From assembly GCA_903914175.1 (NCBI GenBank), contig CAIWNX010000002.1:1-49760 (forward strand): DNA of 49,760 bases. The letters run 5' to 3'. Source of the DNA: an uncultured beta proteobacterium (GTDB lineage: Bacteria; Pseudomonadota; Gammaproteobacteria; Burkholderiales; Burkholderiaceae_C). Position numbers and translations under genes: made by a program. The first letter of the stretch is position 1. Each line of letters opens with the position of its first letter. The notes below the pieces were generated by a model, which worked only from the letters and a program-made list of their open reading frames with translations, was not told the DNA's origin and made no database searches. Positions 1 through 49,760 of this stretch are shown piece after piece.

Positions 1-386
1 ATCCCAATTACCTGAGCGACCCCGACGACATGCAGCGCATGGTTCGCGGCTTCAAGCTGATGCGCCAAATCCTGGCACAACCGGCACTGGCCAGCCTGGG
101 CGGCAAGGAGTTGCCTGCCTGCGCCGCCGCGCAAAGCGACGAGCAGATCGAACAGTTCATCCGCAATAACGCCGACACCATTTACCACCCGGCTGGCACC
201 TGCCGCATGGGCAGCGGCGCCAACGATGTGGTCGATGCGCAGTTGCGTGTGCACGGGCTGCAAGGCCTGCGCGTGGTGGACGCCTCCATCATGCCGCGCC
301 TGGTCAGCGGCAACACCAACGCCCCGGTGATCATGATTGCCGAGAAAGCCGCCGACATGATCAAGGCATCACAACGCACGCAGTAA
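1..386 (+). CDS. GMC family oxidoreductase, C-terminal part (5' end outside window)
   Basis: The reading frame is open from the first base and ends at TAA 384-386, so only the last ~127 residues are present. They match the GMC oxidoreductase C-terminal domain (choline dehydrogenase / glucose oxidase superfamily, FAD flavoenzymes that oxidise alcohols). The catalytic region HPAGTCRMG is present, followed by a segment of the type RVVDASIMPR and the late GNTNAPVIMIAEKAAD motif that closes the FAD site. Substrate cannot be told from this fragment. The gene converges on the ABC permease gene, with a palindromic repeat cluster in the gap. Confidence 0.9.
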   Translation, partial: PNYLSDPDDMQRMVRGFKLMRQILAQPALASLGGKELPACAAAQSDEQIEQFIRNNADTIYHPAGTCRMGSGANDVVDAQLRVHGLQGLRVVDASIMPRLVSGNTNAPVIMIAEKAADMIKASQRTQ

Positions 387-415
387 CGCCTAAAACGGGC
401 GATCCGCCTTGGTTT

Positions 416-530
416 GTCATTGCGGGCTCGCCCCGCAATCCATGGTGCGCGGGCTCTGGATCCCGGATCAAGTCCGGGATGACGACTGCGGGGTCCGGGA
501 TGACGACTGCGGGGTCCGGGATGACACCCT
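416..530. repeat. Palindromic repeat cluster with a 21-bp tandem repeat
   Basis: Two perfect hairpins are visible: ATTGCGGG (419-426) with CCCGCAAT (432-439), and ATCCCGGA (460-467) with TCCGGGAT (473-480). From 476 a 21-bp unit beginning GGGATGACGACTG is repeated twice and then partially (starts 476, 497, 518). It lies between two convergent genes. The same hairpin architecture recurs at 18594 and 23572. Confidence 0.8.
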
Positions 531-551
531 CGGGGCCGGCATGACAGGTTT

Positions 552-1373
552 CTACCCCCGAAAACGCTTGCGCGTCAGGGCCAGCGCGACCCAGAAGCCG
601 ACCACGGCGTAGACCAGCAGTACCAGCACGGGGCGCAGCACCTGATCGGGCCACTGGTCCATGAACAGCGGACGCACCAGATCAACGGCATTGGTCAGCG
701 GCAACCACTGCGAAACGCTGCGCACGATCGGCGGCAACTGTTCGAGTGGAAAGAAGATGCCACTGAGAAACATCATGGGCGTGAGAAACAGCGTGAAGTA
801 GTAGGTGAAAAAGTCATAGCCCTTGGCCAGCGCGTTGAAGATCAGCGCCAGGCTGCTGAAGGTGATGCCAACTCCCAGCAGCACCGGCCAGGCCACCAGT
901 AGCTTGGGTGAGTAACTGATGCCCAAGCCCAGCATGACGCCCAGGATCGCCGTCACCGTAAACAGTGCCTTGAACGCCGCCCATAACATTTCGGCCAGCA
1001 CGACGTCGTCCAGATTGACCGGCGCGTTCATGATGCCGTCCCAGGTCTTTTGCACGTGCATGCGCGAAAACGCCGAGTACAGCGCCTCGAAACTGGCTGC
1101 GTTCATGGCACTCATGCAGATTGAGCCGCTGGCCAGAAACAGGATGTAGGGCACCTTGGTGCCGGCCACCGTGACCTGCCCGACCAGCGCGCCCATGCCG
1201 TAGCCGAAGGCCACCAGCCACATCAGCGGCTCGGCAATGTTGCCGACCAGGCTCGGGATGGCGAGCTTGCGCCAGACCAGCAGGTTGCGCAGGAATACCG
1301 GCCACCAGCGCCAGGAGAGTTGCGGTGCGCGCCAGACGCTGTAGTCGTCTGATCGTGTCAGTGAATTACTCAT
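552..1373 (-). CDS. ABC-2 type transporter permease, NodJ-like
   Basis: A 273-residue polytopic membrane protein of the ABC-2 permease family, closest in style to NodJ/DrrB-type exporters, with about six hydrophobic segments and a C-terminal run ending in basic residues. Its start overlaps the end of the upstream ATPase gene by four bases (ATGA type, 1370-1373), so the two are translationally coupled and should form one exporter with two permease and two ATPase subunits. NodIJ proper exports lipochitooligosaccharides in rhizobia. Many free-living betaproteobacteria carry this pair with no known substrate, and nothing here points to nodulation, so the symbol is withheld. Confidence 0.85.
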
Positions 1374-2293
1374 GCCTCCTCCCTGATCTGGCGACCCGTC
1401 AGCTTCAAAAACAAATCTTCCAGATTGGCCGGTCGGTGCAGGGTGCGCAGTTGCGGGTAGGCACCCAGCGCCTGCAGCAGGGGCTTGGCGTCGCGCGTGT
1501 AGAAAAAGACCGTTTCACCGCTGACCTCGACGCGCGCTGCCAGCGCCTTGAGCGGCCCATCCACCAGCGCCAGTGCGCCGGCACCGTAGACCTCGACCAC
1601 GTCGGGCTCCAGATGCTGGCTGATCAGGTCGCGCGGTGCGCCCTCGGCGATCTTCTTGCCGTGGTCCAGCACCAAGAGGCGCGTGCACAAGCGCTCGGCC
1701 TCGTCCATGAAATGCGTCGTCAGCAGGATTGACTTGCCTTCCTGCAACAGCAACTGCAGCCGCTCCCACATCAAATGGCGTGCCTGCGGATCGAGCCCGG
1801 TGGTCGGTTCGTCGAGCAGCAGCAAGCGCGGGTCGTTAACCAGGGCGCGCGCCAGACTCAACCGGCGCTTCATGCCGCCCGAGAGTTCGCCCGGTTTGGC
1901 GTTGGCCTTGCTGGTGAGACTGGCAAACTCCAGCAGTGCCGGAATGCGCGCGCGAATCTGCGCTGACTTCATGCCGAAGTAACGCCCATAGACCAGCAGG
2001 TTCTCGGCGCAAGTGAAGTCGGGGTCGAGCGTGTCCATCTGACTCACCACACCGAGTTGCGCCTTGATCGCCAGCGCATCGCGCGGCATGGACAGGCCAA
2101 AGGCGGTGATGCTGCCGGCATCAGGCGTGCTTTGCCCCAGGCACATGCGGATGGTAGTGGTCTTGCCGGCGCCATTGGGGCCAATCACGCCCAGGCATTC
2201 GCCAGCGGCAATCTGGAACGACAGGTCATCGACCACGGTGTTGTCGCCGTAGCGCTTGCTCAGGTGTTCGACGGAAAAGAGGACAGGATTCAT
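1370..2293 (-). CDS. ABC transporter ATP-binding protein, NodI-like
   Basis: A 307-residue ATPase. Walker A GPNGAGKT is at residues 38-45, the ABC signature LSGGM at 137-141 and Walker B LLLLDEP at 157-163, with the D-loop and the H-switch (TTHFMDEAE) following. The last ~80 residues form the C-terminal extension typical of the NodI/DrrA type. It begins 15 bp after the end of the AMP nucleosidase gene and overlaps the permease gene by four bases, suggesting an operon of three genes. It should energise export by the adjacent permease; the substrate is unknown. Confidence 0.88.
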
Positions 2294-2308
2294 GGCTGCT
2301 GGTATACC

Positions 2309-3799
2309 TTACTGGAACGCCACTTCGGCAAAGCTGCGCAGCTTGCGGCTGTGGAGCTGATCAACACCCTGCTCGCGCAAGAGCTCGATGGCGCGCATGC
2401 CGATGCGCAGGTGCTGATCGACGCGCTCGCGGTAAAAATGATTCGCCATGCCGGGCAGCTTGATCTCGCCGTGCAGCGGCTTGTCGCTTACGCACAGCAG
2501 CGTGCCATAGGGCACACGAAAACGAAAGCCGTTGGCGGCGATGGTGGCGCTCTCCATGTCCAGCGCCACAGCACGGCTCTGGCTGAAACGGCGCTGTGGG
2601 CCGTTGTCGGGCAGCAGTTCCCAGTTGCGGTTGTCGGTGCTGGCCACGGTGCCGGTGCGCATGATGCGCTTGAGCTCCGGGCCTTTGAGTTGCGTCACCT
2701 CCGACACCGCCGCTTCCAGTGCCATCTGAATTTCAGCCAGTGCCGGCACCGGCACCCACAGCGGCAGCTCTTCGTCGAGCACATGGTCCTCACGCACATA
2801 ACCGTGGGCCAACACGTAGTCGCCGAGTTGCTGCGAGTTACGCAGGCCGGCGCAGTGGCCCAGCATGATCCAGGCATGCGGGCGCAGCACGGCAATATGG
2901 TCGGTAATGGTCTTGGCGTTGGCCGGGCCGACGCCGATATTGACCATGCTGATGCCGCTGCGATCCGCGCGCATCAGGTGGTAGGCCGGCATCTGCGGCA
3001 GGCGTGGCGGCACTTTGCCCAGGTCGGGGAAATTGGAATCTGACCCCGATTTTGTTGTGACGACGTTGCCAGGCTCGACAAAAGCGACGTACTCGCTGGC
3101 AGGGTCGGCCATGGCTTCATGCCCGAGGCGCACAAACTCGTCAATGTAGAACTGGTAATTCGTGAACAGCAGGAAGTTCTGAAAGTGCTCGGGCGCGGTG
3201 CCGGTGTAGTGGCGCAAGCGGTGCAGCGAGTAGTCAACCCGCGGCGCCGTGAACAGCGAGAGCGGCTGCGCCTCGCCGGCGCGCGCCACGTGCGTGCCAT
3301 TGGCAATGCCGTCGTCCATGGCAGCCAGATCGGGCAGATCAAACACATCGCGCATCAACTGGCGCCGCTGCGCGCTCAGGCTGCCCTCGATGTGGTCGTT
3401 CTCGGCGAACGAGAAATGCACGGGAATCGATTGCGAGCTGGTGCCAACTTCCAGTTCAACACCATGGTTTTCCAGCAGCAGGCTGAACTGTTCCAGGTAG
3501 TAGCCGGCGTACAAGTCGGGCCGCGTCACAGTTGTCTCAAAGCGCCCGGGGCCGGCGACAAAGCCGTAACTCAGGTGCGCACTTTCCTGCGCACTCAGAC
3601 GCGCCACGGTGTCGGTCTGCACGCGCACAAACGGGTAGCAGGCCCGCACGTGACCCGGCAGGCTCTCGCCAGCAACAAAGCGCTGCATCGCCAGGCGCAG
3701 GTGGGCGATGCTGCTGTCGTAAATCTCACGCACGCGCGCCAGCGCCGCAACCGGATCGGTAAAGCGGGCCGGGGCAATAAAGCTGGGCAGATAGGGCAT
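2309..3799 (-). CDS. amn: AMP nucleosidase
   Basis: A 496-residue protein matching AMP nucleosidase (E. coli Amn is 484 residues), which hydrolyses AMP to adenine and ribose 5-phosphate in the cytoplasm to adjust the adenylate pool. The N-terminal half is the family-specific domain. The C-terminal half has the nucleoside phosphorylase fold, with MVNIGVGPANAKTITDHIA, the MLGHCAGLRN segment and the late ALDMESATIAANGFR motif that binds the ribose. The region around residues 247-258 (KSGSDSNFPDLG) is encoded by DNA resembling a dispersed betaproteobacterial repeat; see findings. It is first in a probable operon with the NodIJ-like exporter and divergent from the lipocalin gene. Confidence 0.92.
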   Translation of the reverse strand: MPYLPSFIAPARFTDPVAALARVREIYDSSIAHLRLAMQRFVAGESLPGHVRACYPFVRVQTDTVARLSAQESAHLSYGFVAGPGRFETTVTRPDLYAGYYLEQFSLLLENHGVELEVGTSSQSIPVHFSFAENDHIEGSLSAQRRQLMRDVFDLPDLAAMDDGIANGTHVARAGEAQPLSLFTAPRVDYSLHRLRHYTGTAPEHFQNFLLFTNYQFYIDEFVRLGHEAMADPASEYVAFVEPGNVVTTKSGSDSNFPDLGKVPPRLPQMPAYHLMRADRSGISMVNIGVGPANAKTITDHIAVLRPHAWIMLGHCAGLRNSQQLGDYVLAHGYVREDHVLDEELPLWVPVPALAEIQMALEAAVSEVTQLKGPELKRIMRTGTVASTDNRNWELLPDNGPQRRFSQSRAVALDMESATIAANGFRFRVPYGTLLCVSDKPLHGEIKLPGMANHFYRERVDQHLRIGMRAIELLREQGVDQLHSRKLRSFAEVAFQ

Positions 3800-3948
3800 G
3801 GCGGTATTGTTTCATGGTCTGGCGCGACCCGGCGTACGCTGCGCCGGTTTTAGCGGCCGACGAGTGGATTAAAGGACTTACAAGCGCAAGGCTCAAGCGC
3901 AAAGCCCTATGCTTGCCGCTTGTTCATTTGCCTGTCCTCTTGCCCCGC

Positions 3949-4521
3949 ATGCCCATCTCCCTGCACCCTCTCGAAACCCTTTGTCGATCAGCCGCCGCTT
4001 GTCTGTTGCTGCTGGTCAGCGTGCTGAGCCTGAGCGCCTGCTCCACCGCGCCGCCGGCGGGGGTAACGGTCGTAACGCCGTTTGACCTCGGCCGCTACCA
4101 GGGCAAGTGGTACGAGATTGCGCGCCTGGACCATTCATTCGAGCGCGGGTTAACCGATGTCAGCGCCAGCTACCAGCAACAGGCCGACGGCAGTGTGCAG
4201 GTGATCAACCGCGGCTACAACAGCCAGCGTGGCGAGTGGAAGCAAGCCATCGGACGCGCCCTGTTCACCGGCGACCCGCAGCGCGCATCGCTCAAAGTCT
4301 CGTTCTTCGGGCCCTTTTATGGCGGCTACCACGTCGTCGCGCTCGATCCACAGTACCGCTGGTCCATGGTGATAGGGCCGGACCGCGACTATCTCTGGAT
4401 CCTGGCCCGCGACAAGCAGTTGTCACCCGAGGTCCGTGCGCAACTGCTGCACCAGGCACGCGAACTGGGCATAGCGGTTGAGCAACTGATCTGGGTTGAA
4501 CAGTCGCGCAAAGAGGAGTAA
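3949..4521 (+). CDS. Lipocalin family lipoprotein (Blc-like)
   Basis: A 190-residue outer-membrane lipocalin. The ATG at 3949 gives a lipoprotein signal peptide with a hydrophobic core and lipobox LSAC, acylated cysteine at residue 31. An earlier in-frame ATG (3814) would add 45 residues that spoil the signal. The lipocalin signature GKWYEIARLDH follows, then a beta-barrel-type sequence with RFYGG-like turns and a late WILARDKQL segment, as in bacterial Blc. Blc proteins bind fatty acids or lysophospholipids and are linked to membrane stress in E. coli. It is divergent from amn and convergent with the M16 protease gene. Confidence 0.87.
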   Translation: MPISLHPLETLCRSAAACLLLLVSVLSLSACSTAPPAGVTVVTPFDLGRYQGKWYEIARLDHSFERGLTDVSASYQQQADGSVQVINRGYNSQRGEWKQAIGRALFTGDPQRASLKVSFFGPFYGGYHVVALDPQYRWSMVIGPDRDYLWILARDKQLSPEVRAQLLHQARELGIAVEQLIWVEQSRKEE

Positions 4522-4549
4522 TTGAACCCGCCATAGAGCCACTGCTTTA

Positions 4550-7303
4550 TCAAACCGGCCCGAAAACGCCCCACACCAGTTTCTCGGGCTTGACGTATTT
4601 GCGCCAGACGCTGTTGATCTGCTCGGCCGTGAAGGATTCGATCAGGGCGTCGTTCTTTTCGCGCTCGTTTCGGGGCACCTGAAACTCCATCTCGTAGGCC
4701 ATAAAGCTCATGGCCCAACCATCGCCCGAGCGCGAGCGCAGGCGATCAGCCAGGTATTCGCGCTTGAAGCTGGCGACCTCGGCCGCCGTGAAGCCCTCGC
4801 GCAGCGAGCGTGCCAGCTCTTCCTGCAAGGCTTGTTCGGCCACGGCGACGTTCTTCGGTGCCACCTCGGCGCTCAGTGAAATACTGCCGCTGCGTTCATA
4901 CGAACTCGCACCAAAACCAGCGCCGGCGCTGTAGCTCAGGCCACCCGCCTCACGCAGGCGCAGCCACAGGCGCGAACCGGGACCGCCGCCAAAGATGCGC
5001 GTTGCCAGTTGCAGGGCAAAGTAGTCCTCGTCCATGCCCTGGGCCGCGACCGGCACTGACTGAACTCCTTTAATGCTGCTGTTGCTCTTGTCCGGGGTGT
5101 CAAACACCAGACGCGCTGGCGCGACCTCGAGCAGTGGCTCGGCAATCCGCCGCCAGGGCTCCGTGGCGCGCCAGTTGTCGAGCGCCAGCGTCACCGCCTG
5201 CTGGTATTCGCTGACGTCCACCGGACCGAGCAAACTGAGCTGCGCATGCTGCGCGCCGTAGAAGCGGCGGTAGAAGGCGTAGGCCTGGTCACGCGTGACG
5301 GCCTTGATCTCCTGCAATGACTCTTCGAGCGTGTGCTGGTAGCGCGGGTCGCCTTTGACATAGGGGTTGCCATAGCGGCTCCAGTCGTTCTCCGCCTGAG
5401 CCGACTTGTCTTTGATCTGGCCTTCGATGCCCTTGAGCATGGCGCTGCGCACCTCTTCAAACTCGGCCTGCGGAAAATTCGATTCCTTGAGCAAATGCAT
5501 GGCCAGCGCCAACGCTGGCTTGAAAGCATCTTTCTTCGCCCGCAGGGAAAGGCTGCCGCCGCTGTCGCCAAAACCCATGCTGAGTGCGGCGCCAAGCTTG
5601 TTCAGTTCATCCTGGATCTGTTGCCGCGACATCCTGGCCGTACCCCGCTGCAACATGGCGCCTGCCATCGTGGCCGGTGCGTCCTGGTTTTGCAAGGCCT
5701 CGACATTGCCAAATTTGAAGCGGATGTTCAGGTTGACCAGATCGCCGCGCACCGGCTTTCCCAGCATGGCAGTCTTGATGCCCCCGGGTGTCGTGGCGAA
5801 TACCACTTTGTCGTGCAGCGACGCAATGCCGAAGTCAAACGCAAGCGACTCCAGCCCCTTCTCACTGAGCGTGTAGCCCTGAAAATAGGCCGCGACTTCG
5901 GGCATGGCGCCAGCCGGTGCGCGCGCTGGCGTGGGCGTTGGAATCAAATGGCCCAGCGTGCGGTTGTCGCGCAGAAGGTAGCTGCGCGCGACGCGGTTCA
6001 CATCATCAAGCGTCACTGCCTTGACACGGTCGCGCGATACGAACACGGCGCGCCAGTCGCCATTCACCTCCGCGGCCATGGCACCATTGGCCACTGCCGC
6101 CGCGTTGGCAAAAGCCAGTTCCAGATTCTTGTTGATCTTCGCTTTGGCACGGTCGAATTCGTCCTGCCGGATCGGCTCCTGGTTCAGGTTTTCAACAACA
6201 CCGAGCAGCAGTTTCTGGCGCGCGGCGGCTTCATCGTCAGGCCCAAAAACAACGCCAAACATCAGCATGCCGGCCTCGCGCTGCGCGCCCGGTGCCGCAA
6301 AGACCGCTTGCGCCAATTTGCTCTCAACCAGCGCCTTGTGCAGGCGTCCCGAAGGCGCATCACCCAGCGCGGTGGTCAACACCTGCAAGGCCGCGCTGTC
6401 GGGGTGCAGCATCGGCGGGGCGTGATAGCCCAGCAGGATCAGTTGTGCCGTTGCGGGTCGGCGCACCACCACGCTGCGCTCGCCGTCCTGCGCCGGCTCC
6501 AGCGTGTAGGTCTGAGGGATCGGCGCATCGGGGCGTTGCAGCGCACCCAGGGCTTGCTGCACGCTGGCCAGCGTGCGCGCCGGATCGAACTTGCCGGCCA
6601 CGATCAGCACCGCGTTGTCGCTCCGGTAGTAGCGGCGATAGAAAGCCTGTAGCTTGGCAATATCGACGTTTTCGATATCCGACTTGGCGCCGATGGTTGA
6701 CTTGCCGTAACCATGCCAGAGGTAGGCGGTGTGCGCCATGCGCTGACTCAGCGCCGCAAACGGATTGTTCTCGCCCATTTCAAACTCGCTGCGCACCACG
6801 GTCATCTCGCTGTCGAGGTCCTTCTTCGCAATAAAGCTGTTGACCATGGCATCCGCCTGCCAGCCCAGGTACCAGTCCAGCGATTCCTGGCTCGATACAA
6901 AGGTAGCGAAATAGTTGGTGCGGTCGGCCGTGGTGGAGCCGTTGAAACTGAAGCCGCGCTTGCGGAATTCGGTCTTCGGATCGGGCGTCCCCGGTGTGCC
7001 CTTGAAGATCAGATGTTCCAGCAGGTGCGCCATGCCGGTCTCACCGTAGCCCTCATGGCGCGAACCCACCAGATAGGTCAAATTAACGGTCACGCGATCG
7101 TCTGCCAAGTCGGGCGCCAGCAGCACTTTGAGGCCGTTGGCGAGCCGGAACTCGGTGATGCCTTCGACCGTCTGGACCTTGCGCACGCCCGGCGGTGGCG
7201 CGGACACTTCCTGTGCCCACGCGCCAAGCGCAAGTTGCAGCAGCAACACGGCCGATACAAGGGCGCGCCCCAGCCCACTCCCAACACCTTCAACAAGTTT
7301 CAT
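4550..7303 (-). CDS. M16 family zinc metallopeptidase (pitrilysin-like), exported
   Basis: A 917-residue protein with an N-terminal signal peptide (hydrophobic residues ~14-30 ending GAWA). The inverted zinc motif HLLEH is at residues 93-97 and the third ligand is probably Glu173 in RSEFE, so the active site is intact. The protein has the four-domain layout of pitrilysin-type M16 peptidases in one chain, the second half being the inactive copy with the arginine/tyrosine-rich SYSAG region. It should degrade peptides in the periplasm. It lies 40 bp downstream of the C13 cysteine peptidase gene on the same strand, so both exported peptidases may be co-transcribed. Confidence 0.92.
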   Translation of the reverse strand: MKLVEGVGSGLGRALVSAVLLLQLALGAWAQEVSAPPPGVRKVQTVEGITEFRLANGLKVLLAPDLADDRVTVNLTYLVGSRHEGYGETGMAHLLEHLIFKGTPGTPDPKTEFRKRGFSFNGSTTADRTNYFATFVSSQESLDWYLGWQADAMVNSFIAKKDLDSEMTVVRSEFEMGENNPFAALSQRMAHTAYLWHGYGKSTIGAKSDIENVDIAKLQAFYRRYYRSDNAVLIVAGKFDPARTLASVQQALGALQRPDAPIPQTYTLEPAQDGERSVVVRRPATAQLILLGYHAPPMLHPDSAALQVLTTALGDAPSGRLHKALVESKLAQAVFAAPGAQREAGMLMFGVVFGPDDEAAARQKLLLGVVENLNQEPIRQDEFDRAKAKINKNLELAFANAAAVANGAMAAEVNGDWRAVFVSRDRVKAVTLDDVNRVARSYLLRDNRTLGHLIPTPTPARAPAGAMPEVAAYFQGYTLSEKGLESLAFDFGIASLHDKVVFATTPGGIKTAMLGKPVRGDLVNLNIRFKFGNVEALQNQDAPATMAGAMLQRGTARMSRQQIQDELNKLGAALSMGFGDSGGSLSLRAKKDAFKPALALAMHLLKESNFPQAEFEEVRSAMLKGIEGQIKDKSAQAENDWSRYGNPYVKGDPRYQHTLEESLQEIKAVTRDQAYAFYRRFYGAQHAQLSLLGPVDVSEYQQAVTLALDNWRATEPWRRIAEPLLEVAPARLVFDTPDKSNSSIKGVQSVPVAAQGMDEDYFALQLATRIFGGGPGSRLWLRLREAGGLSYSAGAGFGASSYERSGSISLSAEVAPKNVAVAEQALQEELARSLREGFTAAEVASFKREYLADRLRSRSGDGWAMSFMAYEMEFQVPRNEREKNDALIESFTAEQINSVWRKYVKPEKLVWGVFGPV

Positions 7304-7343
7304 GCTTCTTTCCTGATCAAGTATTCAAACAAAGCGGTCGGCC

Positions 7344-8156
7344 TCAGGGCCGCAAAAAGTCCGCAATCGTCTGCTGCGCGAGGGTATCAGGAATGCTGCT
7401 TTTCGTATTGGCGGTCGCGCCAGCGCCCGTGCGGTCAAAGTTTTGCTGCCAGGTCTTTGCCGGATCAAACCCGACGCCAAACATGTCATCGATGAAATGC
7501 GTGTTGTCGCCGGGCTCGTCGCAAGCCGATGGATTGCGGTCCGCTGCGGCTGCCGCCAGAACGATACGATGCTCGGCGGCAAGCTTGGGAACAAAGGAAG
7601 CGGCGCGGCAGGACGAGATCATCAGCACGGTGGGCGCCTGGCCCAGCGCATCCAGCCAGACCCGCAGGTGCCTGGATTGCAGCGGCGCGTAAAGGTCGCT
7701 TGCCGCCTTGCTACTCAGCGTCGCGACCTTGCCATGGGGCGCGACCAGGACCACCACGGTCAGCGGGTATTTTCTTGACCACTCGGCCATGCGCGTCAAA
7801 GCCTGGCGCAAAGTATTGAGCGTGGCAGCGGGATAAGGGCCTTGCTTGTGATGGGTGTCATTGCTCAGAACAATGCTTTGCAGTTTCGGGTTGACCGCTT
7901 GCAATCGCTGTTGCACACGCAGCACATCCTCATGAAAAGCCGGCGACTGTGCGTTCTGCGCCGCACCGAGGTAGAGCACCGAGCGCGCACCGCTGGTTGC
8001 CTGTTCGAGCGTGCGCTCGATCGTTGCCAGTTGCTGCTCCAGCAGCGCGTCAACCGGCGCTTGCACATCAGCCATCGCAGCGTGCTGCACAACGCCGGCC
8101 AGCAGAAAAGTCAGGACGCCTGACCAAACGCGGCGCTTGAGTTGTTGTATGCCCAT
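7344..8156 (-). CDS. C13 (legumain-like) family cysteine peptidase, exported
   Basis: A 270-residue protein from the ATG at 8156, preceded by a strong Shine-Dalgarno (GAGGAGGG); an in-frame upstream extension to 8249 would start inside the divergent promoter region. Residues ~8-29 form a signal peptide ending AMAD. The pattern VVVLVAPHG (His141-Gly142) followed 41 residues later by LMISSC (Cys183) is the His-Gly-spacer-Cys dyad of the clan CD family C13, after strands predicted to be hydrophobic. Bacterial C13 proteins are poorly studied and the substrate is unknown. Probably co-transcribed with the M16 protease that follows, and divergent from the serine hydrolase. Confidence 0.78.
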   Translation of the reverse strand: MGIQQLKRRVWSGVLTFLLAGVVQHAAMADVQAPVDALLEQQLATIERTLEQATSGARSVLYLGAAQNAQSPAFHEDVLRVQQRLQAVNPKLQSIVLSNDTHHKQGPYPAATLNTLRQALTRMAEWSRKYPLTVVVLVAPHGKVATLSSKAASDLYAPLQSRHLRVWLDALGQAPTVLMISSCRAASFVPKLAAEHRIVLAAAAADRNPSACDEPGDNTHFIDDMFGVGFDPAKTWQQNFDRTGAGATANTKSSIPDTLAQQTIADFLRP

Positions 8157-8329
8157 GGACCCTCCTCTTGTTCGCCAGCAAACTGCACACACGCAATTCG
8201 GCTGTGCCGGATGCAATCCATTTTGACGAGTCCTCTTGGCAACGTCCATCCCCAGAACGGGGGATGGACCGGGGCTTTAAGCTGCTGTTAAGCTCAGAAC
8301 CAGTTCTAAGCTTTTGAAGGGAGACTGCC

Positions 8330-9760
8330 ATGGCGAACGCATCAAGTCCAATCAAGCGCGTCTTGCTCATCGTGTCGGGGCTGCCCCTGATCCTGCTCGT
8401 CCTGGCCAGCGCGCTGCTGCTCTATTTCGGCATCCCGCGCAATGCCGCCGGCATGGCGGCCAAGGGGGTTTGTTCCGCCGCTTTTGTTGCGGGAAGGCCC
8501 TGGCAGAAACTCATGGCTGAAGATGTGTTGCCGGCCAGCCCGATCCTGGGGCTGATCAGCATCGACGTCGATGAAAACGCACGCAGCGTGACGGCCCGCT
8601 TCGCCGGTCTGTTTGCGCGCTCGGCGGTGCTGCTGCCGCAGCGCGGTTGTGTACTCGACCTGGCGCCATCGAAGGCCCCGACACCGCAGACCATGGCACA
8701 ACCGGAGCAGCCCTGGCCACTGGGCGAAGCAGCCGTACCGCCCGCGCAATGGGGTGCTGGCGTCGATGCCCCGGCTTTGCAAGCCATACTGGATCAGGCC
8801 TTCGTCGGCGCCGGCGACCCGGGCGCCGCCAACGCGCGCGGCGTTGCCGTCGTGCACAAAGGCCGCCTGCTGGCGCTTCGCACGGCACCCGGGTTCGCGG
8901 CCGGCACACCGTTGCACGGCTGGTCCATGAGCAAGACCGTCACCGGCATGCTGATGCACAAGCTCGCCGCCGAAACACAGTTGTCACTTGATTCGCCGGT
9001 GGTGGATGCCTTCCCGGCCGCCCGCGCGCCGGCATGGCTCGCCAGTTGGCGCGGCGATGGCCGCAAGACCATCAAGGTGTCGGACCTGCTCTACATGCGC
9101 GACGGACTGGCCAGCACCGAGGATTACCAACCCTGGGGCTCGGTGCCGCAAATGCTGTGGGGGCACGCCGACGTGGCGGCATTCGCGGCGGCTGTGCCGA
9201 GCGAGGCCGCACCCGGCACGCGCTGGCGTTACCTCAGCACCACGGCCAATCTGCTCTCAAGTGTGGCGCGTGGGCGCTTCAGCAGCGATGCCGATTACTG
9301 GGCCTATCCGGCCAAAGCCCTGTTCGATCCGATTGGCGCGCGCAGCGCCGTGCTGGAGAGCGACAGCGTGGGCAACTGGGTCGGCTCCTCCTACGTCTGG
9401 GCCAGCACCGGCGACTGGGCGCGTCTGGGCCAGTTGATGCTGAACGATGGCCGCTGGGGCCAGACCCAGGTACTGCCACTCGGCTGGCTGCAGCGCGCGG
9501 CAGCGCCTTCAACCGCGCAGGGCGAAGGCCAGGGTTACAGCGCCATGAGCTGGCGCATCGGCGACCCGCTGGCCGGCGAATGCAAGGGCCACGGATTGCC
9601 GCCGGACACGCTGGCGATGATCGGGCACTGGGGCCAGATCGTTGCCATGGTGCCCTCGCGCCAGACCGTCATCGTGCGCCTGGGCTGGACCTTCAAGCGC
9701 AGCGCGTTCGACAACTGCGCCTTGGTAGCGCAAGTGCTCAAGGCGCTGCCCCGCGAGTGA
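8330..9760 (+). CDS. Serine hydrolase, class C beta-lactamase / PBP-like fold
   Basis: A 476-residue protein with an N-terminal membrane anchor or uncleaved signal (residues ~10-33). Ser199-Met-Ser-Lys202 is the SxxK catalytic motif, and Tyr301-Leu-Ser is the likely second motif. The MGHWGQ-type segment near residue 440 takes the place of KTG, as in the EstB/6-aminohexanoate-dimer-hydrolase branch. It is therefore more likely an esterase or amidase than a true beta-lactamase. The catalytic domain faces the periplasm. Start ATG 8330 follows GAAGGGAGA. It stands alone between the C13 peptidase (divergent) and gshA (58 bp downstream). Confidence 0.85.
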   Translation: MANASSPIKRVLLIVSGLPLILLVLASALLLYFGIPRNAAGMAAKGVCSAAFVAGRPWQKLMAEDVLPASPILGLISIDVDENARSVTARFAGLFARSAVLLPQRGCVLDLAPSKAPTPQTMAQPEQPWPLGEAAVPPAQWGAGVDAPALQAILDQAFVGAGDPGAANARGVAVVHKGRLLALRTAPGFAAGTPLHGWSMSKTVTGMLMHKLAAETQLSLDSPVVDAFPAARAPAWLASWRGDGRKTIKVSDLLYMRDGLASTEDYQPWGSVPQMLWGHADVAAFAAAVPSEAAPGTRWRYLSTTANLLSSVARGRFSSDADYWAYPAKALFDPIGARSAVLESDSVGNWVGSSYVWASTGDWARLGQLMLNDGRWGQTQVLPLGWLQRAAAPSTAQGEGQGYSAMSWRIGDPLAGECKGHGLPPDTLAMIGHWGQIVAMVPSRQTVIVRLGWTFKRSAFDNCALVAQVLKALPRE

Positions 9761-9818
9761 CATTGCGCCATTGCTGCCATACTGCGACCCTGGTAAAAAC
9801 CTTGGAAAGCCAGTATCG

Positions 9819-11375
9819 ATGTTGAAGTTCACCTGCTGTGACGCAGTCCAGCAATTTTCCTCCGGTTGTCAGGCGCAGGTGCTGCGCGGTATCACGCGCG
9901 GCTACGAGCGCGAATGCCTGCGCGTCGACGCGGCCGCCCATCTGGCCACGACAGTCCACCCGCACGCGCTGGGCTCCAAGCTGACACACCCCTGGATCAC
10001 CACCGATTATTCGGAAGCACTGCTGGAATTCATCACGCCACCGTCTCAAGACCCGCAACAACCGCTGCGCTTCCTGCACGACATTCACCGTTTTGTGGCG
10101 CCGCAACTCCAGGGCGAAGTGATGTGGGCCAGTTCCATGCCGTGCATGCTGGGACCCGACAGCGAAATCCCGATCGCCAACTACGGCAACTCCAATGCGG
10201 CGCGCTTCAAGTATGTCTACCGCGAGGGCCTGAGCCTGCGCTATGGCCGCAAAATGCAAACGATCGCCGGCGCGCACTACAACTGGTCGCTGCCCGATGA
10301 GTTCTGGGCCGCGCTGAAGGACTGTTGTGCGGCTCCGAGCCGAACGCAAGACTATGCCAGCGAGCGCTATTTCGGACTGATCCGCAATTTTCTGCGCTAT
10401 GGCTGGCTTGTGCCCTATCTGTTTGGTGCCTCGCCGGCGCTATGCGAATCCTTTCTACAAGGGCAAGCTTCCGATTTGCCGGTGCTGACGCCGGGCACGC
10501 GTTACGGTCCCTACGCCACCAGTCTGCGCATGAGTGACCTGGGCTACCACAACCGGGCCCAGGCCAATCTGGTCGTGAGCGTCAATTCGCTCTCTGAGTA
10601 CACGCAGGCCCTGGAAGCGGCGATTCGCACGCCCGATCCGTTCTACACCGAAATCGGCGTGCACGAAGGCGCACACTGGAAGCAGCTCAATGCCAATTTA
10701 TTGCAGACCGAGAGCGAGTTCTACGCCGCGATCCGGCCCAAACGAACCGGCGCTGAACGCCCGGCCAAGGCGTTGCAAACACGCGGCGTCGAATACGTGG
10801 AAATGCGCTTGTTCGACCTCAATCCCTTCGTCGACATTGGAATCACGCCTGAGCAAGGCCACTTTGCCGACGTGCTGCTGCTGATGTGCCTGTTCCGCGA
10901 CAGCCCGCCCATCACCAGCCGCGAGCAGGCCGAAAACGACGAAAACAAGCGGCGCATCGTCAACCACGGCCGCCAGCCCGATCTGCGCTTGCTGGCGCAT
11001 AACCGCGAGCAGCCGTTCCGCCCCCTGGCGCACGAATTGTTTGACGACATGCAGCCTTTTGCCGAAATGCTGGACGCCGCTTACGGTGGCATCCAATACG
11101 TCACGGCCATGCAGGTGCTGCGCCAGCGCATCGACCAGCCTGACAGCACCCCCTCGGCCCAGGTGCTGGCCGGTGTGCGCGCGCACGGCGGCTTTGCCAA
11201 CTTCACCTTGCAGTTGTCGCAACAGCACCATGCAAGCCTGCTGGCACAGCCGCTGGACGCGCTCGCCCACACCCGATTCGGGGCCAGCGTGCAAACTTCC
11301 TGGCAGGACCAGCAAAGACTGGAGGCGCAGGACCAGGGCAGCTTTGACGACTACGTGGCGCGCTACTACGCCTGA
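9819..11375 (+). CDS. gshA: Glutamate-cysteine ligase
   Basis: Starting at ATG 9819, after GGAAAG, gives 518 residues, the same length as E. coli GshA. An upstream in-frame start at 9771 would add 16 residues and is less likely. The protein catalyses ATP-dependent formation of gamma-glutamylcysteine, the first and rate-limiting step of glutathione synthesis in the cytoplasm. Diagnostic segments include the N-terminal GITRGYERECLR, the TTDYSEALLEFITPP glutamate/metal-binding region, ASSMPCMLGPD, IGVHEGAHWKQLNAN and VEYVEMRLFDLNPF. This is the proteobacterial GshA type, not the plant type. The second pathway gene, gshB, is not in the window. Confidence 0.93.
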   Translation: MLKFTCCDAVQQFSSGCQAQVLRGITRGYERECLRVDAAAHLATTVHPHALGSKLTHPWITTDYSEALLEFITPPSQDPQQPLRFLHDIHRFVAPQLQGEVMWASSMPCMLGPDSEIPIANYGNSNAARFKYVYREGLSLRYGRKMQTIAGAHYNWSLPDEFWAALKDCCAAPSRTQDYASERYFGLIRNFLRYGWLVPYLFGASPALCESFLQGQASDLPVLTPGTRYGPYATSLRMSDLGYHNRAQANLVVSVNSLSEYTQALEAAIRTPDPFYTEIGVHEGAHWKQLNANLLQTESEFYAAIRPKRTGAERPAKALQTRGVEYVEMRLFDLNPFVDIGITPEQGHFADVLLLMCLFRDSPPITSREQAENDENKRRIVNHGRQPDLRLLAHNREQPFRPLAHELFDDMQPFAEMLDAAYGGIQYVTAMQVLRQRIDQPDSTPSAQVLAGVRAHGGFANFTLQLSQQHHASLLAQPLDALAHTRFGASVQTSWQDQQRLEAQDQGSFDDYVARYYA

Positions 11376-11379
11376 AAAC

Positions 11380-11428
11380 AACACTTGGCCGGCGCCGATA
11401 CGGAAAATTTCAGCCCTGGACAAGTGTT
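11380..11428. repeat. Inverted repeat upstream of ccmA
   Basis: AACACTTG at 11380-11387 is perfectly inverted as CAAGTGTT at 11421-11428, separated by 33 bp, in the gap between gshA and the ccm operon. It could be an RNA stem after gshA or an operator pair; the sequence does not decide. No convincing -35/-10 pair with normal spacing was found further down, although TAAAAT at 11505-11510 could be a -10. Confidence 0.35.
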
Positions 11429-11540
11429 TCCTGCGCTGGATCAAGCCAGCCACCGTGTCAGTCGTAAAGTTTTGTCAAGCCACAAGAAAAACGAAGGCGT
11501 CCCGTAAAATCGGCCGACTATATTTGTCTCAGATCAAGCA

Positions 11541-12173
11541 TTGAATACCGCCCCGTCCCTTTCGTTTTCCAAGCTGGGTTGCAGTCGGGGCGGACGCCAA
11601 CTTTTTCAGGGTGTTGACTGCCGGCTCGAAGCCGGCCGCTGGCTTTATGTGGCTGGCGCCAACGGCGTCGGCAAGACCAGCATGCTGCGCATGGTGTGCG
11701 GGCTGGCGCCGGTCGAGTCCGGCCAGATTTTCTGGAACGACCAGCCGATCCAGGCGCAACGCGACGCCTACCGGCAAGACCTTTGCTACCTGGGCCATCT
11801 CAATGCGCTGCAGGAATCCATGACCGTCAACGAGAACCTGATCTTCACCGCAGCCCTGGGCGGCGTCGCCCCGGAGCCAGGGCAGATCGACTCGGTACTG
11901 ACGCACTTCGGCGTGCGCGGGCGCGGCGCGCAGTTGGTGCGCCATCTCTCGCAAGGGCAAAAGCGCCGCGTCGCGCTGTCGCGCCTGGCGCTGAGCCAGG
12001 CCCGCCTGTGGGTGCTGGACGAACCTTTTGTTGCGATGGACGAAGCGGGGGTGCGCATGCTGGCTGATCTGATTGCGGCGCACCTGACCAAGGGCGGCCT
12101 CACCGTGCTGACCAGCCACCAAGTGGTGCCGATCGGCAATATTGCCCCTCAAATGCTGGAGCTGCGCGCATGA
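11541..12173 (+). CDS. ccmA: Heme exporter ATP-binding protein CcmA
   Basis: A 210-residue ABC ATPase that, with CcmB, powers release of heme-loaded CcmE from CcmC in System I cytochrome c maturation. Walker A GANGVGKT is at residues 39-46, the signature LSQGQKRR at 136-143 and Walker B RLWVLDEP at 155-162. The start appears to be TTG 11541: the frame is closed upstream by TAA 11505-11507 and no ATG or GTG lies between that stop and residue 1, while the next ATG falls after Walker A. No good Shine-Dalgarno is visible, so initiation may be weak. First gene of the ccm operon; the next gene overlaps by four bases. Confidence 0.93.
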   Translation: MNTAPSLSFSKLGCSRGGRQLFQGVDCRLEAGRWLYVAGANGVGKTSMLRMVCGLAPVESGQIFWNDQPIQAQRDAYRQDLCYLGHLNALQESMTVNENLIFTAALGGVAPEPGQIDSVLTHFGVRGRGAQLVRHLSQGQKRRVALSRLALSQARLWVLDEPFVAMDEAGVRMLADLIAAHLTKGGLTVLTSHQVVPIGNIAPQMLELRA

Positions 12174-12853
12174 AGAAGCTTGGTTTGGCAAGCGTGATGC
12201 TCGCGCTGATGCGGCGCGAGTTTGCGGTGGCGCTGCGGCAAAAGGGCGAAGTGCTGACGCCGCTGGTGTTCTTCGTGGTGGTGGCCAGCCTGTTCCCGCT
12301 CGGCGTCGGCCCCGAATCCGCCTTGCTACTGCGCATGGCACCGGGCGTGCTGTGGGTCAGCGCCTTGCTGGCGGCCATGCTGTCGCTGCAACGTTTGTTT
12401 GCCACCGACTACATTGACGGCTCGCTCGAACAGATGGCGCTCTCGAGTACGCCGCTGGGCCTGCTGGTCGTCGCCAAAGCCTTGTCGCACTTTCTGCTCT
12501 CGGGCTTGCCACTGGTGCTGATGGCGCCGGTGCTGGGTCTGCAGTTTGGCCTGGATGGCCGCGCCCTGAGCATTCTGATGCTGACCTTGCTGCTGGGCAC
12601 ACCAACCTTGAGCCTGATTGGCAGCATCGGCGCCGCCCTGACGCTGGGCGTGCGCGGCGCAGGGGTATTGCTTTCCCTGCTGATTCTGCCGTTGTATATT
12701 CCGGTCCTGATCTTTGGCGCCGGCGCCGTGGAAGCCGACGCCGCCGGACTCGGTTTTGGCGGTCACCTGTCCTTGCTGGCAGCCTTGTTTGTACTCTCCG
12801 TCTTTTTTGCGCCTTTGGCCACGACGACAGCCTTGAGGATTTCCCTGGAATGA
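12170..12853 (+). CDS. ccmB: Heme exporter protein CcmB
   Basis: A 227-residue membrane protein with about six transmembrane segments, the permease partner of CcmA. Family features include the cytoplasmic N-terminal RREFAVALRQKGEVL stretch, the FATDYIDGSLEQMALS segment and the long hydrophobic LGTPTLSLIGSIGAALTLG region. Length matches the family (about 220 residues). Overlaps ccmA and ccmC by four bases each, so the three are translationally coupled. Confidence 0.93.
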   Translation: MKKLGLASVMLALMRREFAVALRQKGEVLTPLVFFVVVASLFPLGVGPESALLLRMAPGVLWVSALLAAMLSLQRLFATDYIDGSLEQMALSSTPLGLLVVAKALSHFLLSGLPLVLMAPVLGLQFGLDGRALSILMLTLLLGTPTLSLIGSIGAALTLGVRGAGVLLSLLILPLYIPVLIFGAGAVEADAAGLGFGGHLSLLAALFVLSVFFAPLATTTALRISLE

Positions 12854-13590
12854 ATACACGCGTGATTCACTGGTTCAAGTTCTCCTCGCCGCAGAACTTC
12901 TACAACCTGGCCGGCCGCATGTGGCCCTGGTTTGCAACGCTGGCCACCCTGCTGACGGCTGTCGGCTTGTGGATTTCCTTCTTTGTCGCGCCGACCGACG
13001 CGCAGCAGGGCGAGGGTTACCGCATCATCTTCGTGCACGTGCCGACGTCGCAAATGTCGATGTTCATCTACATCGTGATGGCGGCCTGGGCCGGCTTTGG
13101 CCTGGCCTTCAACACCCGGCTCTCGGGCATGATGGCCTCGGCGCTGGCGCCCACTGGCGCCCTGTTCGCCTTTTTGTCGCTGGTCACTGGTGCGCTGTGG
13201 GGCAAGCCGATGTGGGGCGCCTGGTGGGTCTGGGATGCGCGGCTCACGTCCGAGTTGATCCTGCTGTTTTTGTACCTGGGCTTTCTGGCGCTGCAAGCCA
13301 GCATCGACGACCCGCGCCGCGCCGACAAGGCCTGCGCCGTGCTGGCGCTGGTGGGTGTGGTCAACGTGCCGATCATCTATTTTTCAGTCAAGTGGTGGAA
13401 CACCTTGCACCAGGGGGCTTCGGTCTCGCTGACGCGCTCGCCAACCATGGCGTCCACCATGCTGTGGGGCATGTTGATCATGGTCGTGGCCTGCTGGATG
13501 TACGCGATCACGATCGCGTTGCTGCGGGTGCGCAACATTATTCTCGAACGTGAACGTCATACGGAGTGGGTCAAACATGCACTGGAATAG
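12850..13590 (+). CDS. ccmC: Heme exporter / heme-handling protein CcmC
   Basis: A 246-residue integral membrane protein of the heme-handling family. It holds the tryptophan-rich periplasmic motif WWVWDARLTSE at residues 125-135. The flanking conserved histidines, in FVHVP (His63) and in the WWNTLHQGAS segment, are the usual axial ligands. CcmC loads heme covalently onto CcmE. Six hydrophobic segments are seen. It overlaps ccmB by four bases, and its end runs past the start of the small ccmD gene. Confidence 0.94.
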   Translation: MNTRVIHWFKFSSPQNFYNLAGRMWPWFATLATLLTAVGLWISFFVAPTDAQQGEGYRIIFVHVPTSQMSMFIYIVMAAWAGFGLAFNTRLSGMMASALAPTGALFAFLSLVTGALWGKPMWGAWWVWDARLTSELILLFLYLGFLALQASIDDPRRADKACAVLALVGVVNVPIIYFSVKWWNTLHQGASVSLTRSPTMASTMLWGMLIMVVACWMYAITIALLRVRNIILERERHTEWVKHALE

Positions 13591-13756
13591 CGTTTCCGAA
13601 TTTTTTGCCATGGGCGGCTATGGCCTCTACGTCTGGGGCAGTTTCGGCCTGACGGCCGTGGTCGTGGTCGGCGAAGTGCTGTTGCTGCGTGCCCGGCGCA
13701 AGGCCATCCTGCAAGAGTTGCGCACTGAACTCCTTTCCGAAAGCAATCCCTCATGA
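13577..13756 (+). CDS. ccmD: Heme exporter protein CcmD
   Basis: A 59-residue protein with one transmembrane helix (about residues 17-38) followed by a basic cytoplasmic tail [12 protein letters not shown], the usual form of CcmD. It helps release holo-CcmE from CcmC and CcmAB. The ATG at 13577 lies inside the end of ccmC; the N-terminal [16 protein letters not shown] matches the family, in which an F-x-MGGYG-x-Y motif is conserved. It overlaps ccmE by four bases. Confidence 0.9.
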
Positions 13757-14196
13757 AACCCCGTCACAAACGCGCTGCCATCATCTTTGGCGCCCTGCTC
13801 GCCCTGGGCATTGCCGCCTACTTCGTCCTCAACGCCTTCCAGAGCAATCTGGTGTTCTTCTTCTCGCCAACGCAGGTTGCTGCCGGCGAGGCGCCCAAGG
13901 GCCGGACCTTTCGCATTGGCGGTCTGGTCAAGGAAGGCTCCGTCAAACGCGACAACCTGACCGTGTCCTTTGTTGTGACCGATACTGCCAAGGAAGTGCC
14001 GACGACTTACACCGGCATCCTGCCCGACCTGTTCAAGGAAGGCAAAGGCGTGGTGGCACAAGGCAAGTTTGACGCCAACGGCAAGTTTGTCGCGACCGAG
14101 GTTCTGGCCAAGCACGACGAGAACTACATGCCGCCCGAGGCCAAGGCCGCGCTCGACCAGGCCCAGATTCAAAAGACCATCAAGTCACTTAAATAA
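13753..14196 (+). CDS. ccmE: Periplasmic heme chaperone CcmE
   Basis: A 147-residue membrane-anchored heme chaperone. It has an N-terminal anchor (residues ~8-28) and an OB-fold beta-barrel domain. The motif HDENY has His121 as the residue that binds heme covalently and Tyr125 as the axial ligand, as in the E. coli protein. It receives heme from CcmC and passes it to CcmF/CcmH. The downstream gap of 52 bp holds a GGGGACAG-type hairpin before ccmF, the only break in an otherwise overlapping gene series. Confidence 0.94.
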
Positions 14197-14201
14197 CATC
14201 T

Positions 14202-14231
14202 TTGGGGACAGACCTTTAGCGCTGTCCCCAA
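14202..14231. repeat. GGGGACAG/CTGTCCCC palindrome inside the ccm operon
   Basis: TTGGGGACAG (14202-14211) and CTGTCCCCAA (14222-14231) form a perfect 10-bp stem with a 10-nt loop in the ccmE-ccmF gap. There is no T-tract, so it is not an intrinsic terminator. Related arms recur at 34423 and in the tandem repeat at 34481. As RNA it could stabilise the upstream message or tune expression of the ccmA-E and ccmF-I halves. Confidence 0.75.
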
Positions 14232-14248
14232 CTGATTAGGAGAACACC

Positions 14249-16213
14249 ATGATTCCTGAAATTGGTCACTTTGCATTGATTCTGGCCCTCTTTGTGGCGC
14301 TGGCCCTCGGTACGCTGGGCGTCATCGGCGGTCAGCAGGGACGCGCCGACTGGATGGCGCTGGCACGACCGGGCGCGCAGGCGCTTTGGCTGCTGGCGGT
14401 CATTTCCTTTGGCTGCCTGACCTACGCCTTCTTCACCAACGACTTCTCGGTCTCGTATGTGGCGCAGCATTCCAACACCAAGCTGCCCGACATCTACCGC
14501 ATCGCCGGCGTCTGGGGTGGCCACGAAGGTTCGCTGCTGCTGTGGTTCGTGATGCTGTGCACCTGGATGATGGCGGTGTCGCTGTTCTCACGCCAACTGC
14601 CTGATGTCATGGTGTCGCGCGTGCTGGCAGTGCTGGCGCTGGTGGCGGTGGGCTTTTTGCTGTTCATGCTGATCACCTCCAACCCGTTCCTGCGCCTGGC
14701 CGAAATTCCGGCGGAAGGGCGCGACCTGAACCCGCTGTTGCAGGACCCGGGCCTGGTGTTTCATCCGCCCATGCTGTACATGGGCTATGTCGGCATGGCC
14801 GTTCCCTTTGCGTTCTCGATTGCGGCTCTGCTCAACGGCCGACTCGACGCCGCTTGGGCACGCTGGACGCGGCCTTGGGCCACTGCAGCCTGGATCTGCC
14901 TGACCATCGGCATTGCCATGGGTTCCTGGTGGGCGTATTACGAACTGGGTTGGGGTGGCTGGTGGTTTTGGGACCCGGTTGAAAACGCATCTTTCCTGCC
15001 CTGGCTGGTCGGCTCGGCGCTGATCCATTCTCTAGCCGTGACAGAAAAGCGCGGCTTGTTTCGCAGCTGGACCATCATGCTGTCGATCATCGGTTTTTCG
15101 CTCAGCCTGCTGGGAACCTTCCTGGTTCGCTCGGGCGTGCTGACGTCCGTCCACGCCTTTGCCACCGACCCCAAACGCGGCGTCTTCATCCTGCTGTTTC
15201 TGGCCGCCGTGGTCGGCGGTTCGCTCACGCTTTTCGCGGCACGTTCCGGCAAAGTGCGCTCAGGCGGCGCCTTCTCGTTGATCTCGCGCGAAACCTTTCT
15301 GCTGGTCAACAACGTGCTGCTGACCACCGCCGCCGCCGCCGTGCTGCTGGGCACGCTGTACCCGCTGATCATCGACGCGCTCAATCTGGGCAAGCTCTCG
15401 GTGGGCCCGCCCTATTTCAATGCCGTGTTCGCACCCATCATGCTGCCGGTGCTGTTCTTCATGGTGGTGGGCTCGTTTGCACGCTGGAAGAACGACAGCG
15501 TGGCCGAACTGGCCAAAAAACTCGGCCCGGTCGCTGCCATATCCGTGCTGCTGGGCTGCAGCGCACCGCTGCTGGCCGGCCCCTGGTCCTGGCTGGTGGC
15601 GCTCGCGCTGTCACTGGTATTCTGGATCGTGCTGACATCGCTGCAACACATCTACCGCCAGCTCAAGGGTACGAGCAACTGGCGGGTCATCCCGCTGGCC
15701 TATTGGGGCATGCACCTGGCGCACATCGGCATTGCGATCTGCGTTGTCGGCATCACCATGGTCAAGGGTTATGAAACCGAAAAAGACGTGCGCATGGCGG
15801 TTGGCGACACGGTCGAAGTGGGAGGCTATACCTTCCGCCTGAAGGGCATCAGCGAGGTGCCTGGCCCGAACTACACGGCTGATCGCGGTGTCGTCGAACT
15901 GATCAAGAACGGCAAGCTGCTGCGCACGCTGGAGCCCGAGAAGCGGACCTATTTCTCCTCCACCATGCCGATGACCGAAACCGCCATCGACAGCAATCTG
16001 GTTCGCGACGTCTATGTGGCACTCGGTGAACGGCTGGAAGACGGCGCAACACCGGCCTGGGCGATGCGGGTCTACCACAAGCCCTTTGTCACCTGGATCT
16101 GGTACGGCAGTCTGCTGATGGCGGTCGGTGGCGCCCTGGCGGCGCTGGACCGGCGCTACCGCCGTAAAGCGGTAGCCACGGCGCCAACCCATGCGAAGGG
16201 AGTTGCGGCATGA
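14249..16213 (+). CDS. ccmF: Cytochrome c heme lyase subunit CcmF
   Basis: A 654-residue polytopic membrane protein with more than a dozen hydrophobic segments, the usual CcmF size. The WWD domain is at residues 238-249 (WWFWDPVENASF), with SHFHPPMLYMGY-like and HxLAVTEKRG histidine regions on either side that coordinate heme. CcmF reduces and ligates heme from holo-CcmE to the CXXCH motif of apocytochrome c together with CcmH and CcmI. Good Shine-Dalgarno AGGAGA before ATG 14249. The next gene overlaps by four bases. Confidence 0.95.
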   Translation: MIPEIGHFALILALFVALALGTLGVIGGQQGRADWMALARPGAQALWLLAVISFGCLTYAFFTNDFSVSYVAQHSNTKLPDIYRIAGVWGGHEGSLLLWFVMLCTWMMAVSLFSRQLPDVMVSRVLAVLALVAVGFLLFMLITSNPFLRLAEIPAEGRDLNPLLQDPGLVFHPPMLYMGYVGMAVPFAFSIAALLNGRLDAAWARWTRPWATAAWICLTIGIAMGSWWAYYELGWGGWWFWDPVENASFLPWLVGSALIHSLAVTEKRGLFRSWTIMLSIIGFSLSLLGTFLVRSGVLTSVHAFATDPKRGVFILLFLAAVVGGSLTLFAARSGKVRSGGAFSLISRETFLLVNNVLLTTAAAAVLLGTLYPLIIDALNLGKLSVGPPYFNAVFAPIMLPVLFFMVVGSFARWKNDSVAELAKKLGPVAAISVLLGCSAPLLAGPWSWLVALALSLVFWIVLTSLQHIYRQLKGTSNWRVIPLAYWGMHLAHIGIAICVVGITMVKGYETEKDVRMAVGDTVEVGGYTFRLKGISEVPGPNYTADRGVVELIKNGKLLRTLEPEKRTYFSSTMPMTETAIDSNLVRDVYVALGERLEDGATPAWAMRVYHKPFVTWIWYGSLLMAVGGALAALDRRYRRKAVATAPTHAKGVAA

Positions 16214-16737
16214 AGATGAAGGCATTGATTCCGCTCGGACTCTTTGCAGTTCTGGTGGCGTTTCTGGCGGTCGGCCTGACACGTGACCCGCATGAGATTC
16301 CCTCACCCCTGATCGGCAAGCCCGCGCCGCTGTTCACGGCGCCGCAACTGAAATCGCCCGGTCAGCAGTTTGCCGCGAAGGACATGCTGGGCAAGGTCTG
16401 GCTCCTCAACACCTGGGCTTCGTGGTGCGTGGCCTGCCGCCAGGAACATCCGATCCTGGTGGAGTTTGCCAAGACCAAGACCATTCCTGTCATCGGGCTC
16501 GATTACAAGGACCAGAACACGGAAGGTCTGAAGTGGCTGGCAAGCTATGGCGACCCCTATGACCTGTCGGTGACTGATCGCGATGGTCGCATCGGCATTG
16601 ACTTTGGTGTCTACGGAGTGCCGGAAAGCTTTCTGATCGACAAGGCTGGCGTCATCCGTTACAAGCAAATCGGTCCGATCACGGAAGAGGCGCTGCGCGA
16701 CAAGATCCTGCCACTGGTACGGGAGCTGCAAAAATGA
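16210..16737 (+). CDS. ccmG: Thiol:disulfide interchange protein CcmG/DsbE
   Basis: A 175-residue membrane-anchored thioredoxin-like protein. The anchor is at residues ~7-23 and the active site WCVAC has Cys73 and Cys76. The family-specific GVYGVPESFLIDKAG segment with the cis-proline follows. It keeps the CXXCH cysteines of apocytochrome c, or the CcmH cysteines, reduced in the periplasm. Overlaps ccmF and ccmH by four bases each. Confidence 0.94.
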   Translation: MKMKALIPLGLFAVLVAFLAVGLTRDPHEIPSPLIGKPAPLFTAPQLKSPGQQFAAKDMLGKVWLLNTWASWCVACRQEHPILVEFAKTKTIPVIGLDYKDQNTEGLKWLASYGDPYDLSVTDRDGRIGIDFGVYGVPESFLIDKAGVIRYKQIGPITEEALRDKILPLVRELQK

Positions 16738-17201
16738 AATACGCCCTGGCACTGATTCTGGCGCTGCACTGCGCCCTCTCGTCATGGGCCGGCGAAGCGG
16801 TACCGCTGGCCGAAGACCCGGTGGTTGAGCAGCGCATGATCGCCATCTCCGAAGAACTGCGTTGCCTGGTTTGCCAGAACGAGTCGCTGGCCGGTTCGCG
16901 TGCCGACCTGGCGCAGGATTTGCGCCGCGAACTGCGCACCCTGGTCAAGGCCAACAAGAGCGACGCCGAAATCAAGGAGTACCTGGTCAGCCGCTACGGC
17001 GATTTCGTGCTCTACAAGCCGCCTTTCAAACCGGTCACATGGATGCTCTGGTTCGGCCCTTTCATGCTGCTGGTTGCTGCCATCGTGGTGCTGGTGCGCA
17101 CCGTGCGGCGCAACCAGCGTGGCGCGACACCGGCCGCACTTGATCCGGACCAGCGCAAAAAAGCGCAGGCTCTTCTCAAAGATACGGGAACTCCCTCATG
17201 A
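16734..17201 (+). CDS. ccmH: Cytochrome c-type biogenesis protein CcmH
   Basis: A 155-residue protein with a signal peptide (residues 1-19), the family motif LRCLVCQNES with redox cysteines Cys44 and Cys47, and one C-terminal transmembrane helix around residues 100-122. This is the short CcmH, without the TPR part, which is encoded separately as ccmI in the next gene. It resolves disulfides on apocytochrome c at the CcmF lyase complex. Overlaps both neighbours by four bases. Confidence 0.94.
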   Translation: MKYALALILALHCALSSWAGEAVPLAEDPVVEQRMIAISEELRCLVCQNESLAGSRADLAQDLRRELRTLVKANKSDAEIKEYLVSRYGDFVLYKPPFKPVTWMLWFGPFMLLVAAIVVLVRTVRRNQRGATPAALDPDQRKKAQALLKDTGTPS

Positions 17202-18583
17202 CCGCATTTATCGCAATCGCAGTGGTATTGACACTGCTGGCACTGGCCTGGCTGGTGCGTCCACTGCTGTGGCAGGGCTATGGCGCCGGTGTTTCCAGCC
17301 AGCGCCTGAACGCTTCTATCTACCGCGATCAATTGGAAACGCTGGAGCGCGATCTGGCGCGCGGCATCATCTCGGCCGCTGACTGCGAAGCCAACAAGGA
17401 CGAGTTGCAATTGCGTCTGCTCGACGACACCGAAGAACCAGCCCCGGTGCAGATTGGCGCTGGGCAGAGTTTCTTCACCGCGCGACGTACCGCCGTCTTG
17501 ATTGCGCTGCTGCTGCCGCTGGGCGCTGCGGGCATGTACTGGTGGCTGGGTGCGCCGGAGGCGATCGACCCGGTGGCAACGCAAAAAGCCAGCGAAGACC
17601 AGGTTTCGCAAATGATCGACAAGTTGGCTGCACGCCTGAAGGAAAAGCCGAATGACCCCAAGGGCTGGGCCATGCTGGCGCGTTCCTACAAGGTGATGGG
17701 ACGCTTCCCCGAAGCGGAACAGGCGTTCCAGAAGGCCGGTGACCTGGTCAATACCGAACCTGATTTGCTGGTCGATTACGCCGATCTGCTGGCAGTGCGC
17801 GCCAACAACAACATTGAAGGCAAGCCGCTGGAAATGGTCAACAAGGCATTGGCCTTGAACCCGCAGCATCCGATGGGCCTGATGATGTCGGGCGTTGCCG
17901 CCTATCGCCGCTCCGACTTCAAGCTGGCCGTGGCCCAGTGGGAAAAGCTGCTGGCGGTGCTGGACCCGGCTTCGCCTGACGCGCAGCAGGTGCAGGCCGA
18001 TATTGCCGACGCCCGCGCCAAAGCCGGTCTGCCGGCAACTGCTGGCGCACCGGCGATGAGTGGCGAGGCAGGCAAACTGCCGCCGGTTGATCCAGCCGCA
18101 GCGGCCGGCATGACACCGGAGAAGATCAACCAGATGGTCGATAGCCTGGCTGCGCGCCTGAAGACCAACCCTGACGATGCAGCCGGCTGGGTCCGCCTGG
18201 CACGCGCCTACAAGACGCAAGGGCGCCTGCCCGAAGCCGAAGACGCGTTTGGCAAGGCGAGCAAAGTGGTTAACAAGGACCCGGACCTGCTGACGCAATA
18301 CGCCGACCTGATCGCCATGCGCACGAACACGATGGAAGGACGTCCACTGACCCTGGTCAACAAGGCGCTTGTGCTGAACCCGAAACACCCGGTGGCCTTG
18401 ATGCTGGCCGGCTCGGCCGCTTACCGGCGCGCTGACTACGCGCAGGCGATCTCGTATTGGGAACGCGTTCTGACCGTGCTTCCACCGGGCTCGCCCGACG
18501 CCAAACAGGTCGAAGCCGAAATCGCCGACGCCCGCAGCAAGAGCGGCAGCGGGCTCGGACAGTTGGGAAAAACGAAGCCCTAA
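17198..18583 (+). CDS. ccmI: Cytochrome c maturation protein CcmI with duplicated TPR module
   Basis: A 461-residue protein: two N-terminal transmembrane helices (residues ~3-25 and ~97-118) with the cytoplasmic CcmI-1 segment between them (LETLERDLARGIISAADCE), then a periplasmic TPR region. CcmI binds apocytochrome c and hands it to CcmF/H. The periplasmic part consists of two clearly related copies at residues ~131-278 and ~304-449, offset by about 172 residues. Paired segments include RLKEKPNDPKGWAMLARSYK with RLKTNPDDAAGWVRLARAYK, and ADIADARAKAG with AEIADARSKSG. Copies are joined by a Pro/Ala-rich linker. Last gene of the operon. Confidence 0.92.
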   Translation: MTAFIAIAVVLTLLALAWLVRPLLWQGYGAGVSSQRLNASIYRDQLETLERDLARGIISAADCEANKDELQLRLLDDTEEPAPVQIGAGQSFFTARRTAVLIALLLPLGAAGMYWWLGAPEAIDPVATQKASEDQVSQMIDKLAARLKEKPNDPKGWAMLARSYKVMGRFPEAEQAFQKAGDLVNTEPDLLVDYADLLAVRANNNIEGKPLEMVNKALALNPQHPMGLMMSGVAAYRRSDFKLAVAQWEKLLAVLDPASPDAQQVQADIADARAKAGLPATAGAPAMSGEAGKLPPVDPAAAAGMTPEKINQMVDSLAARLKTNPDDAAGWVRLARAYKTQGRLPEAEDAFGKASKVVNKDPDLLTQYADLIAMRTNTMEGRPLTLVNKALVLNPKHPVALMLAGSAAYRRADYAQAISYWERVLTVLPPGSPDAKQVEAEIADARSKSGSGLGQLGKTKP

Positions 18584-18593
18584 ACCCAGTGTC

Positions 18594-18614
18594 ATGCCGG
18601 ACTTGATCCGGCAT
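18594..18614. repeat. Palindromic repeat between convergent genes
   Basis: ATGCCGGA (18594-18601), five-base loop CTTGA, TCCGGCAT (18607-18614), preceded by GTC and followed by CCATGG. It sits in the 66-bp gap between the end of ccmI and the end of the hemG-like gene. No T-tract follows. Same family as the hairpins near 416 and 23572. Confidence 0.8.
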
Positions 18615-18649
18615 CCATGGATTGCCGGTGCTGAATTTCAGCAACCCCC

Positions 18650-19186
18650 TCAGCCCCGGCTCAACTCGCTGAGCCGGCGGCCGAAGGCCTCGACCTGCTG
18701 CCAGTCGGTGAATTCAACCACCGCCGTCGGGTCGGTCGGACCTTTGGTCATCAACATGATGAAGCGGATCATGGTGCGGTCCACAAAACCATAACTTGGA
18801 TAGTCCAGCTTGCCGGCAAAGACCTCCAGCAGCTTGGGTTTCCACGTAATCTGCCGCAGGAACTTGATCAGGTAGGGGTTGGTTTCAGGCCGGTTCTTCT
18901 CCGGCTTGCGCGCCACGATGTTCACGGTGAAAAAAGCGTTCGCCTTGCTCTCCAGCAGGGCTTGATGGCGCGCAATGAATTGCGCCACCTGCGGCTGGTG
19001 CTTGCCATAGCGGATGCTGGCACCGATGACCACGGTATTGAACGACGGCAAGTCCAGCGCCTCGGCCTGCGCCAAAGCCACCACCGTCGCGCTATGTCCC
19101 TGCTGTTCAATGACTTGCTTGAGTCGCTCGCAAATGCGGGGCGTATGACCGTCGGTGGTCGAGTAGGCAATCAGGACACGGTTCAT
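18650..19186 (-). CDS. Flavodoxin-domain protein, menaquinone-dependent protoporphyrinogen oxidase HemG-like
   Basis: A 178-residue long-chain flavodoxin-like protein. The FMN phosphate loop YSTTDGHTPRI is at residues 9-19, with the GASIRYGKHQP segment following. The family insertion with ARKPEKNRPETNPYLIKFL and the late KLDYPSYGFVDRTMIRFIM segment are typical of HemG, which oxidises protoporphyrinogen IX to protoporphyrin IX using the quinone pool. Length agrees (E. coli HemG 181). Many betaproteobacteria use HemJ for this step, so a backup role is possible. It overlaps the EF-G-like gene by four bases and is translationally coupled to it. Confidence 0.82.
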   Translation of the reverse strand: MNRVLIAYSTTDGHTPRICERLKQVIEQQGHSATVVALAQAEALDLPSFNTVVIGASIRYGKHQPQVAQFIARHQALLESKANAFFTVNIVARKPEKNRPETNPYLIKFLRQITWKPKLLEVFAGKLDYPSYGFVDRTMIRFIMLMTKGPTDPTAVVEFTDWQQVEAFGRRLSELSRG

Positions 19187-21258
19187 CGGCCGCTTCCACC
19201 AGCGGAGTCGTCGTCCAGATCAACCGCCTTGTACTTGCTGGCCAGCAGGCGCTGCGTGGCCTCGGGCACCTGGGCATAGTGCGAAAAGCTGATGCTGTAA
19301 GAGCCCTGTCCGGCCGTGAGCGATTTCAGGCGGCCCTGGTAATCGTCGAGTTCGGCCAGCGGCATCAGCGCGCTGATGGCCACACTGCCGGCCGCACGCG
19401 GCTGCGTGCCGGTCACCTGACCGCGCTTGCTGGCCAAGTCGCCCGTCAGGTCGCCGATGCTGGACTCGGGCGACAGCACCTCGATATCCACCATCGGTTC
19501 GAGCACGATCGGATAGGCCTTGCGCACGGCATCGATGGTGGCCTTGCGCCCGGCCGATGTGAAGGCGATGTCCTTGCCGTCAACGGCATGGGTCTTGCCA
19601 TCGTGCACCGTGACACGGATGTCATGCACCGGGTAACCCGCCACCACGCCTTCGGCCAGCGCCTGGCGCACACCTTTTTCCACTGCCGCCATGAAGACGC
19701 CGGGGATGACGCCACCTTTGACGATGTCGACAAACTCAAAGCCGGCACCGCCGGCCAGCGGTTCCACGCGCAACATCACTTCGCCGAACTGGCCGGCACC
19801 GCCGCTTTGCTTTTTGTGCCGGCAGTGGCCTTCGGCCAGGGCGGTGATGGTTTCGCGGTAAGCGATCTGCGGCGCGCTGGTGTCGAGCTCAAGCTTGTAC
19901 TGCTGCTGCATGCGCGCCAGCTTGGCACGCAAATGCATCTCACCCAGGCCGCGAATCACGGTCTCGTTGGTGCCGGGATGGCGTTCAACCTTGAAACAGG
20001 GATCCTCGAGTTCGAGCTTGTGCAGGATCTCGAACAGACGCTGCTCATCGCCCTTGCGCCGCGTCTGCACCGCCAAGCCCTGCATCGGTTGCGGGAAGCT
20101 TAGCGGCTTGAGGTGGATATGGTCTTCGTCGTGCGAGTCGTGCAACACGCAATCGAACTCGATCTCCTCGACCTTGGCCACAGCGCCGAGTTCACCCGGC
20201 ACCAGTGCTGCCACTTCGACGTAGTCCTTGCCCTGCAAACGGTACAAGTGGCCAACCTTGAAGGGCCGCTTGCCGGAACCGACAAAGAGTTGTGCGTCGC
20301 GCCGGATCGTGCCCTGGTGCACGCGAAAGACACCGAGCTTGCCGATGAAGGGGTCGATCACCACTTTGAATACATGCGCGAGCACATGCATTTCATCGTC
20401 GGGTTGCGCCGCAAACGCCTGCGCCGGCTCGCCGGGCTCACCCCGGTAGAACGGTGGCGCATTGCCCTCGGCCGGGTTCGGCGCCAAGCGCGCCAGGGCG
20501 TCGAGCAATTGCGGAATGCCAGCGCCAGTCTTGGCCGAAGCGAAAAGGATTGGAATCAGGTGCCCGGCGCGCAAGGCCCGCTCGAAAGGCGCGTGCAGTT
20601 CGTCCAGCGTGGGGTCGGTGCCGGACTCGAGGTAGTTCGCCATCAGGCTGTCGTCCTCTTCGACGATCTGGTCAATCAGGCTGCGGTGCTCGGCGGCAAC
20701 CGAGGCAAAGTCGCTCTCGCCGTCGTCATGACCGAGCAGCTCAACCACGTCCTGTCCGTTGTGTGTTGGCAAATCCAGCAGCAAACATTGTTTGCCAAAG
20801 CGTTCACGGATGTCGTTCACCAGTGCCGGCAGATCGACGTTGTCGGCGTCGATTTTGTTGATGACGATCATGCGGCACAGCTCGCGCTCGCCGGCCAGCG
20901 CGAACATGCGCTCGGTCGCCAGTTCGATACCGGTTTGTGCATTGATCACCACCAGCGCGGTGTCCACCGCCGCCAGCGCGCTCATCGATTGCCCGGCAAA
21001 GTCGGGGTAGCCGGGGGTGTCGATCAGCTGAACTTCGGCGTCGTTCCACATGAAGTTCACGAGCGCCGACTGCAGGGAGTGGCCCAGTTCTTTTTCAATC
21101 GGGTCGAAATCGCAAACCGTGTTGCCCTTTTCAATGCTGCCGCGGCTCTTGATGGCACCGCTGGCGGCCAGCAGGCTCTCGGTCAGGGTGGTCTTGCCGG
21201 CGGCACCGTGGCCGACCAGGGCCACAGCGCGAATGGAAGTGCTTGGTTTCTTACTCAT
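19183..21258 (-). CDS. Elongation factor G-like protein (second EF-G type)
   Basis: A 691-residue five-domain translational GTPase. The G1 loop GHGAAGKT is at residues 16-23, G3 is DTPGYPDF and G4 NKID. Domain IV contains the glycine-rich GGAGQFGEV segment and the C-terminal domain ends in a typical alpha/beta fold. The sequence differs from canonical FusA in using GHGAAGKTTL in place of the usual AHIDAGKTT, and in lacking the str-operon context. It therefore belongs to the EF-G-like/FusA2 group, whose role is unsettled. Coupled by a four-base overlap to the hemG-like gene downstream. Confidence 0.88.
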   Translation of the reverse strand: MSKKPSTSIRAVALVGHGAAGKTTLTESLLAASGAIKSRGSIEKGNTVCDFDPIEKELGHSLQSALVNFMWNDAEVQLIDTPGYPDFAGQSMSALAAVDTALVVINAQTGIELATERMFALAGERELCRMIVINKIDADNVDLPALVNDIRERFGKQCLLLDLPTHNGQDVVELLGHDDGESDFASVAAEHRSLIDQIVEEDDSLMANYLESGTDPTLDELHAPFERALRAGHLIPILFASAKTGAGIPQLLDALARLAPNPAEGNAPPFYRGEPGEPAQAFAAQPDDEMHVLAHVFKVVIDPFIGKLGVFRVHQGTIRRDAQLFVGSGKRPFKVGHLYRLQGKDYVEVAALVPGELGAVAKVEEIEFDCVLHDSHDEDHIHLKPLSFPQPMQGLAVQTRRKGDEQRLFEILHKLELEDPCFKVERHPGTNETVIRGLGEMHLRAKLARMQQQYKLELDTSAPQIAYRETITALAEGHCRHKKQSGGAGQFGEVMLRVEPLAGGAGFEFVDIVKGGVIPGVFMAAVEKGVRQALAEGVVAGYPVHDIRVTVHDGKTHAVDGKDIAFTSAGRKATIDAVRKAYPIVLEPMVDIEVLSPESSIGDLTGDLASKRGQVTGTQPRAAGSVAISALMPLAELDDYQGRLKSLTAGQGSYSISFSHYAQVPEATQRLLASKYKAVDLDDDSAGGSGR

Positions 21259-21337
21259 GAAAGTACCTTGTAATCAATGAAGTGACGTCATGTGCTGCAG
21301 CTATCTTACCCCCAGCGCGCACCGCATTCATGCCGTC

Positions 21338-21886
21338 TCAGCGGCTGCGCCCCGCCTTGTATTTACCGCTGCCGGCACCGATGACGCCGTCAGCCTGCGC
21401 CAGTCGTGCCATGGCTTTGGCGGCGTGCGCGTGGGTGATGGCCAGGCCCAAGGCATCTGCCGCATCGGGACCGGGCAGACCGGGCAAGGCCAGCAGGCGG
21501 CGCACCATCTCCTGCACCTGCGTTTTGTCGGCGCGGCCGTAGCCGACCACGGCCTGTTTCATTTGCAAGGCTGTGTATTCGGCAACCGGTAAATCGGCAT
21601 GCACCAAGGCTGTGACGCAGGCGCCGCGCGCCTGCCCCAACAACAGCGTGGACTGCGGGTTGACGTTGACAAACACGATTTCCACCGAGGCTGCATCGCA
21701 CTGGTAGCGCTGCGCCACTTCGCTGACACCATCGAACAGCACCTTCAGGCGCGCCGGCAACTGGGCCTTTTCCAGATGCGTGGTGCTGATGGTGCCGCTG
21801 GCGACATAAGCAAGGTCTGAGCCCTCGACGTCGATCACGCCAAAGCCGGTGCTGCGCAAACCTGGGTCAATGCCAAGAATCCTCAC
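21338..21886 (-). CDS. ruvC: Crossover junction endodeoxyribonuclease RuvC
   Basis: A 182-residue Holliday junction resolvase. The four acidic catalytic residues fall where expected: Asp7 in [10 protein letters not shown], Glu69 in ASVEIVFVN, Asp141 and Asp144 in DAADALGLA. The basic C-terminal tail is present. It acts with RuvAB in recombinational repair; ruvAB are not in the window. The start lies 3 bp after the end of the CdsA-like gene, so it is probably transcribed with the two phospholipid genes. Confidence 0.95.
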
Positions 21887-21889
21887 AGG

Positions 21890-22879
21890 CTAAAGTCCAA
21901 AGTACCAGCGCACAGAATGAAAGAACACCGGCGCGGCAAAGCACAGCGCATCAACCCGGTCCAACAGGCCGCTGGCGCCGGTGACGGCCGTGCCCTGTCC
22001 GCGCCAGATCGGAATGCCGCGATCGCGCTTGAGTGCTTTCATCACCAGATGCCCGAATGATCCAGCGCTGCAGGCGATGAAGGCCATGACAAAGGCCTGA
22101 CCTGGCACAAAGGGCGTGATCCCGGCCAGCAAGCCGCCCAGCACACTACCCACCATGACGCCAATCCACCAACTCGGCCAGTTAAAGCTCTGGCTGATGG
22201 CCGGTGCAGCCGGGGGCTTGTTCAGCTTGCGCGAGGCCAGGTGCTGCACCACCGCGCTGCTCTGCACCACCAGCACCAAAAAGAAAATCAGGAAAGCGTT
22301 GCGATTGTCGTAGTGCGGAAAGTCCAGCAGCAACAGGGCCGGCACATGGCTCATGCCGTAAATGCAGACCATGATGCCCCACTGCAGTTTGGCATTGCGT
22401 TCCAGAAAGCGCTGCGGATCGTTGGCCAGCGCACTGATCAGCGGAATGACCAAAAACACATAGACCGGAATGAAGACGGTAAACAGATTGAACAGTTCGT
22501 AGCCGACCAGCGTGTACTGCACTGGCAGCACGACAAAAAACGCCAGCACCAGACTGCGGTGGTCGCCGCGCCGGGTGACCGACAAGGTCATGAATTCGCG
22601 CAGTGCAAACAGGGACACCAAGCCAAACAAAACCAGCGCCACCCAGTCGCCGGTCATCCAGCCGACCCAGAACACCAGCATCACGAGCCAGCTGGTGCGC
22701 AGCAACCCTTCCAGGTTGTCGAGTTCGGTGCGCTGCTGTTCGGCCCGATGACTGTCACCGAATTCCCGCATCGACAGGAATACAGCCGCGACGCTGACCA
22801 GCAGCAGCAAACCGAAAACAATCGTGAACAGGGCACCAATCTGCTGGTTGACGTTGAGTTGCTTGAGTAACTGGTACAT
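21890..22879 (-). CDS. CdsA-like phosphatidate cytidylyltransferase family protein (YnbB type)
   Basis: A 329-residue membrane protein with about eight hydrophobic segments, starting at ATG 22879; an alternative TTG at 22888 overlaps the upstream stop. It belongs to the CDP-diglyceride synthetase family, with the C-terminal signature partly kept: KRDRGIPIWRGQG, then TGASGLLDRVDAL in place of the classical HGGxxDRxD. The Asp-Arg-x-Asp metal-binding residues remain, while the histidine and the KD pair differ. This variant and the neighbouring PlsC-like acyltransferase form a common pair, possibly making CDP-diacylglycerol for a side pathway. A canonical cdsA is expected elsewhere. Confidence 0.82.
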   Translation of the reverse strand: MYQLLKQLNVNQQIGALFTIVFGLLLLVSVAAVFLSMREFGDSHRAEQQRTELDNLEGLLRTSWLVMLVFWVGWMTGDWVALVLFGLVSLFALREFMTLSVTRRGDHRSLVLAFFVVLPVQYTLVGYELFNLFTVFIPVYVFLVIPLISALANDPQRFLERNAKLQWGIMVCIYGMSHVPALLLLDFPHYDNRNAFLIFFLVLVVQSSAVVQHLASRKLNKPPAAPAISQSFNWPSWWIGVMVGSVLGGLLAGITPFVPGQAFVMAFIACSAGSFGHLVMKALKRDRGIPIWRGQGTAVTGASGLLDRVDALCFAAPVFFHSVRWYFGL

Positions 22880-22884
22880 GACGT

Positions 22885-23496
22885 TCAAATATCGCGCAGA
22901 GCGATCACGGCGTTGCGTGCACGCTCCAGAAAGGCACGCCGCTCTTCACCCTCTTCCAGATGAATCGGCGCGCCGAAGGTGACAGAACACAAGACCGGCA
23001 CCGGAACATATTCACCCTTGGGTATGACGCGCTGCACGTTGTTGATCCAGGCCGGCACCAATTCAATCGCGGGAAAACGGCAAGCCAGGTTGTAAAGCCC
23101 GGCTTTGAAGGCTTGCGGCTGATCCGCGTTGCCACGCGTGCCTTCCGGAAACAGAATAATCGAATCGCCCTGCGCCAGTGCCTCAAACAGCGGCTCCAGC
23201 GGGTCCTCTTCGGCGCTGCGGTCGCGCGCGACAAAAATGACGTTGAATACCGCCGTGGTAATCCATTGCCGAAACGGCGTCTTCGTCCAGTAGTCCTTGG
23301 CCGCGATGGCACGCGTGCGGTTGCGCAAGTCCTTGGGCAGTGCGGCCCAGATCATCACCAGATCGGCATGGCTTTGGTGGTTGGCGAAATATATGCGCTG
23401 CTCGGCCTTGGGCGGGCAACCATACCAGCGTGCCTGCGATCCGGTCAGAACACGGATCAGCCCCAGCAGAAAGTAGCTCATCAACTTGGCGCGCAT
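22885..23496 (-). CDS. 1-acylglycerol-3-phosphate O-acyltransferase-like protein (PlsC family)
   Basis: A 203-residue lysophospholipid acyltransferase. Motif I is NHQSHAD, giving the catalytic His40-x4-Asp45; motif III FPEGTRG is at residues 116-122 and a motif IV-like VPAWINN segment follows. A short N-terminal hydrophobic stretch suggests membrane association. The enzyme should transfer an acyl chain to lysophosphatidate or a similar acceptor. It heads the group plsC-like, cdsA-like, ruvC on the minus strand. Confidence 0.88.
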   Translation of the reverse strand: MRAKLMSYFLLGLIRVLTGSQARWYGCPPKAEQRIYFANHQSHADLVMIWAALPKDLRNRTRAIAAKDYWTKTPFRQWITTAVFNVIFVARDRSAEEDPLEPLFEALAQGDSIILFPEGTRGNADQPQAFKAGLYNLACRFPAIELVPAWINNVQRVIPKGEYVPVPVLCSVTFGAPIHLEEGEERRAFLERARNAVIALRDI

Positions 23497-23571
23497 GGGG
23501 GCAATGATACAGATGGAAAATGCCGGGTCATCGCGAGGCCGCAGGCCGCGGTGATCGATGGCCCCTGCATG

Positions 23572-23652
23572 TCATGCCGGACTCGATCCGGCATCCATGC
23601 CTTCTGACAGTGCGACGCGCGGCATGGATTGCGGATCAGGTCCGCAATGACA
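23572..23652. repeat. Two palindromic repeats between mtgA and the plsC-like gene
   Basis: Two hairpins in tandem: ATGCCGGA/TCCGGCAT near 23573-23595 with loop CTCGA, and ATTGCGGA/TCCGCAAT near 23628-23650 with loop TCAGG. Both are flanked by CCATG or CATGG. The 163-bp gap otherwise shows no gene. The copies match the families seen at 416 and 18594. Confidence 0.78.
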
Positions 23653-23659
23653 TCGTTCC

Positions 23660-24415
23660 TCAGGGCAGTTCAGCGCCACCCAGGCGAGCGGCGATATGCT
23701 GGGCGCGCTCGGCCAGGTAGCTGGAGTTGGGCAACTTCTCAAAATATTTGGGGCGCGGCAGCATCACGGCCAACCGCGCCGCTTCATACGCGCTCAGGGC
23801 CGCGGCCGGCTTGCGAAAGTAGTGCTGCGCTGCGGCTTCAGCGCCGAAAACACCCTCGCCCCATTCCACGCTGTTGAGGTAGATTTCAAGAATGCGCTGT
23901 TTGTCGAGCAAGGCTTCCAGCAGCATGGTCAATACAAACTCCTGCCCCTTGCGTAACAGCGTGCGCTCGCCTGAGAGAAACAGGTTCTTGGCCAGTTGCT
24001 GCGTGATGGTGGAGCCGCCCACCACCTTGGGCGCACGCGACGCTGGTTTGTTGCTGCCACTGCCGGGCTTTCGGCCCACCTGGGCTTTGGCAGCCTGCGC
24101 CTCGGCACGTGAATTTTTTTGCCAGGCTTTTTCCAGCGCATCCCAATCAACACCATCATGGTTGCTGAAGCCGTCGTCTTCGCTGGCAATAACGGCCTGC
24201 TTGAGCGAGTCGGAGATTTGCGCGTAGGGCACCCAGCGCTGGCGCCAGGGCAGTCGCCCTTTTTCGCGCTGCAAGCGCCAGGCCTCGGAGCGCTGAAAGG
24301 CGGTCGATTGCGGATCGAGCCGTGCCATCACGGCAATGCGCGCCACAAAGAAAAGTTGCAGGGCCAGCACGGCCGCAACCAGCAACACGATCCAACGCAA
24401 CAAGGGCTTCATCAT
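23660..24415 (-). CDS. mtgA: Monofunctional biosynthetic peptidoglycan transglycosylase
   Basis: A 251-residue inner-membrane glycosyltransferase of family GT51. The ATG at 24415 forms an ATGA overlap with the aroE stop; an in-frame extension to 24481 lies wholly inside aroE and is rejected. One N-terminal transmembrane helix is followed by the GT51 motifs: EDDGFSNHDGVDWDA with the catalytic glutamate, GGSTITQQLAKNLFLS, and ILEIYLNSVEWGEGVFG. It polymerises lipid II into glycan strands. Last of the group RNase II-like, tonB-like, aroE, mtgA. Confidence 0.94.
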   Translation of the reverse strand: MMKPLLRWIVLLVAAVLALQLFFVARIAVMARLDPQSTAFQRSEAWRLQREKGRLPWRQRWVPYAQISDSLKQAVIASEDDGFSNHDGVDWDALEKAWQKNSRAEAQAAKAQVGRKPGSGSNKPASRAPKVVGGSTITQQLAKNLFLSGERTLLRKGQEFVLTMLLEALLDKQRILEIYLNSVEWGEGVFGAEAAAQHYFRKPAAALSAYEAARLAVMLPRPKYFEKLPNSSYLAERAQHIAARLGGAELP

Positions 24416-25251
24416 CGCTGCTGCACGACGCGGCGCAACTCCTCGAGCACCTGCTGCTCGGGCGGCAGCACACCGCGCCAAATCAGAAAAGACTCGGCCG
24501 CCTGCCCGACCAGCATGCCCAGACCGTCACGTGCGCTGGCGCCGTGCTCCGCAGCCCAACTCAGGAAACCCTGCGCCGGTGCTCCGTACATCATGTCGTA
24601 AGCCAGAGCGCCGGGTTGGAGCGTGCTGCCCGCCACCGGCACACCGGCGTCGCTCAGGCTGCTGCTGCTGGCATTGATGACCAGTTCAAATTGACCCGTC
24701 AGTCCTGTCAGGCTGCAAGCCAGCAGGTCCACCTCGTGCTGCGAAGCCAGGGCCGCGTGGCGTGCCACGAGTTCGCTGGCGCGCGCCAGCGTGCGGTTGG
24801 CCACCGTAATGCTGGCCGGGCGCTGACACAGCAGCGGGCCCAGCACACCGGCAGCGGCACCGCCAGCGCCGATCAGCAGCAGATGGCGGCCGCGCAAATC
24901 AAAGCCGGCATTGCGTTGCAGATCACTGACCAGACCAGCACCATCGGTGTTGTCGCCCAGAATCGTGCCATCGCGAAAGCTCAGCACATTGGCCGCACCG
25001 GCCAGCGCCGCGCGCGCACTGATCTGGTCGGCGATTTTTGCGGCGTCAAACTTGAAGGGAACGGTGATATTGCAGCCGCGCCCGCCCTCGTCAACAAAAG
25101 CGCGCACAGAGGTGGCAAAACCGTCCAGCGCAATCAAACGCTTCTCGTAAATCAGCGTCTGGCCGGTAAGCTCGGCAAAGCGCGCATGAATCCAGGGTGA
25201 GCGGCTGTGCGCCACGGGATTGCCCATGACACAGTAGAGATCGGTCGGCAT
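24412..25251 (-). CDS. aroE: Shikimate dehydrogenase (NADP+)
   Basis: A 279-residue enzyme reducing 3-dehydroshikimate to shikimate in the aromatic amino acid pathway. N-terminal GNPVAHSRSPWIHARFAE is the shikimate-binding segment. NITVPFKFDA contains the catalytic lysine, NTDGAGLVSDL follows, and the Rossmann nucleotide loop is LIGAGGAAAGVLGPL. Length matches the family (272-280). Preceded by the TonB-like gene (9-bp gap) and overlapping mtgA by four bases. Confidence 0.95.
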   Translation of the reverse strand: MPTDLYCVMGNPVAHSRSPWIHARFAELTGQTLIYEKRLIALDGFATSVRAFVDEGGRGCNITVPFKFDAAKIADQISARAALAGAANVLSFRDGTILGDNTDGAGLVSDLQRNAGFDLRGRHLLLIGAGGAAAGVLGPLLCQRPASITVANRTLARASELVARHAALASQHEVDLLACSLTGLTGQFELVINASSSSLSDAGVPVAGSTLQPGALAYDMMYGAPAQGFLSWAAEHGASARDGLGMLVGQAAESFLIWRGVLPPEQQVLEELRRVVQQR

Positions 25252-25260
25252 GTATTTCTT

Positions 25261-26118
25261 CTATCTTGAGCTGATACTTGTTTCCAGTGTTTCATCGCGT
25301 GTGAACTTGAAGCGCGAGCTCATCACGATTAGGTCCGTCTGGCGCAGCATCTCAATATTGAACCGGCCAAACGGCCCGGCGCTGCGGACAATCGCCTCGG
25401 CGCGCAGATCGAGCGCGCGGTTGCCCGAGCTTTCCACGATCTTGACCCAGTCAATCCGGCCATCCAAATTGACTGCAATGGACATTGTCAGTTCCCCATA
25501 GAGTTTTCTGCCACCGGTTTCCGGGAAGTTGTCGGTACCTTTTTCTTCGATGCGCCGGCGCATATGATCGTAATACAGGGCGTAAACCGCTTCGCGCGTT
25601 GCCGGACTGATGTAGCGCTTGCGTGGACTCTTGTTTTCCTGGTTGATGCGTCGCTCGATCTCGGCCAGCAGTTTGCTGAGCTGGCGCCGCCGCTCTTCGC
25701 GTTGCACTTGATCGCTTGCTGGACTGGACTGACGCAAATCGGGCGCTGGCAGTGCCGCGAGTTGCGCCTTGACCTGGGACAGCAGCAGACTTTGTCGCTC
25801 CTGCAACTGCTCCAGCTGCGCCTCGGTCTGCGCCTCGGTATCGTCGCCAGTCTCAGCCTGCGGGGAAGGCGGCAGCGGACTGGTAACCCGGCCCTGCTTG
25901 GCGTCGCCGCCACCCGCCAGCGAAGCCTGCGCGATGGCCTGCGCCTTGGGTGCATGCTCGTTGGTGCGCGCATTGACCAAAATAACTTCCAGCGGTGTGT
26001 CTTCAAAGATGCGGTTGAAGGCCTGTGGATCGACAAAACGAACCGTCAACAACACCCCGTGCACCGCAATCGAGACGCCGAGCGCAAGCTGAAAGGGGCT
26101 CAATGCACTCAGCTTCAC
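25261..26118 (-). CDS. TonB-like energy transducer / TonB C-terminal domain protein
   Basis: A 285-residue protein with one N-terminal transmembrane helix (residues ~9-28). A long Ala/Gln/Pro-rich coiled-coil-like periplasmic stretch follows (rich in QLEQLQERQSLLLSQVKAQ-type heptads), then a C-terminal TonB-type domain: GELTMSIAVNLDGRIDWVKI, VESSGNRALD, EAIVRSAGPFGRF. No exbB or exbD is adjacent, so it may be an accessory TonB or a structural cell-envelope protein. It overlaps the RNase II-like gene by four bases and is followed 9 bp later by aroE. Confidence 0.82.
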   Translation of the reverse strand: MKLSALSPFQLALGVSIAVHGVLLTVRFVDPQAFNRIFEDTPLEVILVNARTNEHAPKAQAIAQASLAGGGDAKQGRVTSPLPPSPQAETGDDTEAQTEAQLEQLQERQSLLLSQVKAQLAALPAPDLRQSSPASDQVQREERRRQLSKLLAEIERRINQENKSPRKRYISPATREAVYALYYDHMRRRIEEKGTDNFPETGGRKLYGELTMSIAVNLDGRIDWVKIVESSGNRALDLRAEAIVRSAGPFGRFNIEMLRQTDLIVMSSRFKFTRDETLETSISSR

Positions 26119-28202
26119 GGTGTTGGTGCAGCCCCAACCGGAGCGCCGGCTTCACTGTCGCTCTCCTGCAGGTCCAGCGCAATCGCAATCGGTCCTGCCA
26201 CGGCGCCCTCATCCTCTTCCTCGTCAGCGCCACTGTCAGCTGCGCCCTGCCCGATCTCAGGCAGGCTGTCCAGACGCGCCAGCACCGTGCCGTTCACATC
26301 CAGCGAAACTTCATCGATGTCGCCCAGGCGCACACGCAAACGCGCGCCGCGCGGCATGCCGCTGGCCCCGGCCACCGGCAGCACCAGTGGCAGGTCGTCA
26401 GCGCGCACCATGTTTTCCTTGAACACCGTGGCCTCTATTTCACTGATGCCGTTTTGCTGCAGGTACTTGAGCGTCCAGAAACGTTCCATCGCGCCCTGGT
26501 AGGCGTTGTAGCCGGAATAGGCCGCATCGAAGCTGGAGATGATGGCGAACAGGTCGGCATCCTTGGGCTTGAAGGGTGCCACCAGTGCTGCCATCTTGCC
26601 GTGGCGCGCGCAGGCGATGATCTGCCACTGATTGACCAGATCGGTGTAGCGGCGCAGCGGCGAGGTGCTCCAGGCGTAGCTCTTGACGCCGATGCCGGCA
26701 TGCGGCAGGGCCTTGGTGCCCATGCGCACCTTGACGCCTGGCAGCAGCGAGGCCTGGCTGCGGTAAATGCCGGGCACGCCCAGCTCAGCCATCCAGCCAC
26801 CCCAGGTGCTGTTGGCGAGAATCATGGCTTCGGAGACGATCAAATCCAGCGGCGCGCCGCGCTGGCGGATGCTGATCTGCACGGTCTCCGTTCCCTGCGG
26901 CTCGCGGCCTTCATTGCCAACGAGTCTGAAGTTGTAATCAGGCCGGTTAAAGGTTTCGGGCTTGCCGCGCACCACTTCACGCGCCGCCTTCTGGTGCTTG
27001 GCCAGCCGGTACAGGAATGACAACTGGGGTCGCTTGTGCTGCAGGACCTGCGGGTCCGCCTGATGCAAGAATGTTGGGTCTTCCAGCCAATCGGTGGTGA
27101 CGATGGCGTCGAGCTGGTCATGGCGCAAATTGGCGCCAATCAACACCCGTTCGATCCGGGTTTCGCTCGCTTTGATTGCCAGCGTGGCCTCATCGATCGT
27201 CAGGTAAAGCGACACTGCGGGGCACTCGCGTCCCTCCTGCAGTGTGTAGTTCTGCACCACATCGTCGGGCAGCATGGTCACTTTGTAACCCGGCATGTAA
27301 ACCGTCGACAGGCGCTGGCGTCCGACCTGATCAACCGCACTGCCGGGCGCAATGGCCAGACCCGGCGCCGCGATGTGAATCCCCAGACAAACCGTGCCCG
27401 ATCCCAGGCCCTGTACCGAGAGCGCATCATCTATCTCGGTGGTAGCCGAGTCGTCAATCGAGAAGGCGCGCGCACTCGAAAGCGGCAATTCGTCACGGAT
27501 GAGCGGCGCCTCCAACTTGCCAAAGCCCGTACCCTTGGGGAAGTTCTCAAGCAGAAAACGACGCCAGTGGAACTGATACGGTGAGTCGATGGCGCCGGCC
27601 TTGATCAGCAATTCCAGCGGACCCAGATGGGTGGCGCGCGAGGCTTCAACCACCGCCTTGTACTCGGGCGCATTCTTGTCGGGCTTGAACAGGATCTTGT
27701 AGAGTTGCTCACGCACTGCCGCCGGACATTGGCCCCGGCTGAGTTCGCCAACCCACTGCGCGGTCTGCAGCGCAATTTGTTTTTTCTTTTCAATCGCGGC
27801 CAGGGCCTGGGCAATGATGTCGGCCGGCGCCTTGCGAAAGCGCCCCTTGCCGGCACGGCGGAAATAATGCGGCGCCTCAAACAGACACAGCAACATGCCC
27901 GCCTGTTGCTCCAGCGTTGCCTTGTCACTGAAATACTCGCGCGCCAGATCAGCAAAACCAAACTCATCGGCAGGCGAGAACTCCCAGGCCATCTCCAACT
28001 CAATGCCCTGGCTGATCGCAAGGGCCTCGCTGAGCATTTGCGCAGGCACTGGTTTCTCGAACTTCAGAAGGAAATTGGTGGCCTTGACCTTGACCCGTTT
28101 GCCGCTGTCGAGCTCAACCTGCGCCGAGGTATCGGCTTCTGACAAGACGCGACCGGCCAGGAACTTTCCGGCTTCTTCAAACAATAAAAACATGAGGCGC
28201 AT
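26115..28202 (-). CDS. RNase II/R family 3'-5' exoribonuclease
   Basis: A 695-residue protein with a central RNB catalytic domain. The acidic cluster is in FSIDDSATTEIDDALSV (Mg2+-binding aspartates), the YMPGYKVTMLPDDVVQ region follows, and the late YAWSTSPLRRYTDLVNQ motif carries the arginines that clamp RNA. The N-terminal part is an atypical OB-like domain, and a short S1-like domain precedes an acidic tail (EEEDEGAVAGP). It lacks the long basic C-terminal tail of RNase R. It degrades single-stranded RNA processively. First gene of the group with tonB-like, aroE and mtgA, and divergent from the sigma-54 promoter region. Confidence 0.88.
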   Translation of the reverse strand: MRLMFLLFEEAGKFLAGRVLSEADTSAQVELDSGKRVKVKATNFLLKFEKPVPAQMLSEALAISQGIELEMAWEFSPADEFGFADLAREYFSDKATLEQQAGMLLCLFEAPHYFRRAGKGRFRKAPADIIAQALAAIEKKKQIALQTAQWVGELSRGQCPAAVREQLYKILFKPDKNAPEYKAVVEASRATHLGPLELLIKAGAIDSPYQFHWRRFLLENFPKGTGFGKLEAPLIRDELPLSSARAFSIDDSATTEIDDALSVQGLGSGTVCLGIHIAAPGLAIAPGSAVDQVGRQRLSTVYMPGYKVTMLPDDVVQNYTLQEGRECPAVSLYLTIDEATLAIKASETRIERVLIGANLRHDQLDAIVTTDWLEDPTFLHQADPQVLQHKRPQLSFLYRLAKHQKAAREVVRGKPETFNRPDYNFRLVGNEGREPQGTETVQISIRQRGAPLDLIVSEAMILANSTWGGWMAELGVPGIYRSQASLLPGVKVRMGTKALPHAGIGVKSYAWSTSPLRRYTDLVNQWQIIACARHGKMAALVAPFKPKDADLFAIISSFDAAYSGYNAYQGAMERFWTLKYLQQNGISEIEATVFKENMVRADDLPLVLPVAGASGMPRGARLRVRLGDIDEVSLDVNGTVLARLDSLPEIGQGAADSGADEEEDEGAVAGPIAIALDLQESDSEAGAPVGAAPTP

Positions 28203-28468
28203 TGTCCCAGCAAAAACCGGGACCCAGCGCGGGCGGTGGCGCGCGCTCAGTCGGGCTTGTTAAAAGCACCAGGCATTGAACAACAAATTTATTCTCGGTC
28301 GATTTCTTCCAAGTCGTTGATTTTGTTCATATTTTTGTTTCAAATCGATTTTGCCTGCCTGAAAATTTTGTACACCGATGCCGATTCAGGAGCGTCAATT
28401 TTCGTCGCCAGAGCCGGGGGCAATCCGCAACACCTTGATTTCATTGGATTTTTCAGATTGTCTCGGAG
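28203..28468. other. AT-richer upstream region of the sigma-54 promoter
   Basis: The 328-bp gap 28203-28530 holds no gene. It becomes clearly AT-rich from about 28280, with runs such as GATTTTGTTCATATTTTTG, which is unlike the rest of the window. It includes a 10-bp palindrome AAATCGATTT (28342-28351) and the arms TCGATTT/AAATCGA around it. It is the natural place for activator and IHF sites belonging to the sigma-54 promoter at 28470, but no known enhancer consensus was recognised. Confidence 0.45.
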
Positions 28469-28469
28469 T

Positions 28470-28485
28470 TGGCACGGGCTATGCA
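28470..28485 (+). promoter_or_regulatory. Sigma-54 (RpoN) promoter
   Basis: TTGGCACGGGCTATGCAA reads as the -24/-12 element. GG is at 28471-28472 and GC at 28483-28484, exactly 10 bp apart, with TGGCACG matching the -24 consensus perfectly and ATGCA differing from TTGCA by one base. Predicted transcription start is near 28496, about 35 bp before the ATG at 28531 and its AAGGAGA ribosome binding site. Confidence 0.8.
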
Positions 28486-28530
28486 AAGGATTAATCATCT
28501 GAATCAACTGAACTTCCAAGGAGAACCATC

Positions 28531-28890
28531 ATGACAACCACCATTCGCACCGCCGGCCAAATGCCCGTCCAATTCGCTATCCCGATGCCGACCCCAGCAG
28601 CAACCGCCGCAGCTGCAACAACCTTGAAGAACATTGCCCTGTTCCTGGCAGCGCCCTTCATCGGTCTGGTTTATGCGATGGCACTGCCCTTCGTCGGTAT
28701 GGCCATGCTGGCTGTCATCGGTGGCAAGGCACTCGTCAAAGCCCCGGCAACCTGGCAAGCACTGGCAGCCGCCAAGGAAGTCGCCTTGTTCCTGGCCGCT
28801 CCGTTCATCGGTCTGGTTTATGCGGTGACACTGCCCTTCGTCGGCATCGCCCTGATCGCCCGGGCTGCCTACAAGGCCTATCGCGCCTAA
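28531..28890 (+). CDS. Small hydrophobic protein with an internal duplication, function unknown
   Basis: A 119-residue protein not recognised as a named family. After a Thr/Ala/Pro-rich N-terminus (1-31) it has two near-identical hydrophobic modules at residues ~32-66 and ~81-115, offset by exactly 49 residues. Both contain LFLAAPFIGLVYA followed by LPFVG. The DNA shares a 21-base identical stretch at 28657-28677 and 28804-28824, so the duplication looks recent or strongly constrained. Each module could be a membrane helix pair with a Pro kink; a Lys/Ala-rich linker joins them. Strong ribosome binding site, a sigma-54 promoter and a strong terminator make it a self-contained, probably conditionally and highly expressed unit. 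Confidence 0.8.
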   Translation: MTTTIRTAGQMPVQFAIPMPTPAATAAAATTLKNIALFLAAPFIGLVYAMALPFVGMAMLAVIGGKALVKAPATWQALAAAKEVALFLAAPFIGLVYAVTLPFVGIALIARAAYKAYRA

Positions 28891-28910
28891 GCCTCCAAAC
28901 AGCTTCTTTC

Positions 28911-28946
28911 AAACGCCCCCGGTCTGATGACCGGGGGCGTTTTTTT
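28911..28946 (+). terminator. Intrinsic terminator
   Basis: A 13-bp perfect stem, AAACGCCCCCGGT (28911-28923) with ACCGGGGGCGTTT (28930-28942) and loop CTGATG, ends in a seven-T run to 28946. It closes the sigma-54-driven small gene and isolates it from ric downstream. Confidence 0.95.
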
Positions 28947-28994
28947 GTGCGCTGCGCCGATGCGCGGTAACCCTGGAACGAGGCGGGGCAATCA

Positions 28995-29017
28995 AAGAGG
29001 TATATACAATGCATCTT
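28995..29017 (-). promoter_or_regulatory. NsrR-type operator upstream of ric
   Basis: Read on the minus strand, the 23-mer has a perfect half-site AAGATGCATT, then a weaker second half ending ACCTCTT. Against the known NsrR palindrome (AAGATGCATTT, one base, AAATGCATCTT) it matches at 18 of 22 defined positions. It lies about 45 bp before the ric start codon. Flanking arms ATCAAAGA/TCTTTGAT extend the dyad. NsrR is the nitric oxide-sensing repressor that controls dnrN/ric in many beta- and gammaproteobacteria. Confidence 0.65.
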
Positions 29018-29063
29018 TGATATTAGAATTCAGCCACCAACCCATCCATTGAAGGAAATGCAC

Positions 29064-29789
29064 ATGAACGCTCGAATTAACTCGCTGGAAACAGCGCTTG
29101 CCCCAAACCGCGCCGACCAGGCTCTGGGCCAGATTGCGGTACAGCTACCGGGGGCTACGGCGGTGTTTCGGCGCCTGAAACTCGATTTTTGCTGCGGTGG
29201 CCAGATCAGCCTGCGCCAGGCCGCACTCGACAAGAAGCTCGATCTGGCGGCCGTGCTGGCAGAACTGGCCACTCTGGAACGCAGCAGCGAAGCACCCGAG
29301 ACGACAGCGCCGGCAACACTGATTGACCACATTCTGGAGCGCTACCATGCGGTGCATCGCACGCAACTGCCCGAGTTGATCAAAATGGCGCGCCGCGTCG
29401 AAGCCGTGCACCGCGATAACCCGCAGGTTCCGACCGGCTTGGCGGACCTGCTTGAAGCCATCGAGCGGGAAATGCTGGAACACATGGAAAAAGAAGAGGG
29501 CGTGCTGTTTCCCATGCTCAAGGCCGGCGGCAATCCTTTTGTCGTGCACCCGATCGGCATGATGCGCAGCGAGCACATCAGTCACGGTGCGCAGCTCGAC
29601 CGTCTCAATGCCCTGACGCAGGACGCGACGCCACCCGACGGTGCCTGCAACACCTGGTGTGCGCTGTACACTGGCATCGCGCAACTGAACGATGACCTGA
29701 TCAACCACATCCACCTGGAAAACAATGTTCTTTTCCCGCAGTTCGAGCCAGAACAAGCCAAACAAAACGGCTGTGGCTGTTCGGCCTGA
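29064..29789 (+). CDS. ric: Iron-sulfur cluster repair di-iron protein (Ric/DnrN/YtfE/NorA family)
   Basis: A 241-residue protein from ATG 29064, chosen because GAAGGA sits seven bases upstream; ATG 29058 would be too close. The N-terminal DUF542/ScdA domain has DFCCGGQISLRQA with the Cys-Cys-Gly motif. The C-terminal hemerythrin-like domain supplies the di-iron ligands: LIDHILERYHAVHR, HMEKEEGVLFP, SEHISHG and NHIHLENNVLFP. The tail ends in CGCSA. The family repairs iron-sulfur clusters damaged by nitric oxide or oxidants. The NsrR-like operator upstream fits that role. Confidence 0.93.
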   Translation: MNARINSLETALAPNRADQALGQIAVQLPGATAVFRRLKLDFCCGGQISLRQAALDKKLDLAAVLAELATLERSSEAPETTAPATLIDHILERYHAVHRTQLPELIKMARRVEAVHRDNPQVPTGLADLLEAIEREMLEHMEKEEGVLFPMLKAGGNPFVVHPIGMMRSEHISHGAQLDRLNALTQDATPPDGACNTWCALYTGIAQLNDDLINHIHLENNVLFPQFEPEQAKQNGCGCSA

Positions 29790-29840
29790 GCAAAATCCGT
29801 CCGGGCGACGGGAAAACTGAAACCGGTTGCTCCCCCAGCG

Positions 29841-30065
29841 ATGACAAAGAAGTTTCCCGTCAACCCGCAGCACCCGGAGCGAATCTGCTGGGGCTGCGAC
29901 ACCTATTGCCCGGTTGATTCACTCAACTGCGGCAACGGTTCGGAGCGCACGCAGCACCCGGCTGAGTTGTTCGGTGCAGATTGGCTCGAGTGGGGCAAGG
30001 ACTATGCGGCGGCGACGTCGGACGCACCGACACCTGTGCCAACCGCCACCCTGCGCGGAGCCTGA
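29841..30065 (+). CDS. DUF3079 family small protein
   Basis: A 74-residue cytoplasmic protein. It carries the family pattern KKFPVNPQHPERICWGCD and CGNGSERTQHPAELFG, with four cysteines (16, 19, 23, 30) that could bind a metal. Function unknown. It lies 51 bp after ric on the same strand and may share its transcript. The frame of the following HD-like protein stays open through this gene, but the conserved DUF3079 sequence shows this is the real coding frame here. Confidence 0.82.
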   Translation: MTKKFPVNPQHPERICWGCDTYCPVDSLNCGNGSERTQHPAELFGADWLEWGKDYAAATSDAPTPVPTATLRGA

Positions 30066-30183
30066 CGCCAAACAAGTTCTGGCAGCGGTCGGAGCTCGCA
30101 AAACCGTAGGCGTGCAAAAAATCCTTGATCAGTTAGTATCGGGCCCTTCGAACCAAGGGCCGCAACCAGAGGAACCACTCAGC

Positions 30184-31554
30184 GTGGCAATCGCAACCAT
30201 CAATCGCATGATTCTCTGGTTCCACGAGGCATTTCGCGCGCTGTCAGCGAAAGTCCCGATGGTTGAGGTTGAGCAATTGGCCATGCTGGTGCACCACTCC
30301 ATGGACTCGAAAACGCGCGCGTTCCATACAACGCGGCACGTCTTCACCATTGGCGAGGGGATGAAACCCTTGCAGGTGCTCGCTGCAATCTTTCATGACG
30401 TGGTTTACTACCAGCTCGACGATGGTTTCCCGGCACGACTGGCCACCCTGCTGGAAGGCGTCACGCGCAAGGAAGGCGCCGTACTGATCCTGCAGCCGAT
30501 CGACGCGGATGACCGGGCCACCGCCCTGTGCGCAGAGATTTTTGGCTTCACCCCGGGGCAAATCTTGCCGCTGCATTGTGGGATGAATGAATTCCTGAGC
30601 GCGGTGGCCGCAGCCCGGCTTTTGCAGCGCCACCTGACCACACCCCAGTTGATCGCCGTCCTCGCATGCATTGAGGCGACCATTCCGTTTCGACCACGGG
30701 ATGCACAAGGTCGAACAGCGGCAGAGGTGCTGGCACAACGGGTTCACGCATGCGCCACGAAGCGCCAGAACGAACCTCAACTTGGTGCACTGGAAGTGGC
30801 AAGCTTCGTCAAGTCGGTGGTGACCGACGCGGTGACGCTGGCCAACCGGGACGTTGCGGGGTTTACCGAGGCCGACCCCGGAAGCTGTTTGTCCAATACC
30901 TGGTTGCTGATCGAAGAGTCCAACGCGCCTTTGGCTGCGGTCGGTGTTTATTCTTTGCAGGAGTACCGCAGTGCCTTGCTGCGCATGGATGTTTTCCTTA
31001 GAAATCTCAAACCCATGCTGGTATGCCAAAGCTACGACGGGTTCCCCGATGCCAACGCACTTGCGAAGATGGAAGCGGTAGCCGGCCGCAACATCGCCTT
31101 TTCATCTGATTTTCTCGGTGCCAAATTAGTCTCTATCGCCATCGTTGAAGCGCTGGCCATGTGTACCGGCACCGACTGCCCCATTGCCATGTTGCTCGGC
31201 GACATCAGCAGTGCCGATGGCCGCCCTGAACGGGTGGAGGACTTCTTGCCCGAACCCCCATCAGAACAAGCCACCAACGCTCAGTTGCTTGCGGTGTTGG
31301 AAAAAGGGCGTTCGCTGGAATCCGTGAACGACTTGACCGCATCGAAACTAACGGCGTTTGTGTACCGATACTTGGGCGAAGCGGGCACCCGGCCAACGCT
31401 CGAACAAGCCAAGAAAATGTTCGAAGGCTCTTTGTCACCGAAAGCGTTTTTGACAAGTTTGAACCGCAACATGGTCCGCGCCATCATCCGGGCCTGCGCA
31501 AAAATTTCACTGTCACGCGGCGAAGCGCTCACAGCCCTGGAAAGCAGTTTTTAA
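30184..31554 (+). CDS. HD-domain-like protein of unknown function
   Basis: About 456 residues when started at GTG 30184, which has AGAGGA about 10 bases upstream. The frame is open back to 29914, but that part overlaps the DUF3079 gene and encodes Arg/Ser-rich nonsense-like sequence; ATG 30208 is the next choice. Near the N-terminus FHTTRH (His48, His52) and AAIFHDVVYY (His71-Asp72) resemble the metal-binding H...HD pattern of HD phosphohydrolases. The rest is not recognised. There are no signal peptide or membrane segments. It could be a nucleotide or cyclic-nucleotide hydrolase, but this rests on the motif alone. Confidence 0.6.
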   Translation: MAIATINRMILWFHEAFRALSAKVPMVEVEQLAMLVHHSMDSKTRAFHTTRHVFTIGEGMKPLQVLAAIFHDVVYYQLDDGFPARLATLLEGVTRKEGAVLILQPIDADDRATALCAEIFGFTPGQILPLHCGMNEFLSAVAAARLLQRHLTTPQLIAVLACIEATIPFRPRDAQGRTAAEVLAQRVHACATKRQNEPQLGALEVASFVKSVVTDAVTLANRDVAGFTEADPGSCLSNTWLLIEESNAPLAAVGVYSLQEYRSALLRMDVFLRNLKPMLVCQSYDGFPDANALAKMEAVAGRNIAFSSDFLGAKLVSIAIVEALAMCTGTDCPIAMLLGDISSADGRPERVEDFLPEPPSEQATNAQLLAVLEKGRSLESVNDLTASKLTAFVYRYLGEAGTRPTLEQAKKMFEGSLSPKAFLTSLNRNMVRAIIRACAKISLSRGEALTALESSF

Positions 31555-31702
31555 CCTGCCCCACGCCAACCCTTATGTAAGCCGGCGGCGAGTGCCGTTG
31601 TGAAGTTGCCGGTCGTTCTTTGCACAAGGCTTTCTAGAATGCAGCTGCGTCGGCATCTGCAATCGACTTGTCGCGTGCCTGATCCATTCAACCCCATTAC
31701 TC

Positions 31703-32923
31703 ATGCCCACTGGCTCTGCCAATCTTTCCGAAGCGACACGACGCTCCATCCTGTTGCTCTCTTTTGCAACGTTTGCCAGCATGGTGGCGCAGCGCATCTG
31801 CGACGCCATGCTGCCCGAGTTGTCCCGCGTCTTCACCGTTGAGCTGTCGCAAGCGGCCAGAGTGATTTGGGTGTTTGCCGTGGTCTACGGTTTGGCACAG
31901 CTCATCTATGGGCCCCTGGGCGACCGCCTGGGGAAGTTCCGTGTCGTCACCTTTGCCACGCTGGCGTGCAGTATCGGCAGTATGACTGCCGTCTTTGCCA
32001 CAAGCCTGGAGTGGCTGGTGCTCTCGCGTGTCATGGTGGCGCTCGGCGCAGCGGCCATCATTCCACTGTCGCTGGCCTGGATCGGCGACGCCGTCGCTCC
32101 CGATCAGGTGCAGGAGACCTTGGCACGCGTCGGACTTGGCACCACGCTGGGTGTAGGCGCCGGTCAGTTATTGGGCGGTCTGCTGACCGATTGGTTAGGC
32201 TGGCGCTGGGTTTTCGGTTTCATGACGCTACTTTTCAGCCTGGTCGGTCTGCAGCTTTACGCGCATGCGCGGCGTCAGCACAACAGCACTTCAACTCCGG
32301 TAAGCGAACCTTCACGCCAAGCAATCGCCTTTGGTGCGCAAGCGCTGCGCATCGTCACCGATGACTGGTCGCGCACCGTCTTGCTGGTGGCGTTTATTGA
32401 GGGCGCGGCGGGATTCGGGGTGCTGGCCATGTGGGCATCGCATTTGCACCGGGTGCTGGGTCTGTCGCTGTCGTCGTCCGGCGCCATTGTGGCCTTGTAC
32501 GGCCTTGGCGGCATGCTCTATATGGCCGTGGCACGCCCGCTGATCCGGCGTTTCGGTGAGCGCGGGCTTGCGCTGTTGGGAGTTTGCCTGCTGGCACTCT
32601 CGGCCTTGCTTGTGGCCTACTCCCCCTATTGGCCACCGACCGTTGCAGCAAGTTTTTTTGGCGGTTTTGGCTTCTTCATGTTCCACAACACGATGCAGGC
32701 CAACGCCACCCAAATGGCGCCTGGCGCACGCGGCACCGCCGTCTCGCTGTTTGCCGCAGCGCTGTTTATGGGACAGTCTCTCGGCGCCTTGCTGGCGGCC
32801 AATCTGATCGACCGTATCGGCTCGACAGCGGTGATTGCGCTGGGCGGGGGTGTGGTGTTGCTGCTGGGCGTGTTCTTTGCGCACGCTTTGCGCCGGCGCG
32901 CACAACTTCTGGATCCAACATGA
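31703..32923 (+). CDS. MFS transporter (drug/metabolite efflux type)
   Basis: A 406-residue protein with 12 predicted transmembrane segments. The loop 2-3 motif GPLGDRLGKFRV fits the MFS signature GxxxDRxGRR. The segment GVGAGQLLGGLLTDWLGWRWVF matches motif C of the antiporter (12-TM DHA1-like) group. The second half has GGMLYMAVARPLIRRFGERG as the symmetric counterpart. Substrate unknown. It stands 148 bp after the HD-like gene on the same strand; no regulator gene is adjacent. Confidence 0.87.
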   Translation: MPTGSANLSEATRRSILLLSFATFASMVAQRICDAMLPELSRVFTVELSQAARVIWVFAVVYGLAQLIYGPLGDRLGKFRVVTFATLACSIGSMTAVFATSLEWLVLSRVMVALGAAAIIPLSLAWIGDAVAPDQVQETLARVGLGTTLGVGAGQLLGGLLTDWLGWRWVFGFMTLLFSLVGLQLYAHARRQHNSTSTPVSEPSRQAIAFGAQALRIVTDDWSRTVLLVAFIEGAAGFGVLAMWASHLHRVLGLSLSSSGAIVALYGLGGMLYMAVARPLIRRFGERGLALLGVCLLALSALLVAYSPYWPPTVAASFFGGFGFFMFHNTMQANATQMAPGARGTAVSLFAAALFMGQSLGALLAANLIDRIGSTAVIALGGGVVLLLGVFFAHALRRRAQLLDPT

Positions 32924-33032
32924 AATCAAGGTCTGGTTTGCGCGGGCGCCACGCGCAGGGGCATGGTAGATTCATCCTGTCGCACGCCGGGGGTGTTCCC
33001 GGTAGCCGTGCAGGGTCCCAGAATTGAAAGCA

Positions 33033-34370
33033 ATGAGCAAAAAAGTCTTTATCAAAACCTTTGGCTGCCAGATGAACGAGTACGACTCGGGCAAGATGGC
33101 CGATGTACTCCATGCCGCCCAGGGTTATGAAACGACCGACAAGGTCGAGGAAGCCGACCTGATTTTGTTCAACACCTGTTCGGTGCGGGAAAAAGCGCAG
33201 GAGAAGGTGTTTTCGGATCTGGGGCGCGTGCGGCACCTGAAAAAGAAAGGTGTCCTGATTGGCGTCGGAGGCTGTGTCGCGAGCCAGGAAGGTGCCGCCA
33301 TCATCGAGCGCGCGCCCTATGTTGACTTCGTATTTGGTCCACAAACCCTGCACCGGTTGCCGCAGATGCTGGCAGCGCGCGACTTGCAGAACCGCGCCCA
33401 GGTCGACATCAGTTTCCCCGAAATCGAAAAGTTTGATCACCTGCCGCCGGCCCGCGTGGAGGGGGCCACCGCCTTTGTCAGCATCATGGAAGGCTGCTCC
33501 AAGTACTGCAGTTACTGCGTCGTGCCGTACACGCGGGGCGAAGAGGTATCACGCCCATTTGAGGACGTGCTGGTGGAAGTCGCTGGCCTGGCGGACCAGG
33601 GCGTCAAGGAGGTCACGCTGCTGGGCCAGAACGTGAATGCCTACCGCGCCCACATGACCAGCGAAGCGGCAGCGCCCAACAACGAAATGGCCGACTTCGC
33701 CACGCTGCTGGAATACGTGGCCGAGATTCCCGGCATCGAGCGCATCCGCTACACCACGAGCCACCCCAACGAGTTCACGCCAGCCCTGATTGCAGCGTAT
33801 GAAAAGATCCCAAAGTTGGTGAGTCATCTGCATTTGCCGGTGCAGCACGGCTCGGACCGGATCCTGATGGCCATGAAACGCGGCTATACCGCCATGGAAT
33901 ACAAATCGACCGTGCGCAAGCTGCGCGCGATCCGCCCTGACATGGCCCTGAGCAGCGATTTCATCGTCGGCTTCCCGGGCGAGACCGAAGACGACTTCGA
34001 CAAGATGATGCGGCTGATCGATGAGGTCGGTTTCGACAATTCATTTAGTTTCATCTTCAGTCCGCGCCCCGGCACGCCGGCTGCCAATCTGCATGACGAT
34101 ACGCCGCACGAGGTCAAGTTGCGCCGGCTACAACACCTGCAAGGCGTGATCAACGACAGCATCCGCCGCATCAGTGAAAGCCGTCTGGGGACGGTGCAGC
34201 GCCTGCTGGTGGAAGGCCACTCCAAACGCGATGAGGCCGAACTGATGGGACGCACCGAGTGCAACCGTGTCGTCAATTTTGTCGGTGACGCGACGCTGAT
34301 CGGGCAGATGGTCGATGTCAGAATTAGCGAAACGCGGCCCTACACGCTGCGCGGCGAACTGGTGAAATAG
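33033..34370 (+). CDS. miaB: tRNA-2-methylthio-N6-dimethylallyladenosine synthase
   Basis: A 445-residue radical SAM methylthiotransferase from ATG 33033 ([15 protein letters not shown] is the standard start; TTG 33024 would add three residues). The N-terminal domain has Cys12, Cys49 and Cys81 for one 4Fe-4S cluster. The radical SAM motif CSKYCSYC gives Cys155, Cys159 and Cys162 for the other. A C-terminal TRAM domain ends the protein. It adds the methylthio group to i6A37 in tRNAs that read U-starting codons. No promoter was identified in the 109-bp gap upstream. Confidence 0.96.
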
Positions 34371-34395
34371 CCGATGGCCTGGTTCGAGTGCGTAG

Positions 34396-34486
34396 CCCGC
34401 ATGAAGCCGTAGGCGTAATGCGGGGACAGTTCCACGTTGCCCACCCCGTATTGCGCTGCGCTCCATACGGGCTACGCGACTGTCCC
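34396..34486. repeat. Nested palindromic repeats between miaB and ffh
   Basis: Three inverted pairs: CCCGCAT/ATGCGGG (34396-34402, 34418-34424), CCCGTAT/ATACGGG (34445-34451, 34465-34471), and GGGACAGT/ACTGTCCC (34423-34430, 34479-34486), the last enclosing the second. All have perfect arms. The layout resembles REP-type composite elements. No transposase gene is adjacent. Confidence 0.75.
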
Positions 34487-34640
34487 ACAAGGAGACATCC
34501 AACATCCGGGTTCGCGTTGGGGACAGAGCTGGCTCGCTTCGCGTAGCTGCGGTCTGTCCCACAAGGGAGACATCCAACATCCGGGTTCGCGTTGGGGACA
34601 GAGCTGGCTCGCTTCGCGTAGCTGCGGTCTGTCCCACAAG
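34481..34640. repeat. 75-bp tandem direct repeat with an internal palindrome
   Basis: The motif TGTCCCACAAGG starts at 34481, 34555 and 34630, giving one unit of 74 bp, one of 75 bp and a partial third. Apart from one extra G the two units match through the shared part starting GAGACATCCAACATCC. Each unit contains GGGACAGA and TCTGTCCC as perfect inverted arms. It abuts the end of ffh at 34644. Confidence 0.88.
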
Positions 34641-34643
34641 GCC

Positions 34644-36008
34644 TCAGAAGGGCATTTTCGGCATGCCTTTCATGCCACCCATGCGTTTCATCATCTTCAT
34701 CATGCCGCCGCCCTTCATCTTCTTCATCATGTCCTGCATCTGCTCGAATTCCTTGAGCATGCGATTGACTTCCTGAACCTGTACGCCTGCGCCGGCAGCG
34801 ATGCGGCGTTTGCGGGTGGCCTTGATGAGTTCGGGTTTGCGCCGCTCCAGCGGCGTCATGCTGTGGATGATGCCCTGCTTGCGCTGGATGTCTTTCTCAG
34901 CCCGGCCCATGTCCATCTGCCCGGCCTTGGCGGCGATGGAGGCCGGCATCTTGTCCATCAAACTGGACAGGCCGCCCATCTGTTTCATCTGCTGGATCTG
35001 TGCCAGGAAATCATTCAAATCAAAGCCGCCACCACTCTTGACCTTGGCCGCGAGTTTTTGCGCCGCTGCCATGTCGACGCCCGAAGTGACCTGCTCGACC
35101 AGCGCCAGGATGTCGCCCATGCCCAGGATGCGTCCGGCATGGCGTTCGGCGTCAAAGACTTCAAGGCCATCGATCTTCTCGCTGGTGCCGGCGAACTTGA
35201 TCGGCGCCCCCGTCACCTGGCGCACCGACAGCGCGGCACCACCGCGCGAGTCGCCATCGGTCTTGGTCAGGATGATGCCCGTCAGTGGCAGCGCGTCCTT
35301 GAATGCCCTGGCGGTATTGACCGCGTCCTGACCCTGCATGGCATCAACGACAAACAGCGTCTCCACTGGATTGAGCGCGCTGTGCAGTTCCCGAATCTCA
35401 AGCATCAAGGCTTCGTCAATGGCCAGGCGGCCGGCGGTATCGACCAGCAACACGTCAAAAAAGTGCTTGCGCGCATAGTCCAGCGCCGCCAGACCAATGG
35501 CCACCGGTTTCTGATCCGGCGTGCTGGGAAACCACTCGGCGCCGGCTTGCGCGGTGACGGTCTTCAACTGCTCAATGGCGGCCGGGCGATAAACGTCGCC
35601 GGAGACGGTCAGCACTTTCTTGCGACGTTTCTCGATCAGGTGCTTCGCCAACTTGGCCGTGGTCGTGGTCTTGCCCGCGCCCTGCAAACCGGCCATCAGA
35701 ATCACCGCTGGCGGCTGGGCTGCCAGATTGATGTCGACAACGCCATCGCCCATGGTGGCCGCCAGTTCCTTGTTGACAATGCCAACCAGGGCCTGGCCCG
35801 GCGACAAGGAGCCCAGCACTTCCTGGCCCAGCGCTTTCTCTTTGACACGGGCAATAAAGTCGCGCACGACCGGCAACGCCACGTCGGCTTCCAACAGGGC
35901 CAGGCGCACCTCGCGCAGCATATCGGCGACGTTGCTTTCGGTGATGCGTGCTTGGCCGCGGATTTCCTTGACCAGGCGTGAGAGTTTTTCGGTGAGAGCG
36001 GAGGCCAT
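34644..36008 (-). CDS. ffh: Signal recognition particle protein Ffh
   Basis: A 454-residue SRP GTPase from ATG 36008 (MASALTEKLSRLVKEIRG); a longer in-frame start at 36047 adds 13 unlikely residues. The N domain contains the ALLEADV segment. The G domain has GLQGAGKTTT, the insertion-box DTAGRL and the TKTDGDSRGG specificity motif. The M domain has the RKRRIAAGAG RNA-binding motif and ends with a methionine-rich tail. It binds signal sequences with 4.5S RNA and targets ribosomes to FtsY. Divergent from the CcsA-like gene, convergent with miaB. Confidence 0.96.
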   Translation of the reverse strand: MASALTEKLSRLVKEIRGQARITESNVADMLREVRLALLEADVALPVVRDFIARVKEKALGQEVLGSLSPGQALVGIVNKELAATMGDGVVDINLAAQPPAVILMAGLQGAGKTTTTAKLAKHLIEKRRKKVLTVSGDVYRPAAIEQLKTVTAQAGAEWFPSTPDQKPVAIGLAALDYARKHFFDVLLVDTAGRLAIDEALMLEIRELHSALNPVETLFVVDAMQGQDAVNTARAFKDALPLTGIILTKTDGDSRGGAALSVRQVTGAPIKFAGTSEKIDGLEVFDAERHAGRILGMGDILALVEQVTSGVDMAAAQKLAAKVKSGGGFDLNDFLAQIQQMKQMGGLSSLMDKMPASIAAKAGQMDMGRAEKDIQRKQGIIHSMTPLERRKPELIKATRKRRIAAGAGVQVQEVNRMLKEFEQMQDMMKKMKGGGMMKMMKRMGGMKGMPKMPF

Positions 36009-36084
36009 AGGGGTATTCCGATGATCGGAACCAGAATTGGGAGCCAATCGGGACTGGCAATATGCAAAACGCTAAACTGTGGGC

Positions 36085-36888
36085 ATGATTTTAGCCAGTG
36101 CTTCCCCTCTCGGTCTCAGCTTGGCAGTCGGGGCTGCCTTGGCCTATTCGGTCTCCGCCATCGGCGCGACCCGCTTGGGCAAACAAGCAGCCAAAACGGC
36201 GGTCGTGCTGGCCTGGCTGGCGCACGGCTTGTTACTGTTCATGGGGCTGTTTGGTGAGGAACCGCGTTTCGGCTTCGCACCGGCCCTGTCCGTCACAGCC
36301 TGGCTGATTGCTGCGGTCTACGCAATCGAGAGTCACGTCTACCCGCTGCTCGAGACGCGTTGGGCTTTGTCCGCACTGGGGGCGTTTGCGGTTGTGCTGG
36401 CAATGCTGTTTCCAGGCAGCGCCCTGCATGCCACTGCCTCGCCCTGGCTGCCACTGCACTGGGCGCTGGGGATTGCATCCTATGGTTTGTTTGGTGCCGC
36501 TGTAGTGCACGCCTGGTTCATGACGCGGGCTGAAGAGCGTTTTCGCGTCGCGGCCGATCCGCACAGCGGCATGCCGCTTCTAACCATTGAACGCCTGACT
36601 TTCCGCTTTGTCGCCGCCGGTTTTCTACTGTTAACCGCCACCTTGCTGGTGGGCGCACTGTTTGGAACGCAACTCTACGGGGCGAACACCGGTTTGAAGT
36701 GGAGCCACAAGACAGCGTTTTCTGTTTTGTCGTGGTTGACCTTTGCCGTGCTGTTGACCGGTCGCGCCCGCTTTGGCTGGCGTGGCAAACGCGCGGTACG
36801 GGTTCTTTATATCGGCGCCGCGCTGTTGCTGCTGGCTTATGTCGGCTCCCGATTCGTCATGGAAATCGTTCTGGGGCGCTCGGTATGA
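36085..36888 (+). CDS. Cytochrome c assembly / CcsA-like inner membrane protein
   Basis: A 267-residue membrane protein with about eight hydrophobic segments. It starts at ATG 36085; GTG 36079 would add two residues. It belongs to the CcsA/HemX/CcmC superfamily (CytC_asm type), with a HWALGIASYGLFG-like histidine segment and the late GLKWSHKTAFSVLSW segment. It lacks the full tryptophan-rich WWD motif of true heme lyases. In many proteobacteria such a gene lies divergent from ffh, as here, and has no established role. The end overlaps the PP0621-family gene by four bases. Confidence 0.82.
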   Translation: MILASASPLGLSLAVGAALAYSVSAIGATRLGKQAAKTAVVLAWLAHGLLLFMGLFGEEPRFGFAPALSVTAWLIAAVYAIESHVYPLLETRWALSALGAFAVVLAMLFPGSALHATASPWLPLHWALGIASYGLFGAAVVHAWFMTRAEERFRVAADPHSGMPLLTIERLTFRFVAAGFLLLTATLLVGALFGTQLYGANTGLKWSHKTAFSVLSWLTFAVLLTGRARFGWRGKRAVRVLYIGAALLLLAYVGSRFVMEIVLGRSV

Positions 36889-37112
36889 AGTTCCTGCTGC
36901 TGCTGGCCGTCTTGCTGTTCGGTGTCTGGCTTTGGCGCACCAATCGGGAAGCCAGTGGCAAATCAAAGCCAAACGACACCAGCAGCAAACCCGCACCGAT
37001 GGAGATGGTTGGCTGCAGTTTGTGTGCGGTCCACGTTCTGGCAGGTGACGCTTTGCAGGGCAAGAAAGGTTTCTACTGCTGCCAGGAACATCGCCAGCGC
37101 GCGGAGCCCTGA
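36885..37112 (+). CDS. PP0621 family small protein
   Basis: A 75-residue protein with an N-terminal transmembrane helix (residues ~2-17) and a C-terminal treble-clef-like segment with four cysteines (MVGCSLCAVHVL and FYCCQEHRQ). This pattern matches the PP0621 family of unknown function. The ATG overlaps the CcsA-like stop by four bases, and the pilS-like gene begins at the very next base after its own stop, so the three genes are tightly coupled. Confidence 0.82.
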   Translation: MKFLLLLAVLLFGVWLWRTNREASGKSKPNDTSSKPAPMEMVGCSLCAVHVLAGDALQGKKGFYCCQEHRQRAEP

Positions 37113-38804
37113 ATGAGCCTGCCGGCACAAGCGCAAGCCTGGTTCGACACGGTCCTGCCTGCGCCAGGTTTCGAGACGATCGCCAAGCCCCAGGAGGTTC
37201 AGCGCTTGTGGCGTGGCTTCATGAGCGCGCGCGTGGCACTGGGCCTTGGATTGCTTCTATTCCAGAGCATCATCTACGCCCTTGGCACTGCCAGGGACAG
37301 CCGCCTGATCCTGATCTGTGCCGTTTATTGCGTGCTGGCCACGGCCATGCGTTTGTGGGCCCAACCGCGCCCGACTGGCAAGGCATTCGATACACAATGG
37401 ATCGCCATCGGTGGTGTCGATATCGTGGCTTTTGTGGTGCTGCAAATCGCCCAGGGCAGCGCCATCAATTACGCGCCCCTGTTTGTGCTGCCGGTCTTGA
37501 TGGCTGCCGTTCTTGGCTCACTGCTGCTGGCCATGGCGGGCGCAGCAGGCGTAACTTTGCTGCTTTTTGTTCATGCGGCCTGGCTGTCGTTTCTGATCCC
37601 ATTCGATACGGTAGCGCATTTTCTGCAAGCGGCTTTGGCCGGCGCGGGTTGCTTCGCCATCGCATTTCTTGCCAACCAGATCTCTATTCGGCTGGCCGAT
37701 GTTGAACTATTGGCACAGCGCAGCCAGTTGGCCGAACGCACACAACGACAAGTCAATGAACTGGTGATCGAGTCCTTGACCGATGGCATCCTGGTACTCG
37801 ATCAACACAGCCTTGTGCGTGCCGCCAATCCCGCCGCGCGTCATTTGCTTGGCGCCGAACACGCACTGGCTGTCAAATCGTTCAATCTTGCAGAGTTGGC
37901 GGTCTGGCAGGAACTGGTTGATCTGATGACGCTGAGTTTTTCGGACCGAACACCCAGGCAGGCCGACGTCACGATCCGGCATGTGGGCGAAGGCCCCAGA
38001 CGCATGCGGGTGAGGACCCAATTGACCGCTGCCCCAGGAGACCATGACGAGCCACTGTGTGTCATGTTCATGCAGGATCAACGCGAGGTGGAGGCGCGCA
38101 TGCGCGCCGACAAGTTGGCCAGCATGGGACGCATGTCGGCGGCTGTTGCGCATGAAATCCGCAACCCGCTGGCCGCCATCGCCCAGGCCAACGCGCTGCT
38201 TGACGAAGACCTGAAGGATCCCCGGCACAAGCAACTCACGCAAATGGTCCAGCAAAACGCAAGGCGGCTGGAAAGAATTGTCGAAGAGGTTCTCGACATA
38301 TCCCGCGTGCCGCAGCATGAAAGTGCCGTCACTTCGAGCGCGCTGGCTTTGGGCAACGAGGTTGAGAAAATATGCCATGACTGGCGTCAGCAAACCCAAA
38401 GTGGGCAGCGTTTGCTGCTTGTGCTGCCACCCCAAGGCATCCTGATCAGGTTTGAGTCCGAGCATTTGCGTCGTGTCCTGGTCAACCTGCTTGACAATGC
38501 GTTGCGTCATTCGACTGACCAAATTGGCGCGATCGAGGTCTCGGTCAGCATGACAATCGCAGGACAGGGCGCCTTGCACGTGTGGAGCAACGGACAGCCG
38601 ATGGATCAATCCGTCGAGCGACATTTGTTCGAGCCATTTTTTTCTTCCGAAAGCCGCTCAACGGGTTTGGGACTTTATATCTGCCGCGAACTGTGTGAAA
38701 AACAAGGCGCCTCGATTGCCCACCTGCGAACTTCACGGTCAGGCAACAATGGCCCGGTCGACGGAAACGAATTTCTGGTGACCTTCCAGACCCATCGAGG
38801 CTAA
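37113..38804 (+). CDS. PilS-type sensor histidine kinase
   Basis: A 563-residue inner-membrane sensor. Six hydrophobic segments lie within residues ~40-190. A PAS-like domain starts at VIESLTDGILVLDQ (~218). The HisKA box SAAVAHEIRNPLAA has phosphoacceptor His347. The ATP-binding boxes follow: RVLVNLLDNALRHS (N box) and STGLGLYICRELC (G box). The layout matches PilS, which with PilR controls type IV pilin transcription. No pil structural gene is in the window, so the target is inferred from family only. Four bases separate it from the response regulator. Confidence 0.88.
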   Translation: MSLPAQAQAWFDTVLPAPGFETIAKPQEVQRLWRGFMSARVALGLGLLLFQSIIYALGTARDSRLILICAVYCVLATAMRLWAQPRPTGKAFDTQWIAIGGVDIVAFVVLQIAQGSAINYAPLFVLPVLMAAVLGSLLLAMAGAAGVTLLLFVHAAWLSFLIPFDTVAHFLQAALAGAGCFAIAFLANQISIRLADVELLAQRSQLAERTQRQVNELVIESLTDGILVLDQHSLVRAANPAARHLLGAEHALAVKSFNLAELAVWQELVDLMTLSFSDRTPRQADVTIRHVGEGPRRMRVRTQLTAAPGDHDEPLCVMFMQDQREVEARMRADKLASMGRMSAAVAHEIRNPLAAIAQANALLDEDLKDPRHKQLTQMVQQNARRLERIVEEVLDISRVPQHESAVTSSALALGNEVEKICHDWRQQTQSGQRLLLVLPPQGILIRFESEHLRRVLVNLLDNALRHSTDQIGAIEVSVSMTIAGQGALHVWSNGQPMDQSVERHLFEPFFSSESRSTGLGLYICRELCEKQGASIAHLRTSRSGNNGPVDGNEFLVTFQTHRG

Positions 38805-38808
38805 CACC

Positions 38809-40293
38809 ATGGATTCAAAAACAAACCTGAGCCCGCCCCGAATCCTGGTCGTCGACGACGAACCCGATTTGCGCACGCTCTACGAGTTGACGCTGCTGCG
38901 TGAAGGCTTCCGGGTTGAAACCGCTGAAAACCTGGCGCAGGCTTTCGAGTACCTGCGTGAAGAGCGATTCGATCTGCTCATCACCGATATGCGCCTGCCC
39001 GACGGCCTGGGCCTGGAACTGATACGCCACATCCGGTCCCAGAATCGCAAGGAGCGCTGCATCGTGATTACGGCCTACGGCTCAGCAGAAAACGCCGTCG
39101 AGTCACTCAAGGCCGGTGCTTTTGATTATTTGACCAAACCAGTTGATCTCAAGCAGTTCCGGATGCTCATTGCATCGGCAGTAACGGAGCCGGCGCCGTC
39201 GGGCAGGCGTACCACGGACACTGTTGCACCGTCAGGCGGCGCCAAAGCCGGTGCAGCACCGGCCCCCGCCTCGGCTGGTGAAGCAGCGCTGCAAAGGCTG
39301 GTCGGTAACTCCAATAGCATGCGCGCCGTCAAAGAACGTATTGTCAGGGTGGCGCGCAACATGGCACCCGTTTTGGTGATGGGCGAATCGGGTACCGGCA
39401 AAGAACTGGTGGCCAATGCCATTCACGCCAACAGCCACCGCTGCGGTGCTGCGCTGATTGCCGTCAATTGCAGCGCTATCCCGGAAAGCCTGCTCGAGAC
39501 GGAATTTTTTGGCGCCAAGAAGGGCTCCTATACCGGCGCAACACAAGACCGCGATGGTTTCTTTCAGGCGGCTCGTGGTGGCAGCTTGTTTCTTGATGAG
39601 ATTGGGGATTTGCCGCTGGCCATGCAAGCGAAGCTGCTGCGCGCCATTCAGGAACGCTGCATCCGGCCGATCGGTTCACCCCAGGAAGAGCCAGTCGATG
39701 TGCGGATCATCAGCGCAACGCACAAGGATCTGGCGGCCGAGGTTCATGCTGGGCGCTTTCGACAGGATCTGTATTACCGCTTGAATGTGATCCAGATTGT
39801 GATTCCGCCTTTGCGAGAGCGTCGTGATGACTTGCCAGCCCTGTGCACCGCCCTGCTGCAGCGGATTGCGGCCGAGTCTGGCATCGCGGTACCCGTGCTC
39901 TCGGACGCGGTACTGGCGCAACTTGCACTCGACCCCCTGCCCGGTAATGTGCGGGAACTCGAAAATCTTCTGCATCGTGCGGTTGCCCTGAGTGAAGAAG
40001 ATGATCTGCGAATTGAACCGCCAATACACCCCACGCCAAGCCAGCATGCAGCGTTAATGACTGCGGACACCAGGCTTGAGGATGACGACAGGGTTCCCAT
40101 TCCGACCGATTTGCAAGGCCATCTGGACGCGGCGGAACGTGAAATATTGATTCAGGCGCTGCGGGAAGCCGACTTTAACCGGACCGCTGCCGCTGCCCGG
40201 CTCGGTTTGAGTCTGAGACAAATGCGATACCGAATCGCCCGCCTGCATATCGACGTACAGGGTCAAGGCGACCCGTCGGATGGGCCCGTCTGA
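38809..40293 (+). CDS. PilR-type sigma-54-dependent response regulator
   Basis: A 494-residue NtrC-family activator. The receiver domain has Asp19/Asp60 and Lys110 (DMRLPDG; phosphoacceptor Asp60). The AAA+ domain has Walker A GESGTGKE at 192-199 and the sigma-54 contact loop GSYTGA at 239-244, a variant of GAFTGA also seen in PilR-type proteins. The C-terminal Fis-type helix-turn-helix has DFNRTAAAARLGLSLRQMRYRIARL. It acts by opening RpoN promoters, of which the only clear one in this window is at 28470. Coupled to the kinase gene; ampD follows at once. Confidence 0.9.
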   Translation: MDSKTNLSPPRILVVDDEPDLRTLYELTLLREGFRVETAENLAQAFEYLREERFDLLITDMRLPDGLGLELIRHIRSQNRKERCIVITAYGSAENAVESLKAGAFDYLTKPVDLKQFRMLIASAVTEPAPSGRRTTDTVAPSGGAKAGAAPAPASAGEAALQRLVGNSNSMRAVKERIVRVARNMAPVLVMGESGTGKELVANAIHANSHRCGAALIAVNCSAIPESLLETEFFGAKKGSYTGATQDRDGFFQAARGGSLFLDEIGDLPLAMQAKLLRAIQERCIRPIGSPQEEPVDVRIISATHKDLAAEVHAGRFRQDLYYRLNVIQIVIPPLRERRDDLPALCTALLQRIAAESGIAVPVLSDAVLAQLALDPLPGNVRELENLLHRAVALSEEDDLRIEPPIHPTPSQHAALMTADTRLEDDDRVPIPTDLQGHLDAAEREILIQALREADFNRTAAAARLGLSLRQMRYRIARLHIDVQGQGDPSDGPV

Positions 40294-40294
40294 C

Positions 40295-40891
40295 ATGCCG
40301 GCGCAATCGCAGCTTTGGCGCGATGGCTGGTACCAGTTCGCCAGTCGACAAGCCTCTCCGAATTTTGGCCCGCGGCCACTTGCCACCCAGCCTGATCTGA
40401 TCGTCCTGCATTGCATCAGCCTGCCGCCGGGCCGCTATGGCGGCGATGAGGTGCAACGCCTGTTTGCCAACCAGCTCGACTGGAACCAGCATCCCTATTT
40501 CAAGGGCATTGAAGGCCTGAGGGTGTCATCTCATTTTTACATCCGACGCCACGGTGAACTATTGCAGTTCGTCAGTGCCGATGAGCGGGCCTGGCATGCT
40601 GGCCTGTCGCACTATCGTGGACGCAGCGATTGCAACAATGACTCTGTCGGCATCGAACTCGAAGGTGTCGAAGGCGGCATCTTCGAGGACAGTCAATACG
40701 AGTCACTGGCCGGTTTGTGCGCTGGACTGTTGGAACATTATCCGATCACCGATATCGCCGGACACGAGCATGTCGCTGCGGGACGAAAGACCGATCCGGG
40801 TCCCGGCTTTGAATGGCGTCGTCTGCAGCAGATGCTGGGATTGCCGTCAACATATTTTCCTCCCGGAAGTTTGCCAAGCGAAACACGCTGA
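40295..40891 (+). CDS. ampD: 1,6-anhydro-N-acetylmuramyl-L-alanine amidase AmpD
   Basis: A 198-residue cytoplasmic zinc amidase. ATG 40295 lies one base after the pilR-like stop; ATG 40280 in the same frame would overlap that gene and cannot be excluded. Zinc ligands fit IVLHCISLPPG and GHEHVAAGRKTDPGPGFEW, and the family segment GLSHYRGRSDCNNDSVGIELEG is present. It cleaves anhydro-muropeptides during wall recycling. In related genomes nrdA and nrdB commonly follow; here they do not. Confidence 0.93.
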   Translation: MPAQSQLWRDGWYQFASRQASPNFGPRPLATQPDLIVLHCISLPPGRYGGDEVQRLFANQLDWNQHPYFKGIEGLRVSSHFYIRRHGELLQFVSADERAWHAGLSHYRGRSDCNNDSVGIELEGVEGGIFEDSQYESLAGLCAGLLEHYPITDIAGHEHVAAGRKTDPGPGFEWRRLQQMLGLPSTYFPPGSLPSETR

Positions 40892-40945
40892 ACGCCTGCG
40901 TCACGGCGGGTCAAAAAATTCAGGAAATCTCGACTTGACTGCGAC

Positions 40946-40993
40946 ACGCTACCGGTAGTGGCTTGCAATCAGTCCAGACACCATATATAGTGT
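40946..40993 (+). promoter_or_regulatory. Paired NrdR boxes over a sigma-70 promoter
   Basis: ACACCATATATAGTGT (40978-40993) matches the NrdR box consensus acaCwAtATaTwGtgt at 15 of 16 positions. A weaker second box, ACGCTACCGGTAGTGG (40946-40961), is centred 32 bp upstream, the usual spacing for paired NrdR boxes. Between them TTGCAA (40963-40968) and TATAGT (40986-40991), 17 bp apart, make a good sigma-70 promoter with the -10 inside the strong box. NrdR represses ribonucleotide reductase operons, but no such gene follows intact. Confidence 0.85.
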
Positions 40994-41047
40994 CTCCTGC
41001 TCACTAGCCCAAAACCGGATTGACACGCCGCTACCGACAGAATTTGA

Positions 41048-41160
41048 ATGCAAACCACACTGGTTCCGATCACCATCCTTCAACTTGCGAGTCACGCCAG
41101 TGAAGTTTGATACCGACTTTCCAATGCCCCTGTGCGATGTTGCTGCACAACACTTGGCAG
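41048..41160 (+). pseudogene. nrdA: Putative remnant of nrdA (ribonucleotide reductase alpha subunit)
   Basis: ATG 41048 starts MQTTLVP, like the N-terminus of betaproteobacterial NrdA (commonly MQT...), but the frame stops at TGA after 20 codons. Shortly after, another frame (from about 41100) reads VKFDTDFPMPLCDVAAQ, which loosely resembles the NrdA C-terminus of the type VKFCAIDDPTCEACQ. Position after an NrdR promoter and before an nrdB-like start supports the assignment; the protein similarity by itself is weak. Nearly all of the ~2.9-kb gene would be deleted. Confidence 0.5.
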
Positions 41161-41237
41161 CCCATTCGAGCCGTGATGTGAAGGAATACTTTTCATTTCA
41201 TTTCACCTCTCGGATAATCCGCTGACTGGAACTATTT

Positions 41238-41460
41238 ATGTTGAACTGGGACGAAGATATCAAGCCCACCTCGCCATCACGTATTGCACGCGACTCATCC
41301 GCGAGTCGTGCTGCGGCATCCCTCGCAACCGTTACCGGCACCGCGCATCATGTTGGCGCGACTTCCCGGGATTGATGATTCAAATGCTGACAAGAATTTC
41401 ACAAGTGGCCAATTACCCTCAAAGGGCATGGGCCACTTGTGCACCCGAGTTCATGGTGCT
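41238..41460 (+). pseudogene. nrdB: Eroded 5' end of nrdB (ribonucleotide reductase beta subunit)
   Basis: ATG 41238 begins MLNWDEDIKPTSPSRIARD, strongly like Burkholderiales NrdB starts (MLxWDEE...). The frame ends at TGA 41373-41375 after 45 codons. In the next frame (41383-41412) SNADKNFTSGQ keeps the DKxxxxGQ spacing of the NrdB segment NASDKRVINGQ. In the third frame (~41411-41443) NYPQRAWATCA recalls KYKWAWEKYLATCANHW. The three fragments are in the order expected for NrdB, which suggests two frameshifts and a large 3' deletion. None of the di-iron ligand region remains. Confidence 0.65.
41401..41440. repeat. Perfect inverted repeat in the nrdB remnant
   Basis: ACAAGTGGCC (41401-41410) and GGCCACTTGT (41431-41440) pair over 10 bp, with an inner CCCT/AGGG pair in the 20-base loop. 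No T-tract follows. It may be a deletion scar or a transcript structure between the NrdR promoter and the histone-like gene. Confidence 0.6.
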
Positions 41461-41543
41461 GGGCTTAAGCCCAACATCATGGATCGCTTCATGCTCTCCA
41501 ACTCGCATGAAGTGCTCTTTGTAAATTGATCAAGGAGAAATAA

Positions 41544-42038
41544 ATGGCAACTGCAAAAAAACCGGCCGCAAAAAAGGCCGCTCCCGCGAAGAAAGCGGCT
41601 CCCGCAAAGAAAGTAGCAGCTAAGAAAGCTGCGCCGGCAAAGAAAGCGGCACCAGCGAAAAAAGTAGCGGCAAAGAAAGTCGCTGCCAAGAAGCCGGCCG
41701 CCAAGAAAGCGGCACCAGCGAAAAAAGTAGCGGCAAAGAAAGTCGCTGCCAAGAAGGCTGCACCCGCTAAGAAAGCGGCAGCCAAGAAGGCCGCTCCGGC
41801 CAAGAAGGTAGCAGCCAAAAAGGTTGCCGCCAAAAAGCCAGCAGCCAAGAAAGCCGCTGTAGCGAAAAAGCCGGCCGCCAAGAAGCCAGCAGCCAAGAAA
41901 GCAGCCAAGAAGCCGGCCGCGAAGAAAGCCGCGAAAGCACCCGCTGCCAAGGCAGCGCCTGCTCCGGCTGCCCCTGCTGCTCAGACCACTTTGAGCCCGC
42001 AGGCCGCATGGCCCTTTCCGACTGCCGCCAAGCCCTGA
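41544..42038 (+). CDS. Histone H1-like / AlgP-like lysine-alanine-rich DNA-binding protein
   Basis: A 164-residue protein built almost wholly of AAKK and PAKK repeats (residues ~5-135), then an Ala/Pro-rich stretch and a short unique tail LSPQAAWPFPTAAKP. Such proteins resemble eukaryotic H1 tails and bind DNA non-specifically; AlgP of Pseudomonas is the known relative. The repeat number is expected to vary between strains. Strong ribosome binding site AAGGAGA. It follows the eroded nrdAB locus; its own promoter was not found, so transcription may come from the NrdR promoter. Confidence 0.88.
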   Translation: MATAKKPAAKKAAPAKKAAPAKKVAAKKAAPAKKAAPAKKVAAKKVAAKKPAAKKAAPAKKVAAKKVAAKKAAPAKKAAAKKAAPAKKVAAKKVAAKKPAAKKAAVAKKPAAKKPAAKKAAKKPAAKKAAKAPAAKAAPAPAAPAAQTTLSPQAAWPFPTAAKP

Positions 42039-42061
42039 ACCCCTGACAAGGTTCGGCTACA

Positions 42062-42093
42062 AGCCCGGTGCCTGACGGCATCGGGCTTTTTTT
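42062..42093 (+). terminator. Intrinsic terminator after the histone-like gene
   Basis: AGCCCGGTGCC (42062-42072), loop TGAC, GGCATCGGGCT (42077-42087), one G-U pair, followed by a run of seven T to 42093. Confidence 0.92.
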
Positions 42094-42154
42094 GTGGTGC
42101 CAACAGTGGCATTCGTCAATTGGAGATTTTTGAAGTCGTTGCGCTATCGCAATT

Positions 42155-43033
42155 TCAAGGATAGTAGGCAAGCAAGCGGTAACCGACAATGCGCTCGGCC
42201 AGCCCTGCGGTCTTTACCACCATGGTGAGTGATGTCGTCCACTCCGCAGCAGCTGCCAGGCTTTCTGTCTGGCTGGCAAGCTCTGCCGCCAGGAAGACGC
42301 GACGCAGCACCGGCTGATCGAGCGAATCAGTCAGGGTCAGTTCAAGAGCGGGGACGGCCAACGCCGTGGTCGCTGTGTTCTTGAGCGTGAAATTCAGGCG
42401 ATAGGTATCAGGCTTGATCTTGCTGAATGATGCGCCATCAATCACGACCGCATCTTTTTGCCGTAAGGGTGACAACGCACAATTGAGCGGCTGGCAAAGC
42501 GCCAGAAACAAGTTCTTCAGGCCTGGCTGCAGCACCACAATCCGGTCGCGCTCACGCAACACAACTTGCCCAGCAAGCGCGATCAGCAAGAGCAAGCAAA
42601 GCGCCATCCATCCGATGCGACTCAATGATTTACGCCTCGCGCTGGCTTGATCTACTGCAGATAAAAAAGATGGCGGGTGTAATTCTGCAATCGATTGACG
42701 ATCCGGGTCTGCCAGATCGTTGGGGTCAATTTCAAGCGGCGTGCCCGCGTCCACTGGCGGAACCAATTGGGATTCATTGCGCTGATCGGCAGTTTCGGCT
42801 TCGCAGTCAACCTCATCTACACCTGCGGCGGTTGCCTCGGGCAAAGTCGGCTCCGGAGTAGGCGAAATTTCTTGCAGGGGTTCAACAGACGAAGCAGATG
42901 GCAGTAGTTGATTCGAGGCATCGAATACTTCCCCGCACTGTCCGCAGCGAACCCATCCTTCGGAAATCCTGAGTTGATCGGCCACCACCTTGAACAGGGT
43001 CTGGCATGCCGGGCATCGTGTAATCAGGCTCAT
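42155..43033 (-). CDS. Zinc-ribbon domain protein with DUF3426
   Basis: A 292-residue protein from ATG 43033. The N-terminal MJ0042-type zinc finger has CPAC (Cys7, Cys10) and CGQC (Cys30, Cys33) and a conserved WVRCGQCGEVFDA. An acidic, low-complexity stretch runs to ~residue 125, then a transmembrane helix at ~138-158, then the DUF3426 domain with a beta-rich LNFTLKNTATTALAVPALELTLTD pattern. The cytoplasmic finger and external domain suggest a membrane-bound regulator or assembly factor; function unknown. Follows prmA, 34 bp away. Confidence 0.85.
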   Translation of the reverse strand: MSLITRCPACQTLFKVVADQLRISEGWVRCGQCGEVFDASNQLLPSASSVEPLQEISPTPEPTLPEATAAGVDEVDCEAETADQRNESQLVPPVDAGTPLEIDPNDLADPDRQSIAELHPPSFLSAVDQASARRKSLSRIGWMALCLLLLIALAGQVVLRERDRIVVLQPGLKNLFLALCQPLNCALSPLRQKDAVVIDGASFSKIKPDTYRLNFTLKNTATTALAVPALELTLTDSLDQPVLRRVFLAAELASQTESLAAAAEWTTSLTMVVKTAGLAERIVGYRLLAYYP

Positions 43034-43067
43034 GGGTGGCAAATTGTAGAGCCGTCACCGATAACGA

Positions 43068-43973
43068 TCAGCGCATCGCGGTCATCAGTATCCAGCCGTC
43101 TTCCTGGTCAGTGACCTTGAGCTGGCAATAAGGTGCGTAGGCCGTTTTCAATTCGTCTGACTGTCGCTCCAGAATGCCGGCCAGTACCAAAGAGCCTCCT
43201 GGCGCAACGCGCGACCAGAGCAGTGGCGCAAGAACCTTCAGGGGCGTGGCGAGAATATTGGCCAGCACCGTCTGATAAACACCCGTCGCAATTACCGGCA
43301 AGCCCGTCTTGAGGGTTACCAGATTGGCCTGCGCGTTCAGTCCGGTCGATTGCACGGCAGCTTCATCGATGTCAACCGCGTCAATGTCGATGGCGCCGTA
43401 CTTGGCCGCGCCGATGGCCAGAATTCCGGAGCCGCAACCGTAATCCAGAACCCGGCCCAAAGGATTACCGCTGGCACCCGTTTGTGGCTGGCCATGTTGC
43501 GCGATCCAGCGCAGGCACATCCGTGTTGTCGGATGCGTCCCGGTGCCAAACGCCAGCCCCGGGTCTAGCCGAATGATGACGCGTGCCTGCTTCGGTGGCT
43601 CGTGCCAGGTCGGCACGATCCAGAATTCCGGGGTGATCGCCACGGGCGTGAACTGGGATTGCGTCAGCCGCACCCAGTCCTGTGGCGCCAACTCTTGCAG
43701 ACCCAGCAGCGTACAGTCAGCAAAAAAATCCTGCGCCTGCAGCAAGGTCAAGGCATCACGGGACAAAGTCTCTGTGTCATACAAGGCCACAACCCTTGAA
43801 CGCTGCCAACCGGCCTTGGGCGGCGGCATGCCGGGTTCACCAAACAAGGCCTGCTCGGCGTCGGTCTGGGCGTCAGCGTCCTCGACGCTGACACTCAGGG
43901 CATCGAGTGCTTCAAGTGCATCGCACAGGGTTTCAACCCGACGCTCCGGGCACATCAAACTCAATTCAAACAT
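43068..43973 (-). CDS. prmA: Ribosomal protein L11 methyltransferase
   Basis: A 301-residue SAM-dependent methyltransferase. The N-terminal domain recognises L11. The C-terminal Rossmann domain has the SAM loop VLDYGCGSGILAIGAAKYG, the FGTGTHPTTRMCL segment typical of PrmA, and a VLANILATPL motif like NPPY-type loops. It trimethylates L11. The gene starts 12 bp after accC on the same strand, the usual arrangement in betaproteobacteria. Confidence 0.94.
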   Translation of the reverse strand: MFELSLMCPERRVETLCDALEALDALSVSVEDADAQTDAEQALFGEPGMPPPKAGWQRSRVVALYDTETLSRDALTLLQAQDFFADCTLLGLQELAPQDWVRLTQSQFTPVAITPEFWIVPTWHEPPKQARVIIRLDPGLAFGTGTHPTTRMCLRWIAQHGQPQTGASGNPLGRVLDYGCGSGILAIGAAKYGAIDIDAVDIDEAAVQSTGLNAQANLVTLKTGLPVIATGVYQTVLANILATPLKVLAPLLWSRVAPGGSLVLAGILERQSDELKTAYAPYCQLKVTDQEDGWILMTAMR

Positions 43974-43985
43974 GCAAGACCTGAA

Positions 43986-45335
43986 TCAGCGCTGATGGTG
44001 GCTGAGCCACTCTTCGAGATAGTGAATATTGGTGCCACCCGTCATGAACTTGGCATCGACCAGCAACTCCCGGTGTAGCGGTATGTTGCTGCTGATGCCT
44101 TCAACCACGGTTTCGCTCAGGGCTGTGAGCATGCGGGCCAGTGCCTGCTCACGGGTGTCACCATGCGCGATGATCTTTCCAATCATGGAATCGTAATGCG
44201 GCGGGACAAAGTAGTTGCTGTAAATATGCGAATCCACCCGAACCCCCGGCCCACCCGGCGCGTGCCACATGGTGATTCGCCCCGGCGACGGAATACATTT
44301 GTAAGGGTCTTCCGCATTAACGCGGCATTCAATGGCGTGCCCCCGAATCTGAATCTGGCGCTGCGTGAACGGCAGCTTTTCTCCCGCCGCCACCATAATT
44401 TGTGTCTTGACGATGTCGATGCCTGTGATCATCTCGGTCACCGGGTGTTCCACCTGGACGCGGGTATTCATTTCAATGAAATAAAACTCGCCGTCCTCGT
44501 ACAGAAACTCGAAAGTCCCGGCACCGCGATAACCGATCTTCTTGCAGGCTGCAACGCAACGCTCACCCAGACGCTCAATCTGCTTGCGCGGTATACCGGG
44601 TGCGGGTGCTTCTTCGATGATCTTCTGGTGCCGACGTTGCATTGAACAATCACGCTCACCCAGATAGACCGCATTCTTGTACTTGTCAGCCAGCACCTGG
44701 ATCTCGATATGGCGCGGATTCTGGAGAAACTTCTCCATGTAAACAGCCGGATTGCCAAATGCACTGGCGGCTTCGGCCTTGGTCATGGACACGGCATTGA
44801 TCAGGGCTGCCTCGGTATGCACCACACGCATGCCACGCCCGCCACCGCCGCCGGCAGCCTTGATGATGACCGGATATCCAACCACCTTGGCAATCCGGCG
44901 CACTTGCGCCGGGTCATCAGGCAGTTCGCCTTCCGAGCCCGGAACGCAGGGAACACCCGCTTTGATCATCGCCTGCTTGGCTGAAACCTTGTCCCCCCTG
45001 ATGCGAATCGACTCGGGTGTCGGACCAATAAACTGAAACCCGCTTTTCTCAACGCGCTCGGCAAAATCTGCGTTCTCGCTCAAAAAACCATAGCCCGGAT
45101 GAATGGCCTCTGCATCCGTCACTTCGGCCGCCGAAATGATGGCCGGCATGTTGAGATAACTCAGGGCGGAAGCCGCCGGACCGATGCAAACTGCTTCCTC
45201 GGCCAGTTTGACGTACTTGGCATCCCGATCGGCCTCGGAATAAACCATGACCGCCTTGATGCCGAGTTCTCGGCAGGCGCGTTGAATTCTCAGGGCAATC
45301 TCGCCTCGATTGGCTACCAGAATTTTTTTGAACAT
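43986..45335 (-). CDS. accC: Acetyl-CoA carboxylase biotin carboxylase subunit
   Basis: A 449-residue ATP-grasp enzyme that carboxylates biotin on AccB. The N-terminal [15 protein letters not shown], the ATP-binding [11 protein letters not shown] and the catalytic [13 protein letters not shown] motif are intact. Length matches E. coli AccC (449). It follows accB by 17 bp and forms the fatty acid synthesis subunits with AccA/AccD, which are elsewhere. Confidence 0.96.
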
Positions 45336-45352
45336 AGACTTGGGCGTTTGCG

Positions 45353-45805
45353 CTATTCGATGACGAACAGGGGTTGCCCATATTCAACCGCCTGCCCATT
45401 GACGCAGTGAATCTGCGTCACAACGCCAGCGCGGTCGGCCTCAATCTCATTGAGAATCTTCATCGCCTCAATAATGCAAATGGTTTGACCGATCTTGATG
45501 GTGTCGCCGATTTCAACAAATGACTTGGCCTCGGGCGAGGCGGCACGGTAGAAGGTGCCGACCATGGGCGATTTGACGGTGTGGTTGACGGCCACAGGCT
45601 CGGCAGCCACCAGCGGTTCGACCGTTGCTGACGCTTGAATCGGTGCCGCCACAGATGCCGCTGGCGCGACAGTCACATACTGCGGCGCCATCGCAAAGCC
45701 GCCCTTGACGATGCGAACCTTGCCCTCCGCTTCCGTAATTTCCAGCTCCGAGACATTTGAGTCTGACACCAAATCAATCAGCGTCTTGAGTTTTCTTAGA
45801 TCCAT
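45353..45805 (-). CDS. accB: Biotin carboxyl carrier protein of acetyl-CoA carboxylase
   Basis: A 150-residue carrier from ATG 45805, with GGAGA six bases before it; the in-frame TTG 45829 is less likely. [20 protein letters not shown] is the usual AccB start. A Pro/Ala-rich linker follows, then the biotinyl domain with EAMK and biotinylated Lys116. It carries carboxybiotin between AccC and the transferase. First of accB-accC-prmA-DUF3426. Confidence 0.95.
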
Positions 45806-45861
45806 AAGGTCTCCAGCGATTTCCAACAATAATGCGCTAATTTACCTTAATTTCATGCAAT

Positions 45862-45885
45862 GTTCGACGAACTTCGTTCATTTTA
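45862..45885. promoter_or_regulatory. Interleaved palindromes upstream of accB
   Basis: GTTCGACGAACTTCGTTC contains the perfect palindrome GTTCG-A-CGAAC (45862-45872) and an overlapping GAAC/GTTC pair just after it, some 60 bp before the accB start, in an AT-rich 159-bp gap. It may be an operator or RNA structure. No known fatty-acid regulator consensus was recognised. Confidence 0.35.
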
Positions 45886-45964
45886 TGAAAATAACTCGAT
45901 GTTCCGGGTAATTTATGGGGTTGAACGCTGTTACGCCAGACCTTAAGTGAGGCTTGACCAGGCG

Positions 45965-46537
45965 TCAGACGTCGCTCGGATTCGCCCAAGCTTTCAGCTC
46001 ATCGGTCGTGAGCGCCCCTATTTTACGATGCCGAACGACCCCGTCGGACCCAAGAACAAGGGTAAAGGGTAAAACTCCCACCAGATTTCCAAGCGTTCGA
46101 CTGAGCTCTATCCCCGATGCGCCAGCCAGGACAACCGGAAAAGTGACCGGGTTTTGCAACAAAAAGCGCTGGACCGGATCGATACTGTCAACCGCAATAC
46201 CAAGCACTTTCCATCCTTTGGCTGCATTTAAGTCATGAAAGCCACTTAATAACGGCATTTCTTGCACGCAGGGAGGGCACCAGGTGGCCCAGAAATTAAG
46301 CAGCAAGGGTTTGTTGCGCAGTTCATCCATGCGCAGCATGACGCCATCCGGCTTGGAAAAAACCAATTGCCAAAACGCAGGGTCGATCACACGGTCGCCT
46401 TGACGAGCCCGATTGGTCCGCCAGGCCAAGCCGGCGCCGCCAAGAACGGCCGCTGCGGCGACTGCAGTACCCAGCCAGTGCCGGCGCCGCCAACCCGTCG
46501 TGGACGCCGAAGATGGGTTATCGCTTGATTCAGTCAT
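45965..46537 (-). CDS. TlpA-like membrane-anchored thioredoxin-fold protein
   Basis: A 190-residue protein with an N-terminal anchor (residues ~22-40, after RRRHW) and a thioredoxin domain whose active site WCPPC has Cys87 and Cys90. A cis-proline segment ILGVLPFTLVLG follows. It should act as a periplasmic thiol-disulfide reductase. It is separate from the ccmG copy at 16210 and not in a cytochrome context. It overlaps the upstream unknown gene by four bases, ATGA type, and precedes accB by 159 bp. Confidence 0.88.
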   Translation of the reverse strand: MTESSDNPSSASTTGWRRRHWLGTAVAAAAVLGGAGLAWRTNRARQGDRVIDPAFWQLVFSKPDGVMLRMDELRNKPLLLNFWATWCPPCVQEMPLLSGFHDLNAAKGWKVLGIAVDSIDPVQRFLLQNPVTFPVVLAGASGIELSRTLGNLVGVLPFTLVLGSDGVVRHRKIGALTTDELKAWANPSDV

Positions 46538-47130
46538 ATCGGCTCATCATGCAGCAAACGGGCAAGCGCTGCCAGATCGCCACGCGGCACGCGACCTTTT
46601 GCGTCAGGCCGCAAGGCCCCGCGCACATCATCGTGGTCATACACCAAAAGATGCACGGGCGTCAGATCGCCCAAACCCTGGCAGACGGCGTTCAAGCTCA
46701 AGGCCGCGACCGGTTTGCCATGAAGCCCGGTCATGGTGTGCGCCACGTATTTCACCCCATGGTCAATCAAGGCGATTTCGGCGGATTTGCAATCGTCGCA
46801 AAACAATTGAATGTAGATCTCAGACCGCCGTGTGGCCCGGCCGTGCCACACGGCTCCACCCAGGTGCGGCCGAAATGCCGCCATGCGCTGCATCCAGAGC
46901 AGGGCCAGTCGGCGCAAAGCCAGCAACTCGCCGGGCTGCGTTTCGGCGCAAAAAAGGGCGATGTACTCGAGCACGGCATCCTCCACCGCGTCGTTGTCCG
47001 GCAGAGCCGTGCGACCGGGCAGTCCAAGTTGCCTGACAGCGCGGCGTTTGGCGGCCCCATAGTCGAGACCTTCCTCAACCACGAGCCGCGCAGCCGTCAT
47101 CTCAATTTCCGTTTTCAGGGTTTCCATCAT
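46534..47130 (-). CDS. Conserved hypothetical protein, function not recognised
   Basis: About 198 residues from ATG 47130 (a second ATG at 47127 is equivalent). The frame is open upstream to 47301, but that stretch lies inside mpl on the other strand. The protein is soluble, with no signal peptide. The N-terminal half is helical and basic (LDYGAAKRRAVRQLGL). A segment near the middle, IQLFCDDCKSAEIALID, holds two nearby cysteines. The second half has GKPVAALSLNA and VHLLVYDHDDVRGALR. No catalytic motif was identified. Coupled to the TlpA-like gene by a four-base overlap, divergent from mpl. Confidence 0.7.
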   Translation of the reverse strand: MMETLKTEIEMTAARLVVEEGLDYGAAKRRAVRQLGLPGRTALPDNDAVEDAVLEYIALFCAETQPGELLALRRLALLWMQRMAAFRPHLGGAVWHGRATRRSEIYIQLFCDDCKSAEIALIDHGVKYVAHTMTGLHGKPVAALSLNAVCQGLGDLTPVHLLVYDHDDVRGALRPDAKGRVPRGDLAALARLLHDEPI

Positions 47131-47178
47131 CTCATTTTGCCTGCCATTGGCTGCCAACGGCCGGCCTAGAATCCGCCC

Positions 47179-48579
47179 ATGCATATTCATATTCTCGGTA
47201 TTTGCGGCACCTTCATGGGTGGTTTGGCAGCCTTGGCGCGCGAAGCCGGCCACAAGGTCACTGGTTGCGACAGCGGCGTCTACCCGCCCATGAGCGATCA
47301 ATTGCGCGCGCTCGGCATCGACTTGATTGAAGGGTTTGGAGCCGACCAGCTCTCGCTGCAGCCGGACATGTTTGTGGTCGGCAATGTGGTCAGTCGTGCC
47401 CGCCTGAGCGATGGCAGTGCAAAGTTTCCCCTGATCGAAGCCATCCTGGACGCCGGTCTACCCTATACCAGCGGCCCGCAGTGGTTGGCCGAGCACGTAC
47501 TGCAGGGCCGGCACGTGATTGCGGTTGCCGGCACCCATGGCAAGACCACAACCACCGCCATGGTCGCATGGATACTGGAGTGCGCCGGCTTGCAACCTGG
47601 CTTTCTGATTGGTGGCGTGCCGCAGAACTTCGGCGTGTCGGCGCGACTGGGTGGGCAATCGGTCTTTGTGATTGAAGCGGACGAATATGACACGGCATTC
47701 TTCGACAAGCGCAGCAAGTTTGTCCACTACCGACCCCGAACTGCCGTCCTGAACAACCTGGAATTCGATCACGCTGACATCTTCGACGATCTGGCGGCCA
47801 TCGAACGCCAGTTCCACCACCTCATTCGCACAGTTCCGGGCACAGGCGCGCATGGCGCCGGACGTGTGATCGTCAATGGCCTGGAAGAAAGCCTGGCGCG
47901 CGTGCTGCATGCCGGTTGCTGGAGCGAGGTCTGCAGCTTCGGTGCGGCGGTCAGCGATTTCACCGCAATCGGCGAAGCCGACAACTTTGACGTCATGTAC
48001 CAGGGGCGCCAAGCAGGGCATGTGACATGGGCGTTGAGCGGTGTGCACAACCAGCTCAATGCGCTGGCAGCCATTGCCAGCGCGCAGCATGTGGGCGTGT
48101 CACCCGAGACGGCCGCAGCGGCTCTGAGTCGTTTCGAGAATGTGAAGCGGCGCATGGAAGTGCGTGGCTGCGTGAAGCGCCCGGATGGCGACATCACGGT
48201 TTACGACGACTTCGCCCACCACCCAACCGCCATCCGCACCACAGTCGATGGCCTGCGCCGCAAAGTCGGCCCGGACCAGCGCATTCTGGCGGTCTTCGAG
48301 CCGCGCTCCAACACCATGAAGCTTGGCACCATGAAGGCACAACTACCCTGGAGCCTGGAGGCTGCCGACCTGGCGTTCTGTCACAGCGGCGGACTGGGCT
48401 GGGATGCGCACGCCGCACTGGCGGGCATGGGCGACAAAGCCCGGGTTGCCGACACGATTGACTCGCTGATAGCCCAGGTAATGTCTGTGGCACAGGGCGG
48501 TGATCACATCCTGTGCATGAGCAACGGCGGCTTTGGCGGTGTTCACCTCAAACTACTGCAAGCATTGCAAGCCCCGTAA
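47179..48579 (+). CDS. mpl: UDP-N-acetylmuramate:L-alanyl-gamma-D-glutamyl-meso-diaminopimelate ligase
   Basis: A 466-residue Mur ligase. N-terminal HIHILGICGTFMGGLA is typical of Mpl. The ATP loop AGTHGKTTTT and later EADEYDTAFFDKRSKF are intact. The C-terminal domain has DDFAHHPTAIRTT. Mpl joins the recycled tripeptide directly to UDP-MurNAc in peptidoglycan recycling, so it works with AmpD encoded upstream in the window. Divergent from the unknown gene at 46534 with a 48-bp gap. Confidence 0.95.
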   Translation: MHIHILGICGTFMGGLAALAREAGHKVTGCDSGVYPPMSDQLRALGIDLIEGFGADQLSLQPDMFVVGNVVSRARLSDGSAKFPLIEAILDAGLPYTSGPQWLAEHVLQGRHVIAVAGTHGKTTTTAMVAWILECAGLQPGFLIGGVPQNFGVSARLGGQSVFVIEADEYDTAFFDKRSKFVHYRPRTAVLNNLEFDHADIFDDLAAIERQFHHLIRTVPGTGAHGAGRVIVNGLEESLARVLHAGCWSEVCSFGAAVSDFTAIGEADNFDVMYQGRQAGHVTWALSGVHNQLNALAAIASAQHVGVSPETAAAALSRFENVKRRMEVRGCVKRPDGDITVYDDFAHHPTAIRTTVDGLRRKVGPDQRILAVFEPRSNTMKLGTMKAQLPWSLEAADLAFCHSGGLGWDAHAALAGMGDKARVADTIDSLIAQVMSVAQGGDHILCMSNGGFGGVHLKLLQALQAP

Positions 48580-48622
48580 GGCTTGCCACAAGACCCACTG
48601 CACGGGCGGCTTTGAAACCGTC

Positions 48623-49760
48623 TCAGGCTTTGGCTGCGCGGCGGGCCCGACGCGTTGCAACGGCCACCGACAGAACATCCAGCGCCTGCAAGGAATCGTC
48701 CCAGCCCAGGCAAGCATCGGTGATGCTCTTGCCATATTCCAGTTGCGATGCCTTGTCCTTGCCCGGCGTGAACTTCTGGGCGCCAGCCTGCAGGTGACTC
48801 TCCACCATGACGCCAAAGACACTGCTTGAACCAGCCGAGAGTTGCGTCGCAATATCGCGCGCCACTTCGAGCTGCTTTTCATGCTGCTTGCTGCTGTTGG
48901 CGTGACTGCAGTCCACCATCAGCGTCGCCGGCAGTTTGGCGGCGCGCAGGTCCTTGCAGGCGGCCGCTACGCTGGCGGCGTCGTAATTCGGCGCCTTGCC
49001 GCCGCGCAGAATCACATGGCAATCGGGGTTGCCATTGGTCTGCACAATCGCTACCTGTCCGTTCTTGTGCACCGATAAAAAGTGGTGCCCGCCAGCGGCC
49101 GCCTGAATCGCGTCGGTGGCGATCTTGATGTTGCCGTCGGTTCCGTTCTTGAACCCGATCGGCGCCGACAGGCCCGAGGCCAATTCGCGGTGCACCTGGC
49201 TCTCGGTGGTGCGCGCGCCAATGGCGCCCCAGGAGATCAGGTCGCCCAGGTACTGCGGCGAGATCACATCCAGAAACTCGCTGCCCGCCGGCAAGCCCTG
49301 GCGGTTGATCTCGATCAGCAACTGGCGCGCCATGCGCAGGCCTTCATCGATGCAGAAAGTCTCATCCAGATAGGGGTCGTTGATCAAGCCCTTCCAGCCC
49401 ACCGTCGTGCGCGGCTTCTCGAAGTAGACGCGCATCACAATCTCCAGCGTGCCGGCGTACTTGTCGCGCTGCACCTTGAGCCGCTGCGCGTAATCCAGCG
49501 CGGCCGCCGGATCATGGATGGAGCACGGGCCAATGACCACCAGCAAGCGGTCGTCGGTGCCCGCCATGATGTCATGGATACGCCCGCGTGTACCGTCGAT
49601 CAGCGTCTCGACCGCCGTACCCTTGATTGGAAAGAAGCGGATCAAATGCTCGGGCGGAGGCAACACGGTGATGTCCTTGATGCGTTGGTCGTCGGTCTGA
49701 CCGCTACGGTCAGTCAGGGGGGTGGCGACGGGGTTCGCATACCAGGCATCGGTTGTGACA
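48623..49760 (-). CDS. aroG: 3-deoxy-7-phosphoheptulonate synthase, class I (start outside window)
   Basis: The frame is open to the window edge, so the start codon is just beyond 49760; the apparent start near 49666 is an internal TTG (Leu). About 378 residues are present, close to the full family length. Motifs include LLVVIGPCSIHDP, EKPRTTVGWKGLIND, GFKNGTDGN and the late VDCSHANS. It condenses PEP with erythrose 4-phosphate, the first step of aromatic synthesis. Feedback type (Phe, Tyr or Trp) is not resolved; aroG is used as the general name. Confidence 0.92.
   Translation of the reverse strand, partial: VTTDAWYANPVATPLTDRSGQTDDQRIKDITVLPPPEHLIRFFPIKGTAVETLIDGTRGRIHDIMAGTDDRLLVVIGPCSIHDPAAALDYAQRLKVQRDKYAGTLEIVMRVYFEKPRTTVGWKGLINDPYLDETFCIDEGLRMARQLLIEINRQGLPAGSEFLDVISPQYLGDLISWGAIGARTTESQVHRELASGLSAPIGFKNGTDGNIKIATDAIQAAAGGHHFLSVHKNGQVAIVQTNGNPDCHVILRGGKAPNYDAASVAAACKDLRAAKLPATLMVDCSHANSSKQHEKQLEVARDIATQLSAGSSSVFGVMVESHLQAGAQKFTPGKDKASQLEYGKSITDACLGWDDSLQALDVLSVAVATRRARRAAKA

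Follow-up and report, generated by a model that had tools for sequence, protein, structure and literature searches.

Remnants of nrdA and nrdB between ampD and a histone H1-like gene

The window, by which we mean the whole stretch of 49,760 nucleotides analysed, lies on one contig of a 322-contig draft genome (G000; 4.05 Mb, 96.9 % complete, 5.3 % contamination) from a bacterium that is a relative of Rhodoferax. On the plus strand, ampD (40280..40891; NCBIfam NF008758, 250 bits against a cut-off of 143) holds the same position as in relatives and forms the left anchor of a slot for nrdAB. The right anchor is a plus-strand gene with AAKK repeats (41544..42038; Pfam HC2), which resembles the Hc2-like histone H1-like protein of Burkholderiales, exceeding the NCBIfam NF038053 cut-off (92 bits against 80). 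An interval of 652 bp, described in an earlier reading made from the letters of the window (the sequence-only reading), separates the stop of ampD (40891) from the start codon of the histone-like gene (41544) and contains no intact gene. No tRNA gene was found in the window.

Alignment to G031, a genome of the same genus in which the locus is intact, resolved the interval into three colinear blocks, namely 40943-41000 (nrdA promoter), 41081-41299 (nrdA end, nrdA-nrdB spacer and nrdB start) and 41355-41570 (nrdB end and histone leader). The nrdA remnant (41048..41110, plus strand) begins with ATG MQTTLVP at 41048 and consists of the start codon and about 12 codons joined to the nrdA end, together a 20-codon frame. 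The nrdA C-terminal codons CESRQ* (41086..41103, plus strand; CESCQ* in intact relatives) survive in a frame different from the 20-codon frame, and had been missed by the sequence-only reading. The nrdB remnant (41238..41375, plus strand) comprises the start codon and about 40 N-terminal codons, followed by the last nrdB codons and the stop. Its 45-codon frame, beginning ATG MLNWDEDIKP at 41238, matched NrdB residues 1-46 of a same-genus genome with 52 % identity (tblastn, E 5.5e-12) and runs to the old nrdB stop at 41373-41375, the nrdB tail having been aligned by eye. Both start codons had been recognized in the sequence-only reading, which also proposed three NrdB-like fragments in three frames and a similarity search of such remnants; the search recovered the NrdB N-terminus and the NrdA tail, and the three fragments shrank to one frame. 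A full-length NrdB query under relaxed tblastn settings gave a single credible match, residues 1-46; further plus-strand matches were at chance level, and the second-best match (1e-5, with composition correction off) lay on the opposite strand. The frame at 41284-41529 is not another NrdB piece: it first lies across the nrdB remnant in a different reading frame and then extends into the histone leader.

The gene order on which the sequence-only reading relied, nrdA and nrdB after ampD, was borne out by relatives. Among 80 named loci retrieved with ampD (the best 80 of 557), 54 carried AmpD, NrdA, NrdB and the histone tail whole and in this order, 16 had NrdA before the contig end (11 of them with NrdB too), and in four the contig ended soon after ampD. 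The remaining six spanned the slot without NrdA, among them one (L112) with a bare NrdB remnant, and we infer that these six belong to the genus of the window. One of the six, with a slot lacking nrdAB, is Rhodoferax sp. U2-2l (G084, locus L138), whose record is not marked as a MAG. Remnants of nrdA and nrdB thus occur in order at the syntenic site, and sequence comparison confirms the gap of 652 bp as a genuine scar of nrdAB, in keeping with the deletion of a class Ia ribonucleotide reductase (RNR) that had been proposed.

Predicted NrdR operator and promoters

The NrdR-type promoter of the sequence-only reading was recovered as two plus-strand boxes, box 1 (ACGCTACCGGTAGTGG, 40946..40961) and box 2 (ACACCATATATAGTGT, 40978..40993), the latter a perfect match with 0 mismatches. 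Their tandem score was equalled by none of 500 shuffles of the gap (0/500). The linker is 16 bp, and the usual linker between paired NrdR boxes is 15-16 bp in the available part of a published account (PMC12051234). With two near-consensus boxes at this spacing at a promoter, 40946-40993 is a predicted NrdR operator, and an nrdR gene is present in the source genome (G000:C144).

A pattern scan of both strands of 40850-42150 returned two promoter-like sites, against 0.5 expected. P1 (TTGCAA-17-TATAGT, 40963..40991, plus strand), the former nrdA promoter, lies inside the operator and was also matched by an nhmmer model built from upstream regions of intact nrdA (4e-13). P2 (TTTTCA-17-GATAAT, 41190..41218, plus strand), the former nrdB promoter, sits in the kept nrdA-nrdB spacer and was matched by the corresponding model from upstream regions of intact nrdB (6.6e-28). 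The same scan placed a plus-strand terminator-like site 3' of the histone gene (42061..42088) and none between P1 and that gene, so that transcription starting at P1 or P2 would be expected to continue into it.

Recurrent loss of nrdAB within the genus

NrdB had no match in 30/89 genomes of the genus, source genome included, and in 18/50 of those at least 90 % complete and at most 5 % contaminated, a set that excludes the source genome. Three further genomes (G004, G061 and G098) had only a divergent NrdB (~216 bits) elsewhere and a native slot without nrdAB, which suggests that class I was probably regained. The divergent class I genes lie at G004:C2:75235-77960, G061:C2:2224282-2229958 and G098:C6:9919-12680; in G061, nrdD sits between the two subunits. 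An RNR large subunit was present in 27 of the 30 NrdB-less genomes and not seen in G017, G102 and G104 (86, 91 and 75 % complete), probably owing to incompleteness.

We mapped loss onto a tree of 80 rows built from four flanking proteins, in which 30 rows carried the loss label: 27 of the 30 genomes without NrdB, plus the three whose class I genes are foreign. A FastTree run that included Hylemonella gave it a long, misplaced branch; the support tree was built without Hylemonella, G063, G070, G107 and Ramlibacter terrae. The loss label required 10 changes, nine of them forced by starred branches; G104 (75 % complete, slot absent) could be missing data. As judged from these gene contents, nrdAB loss within the genus is recurrent. 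The change that the sequence-only reading called unusual is a real loss, and not a unique one. Regarding the slot itself, 19 of the 30 NrdB-less genomes spanned it and, with the three carrying foreign class I, provided 22 loss loci for the regulatory counts below. The slot was rearranged or broken off in G012, G063, G103 and G105, cut short nearby in G001, G026, G073 and G104, and covered in part in G016; G067 and G086 had no PrmA match and were not counted.

The source genome fell in clade I with G034, G029, G027 and G099 (SH-aLRT 100). These five genomes share their scar junctions, and the nrdA deletion junction aligned gap-free in 5/5, which speaks against an error of assembly and in favour of a single old event. 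The source genome is a fragmented draft, and nrdAB might in principle exist and have been collapsed or binned away; with the scar inside the 49.8-kb window of one contig, homologous scars in other genomes and the nrdAB-less slot of Rhodoferax sp. U2-2l, we regard such an artefact as highly improbable. Clade II scars differ in length. In G011 (L254, 5934-6782), where AmpD had no match, larger NrdA and NrdB pieces are left, and at this locus a loss of the same kind has advanced less far.

Loss and turnover of RNR classes in bacteria are expected from the part of Lundin et al. (2010, PMC3019208) that was available. The present case is alike in that class Ia was lost and class II left; relative to that part of the work, it differs in being resolved to the scar, repeated in one genus and accompanied by a conserved control region. 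With about ten losses of class Ia, the genus lends itself to comparative work on why class II is enough. Our literature search, which covered only a minority of subscription journals, found no paper on nrdJ and ribonucleotide reductase in Rhodoferax.

A class II reductase and cobalamin genes in the source genome

RNR is an essential enzyme, and in these bacteria its common aerobic form is class Ia; NrdJ is the class II, adenosylcobalamin-dependent enzyme. The sole RNR large subunit in the source genome was an NrdJ of 965 aa (G000:C257), assigned to class II by a score above the curated cut-off (599 bits against 400 for TIGR02504) and by having no partner subunit. NrdB had no match in the 4.05-Mb genome in a search that was positive in 7/14 control genomes, the class III backup NrdD had no match either, and no relocated native nrdAB was found elsewhere in this 96.9 % complete draft. 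The sequence-only reading had proposed such a genome-wide search, expecting either nrdJ or a relocated nrdAB; the former was found and the latter was not. As far as the draft genome allows, gene content establishes the loss of nrdAB. Over 871 aligned aa the source NrdJ shared 98 % identity with its counterpart in the sister genome; with those of the other three clade I members it shared 95-96 %, making it very probably native. NrdJ identity rests on the curated family for the source genome, on 83-98 % identity for the others fetched and on a lower Pfam score for the remaining NrdB-less genomes.

Upstream of the source nrdJ we found a tandem NrdR-like pair with 10 mismatches over 32 positions; among 500 shuffles the lowest number was 12. 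Pairs with at most 10 mismatches occurred at 13/17 nrdJ loci fetched, of which the source locus alone was compared with shuffles; they were absent in G083, G071 and G035, and the G034 locus was cut by a contig end.

A PduO-type adenosyltransferase gene was present in the source genome. CobS, the last step of cobalamin assembly, was not found there or in the rest of the five clade I and eight clade II genomes, and an NrdJ-like subunit was the sole RNR seen in the 11 clade I/II genomes that had one. Together these suggest that cells also lacking CobS, the source cell among them, may depend on imported cobalamin (vitamin B12) to make DNA. Among good genomes, CobS was absent from 11/18 NrdB-less and 4/32 NrdB-bearing ones (Fisher p 0.0008, ignoring kinship; G004, G061 and G098, with their foreign class I, are scored as NrdB-bearing).

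Conservation of the regulatory segments of the scar

In clade I, columns identical across the five genomes made up 40/51 of the segment holding the NrdR operator with P1, 40/48 of that from P2 to the ATG (41193-41240) and 95/109 of the histone leader. These regulatory segments were thus 78-87 % invariant against 18 % (98/544) of fourfold sites in the genes for the response regulator, AmpD, PrmA and AccC, a perhaps imperfect neutral yardstick that was also exceeded by the 20-codon frame at 41048-41110 (27/63, same length in 5/5), the NrdB N-terminal remnant (29/50) and a spacer (21/42). Binomial tails for the operator, P2 and leader segments were at most 1e-20 against 18 % and at most 3e-7 against a harsher 43 %, for columns that are not fully independent and segments drawn after the alignment was viewed. 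The short spacer adjoining P2 was invariant at 14/16 columns and other segments at 18/52, 11/24 and 24/63; 40889-40938 (8/55) and 41291-41372 (17/91) were close to fourfold sites. The strong conservation of the regulatory segments indicates that the scar is not merely decaying.

Beyond clade I, models built from intact genomes only recovered P2 in 21/22 loss loci with the slot spanned, the leader in 22/22 and P1 in 9/22, indicating that the NrdR operator is dispensable elsewhere. P1 was missing in all eight members of clade III. G101 had lost P1 and P2 and kept the leader alone, together with the histone gene; in G016, cut by contig ends, all three were found.

These patterns bear on whether each lineage deleted nrdAB recently and separately, leaving its promoters no time to decay. 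The many losses in the genus (10 changes) fit such an account, as do the differing lengths of clade II scars and the larger pieces in G011, which point to deletion having proceeded separately in clade II. In clade I, however, the gap-free nrdA deletion junction is common to all five genomes, and divergence reaches that of fourfold sites in some stretches of the scar but not in the regulatory ones. Plain decay is accordingly disfavoured for clade I and we consider it quite improbable as a general account, whilst selection on the leftover control region in clade I is well supported by the alignments.

A structured leader of the histone gene

The 109 columns preceding the histone gene correspond to a structured plus-strand leader (41435..41543) with three predicted hairpins and a fold z of -4.9. 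Across 62 sequences of the genus, 93.2 % of pair cells were standard, and 11 pairs changed on both sides compared with 4.8 in shuffles; pairing dropped to 37-48 % when partners were slid. Covariation beyond both the shuffled and shifted controls was confined to helices 1 and 2. In helix 3, CUCUUUG pairs with CAAGGAG of the ribosome binding site, with no double changes.

The leader model was searched in 50 loci outside its seed, namely those with nrdB and the histone tail among the 80 named loci above, and matched 50/50 at 44.8 bits or more (e.g. L135:8973-9091). All 50 matches lay between the NrdB match and the histone tail, and 48/50 ended on a start codon; the remaining 33 matches of the model were weak (at most 24.9 bits) and on the opposite strand. 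The loci were mostly from Polaromonas, Variovorax, Ramlibacter, Limnohabitans, Pseudorhodoferax and other genera, with a few named only to family or order that may be in the genus of the window. No Rfam family reached its gathering score in 40800-42200. From its predicted pairing and distribution, the leader is a structured RNA conserved across Comamonadaceae genera without an Rfam family match.

The kept segments might instead have a role apart from the histone gene, for instance in producing a small RNA, or a peptide of 20 codons, from P1. The 20-codon frame is of equal length in all clade I genomes and exceeds fourfold sites in invariance. The peptide nevertheless varies and was not seen in four aligned clade II scars, the Rfam search gave no small RNA family, and P2 and the leader, which lie nearest the histone gene, are the most widely kept parts. 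We therefore regard a non-histone role as unlikely.

Proposed retention of an nrd control region for a histone gene

The simplest reading is that the kept segments express the histone H1-like gene, as an 'nrd operon without nrd'. In this reading an ancestor carried ampD, nrdA, nrdB and the histone gene as one unit. Deletion then removed the bulk of both nrd genes; as the scar shows, what survives is their start and stop codons together with the three surrounding non-coding regions. Deoxynucleotides would now be made by NrdJ only, encoded elsewhere, as the gene content of the draft genome suggests. Conservation points to P1, P2 and the structured leader being kept by selection, presumably because they transcribe and translate the histone gene, and through NrdR this nucleoid protein would then respond to the ATP/dATP state. 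We assign a probability of about 0.78 to this explanation as a whole, i.e. nrdAB deleted, NrdJ the sole RNR and the control region kept for the histone gene. A more far-reaching version is tentative and, in our judgement, falls short of even odds: repeated gene deletion may have turned the nrdAB shell into dedicated control of the histone gene, in which NrdR (at P1, in clades I and II) and a Shine-Dalgarno-masking leader set the dose of the nucleoid protein in cells whose sole RNR needs scavenged vitamin B12.

In the available portions of published descriptions (PMC12051234, PMC9110341), NrdR operators are pairs of boxes with a spacing of mostly 15-16 bp; the present operator likewise has two boxes, with a 16-bp linker, and overlaps a promoter, but it has no RNR gene downstream, and the next complete gene is histone H1-like. 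Loss of the genes is of a known kind; what is new is the conserved orphan operator and the leader RNA. Within the same literature scope, we found no paper joining a histone H1-like protein to the nrdAB operon, or to ribonucleotide reductase in Bordetella, and among titles of papers on histone H1-like proteins none was about the nrd operon. The conserved orphan operator provides a testable case of NrdR controlling non-RNR genes, and NrdR control of the histone gene, if true, would link dNTP supply to chromosome packing.

Separately, an inverted repeat (TGTTG-CTGCA-CAACA) was observed at 41138-41152, upstream of P2. It showed few changes across the aligned clade I and II scars and the intact loci of G031 and G014, and is a possible candidate site for some regulator.
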